A stretch of DNA of 48,368 nucleotides. Origin: Actinomycetota bacterium. Lineage in GTDB: Bacteria > Planctomycetota > Phycisphaerae > JAACET01. The notes beneath the pieces are model-generated. The model saw only the letters and a list, made by a program, of their open reading frames with translations. It did no database searches and was not told where the DNA came from. Both the position numbers and the translations under genes were made by a program. Location: contig JAACET010000009.1 in assembly GCA_011682385.1 (NCBI GenBank), positions 1 through 48,368 on the forward strand. Direction: 5' to 3'. Shown here piece by piece: positions 1-48,368 of this stretch (position 1 is its first letter; every line of letters starts with the position of its first letter).

Positions 1-118
1 TATCCACGCCGGCCCCGGTTCGGGAGATGACCTGTAGCTTCTTGGCTGAGGTGATGATCTCCCTGGTTATCTTCGAAGTCGTTCGCAGCAATATTCCAAA
101 GAATAGTACGCTCGAACT
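1..118 (-). CDS. D-isomer specific 2-hydroxyacid dehydrogenase, fragment running off the window
   Basis: The minus frame open from 118 to the left edge reads GILLRTTSKITREII, then KKLQVISRTGAGVD. This is the N-terminal catalytic-domain signature of the D-3-phosphoglycerate dehydrogenase (SerA-like) family, where a run like R-T-x-x-K-I-T-R-E leads to K-L-x-V-I-x-R-x-G-x-G-V-D. Recognisable homology begins only near position 97. An in-frame TAG lies at 119-121 and the usual first 40 or so residues are missing, being replaced by transposase-like sequence in another frame. The fragment therefore looks 5'-truncated unless it starts at a non-ATG codon. The rest lies outside the window, so the substrate cannot be named. 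Family call fairly sure; functionality doubtful. Confidence 0.55.
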
Positions 119-426
119 CTAGAAGGCCGTTGACGGTCATACAGGAGGTCTTTTGCCTGCCCTTATTTCGCCAGGTCCGGTTCGGTTCGTTTTTCCGAGG
201 GGGAAAAATCCTCTTGCAATTGCTTGTTCTGCAAGAGGTCCAGTGCCTTCTGATACAATCGCTGCCTGAACTCGGCGTTGGCGTCGCGGACAGGCTCTTC
301 GGAGTCATTTATAATCCTGCCCAGCTTGGCGTTATTGATCGCCTGGGCCACTTGTTCAAGCAGACGATCGATGTCTGCGTTCAATGCAGCTTTCAATTAT
401 TGTGACGTGATCTTTTTGTCTGGCAT
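97..426 (-). pseudogene. Degenerate transposase N-terminus (ISKra4-like), two disruptions
   Basis: An ATG at 426 with a good AGGAG ribosome site opens MPDKKITSQ, then an in-frame TAA (397-399). The same frame continues for 77 codons with a helical, charged stretch (LLEQVAQAINNAKLGR, FRQRLYQKAL) to TAA at 163-165. Shifting one base at its end continues with RTWRNKGRQKTS and MTVNGLLEFERTILW. That pattern resembles, from memory, the N-terminal part of ISKra4-type transposases (R-W-x-N-K-G-x-Q-x-T followed by a V-N-G strand). A nonsense codon plus a frameshift and loss of everything after about residue 110 make it a remnant. It abuts the dehydrogenase fragment near position 97. Disruption is directly visible; the family name is tentative. 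Confidence 0.45.
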
Positions 427-590
427 GACTTGCTCCTAAATGTGATCGAATAGTAGTAACGCAAGTCACTGTAAACAAAGCGTTAGTATCGCGCCAGAAA
501 AAAATGTCACTCACAGAGGTAACTCCGACAGACCAAAAGTTAAGACTGATCTTCAGGTTCGAATCTTTACCGGCAAGGGTAAGCCCAGCT

Positions 591-620
591 CTGGCATCCT
601 AACTCAGCGAGGGGTATAAT
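591..620 (+). promoter_or_regulatory. Probable promoter of tRNA-Ser
   Basis: A perfect TATAAT (615-620) lies 25 bp before the tRNA, with a weak CTGGCA -35 (591-596) at 18 bp spacing. The rest of the stretch from 427 to 645 shows no convincing gene. Confidence 0.55.
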
Positions 621-645
621 GTGCGCGGGCAGGTTAGAATTTACT

Positions 646-734
646 GGAGGGATGGCCGAGTGGTTTAAGGCGACGGTCTTGAAAACCGTTGTACCCTTGT
701 GGTACCGGGGGTTCGAATCCCTCTCCCTCCGCCA
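646..734 (+). tRNA. tRNA-Ser (anticodon UGA)
   Basis: The acceptor stem GGAGGGA (646-652) pairs with TCCCTCC (724-730), followed by discriminator G and an encoded CCA (732-734). The anticodon stem ACGGT/ACCGT encloses the loop CTTGAAA, with anticodon TGA at 680-682. A long variable arm (690-707) and the T-loop GGTTCGAATCC are typical of class II serine tRNA. It decodes UCA and related UCN codons. Confidence 0.97.
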
Positions 735-755
735 TTTTCGTCAAGCGAAAATGGC
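731..755 (+). terminator. Hairpin immediately after tRNA-Ser
   Basis: GCCATTTTCG (731-740) and CGAAAATGGC (746-755) form a perfect 10-bp stem with a 5-nt loop, starting at the tRNA discriminator base. No T-run follows, so it may be a 3'-processing or weak termination structure rather than a classical terminator. Confidence 0.4.
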
Positions 756-758
756 AGA

Positions 759-831
759 GAATCGAAAATCGAGAGTCGAGAATAGATAAAAGCCAATTTT
801 CGATTCGGTCAAATTTCGATTGTCGATTTTC
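759..831. repeat. Cluster of short inverted repeats built on GAAAATCGA
   Basis: GAATCGAAAAT (759-769) is inverted at 796-806. GAAAATCGA (764-772) is inverted at 823-831. Degenerate copies (AGTCGAGAAT, AAATTTCGAT) lie between. The AT-rich block differs sharply from surrounding coding DNA and resembles dispersed intergenic repeats; other genomic copies cannot be tested here. Confidence 0.5.
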
Positions 832-930
832 AAAAAGCGGTATACTTTCTACTCAAGTGGGTCCGCTAGAAGAACCCCCCGGCTCGTGGGTCGAGGGCAT
901 TGGCCACGCCCATACGGCGGGCAGAAATAG

Positions 931-1599
931 CTACTCAAAAAGCAACTCGCCGAAAAACTCCGGACGGTGGTAGTCCGGACTCGGTGTACCTACCCGGTTC
1001 CAGCAGGCATATTGTCGATTGGTCCGGCCACCACAACGATAAAAATTGGCTCGCCAGACGGAGCCGCTGGTCGGTCGAATCTGACGACCACTCAACCGGC
1101 TTATCAGCTCAAACGACATCTGGACAGCAACAGACCAGCCGTTGTCATCAGGAGACTCCTGCTTTGGGGGGCCGGCGACTGAAGCAGCAATCTTTAAATG
1201 TGCGGTCGAAAGGGCCGGGTCCACATAGCTGCCTGCAATCTCCTGTATGCTTCTGCCCCAACCCAAGAGGAAAGTGCCACAGCAATTAATCTCAAGATTG
1301 AAGTACCGCTGATCGACCTGCGGAATAGGCTGGGCAAAAAACTCCACACAACTGTCCTCACACACGGAAGAATTAATCTCGGTGTGGTCGGCGTAAATGT
1401 GCTTGTCTTTACAAAGAAACTGAACGTAAACAGCCTTTTGGTCGTAAAGCAATCGAGCAGTCGTGCATTCCTTACGGCCGGATTTGAACCACGGATAACT
1501 GTCAATGCTCAGCTCGTCTGCATCCGACCAGGCTGCACCAAGAACCTTATGAGAAAGCGATACCTCAGTCGATACCCTTTTTACCATATAACGTCGCAT
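931..1599 (-). CDS. Carbohydrate-binding family 9-like protein (CBM9/DOMON fold)
   Basis: A 222-residue protein consisting of one CBM9-like beta-sandwich domain. The early strand ending LGAAWSDADEL, the motif ARLLYDQKAVYVQFLCKD, the acidic pair in CEDSCVEFF and the closing YHRPEFFGELLFE tail match the pattern seen in CBM9-like proteins (V-E-F-F after E-D-S; terminal W/Y-H-x-P-x-x-F-G). No clear signal peptide is visible, so a periplasmic or cell-surface sugar-binding role is only family inference. The ATG at 1599 is preceded by AGGAG at 8 nt. It is divergent from the secretion gene at 1752. Confidence 0.75.
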   Translation of the reverse strand: MRRYMVKRVSTEVSLSHKVLGAAWSDADELSIDSYPWFKSGRKECTTARLLYDQKAVYVQFLCKDKHIYADHTEINSSVCEDSCVEFFAQPIPQVDQRYFNLEINCCGTFLLGWGRSIQEIAGSYVDPALSTAHLKIAASVAGPPKQESPDDNGWSVAVQMSFELISRLSGRQIRPTSGSVWRANFYRCGGRTNRQYACWNRVGTPSPDYHRPEFFGELLFE

Positions 1600-1701
1600 C
1601 TACAAAACTCCTGGCCGATCAGTATACCTGATCTAATCAGGATGACAAGCAGGCTGTACAGTGGGGATTATTTCTTGAACTTTCAGCGAAATTGTGGCAG
1701 C

Positions 1702-1730
1702 TTGGATAGCTGGAACAGCAGTAATATAAA
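1702..1730 (+). promoter_or_regulatory. Sigma-70-type promoter before the T2SS F gene
   Basis: TTGGAT (1702-1707) is separated by 17 bp from TATAAA (1725-1730). The predicted start near 1737 leaves a leader of only about 15 nt. Confidence 0.5.
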
Positions 1731-1751
1731 AAAATTCGAAAGGGCGGGGAC

Positions 1752-2723
1752 TTGGCCAATAATCAACTACAAGCGTATCACAATCTCTACTTGATGCTGG
1801 AAGCGGGAGTGCCGATTCTGCGGTCTCTGGAGATGGCGGGTAAGGCTACCAGGGGGCGGCTTAGACGAGCCTGGCAGGATGTGAGACAAGCGGTGCTGGA
1901 AGGAGAAGGATTGGCCGAGGCGATGAGAAAACATCCGAAGGAATTCGCTCCGTTGGATGTGGCCATAGTCGAGGCTGGGGAAGTCTCCGGCGATTTGCCG
2001 GGATCACTAAAAAGGTTGGAACGATGGTATAACTTTTTCGCGAGTCTAAAGAAAACGGTAACCGCCGAAATGGCTCTGCCGGTATTAGTATTGATAGTAG
2101 CAGCATTGGTTATTCCGTTTCCAAACTGGTTCTTGGGGAAAATCAGTGATCTGGGTTATTTGTTGCGAGTGCTCATGCCATTGGCGGCATTGTTCGTCCC
2201 GGTTGCAGCCATATGGTGCATCGTGCACGGCACAAATAAGGGTGGGCCGTTGCGCATAATCGTAGATTGGACGGCTCTGAAGATACCTGTGCTGGGCAGG
2301 GCCATAAAGCAATTGGCGATCAGCAGGTACCTCAGGGCCTTTCATACGCTGTTCAAGGCCGGGGTGCCGGTGATTCGCTGTGCCCAGATGTCAGCTCAAC
2401 TGACCGGCAACGCCATAGTCAGCGGATGGGTGAAGCAAGCGGCCGAGACTGCCAGAGTGGGCTATCCGTTGAGCGAGGGATTCACCCGGGAATTTCCCAA
2501 GGAATACCTGGAGGCCTGGCAGGTCGGTGAAGAAAGTGGCAAACTGGCAGAGGTTACAGAGCGGTTGGCCGGACAGGCAGAAGCGAAATCATTGTGGATG
2601 ATGGAGCAGATAGGCAAATGGACACCAAAGGTAATCTACGCAATTATCTGCTTGTGGATGATCTCTAATATTTTCAAGATGGCGACGGGGGCATATAGCG
2701 ATGTCGTAAGAGTCATAAGATAA
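1752..2723 (+). CDS. Type II secretion system F family inner-membrane protein
   Basis: A 323-residue GspF/PilC-family protein with two T2SSF repeats: residues about 1-120 (LEAGVPILRSLEMA, later EAGEVSGDLP) and about 190-310 (FKAGVPVIRCAQMS, later GEESGKLAEV). Paired hydrophobic segments lie around residues 105-125, 135-160 and 295-310. Family members are the inner-membrane platform of type II secretion or type IV pilus machines. The protein is shorter than the usual 400 residues, lacking most of the N-terminal cytoplasmic leader. An upstream in-frame TAA forces a TTG start, preceded by a purine-rich AGGGCGGGG. No GspE/GspD neighbours are present, so its partner machine lies elsewhere. Confidence 0.88.
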   Translation: MANNQLQAYHNLYLMLEAGVPILRSLEMAGKATRGRLRRAWQDVRQAVLEGEGLAEAMRKHPKEFAPLDVAIVEAGEVSGDLPGSLKRLERWYNFFASLKKTVTAEMALPVLVLIVAALVIPFPNWFLGKISDLGYLLRVLMPLAALFVPVAAIWCIVHGTNKGGPLRIIVDWTALKIPVLGRAIKQLAISRYLRAFHTLFKAGVPVIRCAQMSAQLTGNAIVSGWVKQAAETARVGYPLSEGFTREFPKEYLEAWQVGEESGKLAEVTERLAGQAEAKSLWMMEQIGKWTPKVIYAIICLWMISNIFKMATGAYSDVVRVIR

Positions 2724-2736
2724 GTACAACATTGCA

Positions 2737-5019
2737 TCACAATAGATTCACGGGGTCCATATCTATGGCGACGTGGACAGGCAGCTTGAAAAGCTCAGTC
2801 CTGGCCTTGCTAAGAACCTCATGCAGAGCCTTGGCTTGGGGAGCCCGCAGAATAAACTGTAACCGATGCTGGCCAGATATCCGCCCAATCGGCGGAGGCA
2901 GTGGGCCATGGCTGCTAACAGGTGATTGGGAACGCCCGATGGCCTGGGCAATAATGGCAGCAGCGTGGTTGGCCTCTCGCCCAACGGCAGATAATGAGGG
3001 CGATCGCAGAATCACCCTGGCCAGTCGACCAAAAGGAGGATAGCCCAGAGATTCACGAAGGGCAAGCTCGGACCGAGCAAAGCCATTGTAGTCATGGGTG
3101 GTGGCAAAACAAATGGCCGGGAAATCCGGATTAAAGGTTTGCAAAACTACCCTGGCGCCCGGGCTGGCTCGACCGGCCCGGCCAGCAACCTGAGCAGCTA
3201 ACTGGAAGGTACGCTCGGAGGAACGGAAATCAGGTACGGTCAACGAGGTGTCAGCCAATAATATACCCACCAAGTGGACCCTCGGAAAATCCAGGCCCTT
3301 GGCAATCATCTGAGTACCCAACAAAATATCCAAATCACCCCGGCCAAAACGCTCCAAAACATCCTTGTACTTTCGGCGATCCATGCTATCCGAATCCACG
3401 CGGGCAAAACGTGCCTGGGGAAACTTGCGAGCCAATTCCTGCTCGGCCCGCTGAGTGCCTATGCCCAGCAGAATCAGCTTTTGGCCGCAGGTAGGACAAT
3501 TGGCCGGCACCCTGGATTCGCTGAGGCAGTAGTGGCACAGGGCCCTTCCGGATGATACCGAACGGCTGTGGCGATGATAAGTCAAAGTTACGTCACAGTT
3601 CTCGCAAGTAAGTACATAATCACAGGTTGGGCAGGATACAAAGCCGGCATAACCCCTGCGGTTCAAAAGTAAAATGGCCTGTTGGCCGTGGTCCAGAATC
3701 CGGCGGAGTTGGGATTCCAACGCCCGGCTAAAAATATGCAGGCCCTTGCGCAGGCGCCGCTCTTGGCGAAGATCGATAACCTCGATTTTAGGCATGGGCA
3801 AGTCATGCACCCGGCGTGAGAGACGAATGAGTGAAAAATGAGGCAGCCGCTGGGAATTATAAAGCGATTCCAGACTCGGAGTGGCTGAACCCAAGATCAC
3901 GGGGATGTTCAGCAATTGGGCCCGCTTGATAGCCACGTCCCGGCCGTGATAACGCGGCTGAGTGTCCTGCTTGTAAGAAGGCTCGTGCTCCTCGTCCACA
4001 ATAATAAGGCCCAAATCCTTGGCAGGAGCAAACACAGCCGAACGAGGGCCGACGACCACCTTGCCGTATCCGCAGGCAATCTGAAGCCATTGCTGACGCC
4101 GTTGAGTCGAACTCAACCCGGAGTGCAAAACGCATACACCGGGCAGTCGGCTCCTGAAACGCTGGAGGGTCTGGGTGGTCAAGGCAATCTCCGGCACCAG
4201 AACAATGGCCTGACGGCCTAGTTTGATAATCTGTTCTATAGCGCGAATATAAACTTCAGTTTTGCCCGAGCCGGTCACGCCCTGCAACAAATGGACTCCA
4301 AAGCAAGGCTCAACCAATACGCCATTCAACTCATCCAGGGCCTTCTGCTGCTGAGAATTAGGGCTCCAATCAGGTGGACTCAAGGTGGCATCTTCGCTGG
4401 GTTGTTCATCGGTGAAGCAGTCACCGGCGGCGAACAGCTCCATATAACCCTTGTGCACGAGACTGCGGAGTGTTGGGCCTGAACAATCGGTTCGGTCAAT
4501 AATGGACCGGCGAGTCAGGCCAGGCGAACCGGACTGATCGTCCTCGGCAAGTGTCTGCAAAACAGCTCGCTGCTTTGGACCCAGCCGGACGGATAATTGG
4601 TTTGTAAGACAAGCTCGGCCCGAATCGGTGAGCCTATATAGTTGGGGGGGCTTTACACTCAGGCTGCGTTTAACCGAAGCAGGAACCATGCCGGCCAGAA
4701 CCTTCCCCAATGGGCAGCAATAGTAAGAGCTGATCCATCGGGCCAAGACCAGCAACTCGGCGGAAATCAAGGGACGGCTATCAACAACTTTACGGATGGT
4801 CTTGAGGGGATGAGCAGAGCTTAGGTCGGTAATGGCGACACAAAAACCTATTTGCAGGCGATTGGCTCGTCCAAAGGGAGCTTGTACACGTTGGCCGACT
4901 TGAAGTGGCGCAGATAGCTCGGAAGGAACTTGATAGTCAAAAAGCTTATCCAGCGGCGAATCAAAAGCCACTGAGGCTACCAATAGGTTCGGCTCGTCTT
5001 TGCTGAATAATCCCTGCAT
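2737..5019 (-). CDS. priA: Primosomal protein N' (replication restart helicase PriA)
   Basis: A 760-residue superfamily 2 3'-5' DNA helicase that reloads the replisome at collapsed forks. The N-terminal DNA-binding domain (about 1-110) has the usual FDYQVP and VGQRVQAPFG signatures. Walker A GVTGSGKT is at about 247-254 and the DEEH box at about 342-345. The zinc-binding insertion carries four CxxC-type pairs (CPTC, CENC, CHYC, CPTC). Motifs GTQMIAKGLDFP and QVAGRAGR follow. The length is normal. It converges on the T2SS F gene with a 13-bp gap and lies 47 bp downstream of the sigma-54 activator, possibly in the same transcript. Confidence 0.97.
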   Translation of the reverse strand: MQGLFSKDEPNLLVASVAFDSPLDKLFDYQVPSELSAPLQVGQRVQAPFGRANRLQIGFCVAITDLSSAHPLKTIRKVVDSRPLISAELLVLARWISSYYCCPLGKVLAGMVPASVKRSLSVKPPQLYRLTDSGRACLTNQLSVRLGPKQRAVLQTLAEDDQSGSPGLTRRSIIDRTDCSGPTLRSLVHKGYMELFAAGDCFTDEQPSEDATLSPPDWSPNSQQQKALDELNGVLVEPCFGVHLLQGVTGSGKTEVYIRAIEQIIKLGRQAIVLVPEIALTTQTLQRFRSRLPGVCVLHSGLSSTQRRQQWLQIACGYGKVVVGPRSAVFAPAKDLGLIIVDEEHEPSYKQDTQPRYHGRDVAIKRAQLLNIPVILGSATPSLESLYNSQRLPHFSLIRLSRRVHDLPMPKIEVIDLRQERRLRKGLHIFSRALESQLRRILDHGQQAILLLNRRGYAGFVSCPTCDYVLTCENCDVTLTYHRHSRSVSSGRALCHYCLSESRVPANCPTCGQKLILLGIGTQRAEQELARKFPQARFARVDSDSMDRRKYKDVLERFGRGDLDILLGTQMIAKGLDFPRVHLVGILLADTSLTVPDFRSSERTFQLAAQVAGRAGRASPGARVVLQTFNPDFPAICFATTHDYNGFARSELALRESLGYPPFGRLARVILRSPSLSAVGREANHAAAIIAQAIGRSQSPVSSHGPLPPPIGRISGQHRLQFILRAPQAKALHEVLSKARTELFKLPVHVAIDMDPVNLL

Positions 5020-5066
5020 AACCTCTGGATTGTCGGGGCAGCGGGAATGGTTGTCAACTGTCCGAA

Positions 5067-6557
<1,491 letters not shown>

Positions 6558-6607
6558 CCCGACCTCTTACTTCCTCTCTCCACTCAACTACCAGGATGCC
6601 AACCGTA

Positions 6608-6683
6608 GAGCACACTGCTCCCGGAAGCACCCCATCTGTCTAGGCTGAACTCACCGGCTAGTGCTTGCCAGCCCGGACAGATG
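6608..6683 (-). ncRNA. Structured 5' leader of the sigma-54 activator mRNA (two hairpins)
   Basis: The 328-bp gap 6558-6885 holds no gene. Within the predicted transcript, CATCTGTC+GGCTG (6633-6647) pairs with CAGCC+GACAGATG (6669-6683), giving 8+5 bp with a 2x2 internal loop. A second hairpin, GAGCA/TGCTC, lies at 6608-6620. No T-run follows either, so neither is a terminator. I could not match the fold to a known riboswitch class. Confidence 0.45.
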
Positions 6684-6711
6684 CTCCTTCTTCTCCACCA
6701 TTCAAGGCATC

Positions 6712-6740
6712 ATTGTATCAGTAACAGCACCCTAAGTCAA
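6712..6740 (-). promoter_or_regulatory. Sigma-70 promoter of the sigma-54 activator gene
   Basis: On the minus strand TTGACT (6735-6740) is spaced exactly 17 bp from TACAAT (6712-6717). The predicted start near 6705 gives a leader of about 148 nt before the GTG at 6557. Confidence 0.72.
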
Positions 6741-6885
6741 GGATAAAAACGCAAAAAGCAGACAAATACCCTCGACAGGAGCAGATTTAGCAGAACCGAC
6801 TCAGGGACGGCCAAACAATGACAAATGGGGGCAAAATGGCCACTGAGGCACCGGTTATATCAATCATGCCGGCTGCAGGGGCCAG

Positions 6886-7260
6886 CTAGGCCAACTGGAC
6901 GTAACGCATCCTCAGCTCGTAGAGGACGGAATCAAGGAGCTTTTTCTCCTGCACGGAGAGATTGCCCTTGGTCTTCTCCTCCAACATGCCCAGTAGGTCG
7001 ATATTGTGCTTGGCTAACTCCACATCGACCTGCTTTTGACCATCCTCAGGATTCTCAATGTCGCCGAGGCACATACGAGCCTGAGTCGCCAGGGAGATCA
7101 CCAACAAAGTGAAATTCGCAGGGGGCAGAGGGCCACGTTCGGGAACCTTTTCGCCGGCATCCTGAGCATGTCGGGTCTTTTCGGCCTGAGCCTGGGCCTT
7201 CCAGTCATCATCCACATGGAGTTTTGGTTTTTCTTCTTTTTCCTTTTTTTCCTTGGACAT
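6886..7260 (-). CDS. DUF1844 domain protein
   Basis: A 124-residue acidic/basic protein. Residues 1-45 are a highly charged Lys/Glu-rich tail. The DUF1844 core (about 46-124) contains LPPANFTLLVISLATQA, then LLGMLEEKTKGNLS and a terminal LLDSVLYELRMRYV helix. The family has no established function and is commonly predicted cytosolic. It begins 2 nt after the pyrG stop and is the last gene of the kdsB-pyrG operon, so it is probably co-translated with them; whether it acts on nucleotide or Kdo metabolism is unknown. Confidence 0.85.
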   Translation of the reverse strand: MSKEKKEKEEKPKLHVDDDWKAQAQAEKTRHAQDAGEKVPERGPLPPANFTLLVISLATQARMCLGDIENPEDGQKQVDVELAKHNIDLLGMLEEKTKGNLSVQEKKLLDSVLYELRMRYVQLA

Positions 7261-7262
7261 TG

Positions 7263-8996
7263 TTATCCACCTTTTTCTTTTTTAACCAGCTTCAAAGCAG
7301 CCTCCACCAGACCAGTAAACATAGGGCTGGGACGTAGCGGCCGGGATGTCAGGCAGGGATGGGCCTGGGTACCTACGAAAAACGGATGCACATCCCGCGA
7401 TAACTCAAGAATCTGCATGATGGGGTGCACCGGATGACGCCCGGAGAAAATCAGCCCGCCTTTAGTAAGCAAATCAATATACTTCGGATCGACCTCATAG
7501 CGGTGGCGAAATCGCAGTCGTATATGTTCGGCATTATCGAAAAGCTCGGCAGCCAAGGTGCCGGGGACAATGTCTATATCTTGGCCGCCCAGACGCATGT
7601 TGGCGCCTAAGCCCTCGATCTTCTTCTGCTCGGGAAGAATATCAATGACCGGCTCGGCACAATCAGGGTCAAATTCAGTACTATTGGCGGCACTAAGGCC
7701 ACAGACATTACGGGCAAACTCAAGCACGGCCATCTGGAAGCCCAGGCATAATCCAAGGTAGGGCAGCTTGTGGTTGCGAGCATATTCTATACAAGCAATC
7801 TTACCCTCGGCCCCGCGGGTACCAAAACCGCCGGGCACGATAATACCCTGTACGCCTTCCAAAAGTTCGCGAACATTAGCAGAACTAGCATCAGTAGTGT
7901 CTATCCAGCGAGTGAAAACCTTGGCCCCGGCAGCAGTGCCGGCATGCTCAAGGGCTTTTAATATACTGGCATAACTGTCGCGCACAGCAGTGTATTTACC
8001 GGTAATGCCAATAGTGACCTGACCGGAGGCCTGAGTAATGTGCCGGACAAAATCATCCCATTTAGCGCGGGCATCTTTGTCGGCTTTCCGGCTGACCCTG
8101 TCGGTCAGTTCCAGTAACTGTAACACCTGACTGTCGATGCCGGCCTGACGAAGCTGGTCGGGGATCATATAGATCGACTCTCGATCGTGCATGGATACGA
8201 CCCGCTCCAGGGGAACGTTGGTGTAGATGGAAATCTTCTGCCTGACCTTCTCGGTGACCGGATCGGAAGCTCGGCAGGCAATGATCTGCGGCTGAATGCC
8301 CATCTCCATAAGGCGCTTAACGCCGAGCTGAGCGGCCTTGCTCTTCTGCTCACCGAGGGTCTTGGGAGTCAGGACATAAGTCAAAGCTACAAAGCAAACC
8401 CGGCCAGGCCCTTCCTCGTAAGCCAACTCACGGGCAGCCTCAATGTAATAAGCGTTTTCATAGTCACCAACCGTGCCACCAATCTCAACAAAAACGACGT
8501 CGGCTTTGCTTCTGAGGGCCAACGTTCGCAACTTCATCTTTACTTCGCCGGTAACATGAGGAATCATCTGCACATCCCGGCCAAGATAGCTGCCACGACG
8601 CTCCTTCTCCAAAACCTCGGTGAGAATCTGGCCGGAAGTGGTGAAATTGTCCGAGCAAAGGTCCTGGTCAAGCATCCGCTCATAGGTGCCCAGATCCATG
8701 TCGCACTCTTTGCCGTCATCCAGAACAAAAACCTCGCCATGACGATAGGGATTCAAGGTTCCTGAGTCGATATTGAGGTAGCCCTCGAGCTTGATGGGGG
8801 CGACATTGAGACCTTTGTCCTTGAGGAGCTTGGCCAGGGAGCTGGAAAATATACCCTTGCCCAGACCACTAATGACGGTTCCGACTACAATCACGTAGCG
8901 ACACTGGCCAAGTCGGTAACCATCCGGAAGAGGGGTGTAGAACTCGGTCTCGTCCGAAATCCGGCTGACCTTGGCTAGTATATCCCGTCCTTTCAT
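7263..8996 (-). CDS. pyrG: CTP synthase, divergent, with altered amidotransferase triad
   Basis: Makes CTP from UTP, glutamine and ATP. At 577 residues it carries a roughly 30-residue N-terminal extension. The synthase domain has the P-loop GTVISGLGKG (about 39-48), D-L-G-x-Y-E-R and the Mg-binding VEIGGTVGD. The canonical K-L-D-P-Y motif reads KLEGY. The glutaminase domain has nucleophile Cys in GLCLGFQ and His in QAHP, but the residue expected to be the triad Glu (HPE) is Cys (HPC, codon TGC). The start at 8996 lies 3 nt after the kdsB stop. Family certain; glutamine use may be weakened. Confidence 0.95.
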   Translation of the reverse strand: MKGRDILAKVSRISDETEFYTPLPDGYRLGQCRYVIVVGTVISGLGKGIFSSSLAKLLKDKGLNVAPIKLEGYLNIDSGTLNPYRHGEVFVLDDGKECDMDLGTYERMLDQDLCSDNFTTSGQILTEVLEKERRGSYLGRDVQMIPHVTGEVKMKLRTLALRSKADVVFVEIGGTVGDYENAYYIEAARELAYEEGPGRVCFVALTYVLTPKTLGEQKSKAAQLGVKRLMEMGIQPQIIACRASDPVTEKVRQKISIYTNVPLERVVSMHDRESIYMIPDQLRQAGIDSQVLQLLELTDRVSRKADKDARAKWDDFVRHITQASGQVTIGITGKYTAVRDSYASILKALEHAGTAAGAKVFTRWIDTTDASSANVRELLEGVQGIIVPGGFGTRGAEGKIACIEYARNHKLPYLGLCLGFQMAVLEFARNVCGLSAANSTEFDPDCAEPVIDILPEQKKIEGLGANMRLGGQDIDIVPGTLAAELFDNAEHIRLRFRHRYEVDPKYIDLLTKGGLIFSGRHPVHPIMQILELSRDVHPFFVGTQAHPCLTSRPLRPSPMFTGLVEAALKLVKKEKGG

Positions 8997-8999
8997 AGG

Positions 9000-9764
9000 C
9001 TAATCCTTCCGGTTATCTGCCGGTGACTGCGGCTTCCGCGACCGGACCCAGGCAGCATATTCCTCGGGAGTGTCAATTCCTTGGCCATAGTACGAAACAA
9101 CATCCACGGCTATACGTACCCCCGCCTGGAGAGCCCGGAGCTGCTCGAGCTGTTCCAGCTTCTCCAGGGGCGAGGGCTCCATGGCGGCAAAGGCCAACAG
9201 AAAATCCCTGCGATAGCCGTAAATACCCAAATGCAGCAGGTACTGCCCAGGATCGGTGAACCCGGCAGAATGGTCACGATAATGAGGTATCAGGCTCCTG
9301 GAAAAATACAGGGCATAGCCCTGATCGTCCAGGACTACTTTGACTAAATTAGGATCAGCAGGATCCTCATCCGCAGTAAACGGACGAGCTAAAGTGGCCA
9401 TCTTCAATCGAGGATCGGCTTGTAAGCGGTGAATAAGAGCATCCAGAGCGTCGGGGGCAACGTCCGGCTCATCACCTTGAACGTTAATGATAATCCGAGC
9501 GGAAAGCGAAGCAGCGACCTCGGCTATGCGATCCGTACCGCTGGGGTGATCCGGGCTGGTCATTACACAGGGAGCTGAAAACTCCGAAGCAGCACTACTA
9601 ATGCGCTCATCATCGGTGGCAATGATGACCTGCTCAATTCGGCGGCAAGCACAGACCCGTTCATAAACATGTTGAATCAGGTACTTGCCGGTGGCCTTAG
9701 CCAAGGCCTTACCGGGGAAGCGGGTTGACCCATAACGAGCCGGGATCACGGCCATAATCGACAT
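9000..9764 (-). CDS. kdsB: 3-deoxy-manno-octulosonate cytidylyltransferase
   Basis: A 254-residue enzyme that activates Kdo with CTP to CMP-Kdo for lipid A-core assembly in the cytosol. The N-terminal nucleotide site AVIPARYGSTRFPGKAL, the ATDDERI strand, the HPSGTDRIAEVA loop and NVQGDEPDV are all family signatures. The length is normal. It is first in an operon with pyrG (3-nt gap) and the DUF1844 gene, a layout that places supply of its CTP co-substrate under the same promoter. Its presence implies an outer membrane with Kdo-containing LPS. Confidence 0.96.
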   Translation of the reverse strand: MSIMAVIPARYGSTRFPGKALAKATGKYLIQHVYERVCACRRIEQVIIATDDERISSAASEFSAPCVMTSPDHPSGTDRIAEVAASLSARIIINVQGDEPDVAPDALDALIHRLQADPRLKMATLARPFTADEDPADPNLVKVVLDDQGYALYFSRSLIPHYRDHSAGFTDPGQYLLHLGIYGYRRDFLLAFAAMEPSPLEKLEQLEQLRALQAGVRIAVDVVSYYGQGIDTPEEYAAWVRSRKPQSPADNRKD

Positions 9765-9794
9765 GAAGTACTCCTGCGTCAGCAGCAGAACAAC

Positions 9795-9823
9795 AGGATA
9801 CCGACTAAGTACCCGGCCGTCAA
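9795..9823 (-). promoter_or_regulatory. Promoter of the kdsB-pyrG-DUF1844 operon
   Basis: Minus-strand TTGACG (9818-9823), a 17-bp spacer and TATCCT (9795-9800), about 30 bp before the kdsB ATG. Confidence 0.55.
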
Positions 9824-9857
9824 GCGCAGCTGCAGCAGAGTAAAATGAGCAAAAGCC

Positions 9858-9886
9858 TTGAGGTCAACGCAATCCGAAGTTATTAA
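9858..9886 (+). promoter_or_regulatory. Possible promoter of the Gld-type ABC operon
   Basis: TTGAGG (9858-9863), a 17-bp spacer and TATTAA (9881-9886) inside an AT-rich tract, about 58 bp before the ATPase ATG. Confidence 0.4.
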
Positions 9887-9943
9887 TATATATCGGAGCT
9901 GATATCTCTCCTGGAAATAATCGGCCTAAAGTGGAGCCCAGTA

Positions 9944-10663
9944 ATGATAGAAGTGTCGAATCTGACGAAGCGGTTCGGAGCGGTATTGGCCGTGGACAAA
10001 ATAAGCTTTCATGTGCCAACCAAGACAATAGTGGGATTTCTGGGAGCTAACGGGGCGGGCAAGACCACAACTCTGCGGATGTTGGCCGGCCTTTTGACCC
10101 CGACGTCCGGAACGGCAAAGGTCGATGGTCATGACTGCCTGACCGACTCGTTGGCTGTCCGCAGAATCCTCGGTTATATGCCGGAACAGGTGGCCTTGTA
10201 CGACGAAATGCGCGTAGAAGAACTGCTGGACTACACGGCCACCATGCGGGGGATAGCCAGGCGGGATCGTAAATCGGCTGTGGCCTGGGCTATGGACCAT
10301 TGCCAGTTGACGAACATGCGTCGCCGGTTGGCCGGCACCCTGAGCAAAGGCTATCGCCAACGTGTGGGCTTGGCACAGGCTGTGGTGGCAAAACCAAAAG
10401 TGGTTATCCTGGACGAGCCGACCATCGGGCTAGACCCGGCCCAAATCAAAGAAACCCGACAAATGATCCGCGGCTTGGCAGAAAACTGCACCGTGCTATT
10501 AAGCACACATATCCTCAGCGAAGTAGAGCAGATCGGCTCCAGGGTGCTAATCATAAGCTCCGGAAAACTGCTGGCTGATGACTCGCTGAGCAATCTGGTC
10601 AAAGACGGACAATCGCTGGAAGACGCCTATATGCGCATAGCAGCTTCGGAAAAAGTAGTCTGA
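9944..10663 (+). CDS. ABC transporter ATP-binding protein (GldA-like)
   Basis: A 239-residue ABC ATPase. Walker A GANGAGKTT is at about residues 34-42, the Q-loop in YMPEQVALYDEM, the signature LSKGYRQRVGLAQA, Walker B VVILDEPTIGLDP and the H-loop in LLSTHIL. It is closest in layout to GldA of the gliding-type ABC-2 exporters because the next gene encodes a GldF/GldG-type membrane partner. The ATG is preceded by TGGAG. Substrate unknown; the export direction is inferred from the ABC-2 partner. Confidence 0.93.
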   Translation: MIEVSNLTKRFGAVLAVDKISFHVPTKTIVGFLGANGAGKTTTLRMLAGLLTPTSGTAKVDGHDCLTDSLAVRRILGYMPEQVALYDEMRVEELLDYTATMRGIARRDRKSAVAWAMDHCQLTNMRRRLAGTLSKGYRQRVGLAQAVVAKPKVVILDEPTIGLDPAQIKETRQMIRGLAENCTVLLSTHILSEVEQIGSRVLIISSGKLLADDSLSNLVKDGQSLEDAYMRIAASEKVV

Positions 10664-10670
10664 TAAAAAA

Positions 10671-10693
10671 ATCCCGCCGGTAAAACCACCGGC
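10671..10693 (-). terminator. Antisense-oriented terminator-like hairpin between the ABC genes
   Basis: GCCGGT (10676-10681) and ACCGGC (10688-10693) form a 6-bp stem with a 6-nt loop. Read on the minus strand, the stem is soon followed by a run of seven T. On the plus strand no T-run follows, so it should not stop the operon transcript. Confidence 0.35.
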
Positions 10694-10715
10694 TAACCAG
10701 GCAAGGGCAAAAAAT

Positions 10716-13700
10716 ATGCAAGATTCATCAAATGCTGCGAGCAGGGCGGAATTGATCGGCAAAGTCGGCGGATCATTGGCAAAGCTGTTGGCGGCTACGG
10801 CCCTGGGGGCTGTGGGAATCGGTCTGTTGATTATCGCAGGGCTGCTGGGTGAAAAAATCCTGGGGGCGTTCAGCATTTCAGCCGCCCTAAAGTTTCAATC
10901 ACCAATAGGCTCCTGGATTGGCCGACATTTTCTGGATATAGTCAAAATCGTGCTCTGGACGGTCGCACTACAACAGCTATACACAATCACTATAAAGGTA
11001 CAACGCAAATGGCCAGCAGTAATCATTATAGCGACAGTGGTGACTGGGCTGGGTTTTGGAGTTGGACTTACCACTAAGCAGTGTCCGCTGGTAATCCCGC
11101 TGGGATTGGCTGTGCTGCTGTCGCTGGGGAAAGGACTGAGCAAAAGTAACGTTCTGACTCTGGCCTGGCGGGAACTGAAAAGCTGGTTGCTACATCCTAT
11201 GGGTTATGTGGTAGCGGCAGGTTTCGCTGTAATGTCCGGACGGATGTTCATAGCAAGTATGTCTGAGCTAACGGCGATCCGACCGGATAATCCCCTGGCT
11301 ATTCAACCGCTGGCGACCTTTCTGGCGTCGGACTTCTTCGCGGTGGCCCTGCTGATCCTGACGGCAATAATAACCATGCGTCTGTTGGCGGGTGAACGAG
11401 AGCGAGGCACAATAGAACTGCTCTACTCGCTGCCGTTGAAGGACTGGGAAATAGTGCTGGGTAAATTCATTGGGGCCTGGGGATTCTTCTGCCTGGTGAT
11501 ACTGGTTAGCCTGGCACATATGGCCATCTATGGGGCCTTGGGAAATCTGGATTATCGCCAGATACTCAGCAGCTACGTCGGACTCTCTCTGGTGGGAATG
11601 GCCTTTGTGGCTGTGGGACTGTTCTGCAGTTGCCTGGTCCGCAACCAGGTAGTAGCCGCCCTGCTGGTGCTACTGGTGTTGGGTATAAGTATTTTCCTGG
11701 GCGACATTGTCAGCTTCGTAGGAGTGACCGGCGGGCGAGCTGTCGGCGGATGGACGGAATATACCTCGCTAATGCCGCACCTGAACTGGGCTGCAAGAGG
11801 CTCAATCGATTCGCGAACCATTCTGGCTATGGGTTCGGTCTGTGGCATGAGCCTGTTCGCAGCCTTCGTGGCCCTGAGAGCCCACCGGCAAGGCATATTC
11901 TGGAACGTCTTTGAATCTTATACCTCCACCAACTGGATACAATTGTTGGTAGGGATAGCCCTGGCGGGCGCTACGCTGCTTTTTCTTCAGACACATTTGT
12001 CCGGGCGATACATCGTCGAATCGGCTATGCTAATATGGTCGGCCGTTCTGATGGGATTGGCCTGGGGACCAATTTGCCACAGCAGACTGGCTGGAAACTT
12101 CAGCAAATGGCGATTCATCCTGGTGGTGGCGACGGCACCGGCAGTGGTTGCAGTTGCGCTGCTGGCCGGCGTCTTTCCCGACGCGGTTCGGCGAATACTC
12201 GCGGTATTAATCGCTATGATAGCGGCAGCCCTGCTGATACCGCGATTATATCAGGGGCAACTACGAGATCGGCTGTCGGCTATGGGCAATATTGTGGTGG
12301 CCCTTATCTGCGTGCTGACCATCAACGTTACCGGTAACTACCTAGCGATCAAACATCATGAGGCTATGGATATCTCCACAGGCCAAGCGTTCTCCTTGAG
12401 CCCGGAGGCCAAACGCATCTTCGAACAACAGGTCAAGGACGGCGAACGGGTGGATGTGTACTGCCTGGTGTCAAGCTCAACATATGCCGGCCAACACGAT
12501 GCGGCCCGACGAAATCTGCTGGAACGCGAGCTGAGAATATTTGCCGAGGCCGTCAATCACCCGGGCAATGTGAAACTCACCTATCAGTTTCTAGACCCAG
12601 CCGAAGATAGCGGACAAATCGGCAGACTTATCAATCAATACGATGTGGGCAGCAATCGGCAAGTATTGCTGGTCTATCGGAATAGACAGTACATCCTCGA
12701 CGACCGAGACCTCTTCGAGCTATTCCCGGACAAGAGCCGAATGGCTGAGTTCCGCACCAATTGGCAAACAATGTTCGAGAGATCCGGAGCCCAGATACCT
12801 CCGCCGCCGAAGACCAACGAGCAGGCCTTCATGATGCTGGAGAAATGGGTTGAAAACTCGCCGGCAGTAGCTGAACAGGCTGAAAGCTATCTGGCCCTGA
12901 GGGCTAAAGGAGATTTTCAGCAGAAAATGACTGAGGCTGTTCTGCGGCTGGTGCAGGAAGACAAAATTCAACAGGTGTGCTTCACCCAAGGGCACGGCGA
13001 GGTGAGTCTGCTGGGCGGACAAGGCAATCCAAACAAGGCCAACGGCCTTCGCCGAATGCTGCGCCAGTACAACTACGTTGTCAAAGAAATCAAAGAAACG
13101 CAAATCCCGCCCAACTGTGCAGTACTGGTAATACTGGGACCAACCAAACGCTTTTCCGCAAAAGAAATCGATACGATCGATCAATACATAAAAGGTGGGG
13201 GCAAGGTATTTGTCCTCATCGACCCCGGACACGACGGCGGCTTGGGCAAACTGTTTGGCCGATACGGCATCACCTCGCCGGACAACCAGGCAGTGGCCTT
13301 CAACCAATCAAACACGGGTGGCGGTCAACTGGAAACTAAGGTGGGTGTCTCTCTGCAGCCAAGGGGATGGCAACAAAGACATCCCATCGTCGAGTACGCT
13401 TGGAAGGGGGCCCAGGCTAGAGGTCGGCGCGGATTCATCGTGGCTGACGGCGTTCGGCAAGTGCAGAAACGCCCGGATGCCGACGAGATAAAGGACTATT
13501 TTGTCACCGAACTGCTGCAAGTGCCCCAGGGCTACACAGCCAGTAATGATACCAGCGAAGTACCAACCAGCATGGACGGCCAGACGCGTGGGCCATATCC
13601 GTTTGCCGTAATCGCCGAGAGACTCCGAGTTGAACCAGCCGATGGACCAAGAAAAAAACCGACTCCGGATGACGTGGATCACGACGCTGGTAAATTGTTG

Positions 13701-14021
13701 GTTATAGGCGACTCGGATATGTTCACCGATAAACCGATCCTGCTGGGTTATGGTTTGAACGGAGAGCCAATGACGGCTGAACTTTTTCACTACCCCGGCG
13801 CATCGAACGACGATCTGGCGCCGGTAGCCATAGGGTATCTGGCTCGCAATCCGGAAAAAGTCGCAGAGGTAACGCCCAAAGAACACCAGATATATGTGAG
13901 CGACGAGATGAAGAAAGCATACAGAGACTCGCGGAACTCGATTGGCCTTCTGCTCTGGCTGGTGCTTCCGGGAGTACTGCTGCTGGCAGGATTGGGTGTC
14001 TGGATCGCACGACGAAGTTAG
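10716..14021 (+). CDS. ABC-2 permease fused to GldG-type auxiliary domain (GldF-GldG fusion)
   Basis: A 1101-residue membrane protein. Several transmembrane helices (about 20-145) precede an ABC-2 permease region (about 150-400) with the typical ITMRLLAGERERGTIELL motif. A second membrane block (about 405-545) leads to a large extracytoplasmic GldG/ABC_transp_aux domain (about 555-900), including VCFTQGHGEVSL and KVFVLIDPGHDGG. A C-terminal section with VIGDSDMFTD and one final helix (about 1075-1098, RR end) closes it. GldF and GldG are separate proteins in Bacteroidetes; here they are one chain. It pairs with the upstream ATPase. Substrate unknown; gliding motility need not be implied. Confidence 0.88.
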   Translation: MQDSSNAASRAELIGKVGGSLAKLLAATALGAVGIGLLIIAGLLGEKILGAFSISAALKFQSPIGSWIGRHFLDIVKIVLWTVALQQLYTITIKVQRKWPAVIIIATVVTGLGFGVGLTTKQCPLVIPLGLAVLLSLGKGLSKSNVLTLAWRELKSWLLHPMGYVVAAGFAVMSGRMFIASMSELTAIRPDNPLAIQPLATFLASDFFAVALLILTAIITMRLLAGERERGTIELLYSLPLKDWEIVLGKFIGAWGFFCLVILVSLAHMAIYGALGNLDYRQILSSYVGLSLVGMAFVAVGLFCSCLVRNQVVAALLVLLVLGISIFLGDIVSFVGVTGGRAVGGWTEYTSLMPHLNWAARGSIDSRTILAMGSVCGMSLFAAFVALRAHRQGIFWNVFESYTSTNWIQLLVGIALAGATLLFLQTHLSGRYIVESAMLIWSAVLMGLAWGPICHSRLAGNFSKWRFILVVATAPAVVAVALLAGVFPDAVRRILAVLIAMIAAALLIPRLYQGQLRDRLSAMGNIVVALICVLTINVTGNYLAIKHHEAMDISTGQAFSLSPEAKRIFEQQVKDGERVDVYCLVSSSTYAGQHDAARRNLLERELRIFAEAVNHPGNVKLTYQFLDPAEDSGQIGRLINQYDVGSNRQVLLVYRNRQYILDDRDLFELFPDKSRMAEFRTNWQTMFERSGAQIPPPPKTNEQAFMMLEKWVENSPAVAEQAESYLALRAKGDFQQKMTEAVLRLVQEDKIQQVCFTQGHGEVSLLGGQGNPNKANGLRRMLRQYNYVVKEIKETQIPPNCAVLVILGPTKRFSAKEIDTIDQYIKGGGKVFVLIDPGHDGGLGKLFGRYGITSPDNQAVAFNQSNTGGGQLETKVGVSLQPRGWQQRHPIVEYAWKGAQARGRRGFIVADGVRQVQKRPDADEIKDYFVTELLQVPQGYTASNDTSEVPTSMDGQTRGPYPFAVIAERLRVEPADGPRKKPTPDDVDHDAGKLLVIGDSDMFTDKPILLGYGLNGEPMTAELFHYPGASNDDLAPVAIGYLARNPEKVAEVTPKEHQIYVSDEMKKAYRDSRNSIGLLLWLVLPGVLLLAGLGVWIARRS

Positions 14022-14039
14022 GAAGAATGCAACTAACCC

Positions 14040-14870
14040 TTATCCCTTCACAGCTCCCCTGGTCAGGCCGCCGATTATGTAACGCTGGAATATGATCGCT
14101 AACAACACGGCCGGTAACACGGTAATAACCGAAGCAGCCATTATGTTGCCCCACGGCGTTTGGCCATGCAGACCCTGAAACATGGTAATGCCCACCGGGA
14201 TGGTACGAGTTCTGTAATCAGTGGTCAGCATAAGAGCGTACATAAACTCATTAAAGGCCAAAATAAAGGCCAATAAGAACGTGGAAAAAATGCCGGGCAC
14301 CGCTACGGGAAAAATGATCTTATATAAAATCTGCCAGCGCGAACAGCCGTCAACCAAGCCGGCCTGGTCCAACTCAATGGGGATTTGAGAAAAATAACTC
14401 ACCAATATCCACAGCGATAAAGGCAAAATCCAAGCGATGTAGGGTAACAGCAGCCCCTGGTAGGTATTTATCCAGCCCAGGGCAGCCATGAATTTGAACA
14501 GATAGCCGACCAGGCCTATCTGAGGAAACATGGAAACTGCAAGAACAAGAAAAAGCAAATACATCTTGCCCGGTACCGGAAGACGGGTCACAGCATAGGC
14601 CGCTAAGGACCCAATGAACACGCAGCAAAAGGCGCTGATCAAAGAAAGCAAGACACTATTGCGCAGATAATCCATAAAATGAAGCGATTGGCCAACCAAA
14701 ACGGCATCAAAATTATCGAAAGTGAATTTGAAAGGTACGCCCGGCGTCAGAAACTCCGGGGTGGTACTGAAGCTAACAACGACCATGTATAGAAAAGGGA
14801 CCAGACAAAAGGCCAACATGAAGGCCACGCCGGTAAAAATCAGCAAAGTCTTTAGCCAAGACCGTCGCAT
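14040..14870 (-). CDS. malG: Trehalose/maltose-type ABC transporter permease MalG
   Basis: A 276-residue inner-membrane permease with about six transmembrane helices and the cytoplasmic EAA loop (ELDQAGLVDGCSRWQILYKII) that docks the ATPase. The C-terminus QRYIIGGLTRGAVKG is the standard MalG-family ending. It overlaps malF by 1 nt and is the last gene of the leftward trehalose locus. It converges on the Gld-type permease with an 18-bp gap. Substrate assignment rests on the neighbouring binding protein. Confidence 0.92.
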   Translation of the reverse strand: MRRSWLKTLLIFTGVAFMLAFCLVPFLYMVVVSFSTTPEFLTPGVPFKFTFDNFDAVLVGQSLHFMDYLRNSVLLSLISAFCCVFIGSLAAYAVTRLPVPGKMYLLFLVLAVSMFPQIGLVGYLFKFMAALGWINTYQGLLLPYIAWILPLSLWILVSYFSQIPIELDQAGLVDGCSRWQILYKIIFPVAVPGIFSTFLLAFILAFNEFMYALMLTTDYRTRTIPVGITMFQGLHGQTPWGNIMAASVITVLPAVLLAIIFQRYIIGGLTRGAVKG

Positions 14871-15775
14871 TACAATACCTCTGTGCTAAACCTTCCGACC
14901 TTCACGTAGACAATCGAAAAAACAAAGGCAATCACAAATAGAACTACCGATATGGCCGAGCCGTAACCGAAATCACCACTGACAAAATGCATGTAGGCAT
15001 AATGTGAAACCGAAGCAGTCGATCCGCCGGGACCTCCGTGAGTGAGCACGTATATCAAATCGAAGACCCGTAATCCGTCTATAGTGCGAAACAAAAGAGC
15101 CACTATGACTACCGGACGGAGTATGGGTAGAGTGATTCTGAAAAACATGTGCCAGGAATTTGCCCGGTCAATCCGCCCCTGTTCGTAGAGCTCACGAGGT
15201 ATAGCCTGCAGGCCGGCTAAGAAAATAATGGCTACAAAAGGCGCGGTCTTCCAGACGTCGGCTACGACCACCGCCGAAAAGGCACCCACGGATGTGCCCA
15301 GCCAATTGACCGGCTGGGTCGATAGGCCCAGCGTAAGGCAAATGTAATTGGCTAAGCCGTAACTGTAATTGTAAATAAGTTCCCAGGTTCGGGCAGAAAT
15401 AGCAGCAGGTATAGCCCAAGGGATCAAAACACAGCCGCGCAAGAGGCCCCTGAAGGGAATATGTTGGTCCAAAAGCATCGCAAAAAGCAGACCCAGGACC
15501 AGCTCGAACGGTACGGAAACCAAAATGAACAATAGGGTAAATTTCAGGGCCTTGAAAAAACCGGGGTCCGACCAGAGATGCTCATAGTTTTTGAAAAAAT
15601 AAAAGCGCTTACCAACGAAAGAAACATCTTGGAACATACTGTTGATAAAAGTGCCTAGAACCGGCAGCAGAACAAACAGAACAATAAAAACGACCAAGGG
15701 CAGGATAAATAGACACCCCGTCCGCAACTCATGCGCTGCAGACTTGGAAACTGAGGTGAGATTCCTACTGGGCAT
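14870..15775 (-). CDS. malF: Trehalose/maltose-type ABC transporter permease MalF
   Basis: A 301-residue permease with six predicted transmembrane helices (first at about residues 22-45) and the EAA loop (ELYEQGRIDRANSWHMFFRITLP, slightly degenerate, in the expected place). It forms a heterodimeric channel with MalG. Its start lies inside the end of malE (11-nt overlap), indicating translational coupling. No ATPase gene follows, so a shared MalK-type subunit encoded elsewhere is expected. Confidence 0.92.
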   Translation of the reverse strand: MPSRNLTSVSKSAAHELRTGCLFILPLVVFIVLFVLLPVLGTFINSMFQDVSFVGKRFYFFKNYEHLWSDPGFFKALKFTLLFILVSVPFELVLGLLFAMLLDQHIPFRGLLRGCVLIPWAIPAAISARTWELIYNYSYGLANYICLTLGLSTQPVNWLGTSVGAFSAVVVADVWKTAPFVAIIFLAGLQAIPRELYEQGRIDRANSWHMFFRITLPILRPVVIVALLFRTIDGLRVFDLIYVLTHGGPGGSTASVSHYAYMHFVSGDFGYGSAISVVLFVIAFVFSIVYVKVGRFSTEVL

Positions 15776-17066
15776 ATCGGTCCACGATGGTCTGCGCTTC
15801 CCGCTCGGCAGCGGACAGGGCCTCGGTGGCGCTGGAGTTACCGCTAAGAACAGCGTTGAGGTGACGCTGAAGGACCTGGGAGATCAGCGTATAGTAAGGT
15901 AAATTGGGGCGGGGACGGAGATTTTCAAAAACACCCCGTAAACGAGTAAAGTGAGGTAAGGCGGCGATTACCTGCTGGTCGGTATAGACATCCCTTCGGC
16001 CCGGATTCCAGGACAACTCGAGGGCGAGCCTCTTCTGAGTCTCAAACGAAAGCACAAATTTCATAAACTCAAAGCTCTTCTGTTTGGCATCGGAGTGTTT
16101 GGAAATACCAATGTGCCAGCCACCCAAGGTCGATACACTGGGGCCGACGGAAAAGTGCGGTAAGCCGGCAAGGCCCACTTTACCCCTAACAGGAGAATCC
16201 TCACTTTGATGCAGGGCCCAGGCGTAGGGCCAATTTCGCTCAAAGAGAGCATTGCCCTGCTGAAAAAAGGTCCTGGCCTCTTCTTCTTTCATCTCGGTAT
16301 ATGTGTTAGGAGGAGATACCTTATGTATATGGATCAAGGCGTGCATGAACTGCGTGGCTTGGACGTTGGCGGGGGTATGGAGGATAATTCTGCCGTCCTC
16401 GAAGACAATGCCGCCGGCGTTTGAGCCTGCGTACTCGAGCCAATTGCATATTAAACCCTCGTACTGGGCACCCTGCCAGACGAAACCGTAAAAGTCAGGG
16501 TTGGTTTCCCGCTCGCCTTTCTGGATCACTAGAGAGTATCGAAGAAGCTCACTCCAGGTCTGCGGAGGCTTGTCAAATCCGTACTTATTCAGCAGGTCTT
16601 GGCGGTAGTACAAAAGTCCGCCGTCCACATAGACCGGCAAAGCAATCAAATGACCCTGGTACCGGTCTGCCAAGTTCAAAACCTTCTCGAAGAACACATC
16701 CAAATCCAGATCATTGTGGGTATCGAGCGGTTCGAGCCAATCCGAGGCGGCGAATTGTCCCAGCCAAGCTACGTCCATAAGGAAAACGTCAGGGTCGGAT
16801 CGACCAGCCTTCAGGGAAGTGATCAAGCCCTGTCTGCGAAGGTCGGTGTCGGTGGGTTGGCGGAGAAGGTCAACCTTTATTCCGGTACGATCCTGGAATT
16901 CGCCTATCAAAACCTGCCAGAAATCCAGCTCGGCAGGTGCTCCCCCGACGGCAAAGGTAATAGTGGTGGATTCCGGCTTTTGGCCACAGCCAGACAGGAA
17001 CAACAGAATGAGCAGCAAACAGATCGACTCGGCCAAGCGAAGGGATGACAGGCGTGTTGAAATCAT
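15765..17066 (-). CDS. malE: Trehalose/maltose-binding lipoprotein (archaeal TMBP-like)
   Basis: A 433-residue extracytoplasmic solute-binding protein. The signal peptide ends in the lipobox LSGC (acylated Cys27). The mature protein begins with FAVGGAPAELDFW and contains SDPDVFLMDVAWLGQF, ALPVYVDGGLLYY, FVWQGAQYEGL, SPPNTYTEMKEEE, FQQGNALFERNWPYAWALH and LGGWHIGISKHSD. From memory these runs are nearly the same as in the Thermococcus litoralis trehalose/maltose-binding protein, including the ligand-contact region around NWPYAW. A substrate of trehalose and/or maltose is thus unusually well supported, and transfer from or shared ancestry with archaea or Thermotogae is plausible. It lies 14 bp after the mscS gene. 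Confidence 0.93.
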   Translation of the reverse strand: MISTRLSSLRLAESICLLLILLFLSGCGQKPESTTITFAVGGAPAELDFWQVLIGEFQDRTGIKVDLLRQPTDTDLRRQGLITSLKAGRSDPDVFLMDVAWLGQFAASDWLEPLDTHNDLDLDVFFEKVLNLADRYQGHLIALPVYVDGGLLYYRQDLLNKYGFDKPPQTWSELLRYSLVIQKGERETNPDFYGFVWQGAQYEGLICNWLEYAGSNAGGIVFEDGRIILHTPANVQATQFMHALIHIHKVSPPNTYTEMKEEEARTFFQQGNALFERNWPYAWALHQSEDSPVRGKVGLAGLPHFSVGPSVSTLGGWHIGISKHSDAKQKSFEFMKFVLSFETQKRLALELSWNPGRRDVYTDQQVIAALPHFTRLRGVFENLRPRPNLPYYTLISQVLQRHLNAVLSGNSSATEALSAAEREAQTIVDRYAQ

Positions 17067-17080
17067 GGCTAAAGCGAGGC

Positions 17081-18055
17081 TTAGGTTTCTTGAGGTCGCT
17101 GGAGTTCAGCTCGTGTTTTGGGCAGAGCTTGCGGATAGGCCTGCTGAATAAACTCCACGAGCTTCTCTCTGACGTGGCAGCGCAGGTTCCAGGCGGCTGA
17201 GGCGTCGGCAGCACTAACCAAGGCTCGAAGCTCCAGAGTCCGCTCAGTAGTGTTGGTAACTTGTAAGCCGCAAACTTTGCCGTCCCATTGCGATGAGTCT
17301 TTGACAATACGCTCCAGCTCGGCCCTAATAGCTTCGACAGGGATTGTATAGTCGGTATACAGGTAAACAGTACCAAGGATGTCGGCGGTAACACGGGTCC
17401 AGTTCTGGAAGGGTTTTTCGATAAAATAAGTAATGGGCAGGACCAGACGCCTCAGGTCCCAGATACGTACCACCACATAGGTGAGGGTTATTTCCTCAAT
17501 TCGGCCCCACTCGTTCTCCACTATGACTACGTCGTCAAGACGTATAGGTTGAGTAATGGCAATCTGCAGGCCGGCTAACACAGTGCCCAAAGTCTTTTGA
17601 GCGGCAATACCAACAACAAGGCCGATAATCCCCGCCGAGGCTAAAACACTGGTCCCCAAACTGCGAACCTGATCAAAGGTCATAAGCATGGTACCCAGGG
17701 CTAAGACAACCACGACCAGGATCACAATCCGTTTGAAAACTTTTAGTTGGGTGTGAATCTTTCTGGCTTGCAGGTTATCCTTTACGTCCAGCTTATATTG
17801 GCTAAGTACGAAATCATCCAAAACGTTGGTGCTGCGCACTACGAGCCAGGATATCACAGCAATGAGAAGAAGGCCGAGGGCGCGGTTTATAACGCCGGCG
17901 ATGTTCGGCCACTGTTCCAGGGTAGGCAAGTCAATCAGAGGCGTGGCCATCATCAAGGCCAAAATAATGATGATCCACCGTAAGGGTGCTCGGAAGTGTT
18001 TTACTAAAGAGTCATCCACTGGCGGTGCGGGCGGCGACACGCTTGAATATGGCAA
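17081..18055 (-). CDS. Small-conductance mechanosensitive channel (MscS family), N-terminus in another frame
   Basis: The main 324-residue frame holds the MscS core: membrane helices at about 27-45, 58-80 and 105-130, the pore helix GTSVLASAGIIGLVVGIAAQ followed by LAGLQIAITQPIRLDD, then the beta domain with WGRIEEITLTYVVVR and NWTR, and the C-terminal cytoplasmic domain. It releases solutes on hypo-osmotic shock. In frame, only a TTG start is available and residues 2-12 (PYSSVSPPAPP) look like out-of-frame translation. The natural N-terminus lies in the overlapping +1 frame (18012-18152). It sits between treT and malE, suggesting release of the same solute. Function is probable only if the frameshift is an error or is bypassed. 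Confidence 0.85.
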   Translation of the reverse strand: MPYSSVSPPAPPVDDSLVKHFRAPLRWIIIILALMMATPLIDLPTLEQWPNIAGVINRALGLLLIAVISWLVVRSTNVLDDFVLSQYKLDVKDNLQARKIHTQLKVFKRIVILVVVVLALGTMLMTFDQVRSLGTSVLASAGIIGLVVGIAAQKTLGTVLAGLQIAITQPIRLDDVVIVENEWGRIEEITLTYVVVRIWDLRRLVLPITYFIEKPFQNWTRVTADILGTVYLYTDYTIPVEAIRAELERIVKDSSQWDGKVCGLQVTNTTERTLELRALVSAADASAAWNLRCHVREKLVEFIQQAYPQALPKTRAELQRPQET

Positions 18056-18152
18056 ACAGAAGGTAATGGACCAAGAAGCCTGCGAGCCCAGCTACAACAA
18101 TGGCCCCCAGAGACCGCAACCAATCAGGCTTCTCAGCTAGAGCAGCAATCAT
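18012..18152 (-). pseudogene. Frameshifted N-terminal segment of the MscS channel
   Basis: An ATG at 18152 opens 46 codons. They encode one transmembrane helix (GAIVVAGLAGFLVHYLLFAIF) followed by KRVAARTASG, then a TGA at 18012-18014. A one-base shift at about 18015-18025 joins this to VDDSLVKHFRAPL of the downstream frame, restoring a normal MscS N-terminus with an extra helix. Either a real indel has broken the gene or a base is missing from the assembly. Confidence 0.6.
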
Positions 18153-18199
18153 ACTTATCTTATGCCAGGAAAAAACCGCGTTGTCCAGACAAAACGGCC

Positions 18200-19429
18200 C
18201 TAGCGGGAATGACCGTTGTGCCGACTTATCAGGGGGCTGAGCATGTCCAGGTAATCAGACAACAACCTGGTTATCAGGTATTTCTGTCTGACGGACTCGC
18301 GGGCCTTTTGGCCGATTTCTGCAGCGTGATCGGGGTTCTTCAAGAGATGAACAATCCTGTCGGCGAAGCCTTGATTGTCGTAAGGATCGAGTAAGAATCC
18401 ATTTTGGCCGTCTTCAATTTGAACTGGTATGCCGCCCACATTGGAGGCCACCACGGGCTTGGATTTCCAAAGTGCTTCGGTGACAGTTAAACAAAAACCC
18501 TCCTTGATAGATTTCTGTATTACTACGCTGGAAAACCTCTGCACGGAATTGACCAGGATATCCCTGTTGCCTATCACAAAAAGGATATCGCCACGCTGGA
18601 CAAGTTTTTCGGCCTTGCGATAGACCTTGTTGTACATCCGCAGGCCTTCAGGGTCGTCCGTGGCAAAGTTATAACAAAAGACCAAACGACAATCGACCTG
18701 CTCCTTGACCAGATTGTATATGTCCACTACGCCCTCGGGGTCTTTCCAGGGGTCCAATCTGGAGACCTGAGTGATGATGGGTTTGTCGGTGGGGATTCCC
18801 AGCTTTTTGATATATTTCAAAACAGTTTTTTCGGAAAGCTCCTGATTTTTCAGCGTAAAGGGATTGATGGCTGGATACATGATCCGCTGATCCAAGGGCA
18901 AATCGGCCTTGACGTACTTTTCGCTGGAAACCACCACCTGGTCGTATTTGAGCAGGAAGTTCTTGAAGTAGTCGTACAACTCCGCATGCGGGTCGGACAA
19001 GTCTATATGGCAGCGCCAAACCCAAGGCTGACGTTTTTTATAAGACCTGATGATGGGCAAAGGCTGAGGATCATGCACAATTACACAATCATGATCGAGG
19101 TGAGTAAACCTGGCGAAATTCTCGTTGGCTTCAAGATACAAGTCCTTCTTGATGTCGGACAAATTCATCTTGCCGCCCTGCAAGGCGTTATGAAATTTCT
19201 TGGTGATCTCAAAGAAATCCGGATTGCCGTGCAGGATCCGCCAGCCGGTGTCAATCCCCACGTCATTCATCAACAGCACCAGAGAAGACAGAATTTCTGC
19301 AACTCCGCCGCCCTGATAGGTGGAATTGATGTGCACTATGTGCTTGCCGTAAAGACCTCTGGCCCGGGCGTAAATGTCAGCCAATATTTCGTCGGATACA
19401 AGGTGCCGAAAATTTTCAACGCTTAACAT
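18200..19429 (-). CDS. treT: Trehalose glycosyltransferring synthase (TreT-type GT4)
   Basis: A 409-residue GT-B glycosyltransferase of family GT4. The glycine loop HINSTYQGGGVAEIL (about 34-48), HDPQPLPII (about 119-127), WRCHIDLS, the donor-site SRLDPWKDPEGV (about 230-241), and the E-x7-E-type motif SIKEGFCLTVTEAL with NVGGIP match the TreT/trehalose phosphorylase subgroup. TreT reversibly joins a nucleotide-glucose and glucose to trehalose. Adjacency to a TMBP-like malEFG set repeats the Thermococcus context and strengthens the call over trehalose phosphorylase. The ATG is preceded by AGGAG and overlaps the end of otsAB by 14 nt. Confidence 0.88.
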   Translation of the reverse strand: MLSVENFRHLVSDEILADIYARARGLYGKHIVHINSTYQGGGVAEILSSLVLLMNDVGIDTGWRILHGNPDFFEITKKFHNALQGGKMNLSDIKKDLYLEANENFARFTHLDHDCVIVHDPQPLPIIRSYKKRQPWVWRCHIDLSDPHAELYDYFKNFLLKYDQVVVSSEKYVKADLPLDQRIMYPAINPFTLKNQELSEKTVLKYIKKLGIPTDKPIITQVSRLDPWKDPEGVVDIYNLVKEQVDCRLVFCYNFATDDPEGLRMYNKVYRKAEKLVQRGDILFVIGNRDILVNSVQRFSSVVIQKSIKEGFCLTVTEALWKSKPVVASNVGGIPVQIEDGQNGFLLDPYDNQGFADRIVHLLKNPDHAAEIGQKARESVRQKYLITRLLSDYLDMLSPLISRHNGHSR

Positions 19430-21614
19430 CTGAACTCCTCGCTAAATCCTTGAGCAGCAGCCTAACATCAGCCACCGAATCCACGTTGAAGCGGGCGCTG
19501 GAGATACTCGGCCCAACCTTTATGGAATAGGCCTGGCCGGTCAAAACGGCGAACATATCTTCATCGGTATAATCGTCGCCAACGGCCAGGATAAAATCCC
19601 ATTTTTGCTTGCTTAGCCAAGTTTCAGTAGCTCGCCCCTTGTTAATGCCGACGGCCTTGACCTCCAATATGTCGCTGCCCTCAAAAACGCCGACGTCCAG
19701 ATTTTCGATAAGGTTCAAAACAGCGTCCCTCAACTCTTGAGTTCTAACACTGGCCAATTCCGGCGCGGTTCGGCGACAGTGCCAGACCAGAGAAAAATCT
19801 TTTTCCTCTACAAATGAGCCCGGAGTCCTGTCAACATACAACTCCAAAATGGGTCTGATGACATCCTTCCAGTCCGTTCTGAGGGGCTCTGTAGCGAGCC
19901 AGTCTTGGCCTTTTTCCCTGATCCAGGCGCCGTGCTCGGCTACCAAGGAAATTTTTAGATTACCGAGCCACTCAGACAGTATGTTCTTACCTCGGCCACT
20001 GATGACGACCAGCTCATTTGCAGAGCCCTCGGCCAATGTTCGCAAGGTCGCCAAAAGCTCTTCGTCCGGTTTGGCCCGTTCGGGCCGGCCCACAAAACCC
20101 ACCAGCGTTCCATCATAGTCCAGCAAAAGCAGTCTCTTGTGGCTGGCTCTGTAGCTGTCGAGCAGTTTCGCTCTGGACGATTCCGCCAATTTACGAACGG
20201 AGAGCCCCTGTTGGATATGCTCCAGGTCAGTAAGGCTGTTCAGAAAATCACCGGCCCACCTGGAGAAATCGTAACGCGAGAGTCTTTTCTGCATTAATTT
20301 GTTACGATGGGCTCGTTCATCTGAAGACATTTCCAGGGCCTCTTTGATTGCTTTTACAATTCCGCCCTTATGATGAGCGTTAACTATCATGGCCTCGCCC
20401 AATTCGCTGGCAGCGCCGGCCATTTCACTAAGAATCAAGACACCCCGGCCGTCCGCTTTGGCGGCAACGAACTCCTTGGATATTAGATTCATTCCGTCCC
20501 GCAACGGAGTAAGCAAGGCCACATCAGCCAAATTGTACAAAGCCACCAAACGCTCAAAAGATACCTCCCGATAAAGATACCAAACAGGAACCCAACCCAA
20601 TGAGCCGTGCTCACCATTAACCCGGCCGACTAAAGACTCCAACCGCCTGCGCAGGGTCCGGTAGTCCTCGACATTGGTACGCGAAGGAACAGCTAAGAGT
20701 ATTAAAGTGACTTTGCCCTTGTACTGGGGATTCTGCGACAGGAACAGATCAAAGGCCTCCAAACGCTGAATGATGCCTTTGCTATAGTCCAATCTGTCTA
20801 TCGATAGGATTATCTTTCGATCGCCGACCTGATCGCGAAGGGTAGATAACTCCTTCTGGACCTCCGGCTTCTGAACAGCCTGGGAATATTTCTGATAATC
20901 AATACCCATAGGGAAGGCATCAACCTTCACCAAACGATTGCCCACCGTCAAACGCCCCAAGGTGTGCTCAATGCCGGCTATACGGCAAATGCTACTCAAG
21001 AAGTGGCGAACGTAGTCGTAAGTGTGAAATCCAATTAAATCCGCACCCAAAATACCGTCGATCAGCTCATTGCGCCAAGGCAACAAACGAAATAATTCAA
21101 AAGAGGGGAACGGTATATGAAGAAAAAAACCGATCTGAGCAGTAGGGAGCTTTCGGCGGATGAGCTGCGGAAGCAGCATCAACTGATAATCGTGAATCCA
21201 GATACGGTCCCCCGGTTGGGTGGCTTGTAGGACCACTTCGCAAAAGGCCTCGTTGGCTTGCTCGTAGGCTCGCCAGTACCTGTCCTCGTACCTGGTACGC
21301 AAAGGAAAATAATGGAAAAGCGGCCAAATAGTCTTGTTGCAAAAACCGTCATAGTAAGCGTCTATCTCTTTGTCCGAAAAAAATACGGGATAGCAATTTT
21401 GCTCAGCCAGCCGCCGACAAGCCTGGTCTCTGGCAGCAGGGGAGAGTTTCTCAGAAGAAATGCCCGGCCAACCGATCCACAACCGCTCATAAAACTTTGC
21501 CAGCGAGGCCAAACCGGTAGCCAATCCGCCGGTACTGGGCCTAAAAATGACGCCTCCCCCCCTCTTGGCTACGCTGACCGAGAGTCTATTCGATACTATG
21601 AGCAATCTACTCAT
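19416..21614 (-). CDS. otsAB: Bifunctional trehalose-6-phosphate synthase/phosphatase (OtsA-OtsB fusion)
   Basis: Residues about 1-470 are a GT20 synthase: [52 protein letters not shown] and [15 protein letters not shown]. Residues about 490-730 are a HAD phosphatase: [13 protein letters not shown] (nucleophile Asp and acid Asp), [16 protein letters not shown] and [11 protein letters not shown]. The single chain converts nucleotide-glucose and glucose-6-phosphate to trehalose. An upstream ATG at 21683 exists, but the predicted promoter starts transcription near 21663, so ATG 21614 (MSRLLIVSN, 732 residues) is preferred. It leads the treT-mscS-malEFG set. Confidence 0.94.
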
Positions 21615-21669
21615 TGAGCCCCCGTTTTCAGGTGTGTCTTGATTATTCTTCATCGATTGTTGTTTCTTC

Positions 21670-21698
21670 AATATATACACCATGGCCGCGATTTACAA
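21670..21698 (-). promoter_or_regulatory. Promoter of the otsAB-treT-mscS-malEFG locus
   Basis: Minus-strand TTGTAA (21693-21698), a 17-bp spacer and TATATT (21670-21675). The start near 21663 leaves a leader of about 49 nt to the ATG at 21614. Confidence 0.55.
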
Positions 21699-21750
21699 GC
21701 GCAAGCTAAAGACGCCGACGGCCCAGCCTCGATGGAGTAATACCCGGGAA

Positions 21751-23616
21751 TTAGAATTTTCTGCTTTTTTCGAGGACGTCTTTCAGGCGAGTGTTCACCT
21801 GCTGGACCTGACGATCCTTTAGGTTCAGGATTTCCTGCAGGGCCTCGCCTATAGTGGGAATATACTTGGAAATGTAGGAACGCTTGACCATCTCCTGTTG
21901 TTGGCGACGGCGGCGCTTCAGGTATCGACCCAATTGCCGTCCGCATTCCTGTAAAGCCAAGCGTATCTGGCTGATGATCTGGGGATAATGGGCAACGGCT
22001 TCCTTAGACTCCGAAGTGAAAGGTACCCAAACACTGGCCATGTGAATCAAGACCACAGCAGGACCCTGGGGCAAAGCACCGCGACTCTGGCTGAGGCCGT
22101 AGCTGCGCCAGTTCATAGCGACCATGGTTCGATAAGTGGCACACGCTGACTGCTGGTACAACAACGGCACACGGTTGGCAAAACGCATCAGCCGAACCAG
22201 TTGCTCGGAATTGTTCTGCTTGTTATTACCCTTGGCCGAGCTGTCCGATTCAAATAGCTCACCGTCGTCTTCGCCGCCGGCCCGGGAGAAACCGTAGGCA
22301 ATTCCGGCCTCGATCTGGAAAGGATTGCCGCGATACACCGACGGCGGACGGGTGCAGGTGGCATAAAAATCAGCTTTGATGATCTGCTTCAATCCGCGCT
22401 CAAGGTCCTCGCTGCCGATAGGGCAAATGCAATTCGTGGCCGGCGACATAATCTTGGTTTTATTGATAGCCTTATAAATGTTGTCCGCATCCGCCTGAGC
22501 CAAACGCGTGGGATTGGCTCGATGCGATACACCGGCCAAATCGGCAATCCTGCCCGCAACACGGGAAGAAACGCGTGAAAACTCCTTGCTCAAGAAACCC
22601 ACCAAGGTCCGTTGGCTGGTGTCCTTCATCATCTTGATCAGCACGCCCAATTCAACGCCATAGGGGTGTGGACGAATAGCCTTGGGGATCCGAGCTATAG
22701 TCTTGACCGAACGGGGATAATCGATCAACTTACCGTTGGGACCCTGAAAACGCAGATGTGCATGGGGATTGACGATGGCAGTCTGCTGCATGTACTGGTC
22801 AACTGATTGTCGGCCCCGCTGGAAACGAGCTTCCAATTCGATCTCGACCCGTGTGCCGTGCGGATGCTCGCGTGCCCAATCAATCTGCTCATCGCGTATG
22901 ATCTGGGGACGATTCGTCTTGGTGTTAATCTGCAACTCGTAATAATGAGCTGGGTGCTTGGCAGAAATCTGCGAGGTAATACGTACGCTCTTGCCCGTGG
23001 TCAGCAGGCCATACATGCCGGCAGCTGAGATTCCAATTCCCTGTTGTCCGCGACTCATGCGCAAGGTATGAAACTTGGAACCATATAACAGCTTACCGAA
23101 TATGTTCGGTATCTGACTCTTGACGATGCCCGGCCCGTTATCCTCGACGGCTACACGGAAACGGTCCTCGCCGATCTGCGCAACCTCCACCAACACCTCA
23201 GGCAATATGCCGGCCTCCTCACAGGCATCCAGAGCGTTGTCCACAGCCTCCTTGATGGTCGTCAGCAAGGCCTTGCGCGGATTGTCGAAACCCAACAGGT
23301 GGCGATTCTTGGCAAAAAACTCAGAGATGGAAATCTCTCGCTGCGTACGAGCTAATCTCTCGGCATGCGTTCCGGAGGAAGACGGAGCTGACTTCGAATT
23401 TGCTCTAGGCTTCGGGGACGATTTTGTGCGGCTAGCGGCCTTTCGTCCGGACTTGGCCGACAAACGGGAGGCTTTTTTAGAACTTTTCCGTTTGGCGGAG
23501 GCAGTCTTCTTCTTGCTCTTTTTAGCGGCAGGTTTAGCAGTCTTACTACCGGCCTTGGACGACGCGGAAAAGGTAAATGCCATCTGCTGACTTGATGATC
23601 GTTTTTTCTTGGCCAT
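21751..23616 (-). CDS. top6B: DNA topoisomerase VI subunit B with histone-H1-like tail
   Basis: A 621-residue GHKL ATPase subunit of type IIB topoisomerase. Residues about 15-82 are an extreme Lys/Ala/Ser tail ([20 protein letters not shown] and similar). The ATPase motifs follow: N-box [12 protein letters not shown] (123-134), EDNGPGI (158-164) and [13 protein letters not shown] (188-200). A H2TH region (about 340-400, [20 protein letters not shown]) and a transducer domain follow; the C-terminus is rich in Arg/Gln. Subunit B needs the DNA-cleaving subunit A to relax DNA, and top6A is usually next door, but no A subunit is in this window. It lies 59 bp after ybeY. Confidence 0.95.
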
Positions 23617-23675
23617 TCCTAACTTCGTGAAGAATATTAATATTGTCCCTTACTAATCCACACAACAACAGCGAA

Positions 23676-24143
23676 TCAGGACGCATTGTTCCGGTAAACT
23701 GCTCCCAATCCCAGCTGGGCTAATAGCTCGTCTTCGCGTGCATGCATACGCTTAGCGTTTTTGGGGGTATCGTCATTATACCCCAGAGTGTGAAGCAGAC
23801 CGTGCACGGCATATAACGATAACTCCTTGTTTATACTTGTCTTGCGTACTCTAGCCTGTCTGCGAGCTACCTGGCCGCCCAAGGCCAGGCTCACTGAGAA
23901 CCCCCCGGAACGTTGGCCGGGGGTATTAGTAGCAGGGGTAAGATCAAAACAGATAACATCGGTGACGGCCCGACGATGCAGATACTGCTTGTGCAGTCGG
24001 GCCATGTCGTCATCAGAGAAGATGGCCAGCTCAATCTGTCCGGCAGTAACGTTATGTTGGCGGGCAACAAACCTGACGGCCTTGGCCAATAATTTGCGAT
24101 CCACACGCAGGCCAGAGCAATGATTTACTACAACGACTTTCAT
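23676..24143 (-). CDS. ybeY: Endoribonuclease YbeY (16S rRNA maturation)
   Basis: A 155-residue metal-dependent RNase acting in 16S rRNA 3' maturation and ribosome quality control. The strand TDVICFDL precedes the metal motif HGLLHTLGYNDD. The canonical third zinc ligand (GYDH) is Asp here, a substitution I also recall from other planctomycetes and Bacteroidetes. The C-terminal KRMHAREDELL helix is typical. Its ATG overlaps the stop of the HD-domain gene (TAATG), and the phoH-pgpH-ybeY order is widely conserved. Confidence 0.92.
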   Translation of the reverse strand: MKVVVVNHCSGLRVDRKLLAKAVRFVARQHNVTAGQIELAIFSDDDMARLHKQYLHRRAVTDVICFDLTPATNTPGQRSGGFSVSLALGGQVARRQARVRKTSINKELSLYAVHGLLHTLGYNDDTPKNAKRMHAREDELLAQLGLGAVYRNNAS

Positions 24144-25756
24144 TAAGATCTTTTTGGTAGAGACTGAATATTGTTATTCTTCGGCTCAGCGTTGTTGTTA
24201 TCGGCGCTGCCCGTTTCGGGCTCCGGGTAGGGCACCCGGGCGTGGTACATACTGCATAGACTCTTTATGAGGTTCTCTTCCACGATGTGCAGTTGTCGCA
24301 GGGTCAGGTCACATTCGTCGAACTGGCCATCCATCAGCCTCTTCATCAGCAAATTGTGCACGGTCAGTTCAATACGATTGGCCGTAGGTTCAGGCAGAGC
24401 CCGCACGGCAGATTCAACAGTGTCAGCCAACATAACAATGCCGGTCTCAGGAGTCTGAGGCTTGGGGCCGGCGTGACGGTACTCAGATTCGTGGACCTTG
24501 CCGTCGGGGTCGCGCTTGCGAGCTTCATGGTAGAAATACTCCACCAATGAAGTACCATGGTGCTGCCGGATAAACTGATGCAACACCCGAGGAAGGCCGT
24601 ACTCCTTGGCAATCTCTACGCCATCCTTTACGTGACCCAGGATTACCAGTGAACTCATGGCCGGTGTGAGTTTCTCGTGTTTACTGGATTGGCCAGCCTG
24701 GTTCTCCACAAAGTAACTGGCCTTGGCGATCTTGCCCACATCATGATAGTAAGAGCCCACGCGACAGAGCAGACCATTGGCGCCAATGGCCTCAGCAGCA
24801 AGCTCGGCAATGGTTCCGACCTGCAGACTATGGTTGTAAGTGCCCGGAGCTTCCAGAGCCAGGTGCTTAAGCAAGGGCCGGCTGGCATCACACCATTCCA
24901 GCAGAGTCATGCTGGTAGCCACCCGGAAAACCCGCTCGACCAGAGGCAGGACCCCCTGTATCAAAAGACCGACCGCTATAGCGGCGCCAACAGCCCAAAA
25001 ACTGTTATACAAAATTTCCTTGGCCGCCTGGGCAGAAGTCTCCTGCATGGATAATCTAGACCAGTAACTGACCAGGCCCATGACCCAAACAGCCAGCCCC
25101 GCTGATATGCCCGTAACAATCCCCACTTCGATAATCTTGGAACGCGACCTGATCTCTCTCAGCGAGAAGACTGCTACGGTCATGGCAGCTATTACCACAA
25201 GAAAGACAGAGAACAGGCCGGTAGACTCCAGTGCACCCCGCTGAGCACGAGTGGTCGTGAGCATCATGAGGATAGCAAAGAATCCGCCCACGCCCAAGGC
25301 CATCCGCTGATTGTAGGTAATGGTCAAGATAACCGGCACGAACAAAGCCGGTATCAGTAGCAGCATAACCGGCCAGTTGAGCAAGCTAAAAAGCCTTCCC
25401 ACCGCCAAGGCCAGCAGCAGCAGAACAGCTACGGAGACTGTCCGGGTGTGATTACGTAACACCCGCGATTGGTAAGAGGCCAAGTACTTGCCCATGGCCG
25501 CGGTAATGGCCAGCACCACCAGAACTACTGCAAAGCGATACAGCTCCCGCCACGGTTCTACCAGGGACCGCTGCTGAGTGTCGCCGAACTCACCGAAAAG
25601 CAAAATGATTGCCGCTACTACGGCAAACCCCAACCCTATTAAAATGGTGGCTACCCCGCCGGGCACAGCTAATCGCTGCCAAAAAGAAGGCCGAGCCTGG
25701 ACCCTGGTGCGGTGAGCCTCTGCTCGTCTAGGTTGCTTCTTAGCAAAAGGCCACAT
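24143..25756 (-). CDS. Membrane HD-domain phosphohydrolase, PgpH-like, lacking the extracellular domain
   Basis: The ATG at 25756 (MWPFAKKQPRR) is chosen because the longer frame invades phoH and GAGTGGG precedes it. The 537-residue product has a first membrane helix (about 33-55), then only about 20 residues before six more helices (about 75-285). A HD domain follows (about 310-500) with H of GTYNHSLQVG, the YYHDVGKI pair, HVKDGVEIA, IRQHHGT and LADTVESAVR. PgpH-type proteins hydrolyse cyclic di-AMP; their large external 7TMR-HDED sensor between helices 1 and 2 is missing here. It is flanked by phoH and ybeY as usual. Confidence 0.88.
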   Translation of the reverse strand: MWPFAKKQPRRAEAHRTRVQARPSFWQRLAVPGGVATILIGLGFAVVAAIILLFGEFGDTQQRSLVEPWRELYRFAVVLVVLAITAAMGKYLASYQSRVLRNHTRTVSVAVLLLLALAVGRLFSLLNWPVMLLLIPALFVPVILTITYNQRMALGVGGFFAILMMLTTTRAQRGALESTGLFSVFLVVIAAMTVAVFSLREIRSRSKIIEVGIVTGISAGLAVWVMGLVSYWSRLSMQETSAQAAKEILYNSFWAVGAAIAVGLLIQGVLPLVERVFRVATSMTLLEWCDASRPLLKHLALEAPGTYNHSLQVGTIAELAAEAIGANGLLCRVGSYYHDVGKIAKASYFVENQAGQSSKHEKLTPAMSSLVILGHVKDGVEIAKEYGLPRVLHQFIRQHHGTSLVEYFYHEARKRDPDGKVHESEYRHAGPKPQTPETGIVMLADTVESAVRALPEPTANRIELTVHNLLMKRLMDGQFDECDLTLRQLHIVEENLIKSLCSMYHARVPYPEPETGSADNNNAEPKNNNIQSLPKRS

Positions 25757-25799
25757 ATGATAACCCACTCCGGCAAACGCAGGCACTAGATAAAGCCTC

Positions 25800-26804
25800 T
25801 CACCCTTCGTGGGCAGTATCAGGTTTCCGACCAGAGGCGGATCGGCCGGAACCATTTGAACCATAGGCCTTGACGACGGCATTAACCAAACGGTGCCGTA
25901 CAATATCTTGAGCGGTTAACTCCACAAAAGCAACTCCCTTTATGGGCCGTAGCTTGCGCCAAGCGTCAATCATACCACTGGGTTGATTAGGCGGTAAGTC
26001 TATCTGAGAAATGTCACCAGTGACTATCATCTTGGAATTATGGCCTAAACGGGTCAAAAACATGAGCATCTGAGCGGCTGTGGTATTCTGCGACTCGTCC
26101 AGAATAACCACAGAGTCGTTCAGAGTCCGGCCACGCATAAAAGCCAAAGGAATAACCTCAATAACGTCGTTAACCATGAGCCGCTTAATCTGGTCGAACT
26201 CCATCATGTCGTGCAGGGCGTCAAACAAAGGACGCAAATAAGGGTTGACCTTGGCCTGCATGTCACCAGGTAAAAAGCCGAGCCTTTCACCAGCCTCGAC
26301 CGCGGGGCGAACCAATATGATCCGCTTGATTCGTCCCTGCTTCAAGGCGGCGACGGCCATGGCCACGGCCAAATAAGTCTTACCAGTCCCGGCTGGTCCA
26401 ATGCAAAAAACCAAATCGTTGGCGGCTATACCTTTGACATAGTCCTTCTGGCCGGGAGTCCTGGGACGTATGTATCTGCCACGCGGATATACCTCGATGG
26501 CCCCCTCAGCGTCCGAACCATCATCACCGCTGGGCTGGTCGGCAGTTAAAGTCCCAACATCCCGAACAGATGAAAAAACGGCCTCCTGATCCACATAAGT
26601 GCCGGAGCGAGCTATCTTCCGCAAGGCCTCAACGACCGCAGCAGCGCGGGATACAGCCGGGGCACGGCCAGAAATCCGCAGGCTATGACCGCGAGCTACC
26701 AGGGAAACACTTAGCTCGTCCCGCAGAAGCCGTAACGTACGATTGGCCGGCCCAAAAAGGGCCTCCCGCTCAGCAGCGCTACTAATGGTTATGGTCAGTT
26801 CCAC
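25800..26804 (-). CDS. PhoH-family ATPase (YbeZ-like)
   Basis: A 334-residue P-loop protein. The N-terminal KH-like/RNA-binding region (1-90) precedes IRPRTPGQKDYVKGI, Walker A GPAGTGKT (about 137-144), RPAVEAGERLGFLPGDMQAKVNPYLRPL, and Walker B-type VVILDESQNTTAAQM, with the terminal TAQDIVRHRLVNAVVKAY. The family is a predicted RNA helicase/ATPase working with YbeY in rRNA processing; the same-strand neighbour ybeY two genes on fits this. An intercistronic hairpin separates it from cdsA. Confidence 0.94.
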   Translation of the reverse strand: MELTITISSAAEREALFGPANRTLRLLRDELSVSLVARGHSLRISGRAPAVSRAAAVVEALRKIARSGTYVDQEAVFSSVRDVGTLTADQPSGDDGSDAEGAIEVYPRGRYIRPRTPGQKDYVKGIAANDLVFCIGPAGTGKTYLAVAMAVAALKQGRIKRIILVRPAVEAGERLGFLPGDMQAKVNPYLRPLFDALHDMMEFDQIKRLMVNDVIEVIPLAFMRGRTLNDSVVILDESQNTTAAQMLMFLTRLGHNSKMIVTGDISQIDLPPNQPSGMIDAWRKLRPIKGVAFVELTAQDIVRHRLVNAVVKAYGSNGSGRSASGRKPDTAHEG

Positions 26805-26843
26805 AGATCCGCACCTATTTTCAGGTCGCTCCGATTTCCCCAG

Positions 26844-26867
26844 GCACCTGATCCGATAAACAGGTGC
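26844..26867 (-). other. Intercistronic hairpin between cdsA and phoH
   Basis: GCACCTG (26844-26850) and CAGGTGC (26861-26867) form a perfect 7-bp stem with a 10-nt loop. No T-run follows on the transcribed strand, so it may be an mRNA processing or stability element. Confidence 0.4.
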
Positions 26868-26876
26868 GGGGTTTGA

Positions 26877-27794
26877 CTAGCGGGAAGGCAAAACGGCAAA
26901 AATGAGAAAGGCTAATGGTGCAGCCACCAGAAGTGAATCGACTACATCCAGTAACCCACCAAAGCCAGGCACCGAGTCAGATGAGTCTTTTTCCTTGGCA
27001 TCACGCTTGAAAATCGACTCGGCCAAATCGCCAAGTTGCCCCAGACCAGCTAAGACTATCCCCAACAAAACCGCCAAGTACGGCCTATTAAGTGTATCAG
27101 TTATACGGAACAAAATCACGCAGGTAATAACGCCTCCGACCAAGCCGCCAATCAGCCCTTCAACAGTCTTACCCGGACTAATCGAACTGATCAAACGACG
27201 CCGGCCGAGATATTTGCCGGTAAAAAAGGCACATATATCGGTCATCTTTATAGTAAAGACAAAAATGACCAGATAATAGACGCCCTGCAACGGTGTATAG
27301 ACATCCTCCGGCGCCCAACCCATTTGCCGAATGCGAACCAGAAACGAACCCAGCAGTCCGATGTAAATGACGCCTAAAAAGGTTACGCCAATATTGGCAA
27401 AGGCTCCCTTGGTGCCCCAGCGGGCAACCTGCAACAAAAAGGCTGCCGCCAATCCACCGGCAAGCACAAAAGCTGTAAAATCCACATGGACCAACTGCGG
27501 CGGAAAAACTCTGCCGGCCCAACCGCGTCCACAGGTCTCCAAAACCAGATAAGCGGCCAGAATCGCACCAACCAGGCCAAACGGATGAACACCGGCTGCG
27601 CGAGCCAGGCTGTAAAACTCTCTAAGGGCAATAACCACCAACATCGCTATCAACAAACAAAGCAACAACCCCCGCGGTTGCCAGCCCAGCCAACGGTAAT
27701 AGTATTGGCCGTTCTCCAGAAACATATCCAGCAGAACCACAGCTATGCCCATAAAGGCTAAGGCAAATCCTGATTGGAGTCGCTGCCTAAGCAT
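26877..27794 (-). CDS. cdsA: Phosphatidate cytidylyltransferase
   Basis: A 305-residue integral membrane enzyme making CDP-diacylglycerol from phosphatidate and CTP, the branch point of phospholipid synthesis. About eight hydrophobic helices are visible. The C-terminal CDS signature is present as GDLAESIFKRDAKEKDSSD with PGFGGLLDVVDS; the usual PGHGG...DR-DS has His to Phe and Arg to Val changes but keeps the Asp residues. The start overlaps the end of uppS by 8 nt, so the two are translationally coupled, as in many bacteria. Confidence 0.93.
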   Translation of the reverse strand: MLRQRLQSGFALAFMGIAVVLLDMFLENGQYYYRWLGWQPRGLLLCLLIAMLVVIALREFYSLARAAGVHPFGLVGAILAAYLVLETCGRGWAGRVFPPQLVHVDFTAFVLAGGLAAAFLLQVARWGTKGAFANIGVTFLGVIYIGLLGSFLVRIRQMGWAPEDVYTPLQGVYYLVIFVFTIKMTDICAFFTGKYLGRRRLISSISPGKTVEGLIGGLVGGVITCVILFRITDTLNRPYLAVLLGIVLAGLGQLGDLAESIFKRDAKEKDSSDSVPGFGGLLDVVDSLLVAAPLAFLIFAVLPSR

Positions 27795-28548
27795 GGGGGT
27801 GCTTCAAGCCTCCAAAGCGGCGCTGACGCGAAGCAAAGTCCTTCAAAGCAGTGTGCAATACCTGCAGGGAAAAGTCCGGCCAACAGAAATCCGTGACAAA
27901 TATCTCGGCATAAGATATCTGCCATAAAAGGAAATCACTTATCCGCCGTTCGCCGGCAGTACGAACCAGTAAATCCGGATCAGGCAAACCCGCAGTGTCA
28001 AGTTCGTCGGAAAAGCTCTGGATAGTAATCTGCTCGGGGAAAATCTCGCCCGACAAGACCCTTTGAGCCAACCGGCGAGTGGCTCTTACTATTTCATCCC
28101 GGCCCGAATAGTTCAGAGCCAGACATAATGTCGTGCCCGTATTGTCCTTGGAAACCTCCAACGAACGGTTCAACTCCCGTACTACGTCCTGAGGTAAGTG
28201 ATCAGTGGTGCCCAGATGGACCAGGCGGACGTTATTGTCCATGAGGGTCTTACGCTCACCGACCAAATACTGAGAATACAACCGCATCAAACCGGCGACT
28301 TCTTCCGGTGGACGTTTCCAATTGTCCAAAGAAAATGAATAGAGCGTCAGACACTCAATCCTCAGACGCGAACACTCCGTGATAATCTTGCGCACAACCT
28401 TGGCCCCGGCTCGGTGGCCGGCAAGACGAGGTTGACCGCGAGCCTGAGCCCACCGGCCATTGCCGTCCATAATGATAGCAATGTGGCGAGGCAGACGCTC
28501 GGGCTCAATACCCAACTGAACCGTAGATATATGCTCCTTGGCAGCCAT
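27787..28548 (-). CDS. uppS: Isoprenyl (undecaprenyl) diphosphate synthase
   Basis: A 253-residue cis-prenyltransferase making the C55 carrier lipid for peptidoglycan and O-antigen. Catalytic and substrate motifs are all present: IAIIMDGNGRWAQARG, RAGAKVVRKI, LTLYSFSLDNWKRP, LALNYSGRDEI, DPDLLVRTAGERRISDFL and the ending FVTDFCWPDF. The length is normal. It is followed by cdsA with overlap and preceded by purA at 27 bp. Confidence 0.96.
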   Translation of the reverse strand: MAAKEHISTVQLGIEPERLPRHIAIIMDGNGRWAQARGQPRLAGHRAGAKVVRKIITECSRLRIECLTLYSFSLDNWKRPPEEVAGLMRLYSQYLVGERKTLMDNNVRLVHLGTTDHLPQDVVRELNRSLEVSKDNTGTTLCLALNYSGRDEIVRATRRLAQRVLSGEIFPEQITIQSFSDELDTAGLPDPDLLVRTAGERRISDFLLWQISYAEIFVTDFCWPDFSLQVLHTALKDFASRQRRFGGLKHPHA

Positions 28549-28575
28549 GGAAATTTTTAAGACCCTCGGAAGTGG

Positions 28576-29856
28576 TCAGATATAAATAGTAGCGTCTCGA
28601 TCAGGTCCTACGCTGACTATTTCGACCTGCGTATGCAACAAAGCTTCAAGGCGGTGTATGTAAGCCTGAGCATTGGCAGGCAGATCAGAAAAACAACGAC
28701 ACTGATCGATTTGCTCCGTCCAGCCGGGGACAGTCTCACAAATCGGCTCCACTTGGTCCAAGACCTCAGCCTGCGCAGGAAAAGAACACAGATTCTTCCC
28801 CTGGTAGCGATAAGCGGTAACTATATTGATCTCCTCCAGACCGCTAAGCACGTCCAAAAGCATTATAGCTACCGAGTCCACGCCGTTAATACGGCAGGTA
28901 TGGCGGGCTGCAACGGCATCAAACCAACCACAACGGCGGGGACGTCCGGTTGTCGTGCCATATTCGTGGCCACGCTCGCGGAGAAATTCCGAGGTTGAAT
29001 CGTGCAGCTCACTAGGAAACGGGCCAGCTCCAACTCGCGTACAATAGGCCTTCAGAATGCCGATGATCCGATCAATCGAACGGAAGGGAACACCCGTGCC
29101 GGCAGACACTCCGGCTACGGAGCAATTAGAACTGGTTACATAAGGATACGTGCCGTGGTCCAAATCCAAGAGGCTGCCCTGAGCGCCCTCAAAAAGGATA
29201 CTACGGCCCTGTTCGGCAGCATCATTAAGCAAAGCAGTGGCGTCCACTACGTGAGGCTCAAGACGCTGGGCCATCTGCTGCATCGAGGCAAAGATTTCAT
29301 CCACATCCAAGGCCTCAGCCCCATAAAGGGCCTTGAATATGCGGTTCTTGTGCTCGACGGTGTGGGCCAACTTGTCGCGAAAACTCTCAGGGGAGTAGAC
29401 CTCACCGAGTCTTATTCCCCAACGCCGGGCAGCTCGGTCTGTATAACAGGGACCAATGCCCCGCTTGGTCGTTCCAAGCTTATTAGACCCGGAAGCAGCC
29501 TGCTCAGCCAGTTCGTCCTCCAACTTGTGGTAGGGCATAACCAAATGTGCCCGGTCGGAGATCTTGAGATTCTCCTCAACTTTTACACCACGAGCCTGAA
29601 GACCTTCGATCTCTTGCAGCAACGTCTCCAAGTCCAGAGCGACGCCGGTGCCGATCACACAGAGCACCTGCTCAAAAAGGATGCCGGAGGGGATTAAATG
29701 CAGGGCAAAGCGCTCCGGGCCAACGGTAACCGAATGGCCGGCGTTGGCACCGCCACAATAACGCACCACAAGCTCATGCTGAGCAGCCAAGGCATCGACA
29801 ATCTTGCCCTTACCCTCGTCGCCCCACTGAAGCCCTATTACACAAGTATTTGACAA
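28576..29856 (-). CDS. purA: Adenylosuccinate synthase
   Basis: Joins IMP and aspartate with GTP hydrolysis, the first committed step to AMP. The N-terminal phosphate loop is VIGLQWGDEGKGK, with catalytic Asp and Lys. CGGANAGHSV, the KLGTTKRGIGPCYTDRAAR loop, EGAQGSLLDLDHGTYPYVTSS and TTGRPRRCGWFD are the family blocks. The open frame reaches 29910, but the TTG at 29856 (reading SNTCVIGLQW after the start) has GGAGG seven nt upstream and gives 426 residues, close to the 432 of E. coli, so it is preferred. Confidence 0.96.
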   Translation of the reverse strand: MSNTCVIGLQWGDEGKGKIVDALAAQHELVVRYCGGANAGHSVTVGPERFALHLIPSGILFEQVLCVIGTGVALDLETLLQEIEGLQARGVKVEENLKISDRAHLVMPYHKLEDELAEQAASGSNKLGTTKRGIGPCYTDRAARRWGIRLGEVYSPESFRDKLAHTVEHKNRIFKALYGAEALDVDEIFASMQQMAQRLEPHVVDATALLNDAAEQGRSILFEGAQGSLLDLDHGTYPYVTSSNCSVAGVSAGTGVPFRSIDRIIGILKAYCTRVGAGPFPSELHDSTSEFLRERGHEYGTTTGRPRRCGWFDAVAARHTCRINGVDSVAIMLLDVLSGLEEINIVTAYRYQGKNLCSFPAQAEVLDQVEPICETVPGWTEQIDQCRCFSDLPANAQAYIHRLEALLHTQVEIVSVGPDRDATIYI

Positions 29857-29931
29857 GAAAGAACCTCCAAACGCTGACAGCATAATGGCCCATCTGCTCG
29901 GGCGATCCACAGGCAGACAGACCTCCAGAAT

Positions 29932-29960
29932 CTTCTATGGTTTCGGGGGGAAAATGTCAA
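29932..29960 (-). promoter_or_regulatory. Probable purA promoter
   Basis: Minus-strand TTGACA (29955-29960), a 17-bp spacer and TAGAAG (29932-29937). It may drive the whole purA-uppS-cdsA-phoH series. Confidence 0.55.
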
Positions 29961-29985
29961 GAAAGAACCCAGCCGCCAACTGATA

Positions 29986-31251
29986 CTATCTCGCCGCCCG
30001 ACGACGGGATGCCAGAGCCAATGCCGCACAGGCCAACAAGATCACACTTGTCGGCTCGGGTACTACGATAATCAGATAGGAGTTGGCCGAATCGCGGGTA
30101 TCTACATACCAGTCATCGACAATCGTATCCGCGATGCTTGGGGAACTGGATGGTGAAAAGACACAGTTACCGAGGATGGCGTCCAAACCGCCGGGCATTT
30201 CGTCGTCGGGAATGACGAACACGGCCGTGTTAGCAATTATCAGCTTGTCGCCTTCGCGTCCCGCGCCGAGTTCCAGGGCCAGGGCATCAACATAATAACC
30301 CGGGCGGATGGCCTCCGCCTCACCGATACCCGCAACATTGATGGTGAAGTCTTCCAGAGCATTCAAGTCGATTCCCGAGGCCACTGCGAAGCTTTCGTTA
30401 ACAAAATTGACCGATGAGCCCGAATCGAACAATGCGGTTTTCGTAACGAACAGATCAGATTCCTCTTTGCGCACGGATATCGGAAGCATGGGATGCGCAC
30501 CTACGTCTACATCTTGCGGATCAGTGAACCAGTCTTGCATGGCTAGCGGCACATACAGTACATTCGGATCCCCCGGCTCAGGTGGGGTGTCTTCAAGTGA
30601 ACCAGCCATCGTGATATACGTCAAGCGAAGCCACTCAAGATGCTGTGGGTCCACGTGCAGCACCCTACCTTCCATCAAGCTCATGCCCAGGATATCGATG
30701 TCTATCTCACCAAAATCCAGGGTACGCAGGCTCGCGGCCATGGTAATTGATGGAGGTTCGCCGCCTCCGATCGGGCCATAGGCACTGTAGTAAGAGTGGT
30801 TCTCTGTGTCGCCAGAGGCCGCCGCCTGCCCAGCTACCATCAGCCGAACCGGCTCTGTGACAGCAAAGTCCTCGAATCCACCGAAGCCTTCATCAGTGAA
30901 TTTCACAGCCGGATATGACTGAAGCGGAATCCCCCCTCCACCGAGCAAGTAAGCCGTCTGTGTTGATACTCCCATTATGCAGGCAGAAGCCCCAGTGTCC
31001 GCCACGGCCAGCCAGCTCGTCGAGGGAAAGTCCGGCACGTACTCTCCCACGTACCATTGATCGTCTGCCGGATTAACCAAACCGTAGTACAGACCAACAT
31101 AGCCCAAGCCAACCGGTCCGGCAGACTCAAGATAGCTGTCCGCAGCGAAACCGCTGGAATTACACAGCAGCAAGGCTAGGCATAGACAGATTCCCTGCAG
31201 AAACCGCCTTGGCTGCGGGTAGACCGTCAGACAGACTCTAACTGTGTCCAT
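29986..31251 (-). CDS. PEP-CTERM protein with two pepsin-like lobes (putative aspartic peptidase)
   Basis: A 421-residue exported protein with an N-terminal hydrophobic signal (about 17-37, cleavage near AAD). Two matching halves are seen. Lobe one has AVADTGAS (Asp85) and later IDIDILGMSL (ILG at 187-189). Lobe two has ALFDSGSS (Asp276) and later LDAILGN (ILG at 359-361). A D-T/S-G motif paired with a hydrophobic-hydrophobic-Gly motif in each half, with the catalytic Asp residues about 190 apart, is the arrangement of bilobal A1-type aspartic peptidases. The end is VPEP (397-400), a membrane helix and RRRAAR, the PEP-CTERM exosortase signal. Activity is inferred; no annotated homologue was recalled. 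Confidence 0.72.
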   Translation of the reverse strand: MDTVRVCLTVYPQPRRFLQGICLCLALLLCNSSGFAADSYLESAGPVGLGYVGLYYGLVNPADDQWYVGEYVPDFPSTSWLAVADTGASACIMGVSTQTAYLLGGGGIPLQSYPAVKFTDEGFGGFEDFAVTEPVRLMVAGQAAASGDTENHSYYSAYGPIGGGEPPSITMAASLRTLDFGEIDIDILGMSLMEGRVLHVDPQHLEWLRLTYITMAGSLEDTPPEPGDPNVLYVPLAMQDWFTDPQDVDVGAHPMLPISVRKEESDLFVTKTALFDSGSSVNFVNESFAVASGIDLNALEDFTINVAGIGEAEAIRPGYYVDALALELGAGREGDKLIIANTAVFVIPDDEMPGGLDAILGNCVFSPSSSPSIADTIVDDWYVDTRDSANSYLIIVVPEPTSVILLACAALALASRRRAAR

Positions 31252-31341
31252 GAAGTTTCTCTCTCTCAGAAGCTCCAGGCTCTTTCAAACAACGGATTTA
31301 TAGATGAGGATATGGGGAAGCCTCTCTCTAAACCCGCAAGT

Positions 31342-31370
31342 AGTATAGCACATAAAGCCCGGTTAGTCAA
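31342..31370 (-). promoter_or_regulatory. Promoter of the PEP-CTERM peptidase gene
   Basis: Minus-strand TTGACT (31365-31370), a 17-bp spacer and TATACT (31342-31347), one of the best matches in the window. The leader is about 84 nt. Confidence 0.7.
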
Positions 31371-31411
31371 CAATCAATCGCTATGAAAGAACCATCGGGG
31401 TATATGCGGAG

Positions 31412-31870
31412 CTAAATGGAATACTCAGCCCAACTTGTGGAGGTTTCCCACAAACGGACCCGCTCCAGGCTAAGGCCGGCTGGTACTCGATAGGCGCTAC
31501 CTTCGGGACCGGTCAATTCCATGCGTTGGTCCAATTTGGCCTGTAAGTGGTCGAATATAAGGCGGGCTATCACCTCGCTGGTGGGGTCCCGGTCCTGAAA
31601 AAGCTCTATTTTGGCTCCCATATTATTGAAATGCTCCCGCCGGGGGTCAGACTGATTGATGCACATGGCATGATCCAAACGGCCCAGGATGTCTTGAAGG
31701 GCTAACTTGATCCACTTGAAATCACAGACCATGTCGTGTTCATCGAGCTGCTCGGAAGCTAAGACCAACTCCACCCGTCGGGAATGACCGTGCGGAAAAC
31801 GGCAGCGATCCATACTCTTGCTGAGTACGTGGCCGGACTCAAATTCAAATGTTTTACAGATGCGAAACAT
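31412..31870 (-). CDS. queD: 6-carboxy-5,6,7,8-tetrahydropterin synthase
   Basis: A 152-residue tunnelling-fold enzyme converting dihydroneopterin triphosphate to carboxytetrahydropterin, the second step of 7-deazaguanine (queuosine) synthesis. Zinc ligands are His of FESGH and the HGH of CRFPHGHS, with catalytic Cys four residues before. VCDFKWIK, LDHAMCIN and the Glu in ETSTSWAEY complete the active site. The open frame extends to 31969, but the ATG at 31870 (MFRICKTFEFESGH) follows GAAGGGG and gives the normal length. Third gene of the leftward queC-queE-queD set. Confidence 0.93.
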   Translation of the reverse strand: MFRICKTFEFESGHVLSKSMDRCRFPHGHSRRVELVLASEQLDEHDMVCDFKWIKLALQDILGRLDHAMCINQSDPRREHFNNMGAKIELFQDRDPTSEVIARLIFDHLQAKLDQRMELTGPEGSAYRVPAGLSLERVRLWETSTSWAEYSI

Positions 31871-31907
31871 AACAGAAGCCCCTTCAAATAAGCCTTCAAT
31901 CTTTCTT

Positions 31908-32603
31908 CTATCTGCCCGGCTGATTGCCGTAAAGGGATATCTGCAAACGCGAGCAGAAACGGTAGCCATGCTGCTTACACAATTCGACCAGCCAGGCTGA
32001 GCGGCGAGCCAATTGTCGGCGGTTCACGGCCTGGGGCATAAGAAACACCCGCTCAGAGGGCACGGTCGGGCACAATTGGTTCAGTATATCCCGAACCTCT
32101 TCTATATCCTTCGGCTGAGCTAAAACAAATTTCAACTGGTAATCACTCGAATCCCGCTGGGCCTGTTGTAAATAGGCCTGGAGGACCGGCAGGTTCAAGC
32201 GATGATTGTCGTAGTCCGGGGATGAGTCGGAATCAGTCGGGGTGGAATTGCTGAGCTTTGGGCTAATGCTAATCAAATCCGCCGACACCAAGTGTTCAAC
32301 GGTTGCGGCTGTTTCCAAAGTAATGTGTCGGCTGGCAGAGCGCAGCTTTGAGCATAACTCGTCCAACTCATCAGACAAAAGCGGCTCTCCTCCGGTAATG
32401 ACCACGTGCCTCGAAGGATAAGCAACCAACTGCTGGACGACATGGTCAACGGACATGCTCCGTCCATCGGCGGCTCGGCGGGCATAAGGGGTATCACAAT
32501 AACGGCAACGCAGATTGCAGCCGGCCAAACGAACGAAAGCCGAAGGCATGCCGGCTAACCCGCCCTCCCCCTGAACAGAATAGAAGATCTCGGCTACTTG
32601 CAT
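31908..32603 (-). CDS. queE: 7-carboxy-7-deazaguanine synthase (radical SAM)
   Basis: A 231-residue radical SAM enzyme that contracts carboxytetrahydropterin to 7-carboxy-7-deazaguanine. It opens with EIFYSVQGEGGLAGMPSAFVRLAGCN and holds the iron-sulfur cluster motif CNLRCRYCD (CxxxCxxC). ITGGEPLL binds SAM, and ISISPKLSNSTP is the substrate loop. The ATG at 32603 has GAGGAA just upstream. It lies 16 bp after queC and 37 bp before queD. Confidence 0.95.
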   Translation of the reverse strand: MQVAEIFYSVQGEGGLAGMPSAFVRLAGCNLRCRYCDTPYARRAADGRSMSVDHVVQQLVAYPSRHVVITGGEPLLSDELDELCSKLRSASRHITLETAATVEHLVSADLISISPKLSNSTPTDSDSSPDYDNHRLNLPVLQAYLQQAQRDSSDYQLKFVLAQPKDIEEVRDILNQLCPTVPSERVFLMPQAVNRRQLARRSAWLVELCKQHGYRFCSRLQISLYGNQPGR

Positions 32604-32619
32604 TTTTTCCTCAGGACAC

Positions 32620-33294
32620 TCAGGCGTATTCCAGCGGGTCAGCCAGGCCGGCTTCGCTAAAACCTTTCAGTCGCAAAACGCACGAATCGCATCGGCCACA
32701 GGCCCGGCCGCGGTCGTCAGGATCGTAACAAGAATTGGTCTTGGAAAAATCCACAGCCAACCCAACTGCACGGGCGATGATCTCGTGCTTGCCCAGCTTG
32801 AGCAAAGGAGCCTGAATGCGAAAAAACTTTCCTTCCTGTATGGCAGCCTTAGTGGCCAAGTTGGCCAGATTCTGGAAGGCATCAATAAAGGCACCCCGAC
32901 AGTCAGGATATCCGCTGTAGTCCACGGCTGTGACGCCAATAAAAATATCCTCAGCTCCCAGCGACTCGGCCCAGGATAAGGCCAGCGACAACAGTATGGT
33001 ATTGCGGGCAGGTACATAAGTGGGCGGAATACTTGAGCTGGGCTGATAGGCTGGCACAGCGCCCGGAGAAGTCAACACAGAGCTATCTTTAGCCGGCAAC
33101 TCCACCCGTACGATTCGGTGCTCGGCGACCTGCTGAGCTTTGGCCTGGGCCTTGGCGCAGTCGATCTCCCGATGGTGACGCTGGCCATAATCGACGGTCA
33201 AGGCGTAAAGCTCATGGCCCTGGGTCTTGGCCACGGCCAAAACAGTGGCTGAATCCAGACCGCCGGAAAGCAATACTACTGCTCTTCGAGTCAT
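32620..33294 (-). CDS. queC: 7-cyano-7-deazaguanine (preQ0) synthase
   Basis: ATP- and ammonia-dependent conversion of carboxydeazaguanine to preQ0. The PP-loop VVLLSGGLDSATVLAVA lies near the N-terminus. YVPARNTILLSLALSWAE and the C-terminal zinc cysteines (CYDPDDRGRACGRCDSC) are diagnostic. An ATG at 33303 exists, but GGAG lies directly against it. The next ATG at 33294 has correct spacing and gives 224 residues. First gene of the queCED set, divergent from queF. Confidence 0.95.
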   Translation of the reverse strand: MTRRAVVLLSGGLDSATVLAVAKTQGHELYALTVDYGQRHHREIDCAKAQAKAQQVAEHRIVRVELPAKDSSVLTSPGAVPAYQPSSSIPPTYVPARNTILLSLALSWAESLGAEDIFIGVTAVDYSGYPDCRGAFIDAFQNLANLATKAAIQEGKFFRIQAPLLKLGKHEIIARAVGLAVDFSKTNSCYDPDDRGRACGRCDSCVLRLKGFSEAGLADPLEYA

Positions 33295-33333
33295 AAGAAA
33301 CATCTCCGACGCGTGGGCCGACTTGGTAACATC

Positions 33334-33362
33334 TTGCCGATATCACACTTCCAGGGTACACT
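33334..33362 (+). promoter_or_regulatory. Possible queF promoter
   Basis: TTGCCG (33334-33339), a 17-bp spacer and TACACT (33357-33362) in the 113-bp queC/queF divergent gap. The start near 33369 leaves about 39 nt before the ATG. Confidence 0.4.
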
Positions 33363-33407
33363 CACAGCCTCAACAACACAAGAGCCTCTCAAGTGGAAGG
33401 TCACCAT

Positions 33408-33785
33408 ATGGCTGATACAGGTCTATTAGAGCGATTTGCCAATCCACATCCCGGAAGGGATTACCTTGTCGAACACACCAGCAATGAGTTTACCAGTGTA
33501 TGCCCGAAAACCGCCCAGCCTGATTTCGCAACGGTTGTAATAAGCTACCTGCCAAACAAATGGTGCGTGGAACTAAAGAGCCTGAAGCTGTATTTGACAG
33601 ACTATCGCAACCAGGGCATTTACTACGAAGACGTGACCAACGTCATCTTGAATGATCTGGCAAAACTGTGTGAACCACGCTGGATGCAGATCGAATGCAA
33701 CTGGAACGTTCGCGGGGGAATAAGCTCACGGACAGTAGCAAGTGTGGGGCAGCGACCCGAAGAGATGCAGAAAGGCAACAGATAG
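33408..33785 (+). CDS. queF: NADPH-dependent preQ0 reductase
   Basis: A 125-residue short-type QueF that reduces the nitrile of preQ0 to the aminomethyl of preQ1. Catalytic Cys is in FTSVCPKTAQPDFA, with the conserved Asp in the same run. The NADPH-binding ELKSLKLYLTDYRNQGIYYED segment is the family hallmark. The ATG at 33408 is preceded by GGAAGG; the open frame has an earlier GTG at 33393. Divergent from queCED, completing the path to preQ1. The thioesterase gene follows after 5 bp. Confidence 0.96.
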   Translation: MADTGLLERFANPHPGRDYLVEHTSNEFTSVCPKTAQPDFATVVISYLPNKWCVELKSLKLYLTDYRNQGIYYEDVTNVILNDLAKLCEPRWMQIECNWNVRGGISSRTVASVGQRPEEMQKGNR

Positions 33786-33790
33786 CTGAG

Positions 33791-34186
33791 ATGAGGTCCT
33801 GTGAGATTGAAATTCGAGTGCCCTATTCGGATGTGGACCAGATGGGATGTGTGCATCATACCCATTACCTGAAATACTTCGAGCAGGGGCGAACCGAACT
33901 GCTGCGCGAATCCGGTTGGGCTTATCGCAATCTTGAAGCTAAGGGTATATATTTTGTGGTGACCAAGGCTGTGTGTAACTATCACAGCCCGGCCCGTTAT
34001 GACGAAGTGCTAACCCTGACCACTACCATCAAACGGCGCACGCTGGCTAGGATAGACCATCATTACGAGCTGCGACGAAAAGAAAACTCAATGCTACTGG
34101 CTTCGGGGCAGACCACCCTGGCCTGCGTTGACGGTAAAGGTCAAATCACCCCCATGCCGGAAGGCCTAAAACGTAAAAAGAAATAA
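33791..34186 (+). CDS. Acyl-CoA thioesterase, YbgC/4HBT hotdog family
   Basis: A 131-residue hotdog-fold protein. VPYSDVDQMGCVHHTHYLKYFEQGRTELLRESG is the 4-hydroxybenzoyl-CoA thioesterase signature (shown here only in family terms: catalytic Asp followed by Gly-x-Val-x-His). The C-terminus is Lys-rich. The ATG at 33791 lies 5 bp after queF, so the two are likely co-transcribed, although no metabolic link is obvious. Substrate unknown. Confidence 0.88.
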   Translation: MRSCEIEIRVPYSDVDQMGCVHHTHYLKYFEQGRTELLRESGWAYRNLEAKGIYFVVTKAVCNYHSPARYDEVLTLTTTIKRRTLARIDHHYELRRKENSMLLASGQTTLACVDGKGQITPMPEGLKRKKK

Positions 34187-34217
34187 ACCCCCACCCCCGC
34201 AGGCGAGCCAGGGGTAT

Positions 34218-34383
34218 TAGAAGCCATCCCAAAACCCCAATTTCTGCTGCGAACGGCTCTTTTGCCTTCTGGCTGCGTCGCTCGAACTCAATATATTCTC
34301 CAAATATACCTGCGTTCTCGCTCCTTGCCAGTCGACAAAATTGCACCTTCTCGCGACGAAAGCGGTTTTTGGGATGACTTCTA
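34218..34383. repeat. MITE-like element with terminal inverted repeats
   Basis: TAGAAGCCATCCCAAAACC (34218-34236) is inverted at 34364-34383 as TAGAAGTCATCCCAAAAACC on the other strand, with one substitution and one extra A. The similarity continues inward imperfectly (TTTCTGCTGCGA against TTTCGTCGCGA). The 166-bp unit holds no gene and shows internal near-repeats, TGCGTCGCTCG and TGCGTTCTCGCTC. It ends 1 bp before the stop codon of the next gene, filling the gap between convergent genes. No target duplication is visible. Confidence 0.6.
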
Positions 34384-34384
34384 G

Positions 34385-35467
34385 TCAGGTTTTGACCGAG
34401 TCCAACATCAGCACCGCCGCTGGGCCGAACAGGATCACCGGCAGCCAGGCGGCCATCAGGGGTGCCAAATGCTGCGAGCCCAACTGCTGGCAGGCAAAAG
34501 ATAAGGCAAAAGCTCCAATGATAACCAATAAGCCCTTGACCATCTGCAAAAAGACACTTTTGGGCTCCCGCGAAGTGATAAGCGGTGCAGCCAACAGCAG
34601 AATAATAACATTGATAATCGGACTGGTAAACCTGAAGTGTTTCTCCAGGTCCAATTCTTTGGCCATCCGCCGGCGTAAATAAGGCTGCCTGCTCATCTGA
34701 GCCAGTCGCGAAGTAGATTGAAAGCGGACATACTCGCTGGAAGCACGTAAAGATATTTCCCGAGGGCTCAGATCCGTTTTATAGAAGACGTCGGACGTAG
34801 TTACACCCTCAGTGGAAGGGACTTTTACCAGATCAGCGTCTTCCAGAAGCCAGCGTTGGTTGTGCTTATCCCAGACGGCACGGGGAGCGTGTTGAAGGCT
34901 GGTCATACGGCCCTGTTGATCCCTGGTTATCAGAAAGACCTCCGTCATAGTTTCTGCAATAGGATGCAGATCGGCCAACAGAAGGGAATTATTCCGATCA
35001 GTCTGGAGGCGAACAGGCACAACTTGACCGCCTAAGGCGTTGTCATGCGTGCGGACCAGTTTGTCGGCAATCCTTGGGATGATCAGTTCCTGGTTAACAA
35101 TAAGCAGGCTGTTGAGCACAATTCCTACCATGGCCACGGGCCAAAGCAGGCGATACAGACTAATACCCGAACTAAGCAAGACCACAGTCTCATTGTCACG
35201 CCGAATACGAAACAAAGTAAACAAGGCGGCAAACACCACCATGGGGCCGGCGAATTCCTGATAATACTGAAATAAATGGTATCCATAATAGCTGACGATG
35301 TTCTGCATGACTTCACCAGCAGGCAACATTGCCTCGGTGAACTCATCAATCTGCGTGAATAAATCCACTACTATCCGCAGGCCAACAAACACAGTAAAGA
35401 TCACAATATAGCTGAAGAGCATGTTGCGGATGACGTAACGATCCAGGATGTGACCGACCTTGTACAT
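34385..35467 (-). CDS. LptF/LptG (YjgP/YjgQ) family permease, second of pair
   Basis: A 360-residue inner-membrane protein with N-terminal helices (about 18-40, 65-90, 105-125), a soluble periplasmic jellyroll-like region (about 130-270) and three C-terminal helices. LDRYVIRNMLFSYIV and RRDNETVVLLSSGISLYRLLWP are typical LptF/LptG motifs. With LptB2 these permeases extract LPS from the inner membrane. The ATG at 35467 (MYKVGHILDRYV) follows AGGG and gives the normal length; the open frame runs upstream into the partner. It starts 2 bp after the partner's stop. Confidence 0.9.
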   Translation of the reverse strand: MYKVGHILDRYVIRNMLFSYIVIFTVFVGLRIVVDLFTQIDEFTEAMLPAGEVMQNIVSYYGYHLFQYYQEFAGPMVVFAALFTLFRIRRDNETVVLLSSGISLYRLLWPVAMVGIVLNSLLIVNQELIIPRIADKLVRTHDNALGGQVVPVRLQTDRNNSLLLADLHPIAETMTEVFLITRDQQGRMTSLQHAPRAVWDKHNQRWLLEDADLVKVPSTEGVTTSDVFYKTDLSPREISLRASSEYVRFQSTSRLAQMSRQPYLRRRMAKELDLEKHFRFTSPIINVIILLLAAPLITSREPKSVFLQMVKGLLVIIGAFALSFACQQLGSQHLAPLMAAWLPVILFGPAAVLMLDSVKT

Positions 35468-35469
35468 CC

Positions 35470-37188
35470 CTATCGCCTCAATACCTTTATGCCTAATACC
35501 AGATTGGCTATGACCAGTAATATCAGGCCGGTCCAAGCTACACCCACTGCCATCCCTACGGAAAAAGCAGGCGAGTCGGTCATCCGTTGGCCCATGACAA
35601 TAAAGAGAACGGCTATCACGGCGGGACCTATTGATAAGCCCACAGCGACCAAAAATTGACCCTTGCGAAATATGGCACCCAGCAGGGCGCCTAGAACAGC
35701 CAAGACCGGACAACTGGCCGCCATCGCTAAACGAGAATGAATCTCCAGGGATACTTTTTTGGAAAGCTTGTTCTGCAGGTTCTTAATATCTTGAGATATT
35801 TTTTGGAACCGATTCGGTAACAACTTGTCGAAATCGGCTTTTCTTATAGTCTTCAGAGATAGGTTCTGCCCCTGCTCGATAATATCCGAAGGAATACCCA
35901 GGCCGCTAATAGCAAAACGGGTCCGTTCAAGTACGTCCTCCGACCCCGCTGAAGAAGCCGGACCGCTAATGCGTGCATTCCGCAAGACTAGCATAGCGGT
36001 TAATGTATCCTTATCCTCAGGATTTTTGGAAGGTAATCCCACTAATTCTAAATCGAGCTGATCCACGTCGGTAAAAGTTCGGCTGACCAGCTGACCTGTA
36101 GGATCGTATTCCTCAATCGTAGCATCGACCAGAAAGTTTTTGGCCCCTTCTTCACTGAACTCGGCCTGGCTAGCCCGACCGGTGAACCGATATCGTCTTT
36201 GACCATAAAGCTCAAAATAACCCCGGCTATCCAGTTGGGCATACAGCCGCTTGACCCACTCGTGGGCAATAAAAATACGGCGGGCTTCCTGAGCTAAATC
36301 GTGAATACTGTTGTATAACTCCGGATCCCTACCCATAGCCCGAAGCTCACCCAGGTTCATAGAAGTAAAACGCTGGCGGGTTTTCCCACTGATCTTTCCG
36401 CTGAGAACCGGGCTGACAGCTGTGTAGGTGTCATACTTGGGCAACTCGACAACGGTGGCTCGCTGAAGCACTACAGCTATACTCTCAGGCAGACTGTTCT
36501 TTTTGTCCTTGGCGGAGGAAATGAAGTGCAAGGCAGCCCTGTCGGCGATAATGATCTTCTCGACTTGGTTGGAACCCTTGGCGTACAAGGCTACAGCGAC
36601 GCCTGTCAGCACGTCCTGCTGGGGGTATATTCTGTCGGCATGAACTACGCACCTGCGTCCCATCTGCCGATAGCCAAAGGTAAAACTGCCGCGACGGCTA
36701 AGCTGGCGGTAAACGATGTCCTTGCCATGCCTGGCCAACAGACCCTCAAAGCGACGCATAGCCCAGTTGGGAACCACCCAGTTGGCAAGGACCCCACTGA
36801 AGATCATAGCCAACACACCCAAAACCAACGGCACAATCAACAAAGTCTGAATATTGATGCCGCTGGATGAACAGGCGTTCAATTCGTGGTCGGCGGACAA
36901 TCGGCCGTATACCCAGCAGCAGGCTAACATTATCGCAAACGGAAGAATAAAGACCAAAAAGACCGGGAACAACAACAGCAGAATCTCCAGCAACTCCGCA
37001 GCTGTAACCCCGTGCTGACGCAGAGGCTTTATAAGACCACACAGGGCTGTCAGAGAAGTCAGGGCTGTGGCAGATAATGCGCAGACAATCAGCAGCTCCC
37101 GCCCAATATAACGGTGGATAATGGGCACTCGGGGCCAAAGGCCACCAAAGAACAAACGAATTTTACTGGGAGGCGCAGCAATAGCCAT
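35470..37188 (-). CDS. LptF/LptG (YjgP/YjgQ) family permease, first of pair, enlarged
   Basis: A 572-residue member of the same family as its downstream partner: IIHRYIGRELLIVCALS, then GRLSADHELNACSSSGIN (the conserved loop), and C-terminal LGALLGAIFRKGQFLVAVGLSI with helices to the end. It is about 200 residues longer than typical LptF/LptG, the extra length lying in the periplasmic middle (about 150-450). Together the pair should form the LPS-extracting heterodimer. No LptB ATPase is adjacent. Confidence 0.88.
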   Translation of the reverse strand: MAIAAPPSKIRLFFGGLWPRVPIIHRYIGRELLIVCALSATALTSLTALCGLIKPLRQHGVTAAELLEILLLLFPVFLVFILPFAIMLACCWVYGRLSADHELNACSSSGINIQTLLIVPLVLGVLAMIFSGVLANWVVPNWAMRRFEGLLARHGKDIVYRQLSRRGSFTFGYRQMGRRCVVHADRIYPQQDVLTGVAVALYAKGSNQVEKIIIADRAALHFISSAKDKKNSLPESIAVVLQRATVVELPKYDTYTAVSPVLSGKISGKTRQRFTSMNLGELRAMGRDPELYNSIHDLAQEARRIFIAHEWVKRLYAQLDSRGYFELYGQRRYRFTGRASQAEFSEEGAKNFLVDATIEEYDPTGQLVSRTFTDVDQLDLELVGLPSKNPEDKDTLTAMLVLRNARISGPASSAGSEDVLERTRFAISGLGIPSDIIEQGQNLSLKTIRKADFDKLLPNRFQKISQDIKNLQNKLSKKVSLEIHSRLAMAASCPVLAVLGALLGAIFRKGQFLVAVGLSIGPAVIAVLFIVMGQRMTDSPAFSVGMAVGVAWTGLILLVIANLVLGIKVLRR

Positions 37189-37247
37189 ATGAAGATTATC
37201 CTACGGACTTATGGGCTCACCAGCAAGTGCAAAGGTGAATGCTCAGC

Positions 37248-38141
37248 CTAAGTACTCCGCCGCTCGAGCCAAGCCTGATAGGTTTGCCGGGCGTGGTCGC
37301 TTCTCAGCCATTGCCGAAAGTGTGGCAGGTCTCGAGGCCAATTGTGCTCGTCGGCGTAGGCTGCAAAATCATATAAAGGATAGGTAATCCTGGCACTTTT
37401 CATCCGGTCGTAGTAATTAAATCGCAACAAGGACAACTGTCGCATAGCTTCAGGCCAGCTTTGGCCCTCACGCAGAGCCAACAGCACGAAAAACAACCCC
37501 GTCCGATCCGCTCCCCCATTACAGTGCACCAAAAAAGGAGGTTCAATCCGCTCAACCACGTCCAATAGTCCTCTCAGCCGAGCAGGATCGGGATATCGGC
37601 TGGCACTGATACCTAGATCAATCAGGCGAGCCCTATTTCGCTCTACCACCTCCCGTTCAGCCTTGTACCAGGGCTCATCACTTACACCTCGCAGATTCAC
37701 CACCGTCTTGATGCCCAGTCTGCCGATGAGCGTTCCCAGCCGTTCCGGTGGCATTCGGCCTGAGCGATACATACCAGCTCCAACAGCCTGGTAAAAATTG
37801 AAGTAGACACACCTGCTTACCAGGCTTTGGATGAGCAGCCCCCCAATTACCAAAACCGCCAAAAGCAAGCAAATGATCAGGAATCGTCTAATGAAACCGC
37901 CTGTGGGGAAAACGATCTTCTTGAGTAACAGCACTTCACCGACTCGCGAGCCTTCCAAATAATGGCCCACAGTCTGCAACAGGTATCCACCCACAAAACA
38001 GACTGCCGCCAGAAACCATAGATGAAAAAACAATAGCACTACGCCTACGATAGTGGCTGGTATGCCAATGGCGTGCAGCATTCGATTCGGTCCGGTTGCG
38101 TGTCGAGCCAACCAACGGTCCAGAGCTTGCTTAAGGTTCAT
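37248..38141 (-). CDS. Fusion of Mpo1-like (DUF962) membrane domain and tyrosine/dual-specificity phosphatase
   Basis: A 297-residue protein. Residues 1-70 are Mpo1-like: H14, the NRMLHAIGIP run (19-28, H23), two membrane helices and GGYLLQTVGHYLEGSR (H60). Another membrane helix (about 86-106) leads to a phosphatase domain: MYRSGRMPPERL, GIKTVVNLRG and the P-loop HCNGGADRTG (206-215, nucleophile C207, R213). Mpo1 proteins are iron-dependent long-chain base oxygenases; the P-loop domain hydrolyses phosphoesters on proteins or lipids. The ATG at 38141 is preferred to a longer frame because the extra N-terminus is antisense noise. The neighbours suggest an envelope-lipid substrate (inference). 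Confidence 0.82.
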   Translation of the reverse strand: MNLKQALDRWLARHATGPNRMLHAIGIPATIVGVVLLFFHLWFLAAVCFVGGYLLQTVGHYLEGSRVGEVLLLKKIVFPTGGFIRRFLIICLLLAVLVIGGLLIQSLVSRCVYFNFYQAVGAGMYRSGRMPPERLGTLIGRLGIKTVVNLRGVSDEPWYKAEREVVERNRARLIDLGISASRYPDPARLRGLLDVVERIEPPFLVHCNGGADRTGLFFVLLALREGQSWPEAMRQLSLLRFNYYDRMKSARITYPLYDFAAYADEHNWPRDLPHFRQWLRSDHARQTYQAWLERRST

Positions 38142-38206
38142 AGTGGACGTAGGATAGCGGATAAGATCGAAAAAGGAAACGAAAATGATTCTCAAATAGG
38201 TGCTGC

Positions 38207-38845
38207 ATGGCCAAAATATATCTGCTGCGACACGGGCAGACAGCCTGGAATAAAAATCGCATATTTCGCGGCCGGCATGACATCCCTTTGGACGATCACG
38301 GGTTGGCCCAAGCCGACTGCGCAGGCCGAGTATGGGAAGGAATCCAACTGGCCCAAATCCACAGCAGTCCTCTATCGCGGGCCATGCAGACTGCCGAAGC
38401 GGTGGCCAACAAACAAGCAATACAAATTAATAAAACACCGGAGCTAATCGATATCGACTATGGGCAATGGACAGGGAAGAGCCAGGACGAAATCGAGAAA
38501 GACTGCCCCGAACTCAACCGCCAATGGCTGGAATGTCCTGAAAAAGTCCGTTTCCCCCAAGGCGAAAATCTAGCGGCTGTCCGTGATCGAGCCTTTCCAA
38601 AACTAGTAGAGATAGCGGGCGCGGTTGATGGTAAGTCAATACTGATTGTATCTCACCGTGTGGTTTTGAAAGTCCTGATTTGCGCAGCCCTGGATGTGCC
38701 GCTGTCGAGGTTCTGGCAGATACAAGTAGACACAGCCAGCCTGAGTACGCTAAGTTTCAAACAGGGGGGCTTTACCATACAGAAACTCAATGACACCTGT
38801 CATCTGCGGTCCCTGGGTTCGCCGAGGGAGGCTGTGGATTTTTGA
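38207..38845 (+). CDS. Histidine phosphatase family protein (phosphoglycerate mutase-like)
   Basis: A 212-residue branch 1 histidine phosphatase. It opens with the catalytic YLLRHGQTAWN (RHG), has SSPLSRAMQTAEAV, the acid region LIDIDYGQWTGKS and the second catalytic His in IVSHRVVLK. Length and features fit CobC/GpmB-like phosphatases rather than true glycolytic mutase. Divergent from the Mpo1-like/phosphatase fusion. Its last 59 nt overlap the convergent kinase-like gene. Substrate not determinable. Confidence 0.88.
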   Translation: MAKIYLLRHGQTAWNKNRIFRGRHDIPLDDHGLAQADCAGRVWEGIQLAQIHSSPLSRAMQTAEAVANKQAIQINKTPELIDIDYGQWTGKSQDEIEKDCPELNRQWLECPEKVRFPQGENLAAVRDRAFPKLVEIAGAVDGKSILIVSHRVVLKVLICAALDVPLSRFWQIQVDTASLSTLSFKQGGFTIQKLNDTCHLRSLGSPREAVDF

Positions 38846-39590
38846 GTTGAGTTGATTTAAGCAACCTTCGAAGGGTCGTTCGGCGGAACCGGCGAAAAGG
38901 CACCGCGATCAGCCGATGAAGTTTAAGGGAAAGGCCCGGGTTTCTGCGCAGGTGCCATTCCTGGGGCTTCATCAGGTCCGGTCGTAAACGCGACTTGTGC
39001 TTAAACAAGTGATACATATCCATCCGCTGCATAAACAGCAGAACCCGACGCGACAAACCCCCAGGTTTCGGACGCCAGGAAATCTGAAAGTCGATCAGAT
39101 ACGGCCGAGAGTCCAGGCCCACAATCACATTGTCCCTCTTATTGGCGTCCACGTAGGATATACCACGTAAATGTATAGCTCGCATCAAATCTACGAGCTG
39201 ATCGAAAAAGTCGTCGGGTATACGATCCTTGGGGTATTCGAGCAGGTCTTGGCCCGCTATATAAGAATGCACGAAGCCATTCCGACCGAAAGTTCCTAAA
39301 AAACGGGCAATGCCCGGCAAGTCCTGCAGGCAACGGTAAAAAGATATCTCCCTCTTGGCCAACCAACGGCCCAACAAGTCATGCCGGCGATAGATTTTCA
39401 AAACAACTTGGCTGGAGTCATTACTATACAGACCAGAAGCAGCCCAGAAGTCGTGCTTGAAGACTCTTTGCAGATGATAGGTGCTTTGTTTGACAATTAT
39501 CTTCGGGGGTAACGAATCAGACCCCAAGGCCAGCAGCCAAGGCGATAGGACTCTGGATTTGTTTTTAACCATGAGCTGGGACTGCCTCAT
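38787..39590 (-). CDS. LPS-kinase/RIO-like phosphotransferase
   Basis: A 267-residue protein kinase-fold enzyme. The Lys in VVLKIYRRHD is the ATP-binding Lys. The catalytic loop is YVDANKRDN (replacing H-x-D-x4-N) and the metal Asp is in LIDFQ (the DFG position). The arrangement resembles lipopolysaccharide core heptose kinases (RIO-like/WaaP-type). The very basic C-terminus (about 230-255) may contact membrane. Near kdsB and LptFG genes an LPS-modifying role is plausible but unproven. An alternative start is ATG 39572. Confidence 0.75.
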   Translation of the reverse strand: MRQSQLMVKNKSRVLSPWLLALGSDSLPPKIIVKQSTYHLQRVFKHDFWAASGLYSNDSSQVVLKIYRRHDLLGRWLAKREISFYRCLQDLPGIARFLGTFGRNGFVHSYIAGQDLLEYPKDRIPDDFFDQLVDLMRAIHLRGISYVDANKRDNVIVGLDSRPYLIDFQISWRPKPGGLSRRVLLFMQRMDMYHLFKHKSRLRPDLMKPQEWHLRRNPGLSLKLHRLIAVPFRRFRRTTLRRLLKSTQLKNPQPPSANPGTADDRCH

Positions 39591-39591
39591 T

Positions 39592-39705
39592 TTATCTTAT
39601 CGACACGGCCATAATCCGCAGGTCTTTGCCGTATTCGTCGAGCAGCTTGGCCGGATGGCAGCAACCATTGACTTCGTAAGGGAACAGGTAATTAAGGCAT
39701 AGCAT
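39592..39705 (-). CDS. Possible small protein of 37 residues upstream of the kinase gene
   Basis: An ATG at 39705 opens 37 codons ending in TAA one nt before the kinase ATG, a spacing that suggests coupling. The product has a Cys-Cys pair and a charged C-terminal half (HPAKLLDEYGKDLRIMAVSI) that looks protein-like. Against it, the best promoter (39701-39728) would start transcription after this ATG, and the ribosome site is weak. No family recognised. Confidence 0.3.
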   Translation of the reverse strand: MLCLNYLFPYEVNGCCHPAKLLDEYGKDLRIMAVSIR

Positions 39706-39728
39706 ACCTAAATTCGCGTCTCGGTCAA
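39701..39728 (-). promoter_or_regulatory. Probable promoter of the LPS-kinase-like gene
   Basis: Minus-strand TTGACC (39723-39728), a 16-bp spacer and TATGCT (39701-39706). The start near 39694 gives a leader of about 105 nt to the ATG at 39590. Confidence 0.45.
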
Positions 39729-39826
39729 GTTAGTATTCTCTTGAGTCGGTCCCGCAAATGTGCTAAAAATAAGCCTATGTAGTTGGTTGGCTGTTTCTCC
39801 ACAATAATGATGTATAGCAGGGATAT

Positions 39827-41113
39827 ATGAGCGAAGAAGTCTCCACCAGCATAGCTGAACGAATCGCGGCCTGGACCGATGAGGTAGCCAAAGTAGACCC
39901 CCTGGCGGCCGAGATTCTGGCGGCTGAGGAACGCCGTGAGCAGAATAGTCTGAACCTGATTGCCTCTGAGAATTATGCATCACGGGCAGTCCGCCAGGCG
40001 ACGGCTTCGGTCTTGACCAACAAATACGCTGAAGGACTGCCGGGAAAGCGGTTCTATCACGGGTGTGAGTGGGCCGACAGCATAGAACAATTGGCTATCG
40101 ATCGGGCCAAAAAACTCTTCGGTACCGACCACGCCAACGTTCAGCCACATGCCGGTAGTCAGGCTAATATGGCCGTTTACTTCGCCGTGCTGAAACCGGG
40201 AGATACGATCCTAGGGATGAACCTGTCCCACGGAGGTCATCTAACACACGGACTGGGAGCCAATTTCTCGGGCAGGATATACAAGTCCCTGCATTACGGT
40301 ATCAATCGAACAACCGAGCGGATCGACATGGATCAGGTTCGAGAGATGGCCCTGAAACATCGGCCCAAGCTAATTATCTGCGGGGCTTCAGCGTACCCGC
40401 GAGAGATTGATTTTGCCGCCTTCGGCGAAATCTCCAGGGAGTGCGGGGCTATGCTAATGGCTGATATCGCCCACATCGCAGGTCTTGTTGCGGCTGGCCT
40501 GCACAACAGTCCGGCACAGGCAGCGGATTTCGTGACCACCACCACGCACAAAACCCTGCGTGGGCCACGCTCCGGAATCGCCATGTGTAAAGCTCAGTAC
40601 GCCAAAGCCCTCGATTCAGCGGTCTTTCCGGGGCTGCAAGGCGGCCCGTTACTCCAACAGGTAGCAGCTAAGGCAGTGGCCCTGGCCGAGGCCAACAGGC
40701 CGGAGTTCAAACAGTACGGGCGAAGTATTATCGATAACTGCCAAGCCCTGGCGGAGGAGCTGTTGAGTCGCGGATATCACCTGGTAAGCGGAGGTACGGA
40801 CAACCACCTGCTACTGATCGATCTGCGGGCGAACTATCCGGATATCACCGGTCAGCAAGCGGCTGATTGGCTCGAAAGAGCCAACATCGTCGTAAACAAA
40901 AACTCCATCCCCTTCGACCAGCGTCCGGCGGCGGTGACCTCAGGGGTGCGATTGGGCACCCCGGCCATTACCACCCGTGGACTTGGACAAGATCAGACTC
41001 GACAATTGGCCGGCTGGATCGACGAAGTCATCAGCAGTAACGGTGATGAATCCCTGCTGGCTCGAGTGAAACAACAGGTATTGCAGATATGCGAAGCCTT
41101 TCCGATCCCATAG
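39827..41113 (+). CDS. glyA: Serine hydroxymethyltransferase
   Basis: A 428-residue PLP enzyme interconverting serine and glycine with tetrahydrofolate, the main one-carbon source. NLIASENYASRAVRQA, NKYAEGLPGKRFYHGCE, the PLP Lys in TTTHKTLRGPRSG and NSIPFDQRPAAVTSGVRLGTPAITTRG are canonical. The ATG has AGGGA upstream. The 236-bp gap before it shows no unambiguous promoter in this direction. It is followed at 28 bp by the HEAT-repeat gene. Confidence 0.97.
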   Translation: MSEEVSTSIAERIAAWTDEVAKVDPLAAEILAAEERREQNSLNLIASENYASRAVRQATASVLTNKYAEGLPGKRFYHGCEWADSIEQLAIDRAKKLFGTDHANVQPHAGSQANMAVYFAVLKPGDTILGMNLSHGGHLTHGLGANFSGRIYKSLHYGINRTTERIDMDQVREMALKHRPKLIICGASAYPREIDFAAFGEISRECGAMLMADIAHIAGLVAAGLHNSPAQAADFVTTTTHKTLRGPRSGIAMCKAQYAKALDSAVFPGLQGGPLLQQVAAKAVALAEANRPEFKQYGRSIIDNCQALAEELLSRGYHLVSGGTDNHLLLIDLRANYPDITGQQAADWLERANIVVNKNSIPFDQRPAAVTSGVRLGTPAITTRGLGQDQTRQLAGWIDEVISSNGDESLLARVKQQVLQICEAFPIP

Positions 41114-41141
41114 GCTGGAAGGTCCTGCGGAGGAGCATAGT

Positions 41142-41756
41142 TTGAACAAGGGTGTCTGGTTAATCATATTAATAATCATCTTGGCTGCGATCGTGGCCGT
41201 AGTGGTCGGGGCATACTATCTCAACTTCAGTCCCGGCCCAGCGGACTTGCCAATCGACCGACAACAAGTCTCAACGGATCAGCCGACAGAAGTCAAATTC
41301 ACTGACGAACAGATCGTCCGGCTGGAGCTTAAGCTCAAGGATTCCGACCCCAATACACGCTTTGTCGCCATTTGCTCACTGAATACTGCAGCTCAGAATA
41401 ATCCCGAAGGCATTGGACCGATCCTGGTTAGGGCCCTGGCTAATGAAGACCCCAAGGTTCGTTATCTGGCGGTGAACCAACTAGGAGAAATAAAATATGT
41501 GCCGGCAGCAAAGGAATTGACAACTCTGCTGGACGATGACGACAAAGACGTAACGACAGGAGCTGCTCAGGCGCTGGTAAAACTAGGAGAAAAAGGTCTG
41601 CAGGCTGTAATGGAGAGTCTGAGTGAAAAGAGGCTGAAAAACGTAGACAAGGCTCTGATTGTGGTCAAACAGATTACCGGCCGATCTTTTGGGCAAGGCC
41701 AAAAAGGCCGAGAAGAAGCTTTGAAGTTCTGGGCGGAATACAGGTTACAACGATGA
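41142..41756 (+). CDS. Membrane-anchored HEAT-repeat protein
   Basis: A 204-residue protein with one N-terminal membrane helix (about 6-27) and, after a 30-residue linker, three to four HEAT-like helical repeats (LKDSDPNTRFVAICSL; LANEDPKVRYLAVNQLGEI; LDDDDKDVTTGAAQALVKLG). HEAT repeats mediate protein contacts. The start is TTG at 41142 with GGAGGAG upstream. Its stop overlaps the start of the next gene by 4 nt (ATGA). Function unknown; the two may act together at the envelope. Confidence 0.75.
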   Translation: MNKGVWLIILIIILAAIVAVVVGAYYLNFSPGPADLPIDRQQVSTDQPTEVKFTDEQIVRLELKLKDSDPNTRFVAICSLNTAAQNNPEGIGPILVRALANEDPKVRYLAVNQLGEIKYVPAAKELTTLLDDDDKDVTTGAAQALVKLGEKGLQAVMESLSEKRLKNVDKALIVVKQITGRSFGQGQKGREEALKFWAEYRLQR

Positions 41757-42415
41757 CCAAGGTACTAAGCCAAACAGGTGCGGTAGGGTTGGCTCAGACG
41801 GCGGAACGAGTGGCTAAATTCGATCTGCTGAACGGTTCAGAAATCATCCTTCTGGCTATTAAACCATCACTGTGGTACGTGCTGCTAGTCTCGGCCCGAT
41901 TGTCGGCTGTTCTACTTGCGGTGTGTGTCGCGGCCTGGGTATCAGGACAAATGGGCTGGCTGAGCGGACAGGCGCAAGTGCTGATGGGCATCGCCTTGGC
42001 GGGGATAAGCATACGGCTGGCATTCGCTTTGCTCCAGTGGCAGAGCCGAGCCTATATCCTAACCAATCTGCGAGTGCTGAGGATTCGCGGTATATTGCGG
42101 GTGGAAATGTTTCAGTGTCATCTGCTTCGGCTCAAGGAAGTCTCCCTGACGAGCAACCCGACTGAGAAACTACTGGGATTGGGCAGCATAGGCCTAATCA
42201 ATGACTCGCTGAATCAGACCGGAGAAACTTCAGCCTGTTGGCGGAACATCCGAGGCCCCGAACAGGTTCGCCAGCAGATTCTCGAGGCGATCAACGCCCT
42301 GAAAGGTCATTCCGATCAATCCAGTACAAATGGACTTCCGCCCGCTACCGTCCTGAACGCCAGGTCCAGTTCCTGCCCGTTGGCGCGCAACGGCAGCAAC
42401 TGCAACTCCTATTGA
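41753..42415 (+). CDS. Bacterial PH-domain membrane protein
   Basis: A 220-residue protein. Two membrane helices (about 43-65 and 70-92) precede a bacterial PH (bPH2) domain (about 95-185), recognised by RAYILTNLRVLRIRGIL and the closing IRGPEQVRQQI helix. The Ser/Asn-rich tail (about 187-220) looks disordered. Translation is coupled to the HEAT-repeat gene by an ATGA overlap. It converges on rpmI with a 30-bp gap. No specific function known. Confidence 0.75.
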   Translation: MTKVLSQTGAVGLAQTAERVAKFDLLNGSEIILLAIKPSLWYVLLVSARLSAVLLAVCVAAWVSGQMGWLSGQAQVLMGIALAGISIRLAFALLQWQSRAYILTNLRVLRIRGILRVEMFQCHLLRLKEVSLTSNPTEKLLGLGSIGLINDSLNQTGETSACWRNIRGPEQVRQQILEAINALKGHSDQSSTNGLPPATVLNARSSSCPLARNGSNCNSY

Positions 42416-42445
42416 GCAACACGACTTTGTAGGGGAATAACGCCC

Positions 42446-42640
42446 TTAGCGCCCGACGGCCTGACGAATCTTAGCTGCTACGGCAGGAGGGGTCACACCT
42501 GCGTGGCGCAATCGACGGCAACGCTTGCCGGATTTGCCGCTCATGAGATGGCCTGCACCGGATTTCTTAAAGGTTACCTTGCCACTGGGGCGAACCTTCA
42601 TTCGCTTGGAAATGCCTTTGTGTGTCTTGGCTTTGGGCAT
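42446..42640 (-). CDS. rpmI: 50S ribosomal protein L35
   Basis: A 64-residue basic protein, PKAKTHKGISKRMKVRPSGK followed by GAGHLMSGKSGKRCRRLR, the complete bL35 family pattern. It belongs to the 50S subunit. It lies 61 bp after infC. In most bacteria rplT follows directly, but here the next gene is the convergent PH-domain gene, so rplT is absent from this operon. Confidence 0.97.
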   Translation of the reverse strand: MPKAKTHKGISKRMKVRPSGKVTFKKSGAGHLMSGKSGKRCRRLRHAGVTPPAVAAKIRQAVGR

Positions 42641-42701
42641 GAAAATAGAATCCTAAATAACTGTATTCCCACGCAGGCAGGAATGTAAAAAACTGCCCGT
42701 C

Positions 42702-43205
42702 TTACTTCGGGGCTAAAACCATACTCAATCTACGGCCGCTCATAGTCCAATCTGTTTCGACCTTGGCAATATCCTCAAGCTGGGCCTTGATCTGCTGAAA
42801 CATCTCGACGCCAAGGTCGTAATGGGCCATCTCCCGTCCGCGAAAACGCATAGAAAACAAAACCTTGTCACCCTTGGACATAAACTCACGAGCGTGTTTG
42901 ATCTTCACCTGTTGATCGTGCTCACCGGTCTTGGGCCTTAGGCGGATCTCCTTCAGCACAGGGATGTGACTCTTGGGTTTGCCGACCTTTTTTCCGCGAC
43001 GATACTTCCATTTGCCGTAATCCATAATCCGGCAAACAGGAGGCTCGCCATTCGGCGAAACCTCTACCAGATCCAGGCCTACCTCACTGGCCATGGCCAA
43101 GGCCTGCTCGGTCTCAAGCACGCCCACCTGTACGTCTTCCTCGTTGATCAGGCGTATAGGTGAAACCCGAATTTGATCATTAACCCGAAGTCCAATCCGA
43201 GCGAT
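42702..43205 (-). CDS. infC: Translation initiation factor IF-3 with a non-AUG (AUC) start
   Basis: IF-3 discriminates against wrong initiation complexes. The frame from 43127 (GTG) lacks the conserved N-terminus. Upstream in frame lie VNDQIRVSPIRLINEEDVQVGVLETE, the standard IF-3 start, reaching back to an in-frame TAG. The only sensible initiator is ATC at 43205, placed six nt after AAAGGA and followed by ARIGLRVND. This gives 167 residues, the usual length. IF-3 genes are known to use AUU or AUC and to be autorepressed through it. DLVEVSPNGEPPVCRIMDYGKWKY and the C-terminal domain are normal. Confidence 0.93.
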   Translation of the reverse strand: MARIGLRVNDQIRVSPIRLINEEDVQVGVLETEQALAMASEVGLDLVEVSPNGEPPVCRIMDYGKWKYRRGKKVGKPKSHIPVLKEIRLRPKTGEHDQQVKIKHAREFMSKGDKVLFSMRFRGREMAHYDLGVEMFQQIKAQLEDIAKVETDWTMSGRRLSMVLAPK

Positions 43206-43266
43206 GGCTGATCCTTTCTAATGAAAAAACACGGCGCCGCCGGGGAACGCCAAAATATAAGTCAAT

Positions 43267-45216
43267 CTAGCCAGCCTTACCTTTACAATCAATCTCATCT
43301 TGACAACGGCAAATAAATGCGTCAAGGCTCATAGTGCCCAAATCACCCTCGCTGCGATGTCTAACCGAGACCTGCCGAGCCTGTGCTTCCTTGGCCCCGA
43401 CCACCAGCATATAGGGGGTCTTCTCCAGAGTAGCCTGGCGTATCTTCGCTGATATTGTATCGGCAGTCTGGTTTAATTGCGAGCGTAAATTTGCCCTAAG
43501 TAGCCCGTCATGCACTTGGCCGGCGTACTCGCTGATCTTGTCCGAAATGGGCAATACAGCCACCTGCACGGGAGCCAACCACAGCGGAAAGGCCCCGGCA
43601 AAGTGCTCAATCAGCCCGCCGACAAAACGTTCCATAGAGCCCAGCACCGTACGGTGAATCATAATCACCTCGTGCTCGGCATTATCGGGGCCCACGTAGG
43701 TAATACTAAACCTATCGGCTGAGGGCAAGTTCAGATCGACCTGGATGGTAGGACCCTGCCACTGTCGGCCAAGAGAGTCGTTGACCTTCAGGTCTATCTT
43801 AGGGGCGTAAAAAACCCCGCCGCCGGGATCAATTTCGTAGCTGATGTTTTTGGATTCCAGGGCCTGATGGAGAGCCTTAGTAGCAAAATCCCACTGGGCC
43901 TCGGTGCCTAGGAACTTCTCCGGTCGAGTAGCCAGGTACACGCTATAGGTGTAGCCGAAACTCTTGAGCATGTAATCGGCCAACTCCAAAACTCCGCCAA
44001 CCTCGTCCGATAACTGTTCGGGCGTACAGAAGATATGCGAGTCATCCTGAGTGAAGCCTCGCACCCGCAGCATTCCGTGCAAAGTGCCGGCTGGCTCATA
44101 ACGGTACACCGTTCCCAATTCGCAATAGCGCAAGGGCAACTCGCGATAGCTGTGCGGGCGGGTCTGGTAGATACGGATGTGTCCGGGACAGTTCATCGGC
44201 TTGACATAATAATTCTGCCCGTCGATATCCATCGGCGAATACATCATCTCGCCATACTTTTCCAAATGCCCGGAAGTCTTATATATCCGCTCACTGGCGA
44301 TGTGCGGTGTGTAAACAATCTGGTAGCCACGTTTGAGATGTTCTTCTTTCCAGAAAGACTCAATAATGTGGCGAACCAAACCGGCCTTGGGATGCCAGTG
44401 AATCAATCCGGGGCCGATGTCCTCATGGATGCTGAACAGTTCGAGTTGTCGGCCCAGAAGACGATGGTCCTGCTTGCGGGCCTTTTCCAGCTTTTCCAGG
44501 TGAGCGGCCAGTTGCTTCTTATCGAAAAAAGCCGAGCCGTAAATGCGAGTGAGCATCTTGTTGTTGGAATCTCCCCGCCAATAGGCCCCGGCAACAGCCA
44601 GCAATTTAAATGGCCCCAGTTTCCCGGTGGAAGGTAAATGCGGGCCACGACAAAGGTCCAGAAAATCCCCCTGCTCATACAAACTGACCATGGAGACCTT
44701 CTCGTTCCGCAAGAGATCGTCAATCATCTCGTTCTTGTACGATTGGCCCAGACCGCCAAAGCGTTTCTTGGCCTGCTGAGGGGCCAGCTCCAGACGCTTG
44801 AGGGGAAGGTCAGCCCGGACGATCTTGGTCATCTCCTTCTCGATGGTCGCCAGATCGTCGGTCGTTATGGTCTGCGGCAAATCAAAGTCATAGTAAAAGC
44901 CGTACTGGAAATCATCGGTCAGGGGCGGGCCGATGGTGTATTGGACCTGCTCACCGTAAAGGTGGCGAACAGCCTGAGCCAGGACATGGCTGGCTGTGTG
45001 GCGGAGAATCTCCAAGGCGGCGGGGTCTTTGGCGGTGACAATCTCAATAGCCAAGTCAGTCTCGACCGGCGAGGACAAATCCACCAGACGGCCGTCAATA
45101 CGGCCGGCCAAAGCGGCCTTGGCTAAGCCCGGTCCAATCTGCTTGGCCACATCGGCTAGAGTAGAGCCCTTAGATACCTCCAGGACTGAATTGTCAGGCA
45201 AAGTTATTTTTAGCAC
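43267..45216 (-). CDS. thrS: Threonyl-tRNA synthetase
   Basis: A 649-residue class II synthetase. The TGS domain (about 1-60) precedes the editing domain with HTASHVLAQAV, then the class II core including PMNCPGHIRIYQ, motif 2 RYEPAGTLHGMLRVRGFTQDDSHIF (split across strands) and motif 3 HRTVLGSMERF, and the HisRS-type anticodon-binding domain. The open frame starts at 45249, but GTG 45216 (VLKITLPDNS) has GGAG five nt upstream and matches the family N-terminus. It leads thrS-infC-rpmI. Confidence 0.96.
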   Translation of the reverse strand: MLKITLPDNSVLEVSKGSTLADVAKQIGPGLAKAALAGRIDGRLVDLSSPVETDLAIEIVTAKDPAALEILRHTASHVLAQAVRHLYGEQVQYTIGPPLTDDFQYGFYYDFDLPQTITTDDLATIEKEMTKIVRADLPLKRLELAPQQAKKRFGGLGQSYKNEMIDDLLRNEKVSMVSLYEQGDFLDLCRGPHLPSTGKLGPFKLLAVAGAYWRGDSNNKMLTRIYGSAFFDKKQLAAHLEKLEKARKQDHRLLGRQLELFSIHEDIGPGLIHWHPKAGLVRHIIESFWKEEHLKRGYQIVYTPHIASERIYKTSGHLEKYGEMMYSPMDIDGQNYYVKPMNCPGHIRIYQTRPHSYRELPLRYCELGTVYRYEPAGTLHGMLRVRGFTQDDSHIFCTPEQLSDEVGGVLELADYMLKSFGYTYSVYLATRPEKFLGTEAQWDFATKALHQALESKNISYEIDPGGGVFYAPKIDLKVNDSLGRQWQGPTIQVDLNLPSADRFSITYVGPDNAEHEVIMIHRTVLGSMERFVGGLIEHFAGAFPLWLAPVQVAVLPISDKISEYAGQVHDGLLRANLRSQLNQTADTISAKIRQATLEKTPYMLVVGAKEAQARQVSVRHRSEGDLGTMSLDAFICRCQDEIDCKGKAG

Positions 45217-45270
45217 GAACACTCCAGGTGATTTTGGCCACTGGGCCAAACACGATAATCCGACCGCTGG

Positions 45271-45299
45271 AGTTTAGTTATCCGCTAGGGCTCTGTCAA
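45271..45299 (-). promoter_or_regulatory. Promoter of thrS-infC-rpmI
   Basis: Minus-strand TTGACA (45294-45299), a 17-bp spacer and TAAACT (45271-45276). The start near 45264 gives a leader of only about 48 nt, too short for a T-box. The rest of the gap (45300-45419) shows nothing clear. Confidence 0.72.
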
Positions 45300-45419
45300 G
45301 GAGCAGCCTTGCCACAGGCCGGGCAATGCAGCGAAATCTCGCGGAGGCCAAGTCAAAAGGAGATAGCTGAGGCAAAAAATTACGCCGGGACGTTGGGCTT
45401 GCGCCTGGATAAGTAAAAT

Positions 45420-46508
45420 CTATTGACCCTGCCAAAGGTAAAGCATACGGGGCGTAGTGATACTATCCAGTAAAGAACTGTCCAGATTAATCAAGGCCTT
45501 AGATGACTGGAGCCGGCCGGTCAGCACTTCCCGTAAGCTAGGCACACGAGAAATCCGGATGAGCTTGGGCTTGGTCAGCTTGGCCAATTCGGCCGCTTTG
45601 TCCACGGCATCCTCGAAGTAAATACCTTTCTCATCAATGAGCTTAGCGTCCAGGGCCTGGGTTGCTGTTAAAGCGGCGCCGTTGGCCAGTTTTTCGACTT
45701 CCACAATGTCTGCAAAATGTTTCTTTCGACCTTCAAAAACAACTTCAACAAAACGCTGATGGGCAGAGTCTATAAGTTCCTGAAAATAGCCGCGGCTGGC
45801 CGGGTCCCAGGACAAGAACGGTGAACCCAGGGCCTTCTTTGTGGCGGGAGTCGAAGGAATCACAACCACTTGAGCACCGATTTTTTCCAAGGTGCCGTGG
45901 ATATTGGGTAATTGGGCTATTACGCCGATGCTGCCGGTGATGGTGGTCGGGGCAGTCATGATGTAATCGGCCGGTGCCGAAATGTAGTATCCGCCGCTGG
46001 CCGCCACGGAGCCCATATAGACGACCACGGGCTTTTTGGTCTGTTTGATTTCTGCGACGTAGTGAGCAATAGTATCCGAAGCGGTCACGCCACCGCCGGG
46101 AGAATCCACGTAAAGCACAAGGGCCTTGTACTTGTCATTATCTTTTACGTGTTTGAACTGCGGCGCAAGTTGCTCCGCGAGTTCATCGTTGATGATCCCC
46201 TTTACGTCTATCACCGCAATCCGCTGCGTGTTGCTGCCGTCGATGAGCACAGTTTCTTTCACCCCGCTATCTACCTGGGCGGTGGCGGCAACGGACAATA
46301 ACAGCACCAGATTGAGAAGTAGTGATCCCAGGAAAACGATCAACACCAAGGCATCCTTAAGGCGGCTGATAAAGCTCTTCTTCGGAGTACCCATGGGCAG
46401 CATCACCGGGAAACCAGGAGGTGGTGGGGGGGGCGGGGGCATCTGACCGGGAAGAGCAGATTCACCAGGTGGCAATGGCGGGATGGATTGGTCAGGACTA
46501 TCAGGCAT
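45420..46508 (-). CDS. sppA: Signal peptide peptidase SppA
   Basis: A 362-residue membrane serine protease that degrades cleaved signal peptides. The N-terminal cytoplasmic tail has a run of eight prolines, followed by one membrane helix (about 57-80). The catalytic Ser is in GSVAASGGYYIS, preceded by YVDSPGGGVTASD; the general-base Lys is in the ATKKALGSPF region or beyond. The short bacterial form (about 300-360 residues) fits. The ATG at 46508 (MPDSPDQS) is preceded by AGGAG; a longer frame begins at 46538. It lies 45 bp after ftsK. Confidence 0.93.
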   Translation of the reverse strand: MPDSPDQSIPPLPPGESALPGQMPPPPPPPPGFPVMLPMGTPKKSFISRLKDALVLIVFLGSLLLNLVLLLSVAATAQVDSGVKETVLIDGSNTQRIAVIDVKGIINDELAEQLAPQFKHVKDNDKYKALVLYVDSPGGGVTASDTIAHYVAEIKQTKKPVVVYMGSVAASGGYYISAPADYIMTAPTTITGSIGVIAQLPNIHGTLEKIGAQVVVIPSTPATKKALGSPFLSWDPASRGYFQELIDSAHQRFVEVVFEGRKKHFADIVEVEKLANGAALTATQALDAKLIDEKGIYFEDAVDKAAELAKLTKPKLIRISRVPSLREVLTGRLQSSKALINLDSSLLDSITTPRMLYLWQGQ

Positions 46509-46553
46509 AAGAGGACTCCTACTGGTCAGAGACAACATTCGGGCGTTCTAATG

Positions 46554-48368
46554 TCAATCACGTATGTCGTGGTTATCAATAGTGGCGGGGACGCCTTCGT
46601 CGGCATCCTGCAGATCGGCGTAGCCGTCAGCGGCATCTCGTGCGACCTGATTCTGGATAGCCTGCCATTGGTCAGAAGTAATCAGAATTTCGCGGGCCTG
46701 TGATCCGCTGTCAGGACCGACGACACCGGCCTCAGTCATCAGCTCAATAAGTCGAGCTGCCCGGGCAAAAGGAATACCCATTCGACGCTGCAAGAGGGAC
46801 ACGCTGGCTCGCCGGCTGGACAGAACCATCTCCACAGCCTTGTCAAACAAGGAATCCCTAACCGCCTGGCCGTCGGCATCGGTGTAGCTCAAGCGATTTA
46901 GCTCGGCATTGAAGTCCGGCTGAGCCTGCTCGCGGAGGTAGTCGATGATGCTCTTGATCTCATGATCTTCGACCATAGCGCCCTGAGCCCGGACCAATTG
47001 ATCAGTGCCGGGCTGTAAGAAGAGCATATCACCGCGGCCCAAAAGGGTCTCGGCTCCGTTGTGATCCAAAACAATGCGAGATTCCTGGCGAGAAGCCACG
47101 CGGAAAGAAATCCGGCAGGGCAGGTTACTCTTAATCAGGCCGGTAACCACGTTGACGCTGGGCCGTTGCGTGGCCACGATCAGATGGATGCCCACGGCTC
47201 GACTCTTCTGAGCCAGGCGAATAATGTAATTCTCCACATCCTTGCTGGACGTCATAATCAGATCAGCCAACTCGTCAATAATAATCACTATGTAAGGCAA
47301 ATGCATGGGAATCTGAGCCCGCTCCTGGTCGTTGGTGGGCTTAAAACGGTCGAGAATCTGCTCGGAAGTAAGGTGATTGTAGGAAGCTACATTTCTTACA
47401 TTGGCCTCGCGAAGAATCTCGTAGCGCTCTTCCATCTTAGTGACGGCCCATTCCAGTACAGATTCAGCCCGAGATAAATCATTGATGATCGGACACATCA
47501 GGTGAGGCACGGTTTGAAATTGAGCCATCTCGACCATCTTGGGGTCAACCAGGATGAGCTTGACATGATCGGGACGTTGAGTCAGCAAAACAGATGTGAT
47601 GATGCTGTTTATACAAACGCTCTTGCCCGAGCCGGTGGCTCCGGCAATGAGCATGTGCGGCATATTGGCCAGATCGGCAATCAGAGGCTGACCGGAAGCG
47701 TCCTTGGCCAAAAACAGCGGCAGCTTCATCCGCGAAGCCCGCAGCTGCGACAGCTCCACCAACTCACGAATGCGGACCAACTCCTTCTCACAATTCGGTA
47801 TCTCGATACCAATGGTGCTCTTGCCGGGTATAGGTGCAACCACCCGGACGCCGCCAACACCCAAGGCCCGAGCAATATCGTTGGATAAATTGCGTATCTG
47901 CGAGACCTTAGTGCCGGGGGAGAGCTCAATCTCAAAAAAAGTAATGGTGGGGCCAGTGTCGATCTGGACCACTTTGACCTGGATATTGAACTCGCCCAGA
48001 GTATTCTCCAAGACCACAGCCTTCTCACGGACGGCCTGCTCCTGCATAGAAGCCAAGGTGTATTCGGCCGGCTCCAGCAGATCAAGCGACGGCAATTGGT
48101 AGTTGACCAGGGCCTTCGGCTCGGCAATGGCCTTGGCTGCCACCCGCAATCCCGGCTTGCTCTTCTTGACCGCCTCTCTTAGGCCATGAACAGTTACCTG
48201 CATGTCCTTCTCAGACGGCTGCTCATCTTCCACTTGCTCGGGCTCGTTATCATCCTGCTCATCAACCTCGGGCTCCAGAGCAATGGCTGTGCCGCCACCG
48301 GCTGGAACTATCATTTGCTGCAATTCCGCGCGGTGTGGATTGATACGAGGCAAGCTGGCAGACAGGGC
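46554..48368 (-). CDS. ftsK: DNA translocase FtsK/SpoIIIE, 3' part (5' end outside window)
   Basis: The frame is open to the right edge, so only the C-terminal 604 codons are present. An acidic linker (about 25-55) leads to the alpha/beta motor: TFFEIELSPGTKVSQI, Walker A AGATGSGKSVCIN, Walker B VIIIDELADLIM and ATQRPSVNVVTGLIKSN. The gamma winged-helix domain (SLLQRRMGIPFARAARLIELM) closes it and would read KOPS-like sites. The N-terminal membrane anchor is expected beyond 48368. The motor pumps DNA through the septum and activates dimer resolution. Confidence 0.96.
   Translation of the reverse strand, partial: ALSASLPRINPHRAELQQMIVPAGGGTAIALEPEVDEQDDNEPEQVEDEQPSEKDMQVTVHGLREAVKKSKPGLRVAAKAIAEPKALVNYQLPSLDLLEPAEYTLASMQEQAVREKAVVLENTLGEFNIQVKVVQIDTGPTITFFEIELSPGTKVSQIRNLSNDIARALGVGGVRVVAPIPGKSTIGIEIPNCEKELVRIRELVELSQLRASRMKLPLFLAKDASGQPLIADLANMPHMLIAGATGSGKSVCINSIITSVLLTQRPDHVKLILVDPKMVEMAQFQTVPHLMCPIINDLSRAESVLEWAVTKMEERYEILREANVRNVASYNHLTSEQILDRFKPTNDQERAQIPMHLPYIVIIIDELADLIMTSSKDVENYIIRLAQKSRAVGIHLIVATQRPSVNVVTGLIKSNLPCRISFRVASRQESRIVLDHNGAETLLGRGDMLFLQPGTDQLVRAQGAMVEDHEIKSIIDYLREQAQPDFNAELNRLSYTDADGQAVRDSLFDKAVEMVLSSRRASVSLLQRRMGIPFARAARLIELMTEAGVVGPDSGSQAREILITSDQWQAIQNQVARDAADGYADLQDADEGVPATIDNHDIRD

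Follow-up and report, generated by a model that had tools for sequence, protein, structure and literature searches.

A Predicted Exported Aspartic Peptidase with Two Retropepsin-like Lobes and a PEP-CTERM Signal in the Class Phycisphaerae

The minus-strand gene located at positions 29986–31251 of the window, which is the whole stretch of 48,368 nucleotides that was analysed, probably encodes an exported single-chain aspartic endopeptidase of the retropepsin-like type, which would be constructed from duplicated and fused PF13650-type lobes, processed by an exosortase, and active at the cell surface. A PF13650-type lobe is proposed to have been duplicated and subsequently fused into one gene, and as a result of this duplication and fusion a single chain would supply D85, D276, and both psi-loops, with a flap-like Gly-rich motif in each lobe. 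The signal peptide would then permit transfer across the inner membrane, and the exosortase of the same genome would cut the PEP-CTERM tail, leaving the enzyme released or anchored at the surface, where extracellular or envelope proteins might be cleaved. The motifs, their conservation, the homology of the lobes, the family, the sorting signal, and the presence of an exosortase were all established computationally.

Family members with two fused and clearly homologous retropepsin-like lobes offer a natural test case for a step in the origin of pepsin, for which duplication and fusion of a homodimeric ancestor has been proposed (discussed in PMC4140852 and PMC4814920). They also provide candidate surface peptidases for a bacterial group that is hard to study. 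No relevant paper on PEP-CTERM aspartic proteases or on planctomycete retropepsin-like proteins was found among the open-access papers searched, and two-lobed PF13650 proteins may already be present in annotated databases.

Gene and Motif Layout

The open reading frame starts at 31251, ends at 29986, and encodes 421 amino acids; the plus strand of the same interval is not open and contains many stop codons. The original prediction had named this frame and left its strand unstated, and the frame stands, on the minus strand, to which all feature coordinates below refer. Its designation as the coding sequence of a predicted exported two-lobed aspartic peptidase is based on the frame itself, the motifs, and a relative with 58% identity.

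The N-terminal lobe (residues 47–215, 30607..31113) harbors the first catalytic motif D85-T-G (30991..30999), the Gly-rich motif G122-F-G-G125 (30877..30888), and the psi-loop motif I187-L-G189 (30685..30693). The corresponding elements of the C-terminal lobe (residues 231–372, 30136..30561) are the second catalytic motif D276-S-G (30418..30426), the Gly-rich motif G308-I-G-E311 (30319..30330), and the psi-loop motif I359-L-G361 (30169..30177). The previously claimed pair of D[ST]G motifs 191 residues apart, each followed by I-L-G, was thus found as described. The two Gly-rich motifs around G125 and G308 presumably serve as flaps. In shuffled sequences that retained composition only, two or more D[ST]G motifs occurred in 7.3%, and 0.14% showed the whole layout when the limits on spacing were relaxed, so that the layout alone is suggestive and not decisive; the conservation of the motifs is a stronger test than such shuffles.

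Conservation and Distribution of the Family

The family alignment comprises 42 sequences, two of them half genes, and each key position is covered by 41. Asp85, Asp276, Gly189, and Gly361 are invariant (41/41 each), G125 is likewise retained in 41/41, and G308 in 40/41. The Gly of D[ST]G is altered in one sequence per lobe, giving DTA in lobe 1 of L033 and DSA in lobe 2 of L013. The closest homologue, which belongs to another family of the class, is 58% identical to the window protein; several others are distant, and many members share only about 20–30% identity with it.

This invariance bears on the reading that the protein has lost catalysis and acts as a surface-exposed binding protein with an aspartic-protease fold. 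Such a role would agree with the divergent body, the strongly acidic character of the window protein (net charge −41), and the motif decay in a relative from the same genus; however, it is unlikely, as a dead enzyme would hardly be expected to keep both Asp residues in 41 of 41 sequences, many of them at about 20–30% identity. For the peptidase reading, we infer catalysis, its pH optimum, and its substrate from these sequence features. The Ala residue following DTG in lobe 1 suggests, by analogy, activity nearer to neutral pH than that of pepsin, an argument which has been made for the Rickettsia protease APRc (PMC4140852).

The full-length profile, built from 20 aligned members, matches 175 of the 397 genomes sampled from the class Phycisphaerae, mostly once per genome, although a small number of the weaker ones may be false positives. 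The original prediction had called bacterial pepsin-like proteins rare; the window protein is no isolated case but a member of a class-wide family. An earlier and narrower profile, run on 294 genomes from across the phylum, matched 14 of them, in a few cases only through other PEP-CTERM tails (L028 and L030). One member was recovered outside the phylum, namely L033 from a Desulfobacterales bin, and no relatives were found in the viral contigs searched. Elsewhere in the phylum, L027 (G137:C17) has a DTG motif with a DSG further along the chain; it appears to be a different kind of protein, perhaps a second two-lobed type within PF13650.

Relationship to Known Aspartic Proteases

When the N- and C-terminal halves of the family alignment were compared by hhalign, E-values of 8e-7 and 3.5e-7 were obtained, depending on direction, and the N and C lobes are therefore homologous. 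PF13650 (Asp_protease_2) and PF13975 each match 20/20 aligned members at E up to 1, the best PF13650 match reaching 7e-19, and TIGR02281 (clan AA protease) matches 18/20 members at the same limit. The window protein itself matches PF13650 through its C-terminal lobe with an E-value of 4e-4 and 21.5 bits, under the curated cut-off of 24.3, and its N lobe alone gave no Pfam match; in relatives split into lobes, PF13650 matches were obtained for N as well as C lobes. None of the full-length NCBIfam models exceeded its own cut-off for this protein or its family.

The original prediction had combined a bilobal aspartic-peptidase layout with the pepsin (A1) family, and the two parts fared differently: the layout is supported by a motif in each of two homologous lobes, whereas the A1 assignment found no support in the search with the pepsin model PF00026, which matched 0/20 aligned members even at E up to 1. 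The same model served as its own positive control, detecting one A1 gene in the 294 phylum genomes at 1e-21, and the HMM search gave a positive answer on the retropepsin-like side through PF13650. A true A1 member, comparable to the shewasins of Shewanella, would account for the two lobes, the 191-residue Asp spacing, and the hydrophobic-hydrophobic-Gly motifs. Since the spacing between the two catalytic Asp residues ranges from 178 to 230 across the family, the value of 191 is not diagnostic of pepsin, and the A1 reading is made very improbable by the PF00026 result, by a Cys count of just two in the mature protein, and by the fold search described below, in which retropepsins appeared without pepsin. 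The A1 gene of the control, L070 (G240:C48:1-294), is located at the start of a contig from a bin whose contamination is 7%, and may be a eukaryotic contaminant.

In the PDB, the best match of the family profile was 9iy9_A ('Exported protein', E 0.0075), at the DTGA motif, followed by weak matches to Ddi1 and retroviral proteases. A phmmer search of the PDB with the window protein and a search with the profile of three dockerin-type relatives returned unrelated matches only.

The AlphaFold model of the window protein together with four relatives reached a mean pLDDT of 34.6; with the relative L031 as first row the mean was 40.1, parts of the C lobe reached 50–79, and most of the length of this lobe lay at about 55–79. 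In a Foldseek search with this low-confidence L031 model, APRc was the top match, and retroviral proteases (HIV-1, FIV) occurred throughout the best 50 matches, each over about 120 columns, with pepsin absent from those 50. The query coverage was low (TMq about 0.2), which indicates that these matches cover one lobe only, the L031 C lobe, and it is for this lobe that the low-confidence model supports a retropepsin fold. As to the arrangement of the two lobes, we infer a closed cleft that joins D85 and D276. Taken with the lobe homology, the 20/20 matches to PF13650, and the failure of PF00026, this weak fold search favors a fused retropepsin-like pseudo-dimer over a homologue of pepsin.

The resemblance of this pseudo-dimer to known systems is partial in each case. 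With the clan AA proteases described by PF13650 and TIGR02281, it shares the DTGA-type motif, the Gly-rich flap-like motif, and the hydrophobic-Gly psi-loop, but those profiles describe one lobe, whereas the exported chain here unites two lobes that have diverged. The DTGA motif is likewise common to APRc (RC1339) and the retroviral proteases (A2-like), which provided the best fold matches of the weak L031 model. These enzymes are, however, one-lobe homodimers, in contrast with the single chain that carries both lobes here, and they differ from the many members of the present family that bear a PEP-CTERM or dockerin tail. Pepsin A1 and the shewasins are similar in possessing two lobes, each with a D[TS]G and a psi-loop Gly, yet A1 differs in the PF00026 result. 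Shewasins have no signal peptide, and shewasin D in its native form resides mainly in the cytoplasm (PMC4814920), unlike the window protein with its signal peptide and PEP-CTERM signal.

Export and Sorting

The predicted signal peptide, read from the sequence, occupies residues 1–37 (31141..31251) and consists of a basic start, a hydrophobic core, and a putative GFA-AD cleavage site. At the other end of the chain, the PEP-CTERM sorting signal (residues 397–421, 29989..30063) contains VPEPT, a hydrophobic stretch, and SRRRAAR. The NCBIfam model TIGR02595 matched residues 397–418 with 18.8 bits against a cut-off of 16, and with 21.8 bits in a genome-wide search, and the Pfam PEP-CTERM model fell just short of its cut-off (19.7 against 20.7). 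The host genome contains 29 PEP-CTERM signals and one exosortase match (E 2e-53), which keeps EACSG, NLLRI, and FH, which we take to be the exosortase Cys, Arg, and His motifs. The proposed PEP-CTERM/exosortase route of export is therefore borne out at the level of sequence, by a signal over the NCBIfam cut-off and an exosortase in the genome. The PEP motif, hydrophobic stretch, basic end, and accompanying exosortase are those of PEP-CTERM substrates, from which the protein departs in its peptidase-like payload.

At their C termini, relatives carry either PEP-CTERM tails or dockerin-like repeats, so that attachment outside the cell appears to be a common theme. In a subfamily consisting of L012, L021, L023, and L026, dockerin-like repeats at the chain end replace the PEP-CTERM tail and may represent another route to extracellular attachment.

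Locus, Candidate Promoter, and Possible Gene-Body Replacement

On the same strand, the peptidase gene is preceded by queC, a gene for a radical-SAM protein (queE-like), and a gene for a PTPS protein (queD-like), and is followed by purA, uppS, and cdsA; the neighborhood contains no exosortase or other PEP-CTERM genes. This setting is relevant to a variant which differs from the main reading in the substrate alone, namely that the enzyme would be dedicated to the processing of exosortase substrates or envelope proteins, in a PerP-like manner, rather than to general digestion. The 29 PEP-CTERM signals in the genome and the occurrence of about one copy per genome would be in keeping with such a role, but the lack of linkage to exosortase or PEP-CTERM genes, with purA, uppS, cdsA, and queCDE as neighbors, speaks against it, and we give this variant perhaps one chance in several, below the broader surface-acting peptidase.

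A promoter-like site, TTGACT-17-TATACT with TG before the −10 (extended), was located at 31342..31370, downstream of the queD-like gene and ahead of the peptidase start codon, and shows 10/12 matches. In G002, a relative of the same genus, the hexamers are kept and TTGACT-17-TATAAT occurs at the same place. Because the scan of the region returned three promoter-like sites against 1.4 expected from shuffles, it is the conservation in G002, not the scan, that supports a promoter. The gene had been predicted to have a promoter of its own, and a candidate of this kind, kept in a same-genus relative, was indeed present. Downstream, a conserved segment comprising the 5' leader and the first 24 codons (MDTVRV...; 31180..31285) is 80% identical to G002 at the DNA level across 107 columns. 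The idea that promoter and leader form a repeated genomic cassette was rejected, as only the locus itself matched, besides a 15-base chance match.

The flanking genes in G002 have the same order and are about 60–80% identical, and the G002 copy of the gene is split between two contig ends (L067 7488-8202 and L068 9432-10052). In the DNA comparison of G002 with the window, no significant match was detected between the first 24 codons and the purA side, and the gene bodies share about 32% protein identity, as against the 60–80% of the neighbors. Trees of both halves place the window protein with relatives from another family (f10) with bootstrap values of 99–100%, and the G002 halves cluster with L003–L005 (95 for the N half and 86 for the C half). 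The f10 relative in G042 sits at a different locus, as none of the genes in its 13-kb context match the neighbors in the window. For the window and G002, the simplest reading is that one of the two species may have exchanged the gene body without a change of locus; the alternative would be very rapid divergence. On a broader and more tentative view, which we consider possible but somewhat doubtful, a retropepsin-like lobe would have been duplicated within the Phycisphaerae lineage independently of pepsin, yielding a surface enzyme whose body is swapped between lineages under the native promoter and leader.

The D[ST]G motif of lobe 2 is replaced by FDSAAM in L013 (G002:C25); with this DSA motif, the enzyme of that species may have an altered activity or none at all.
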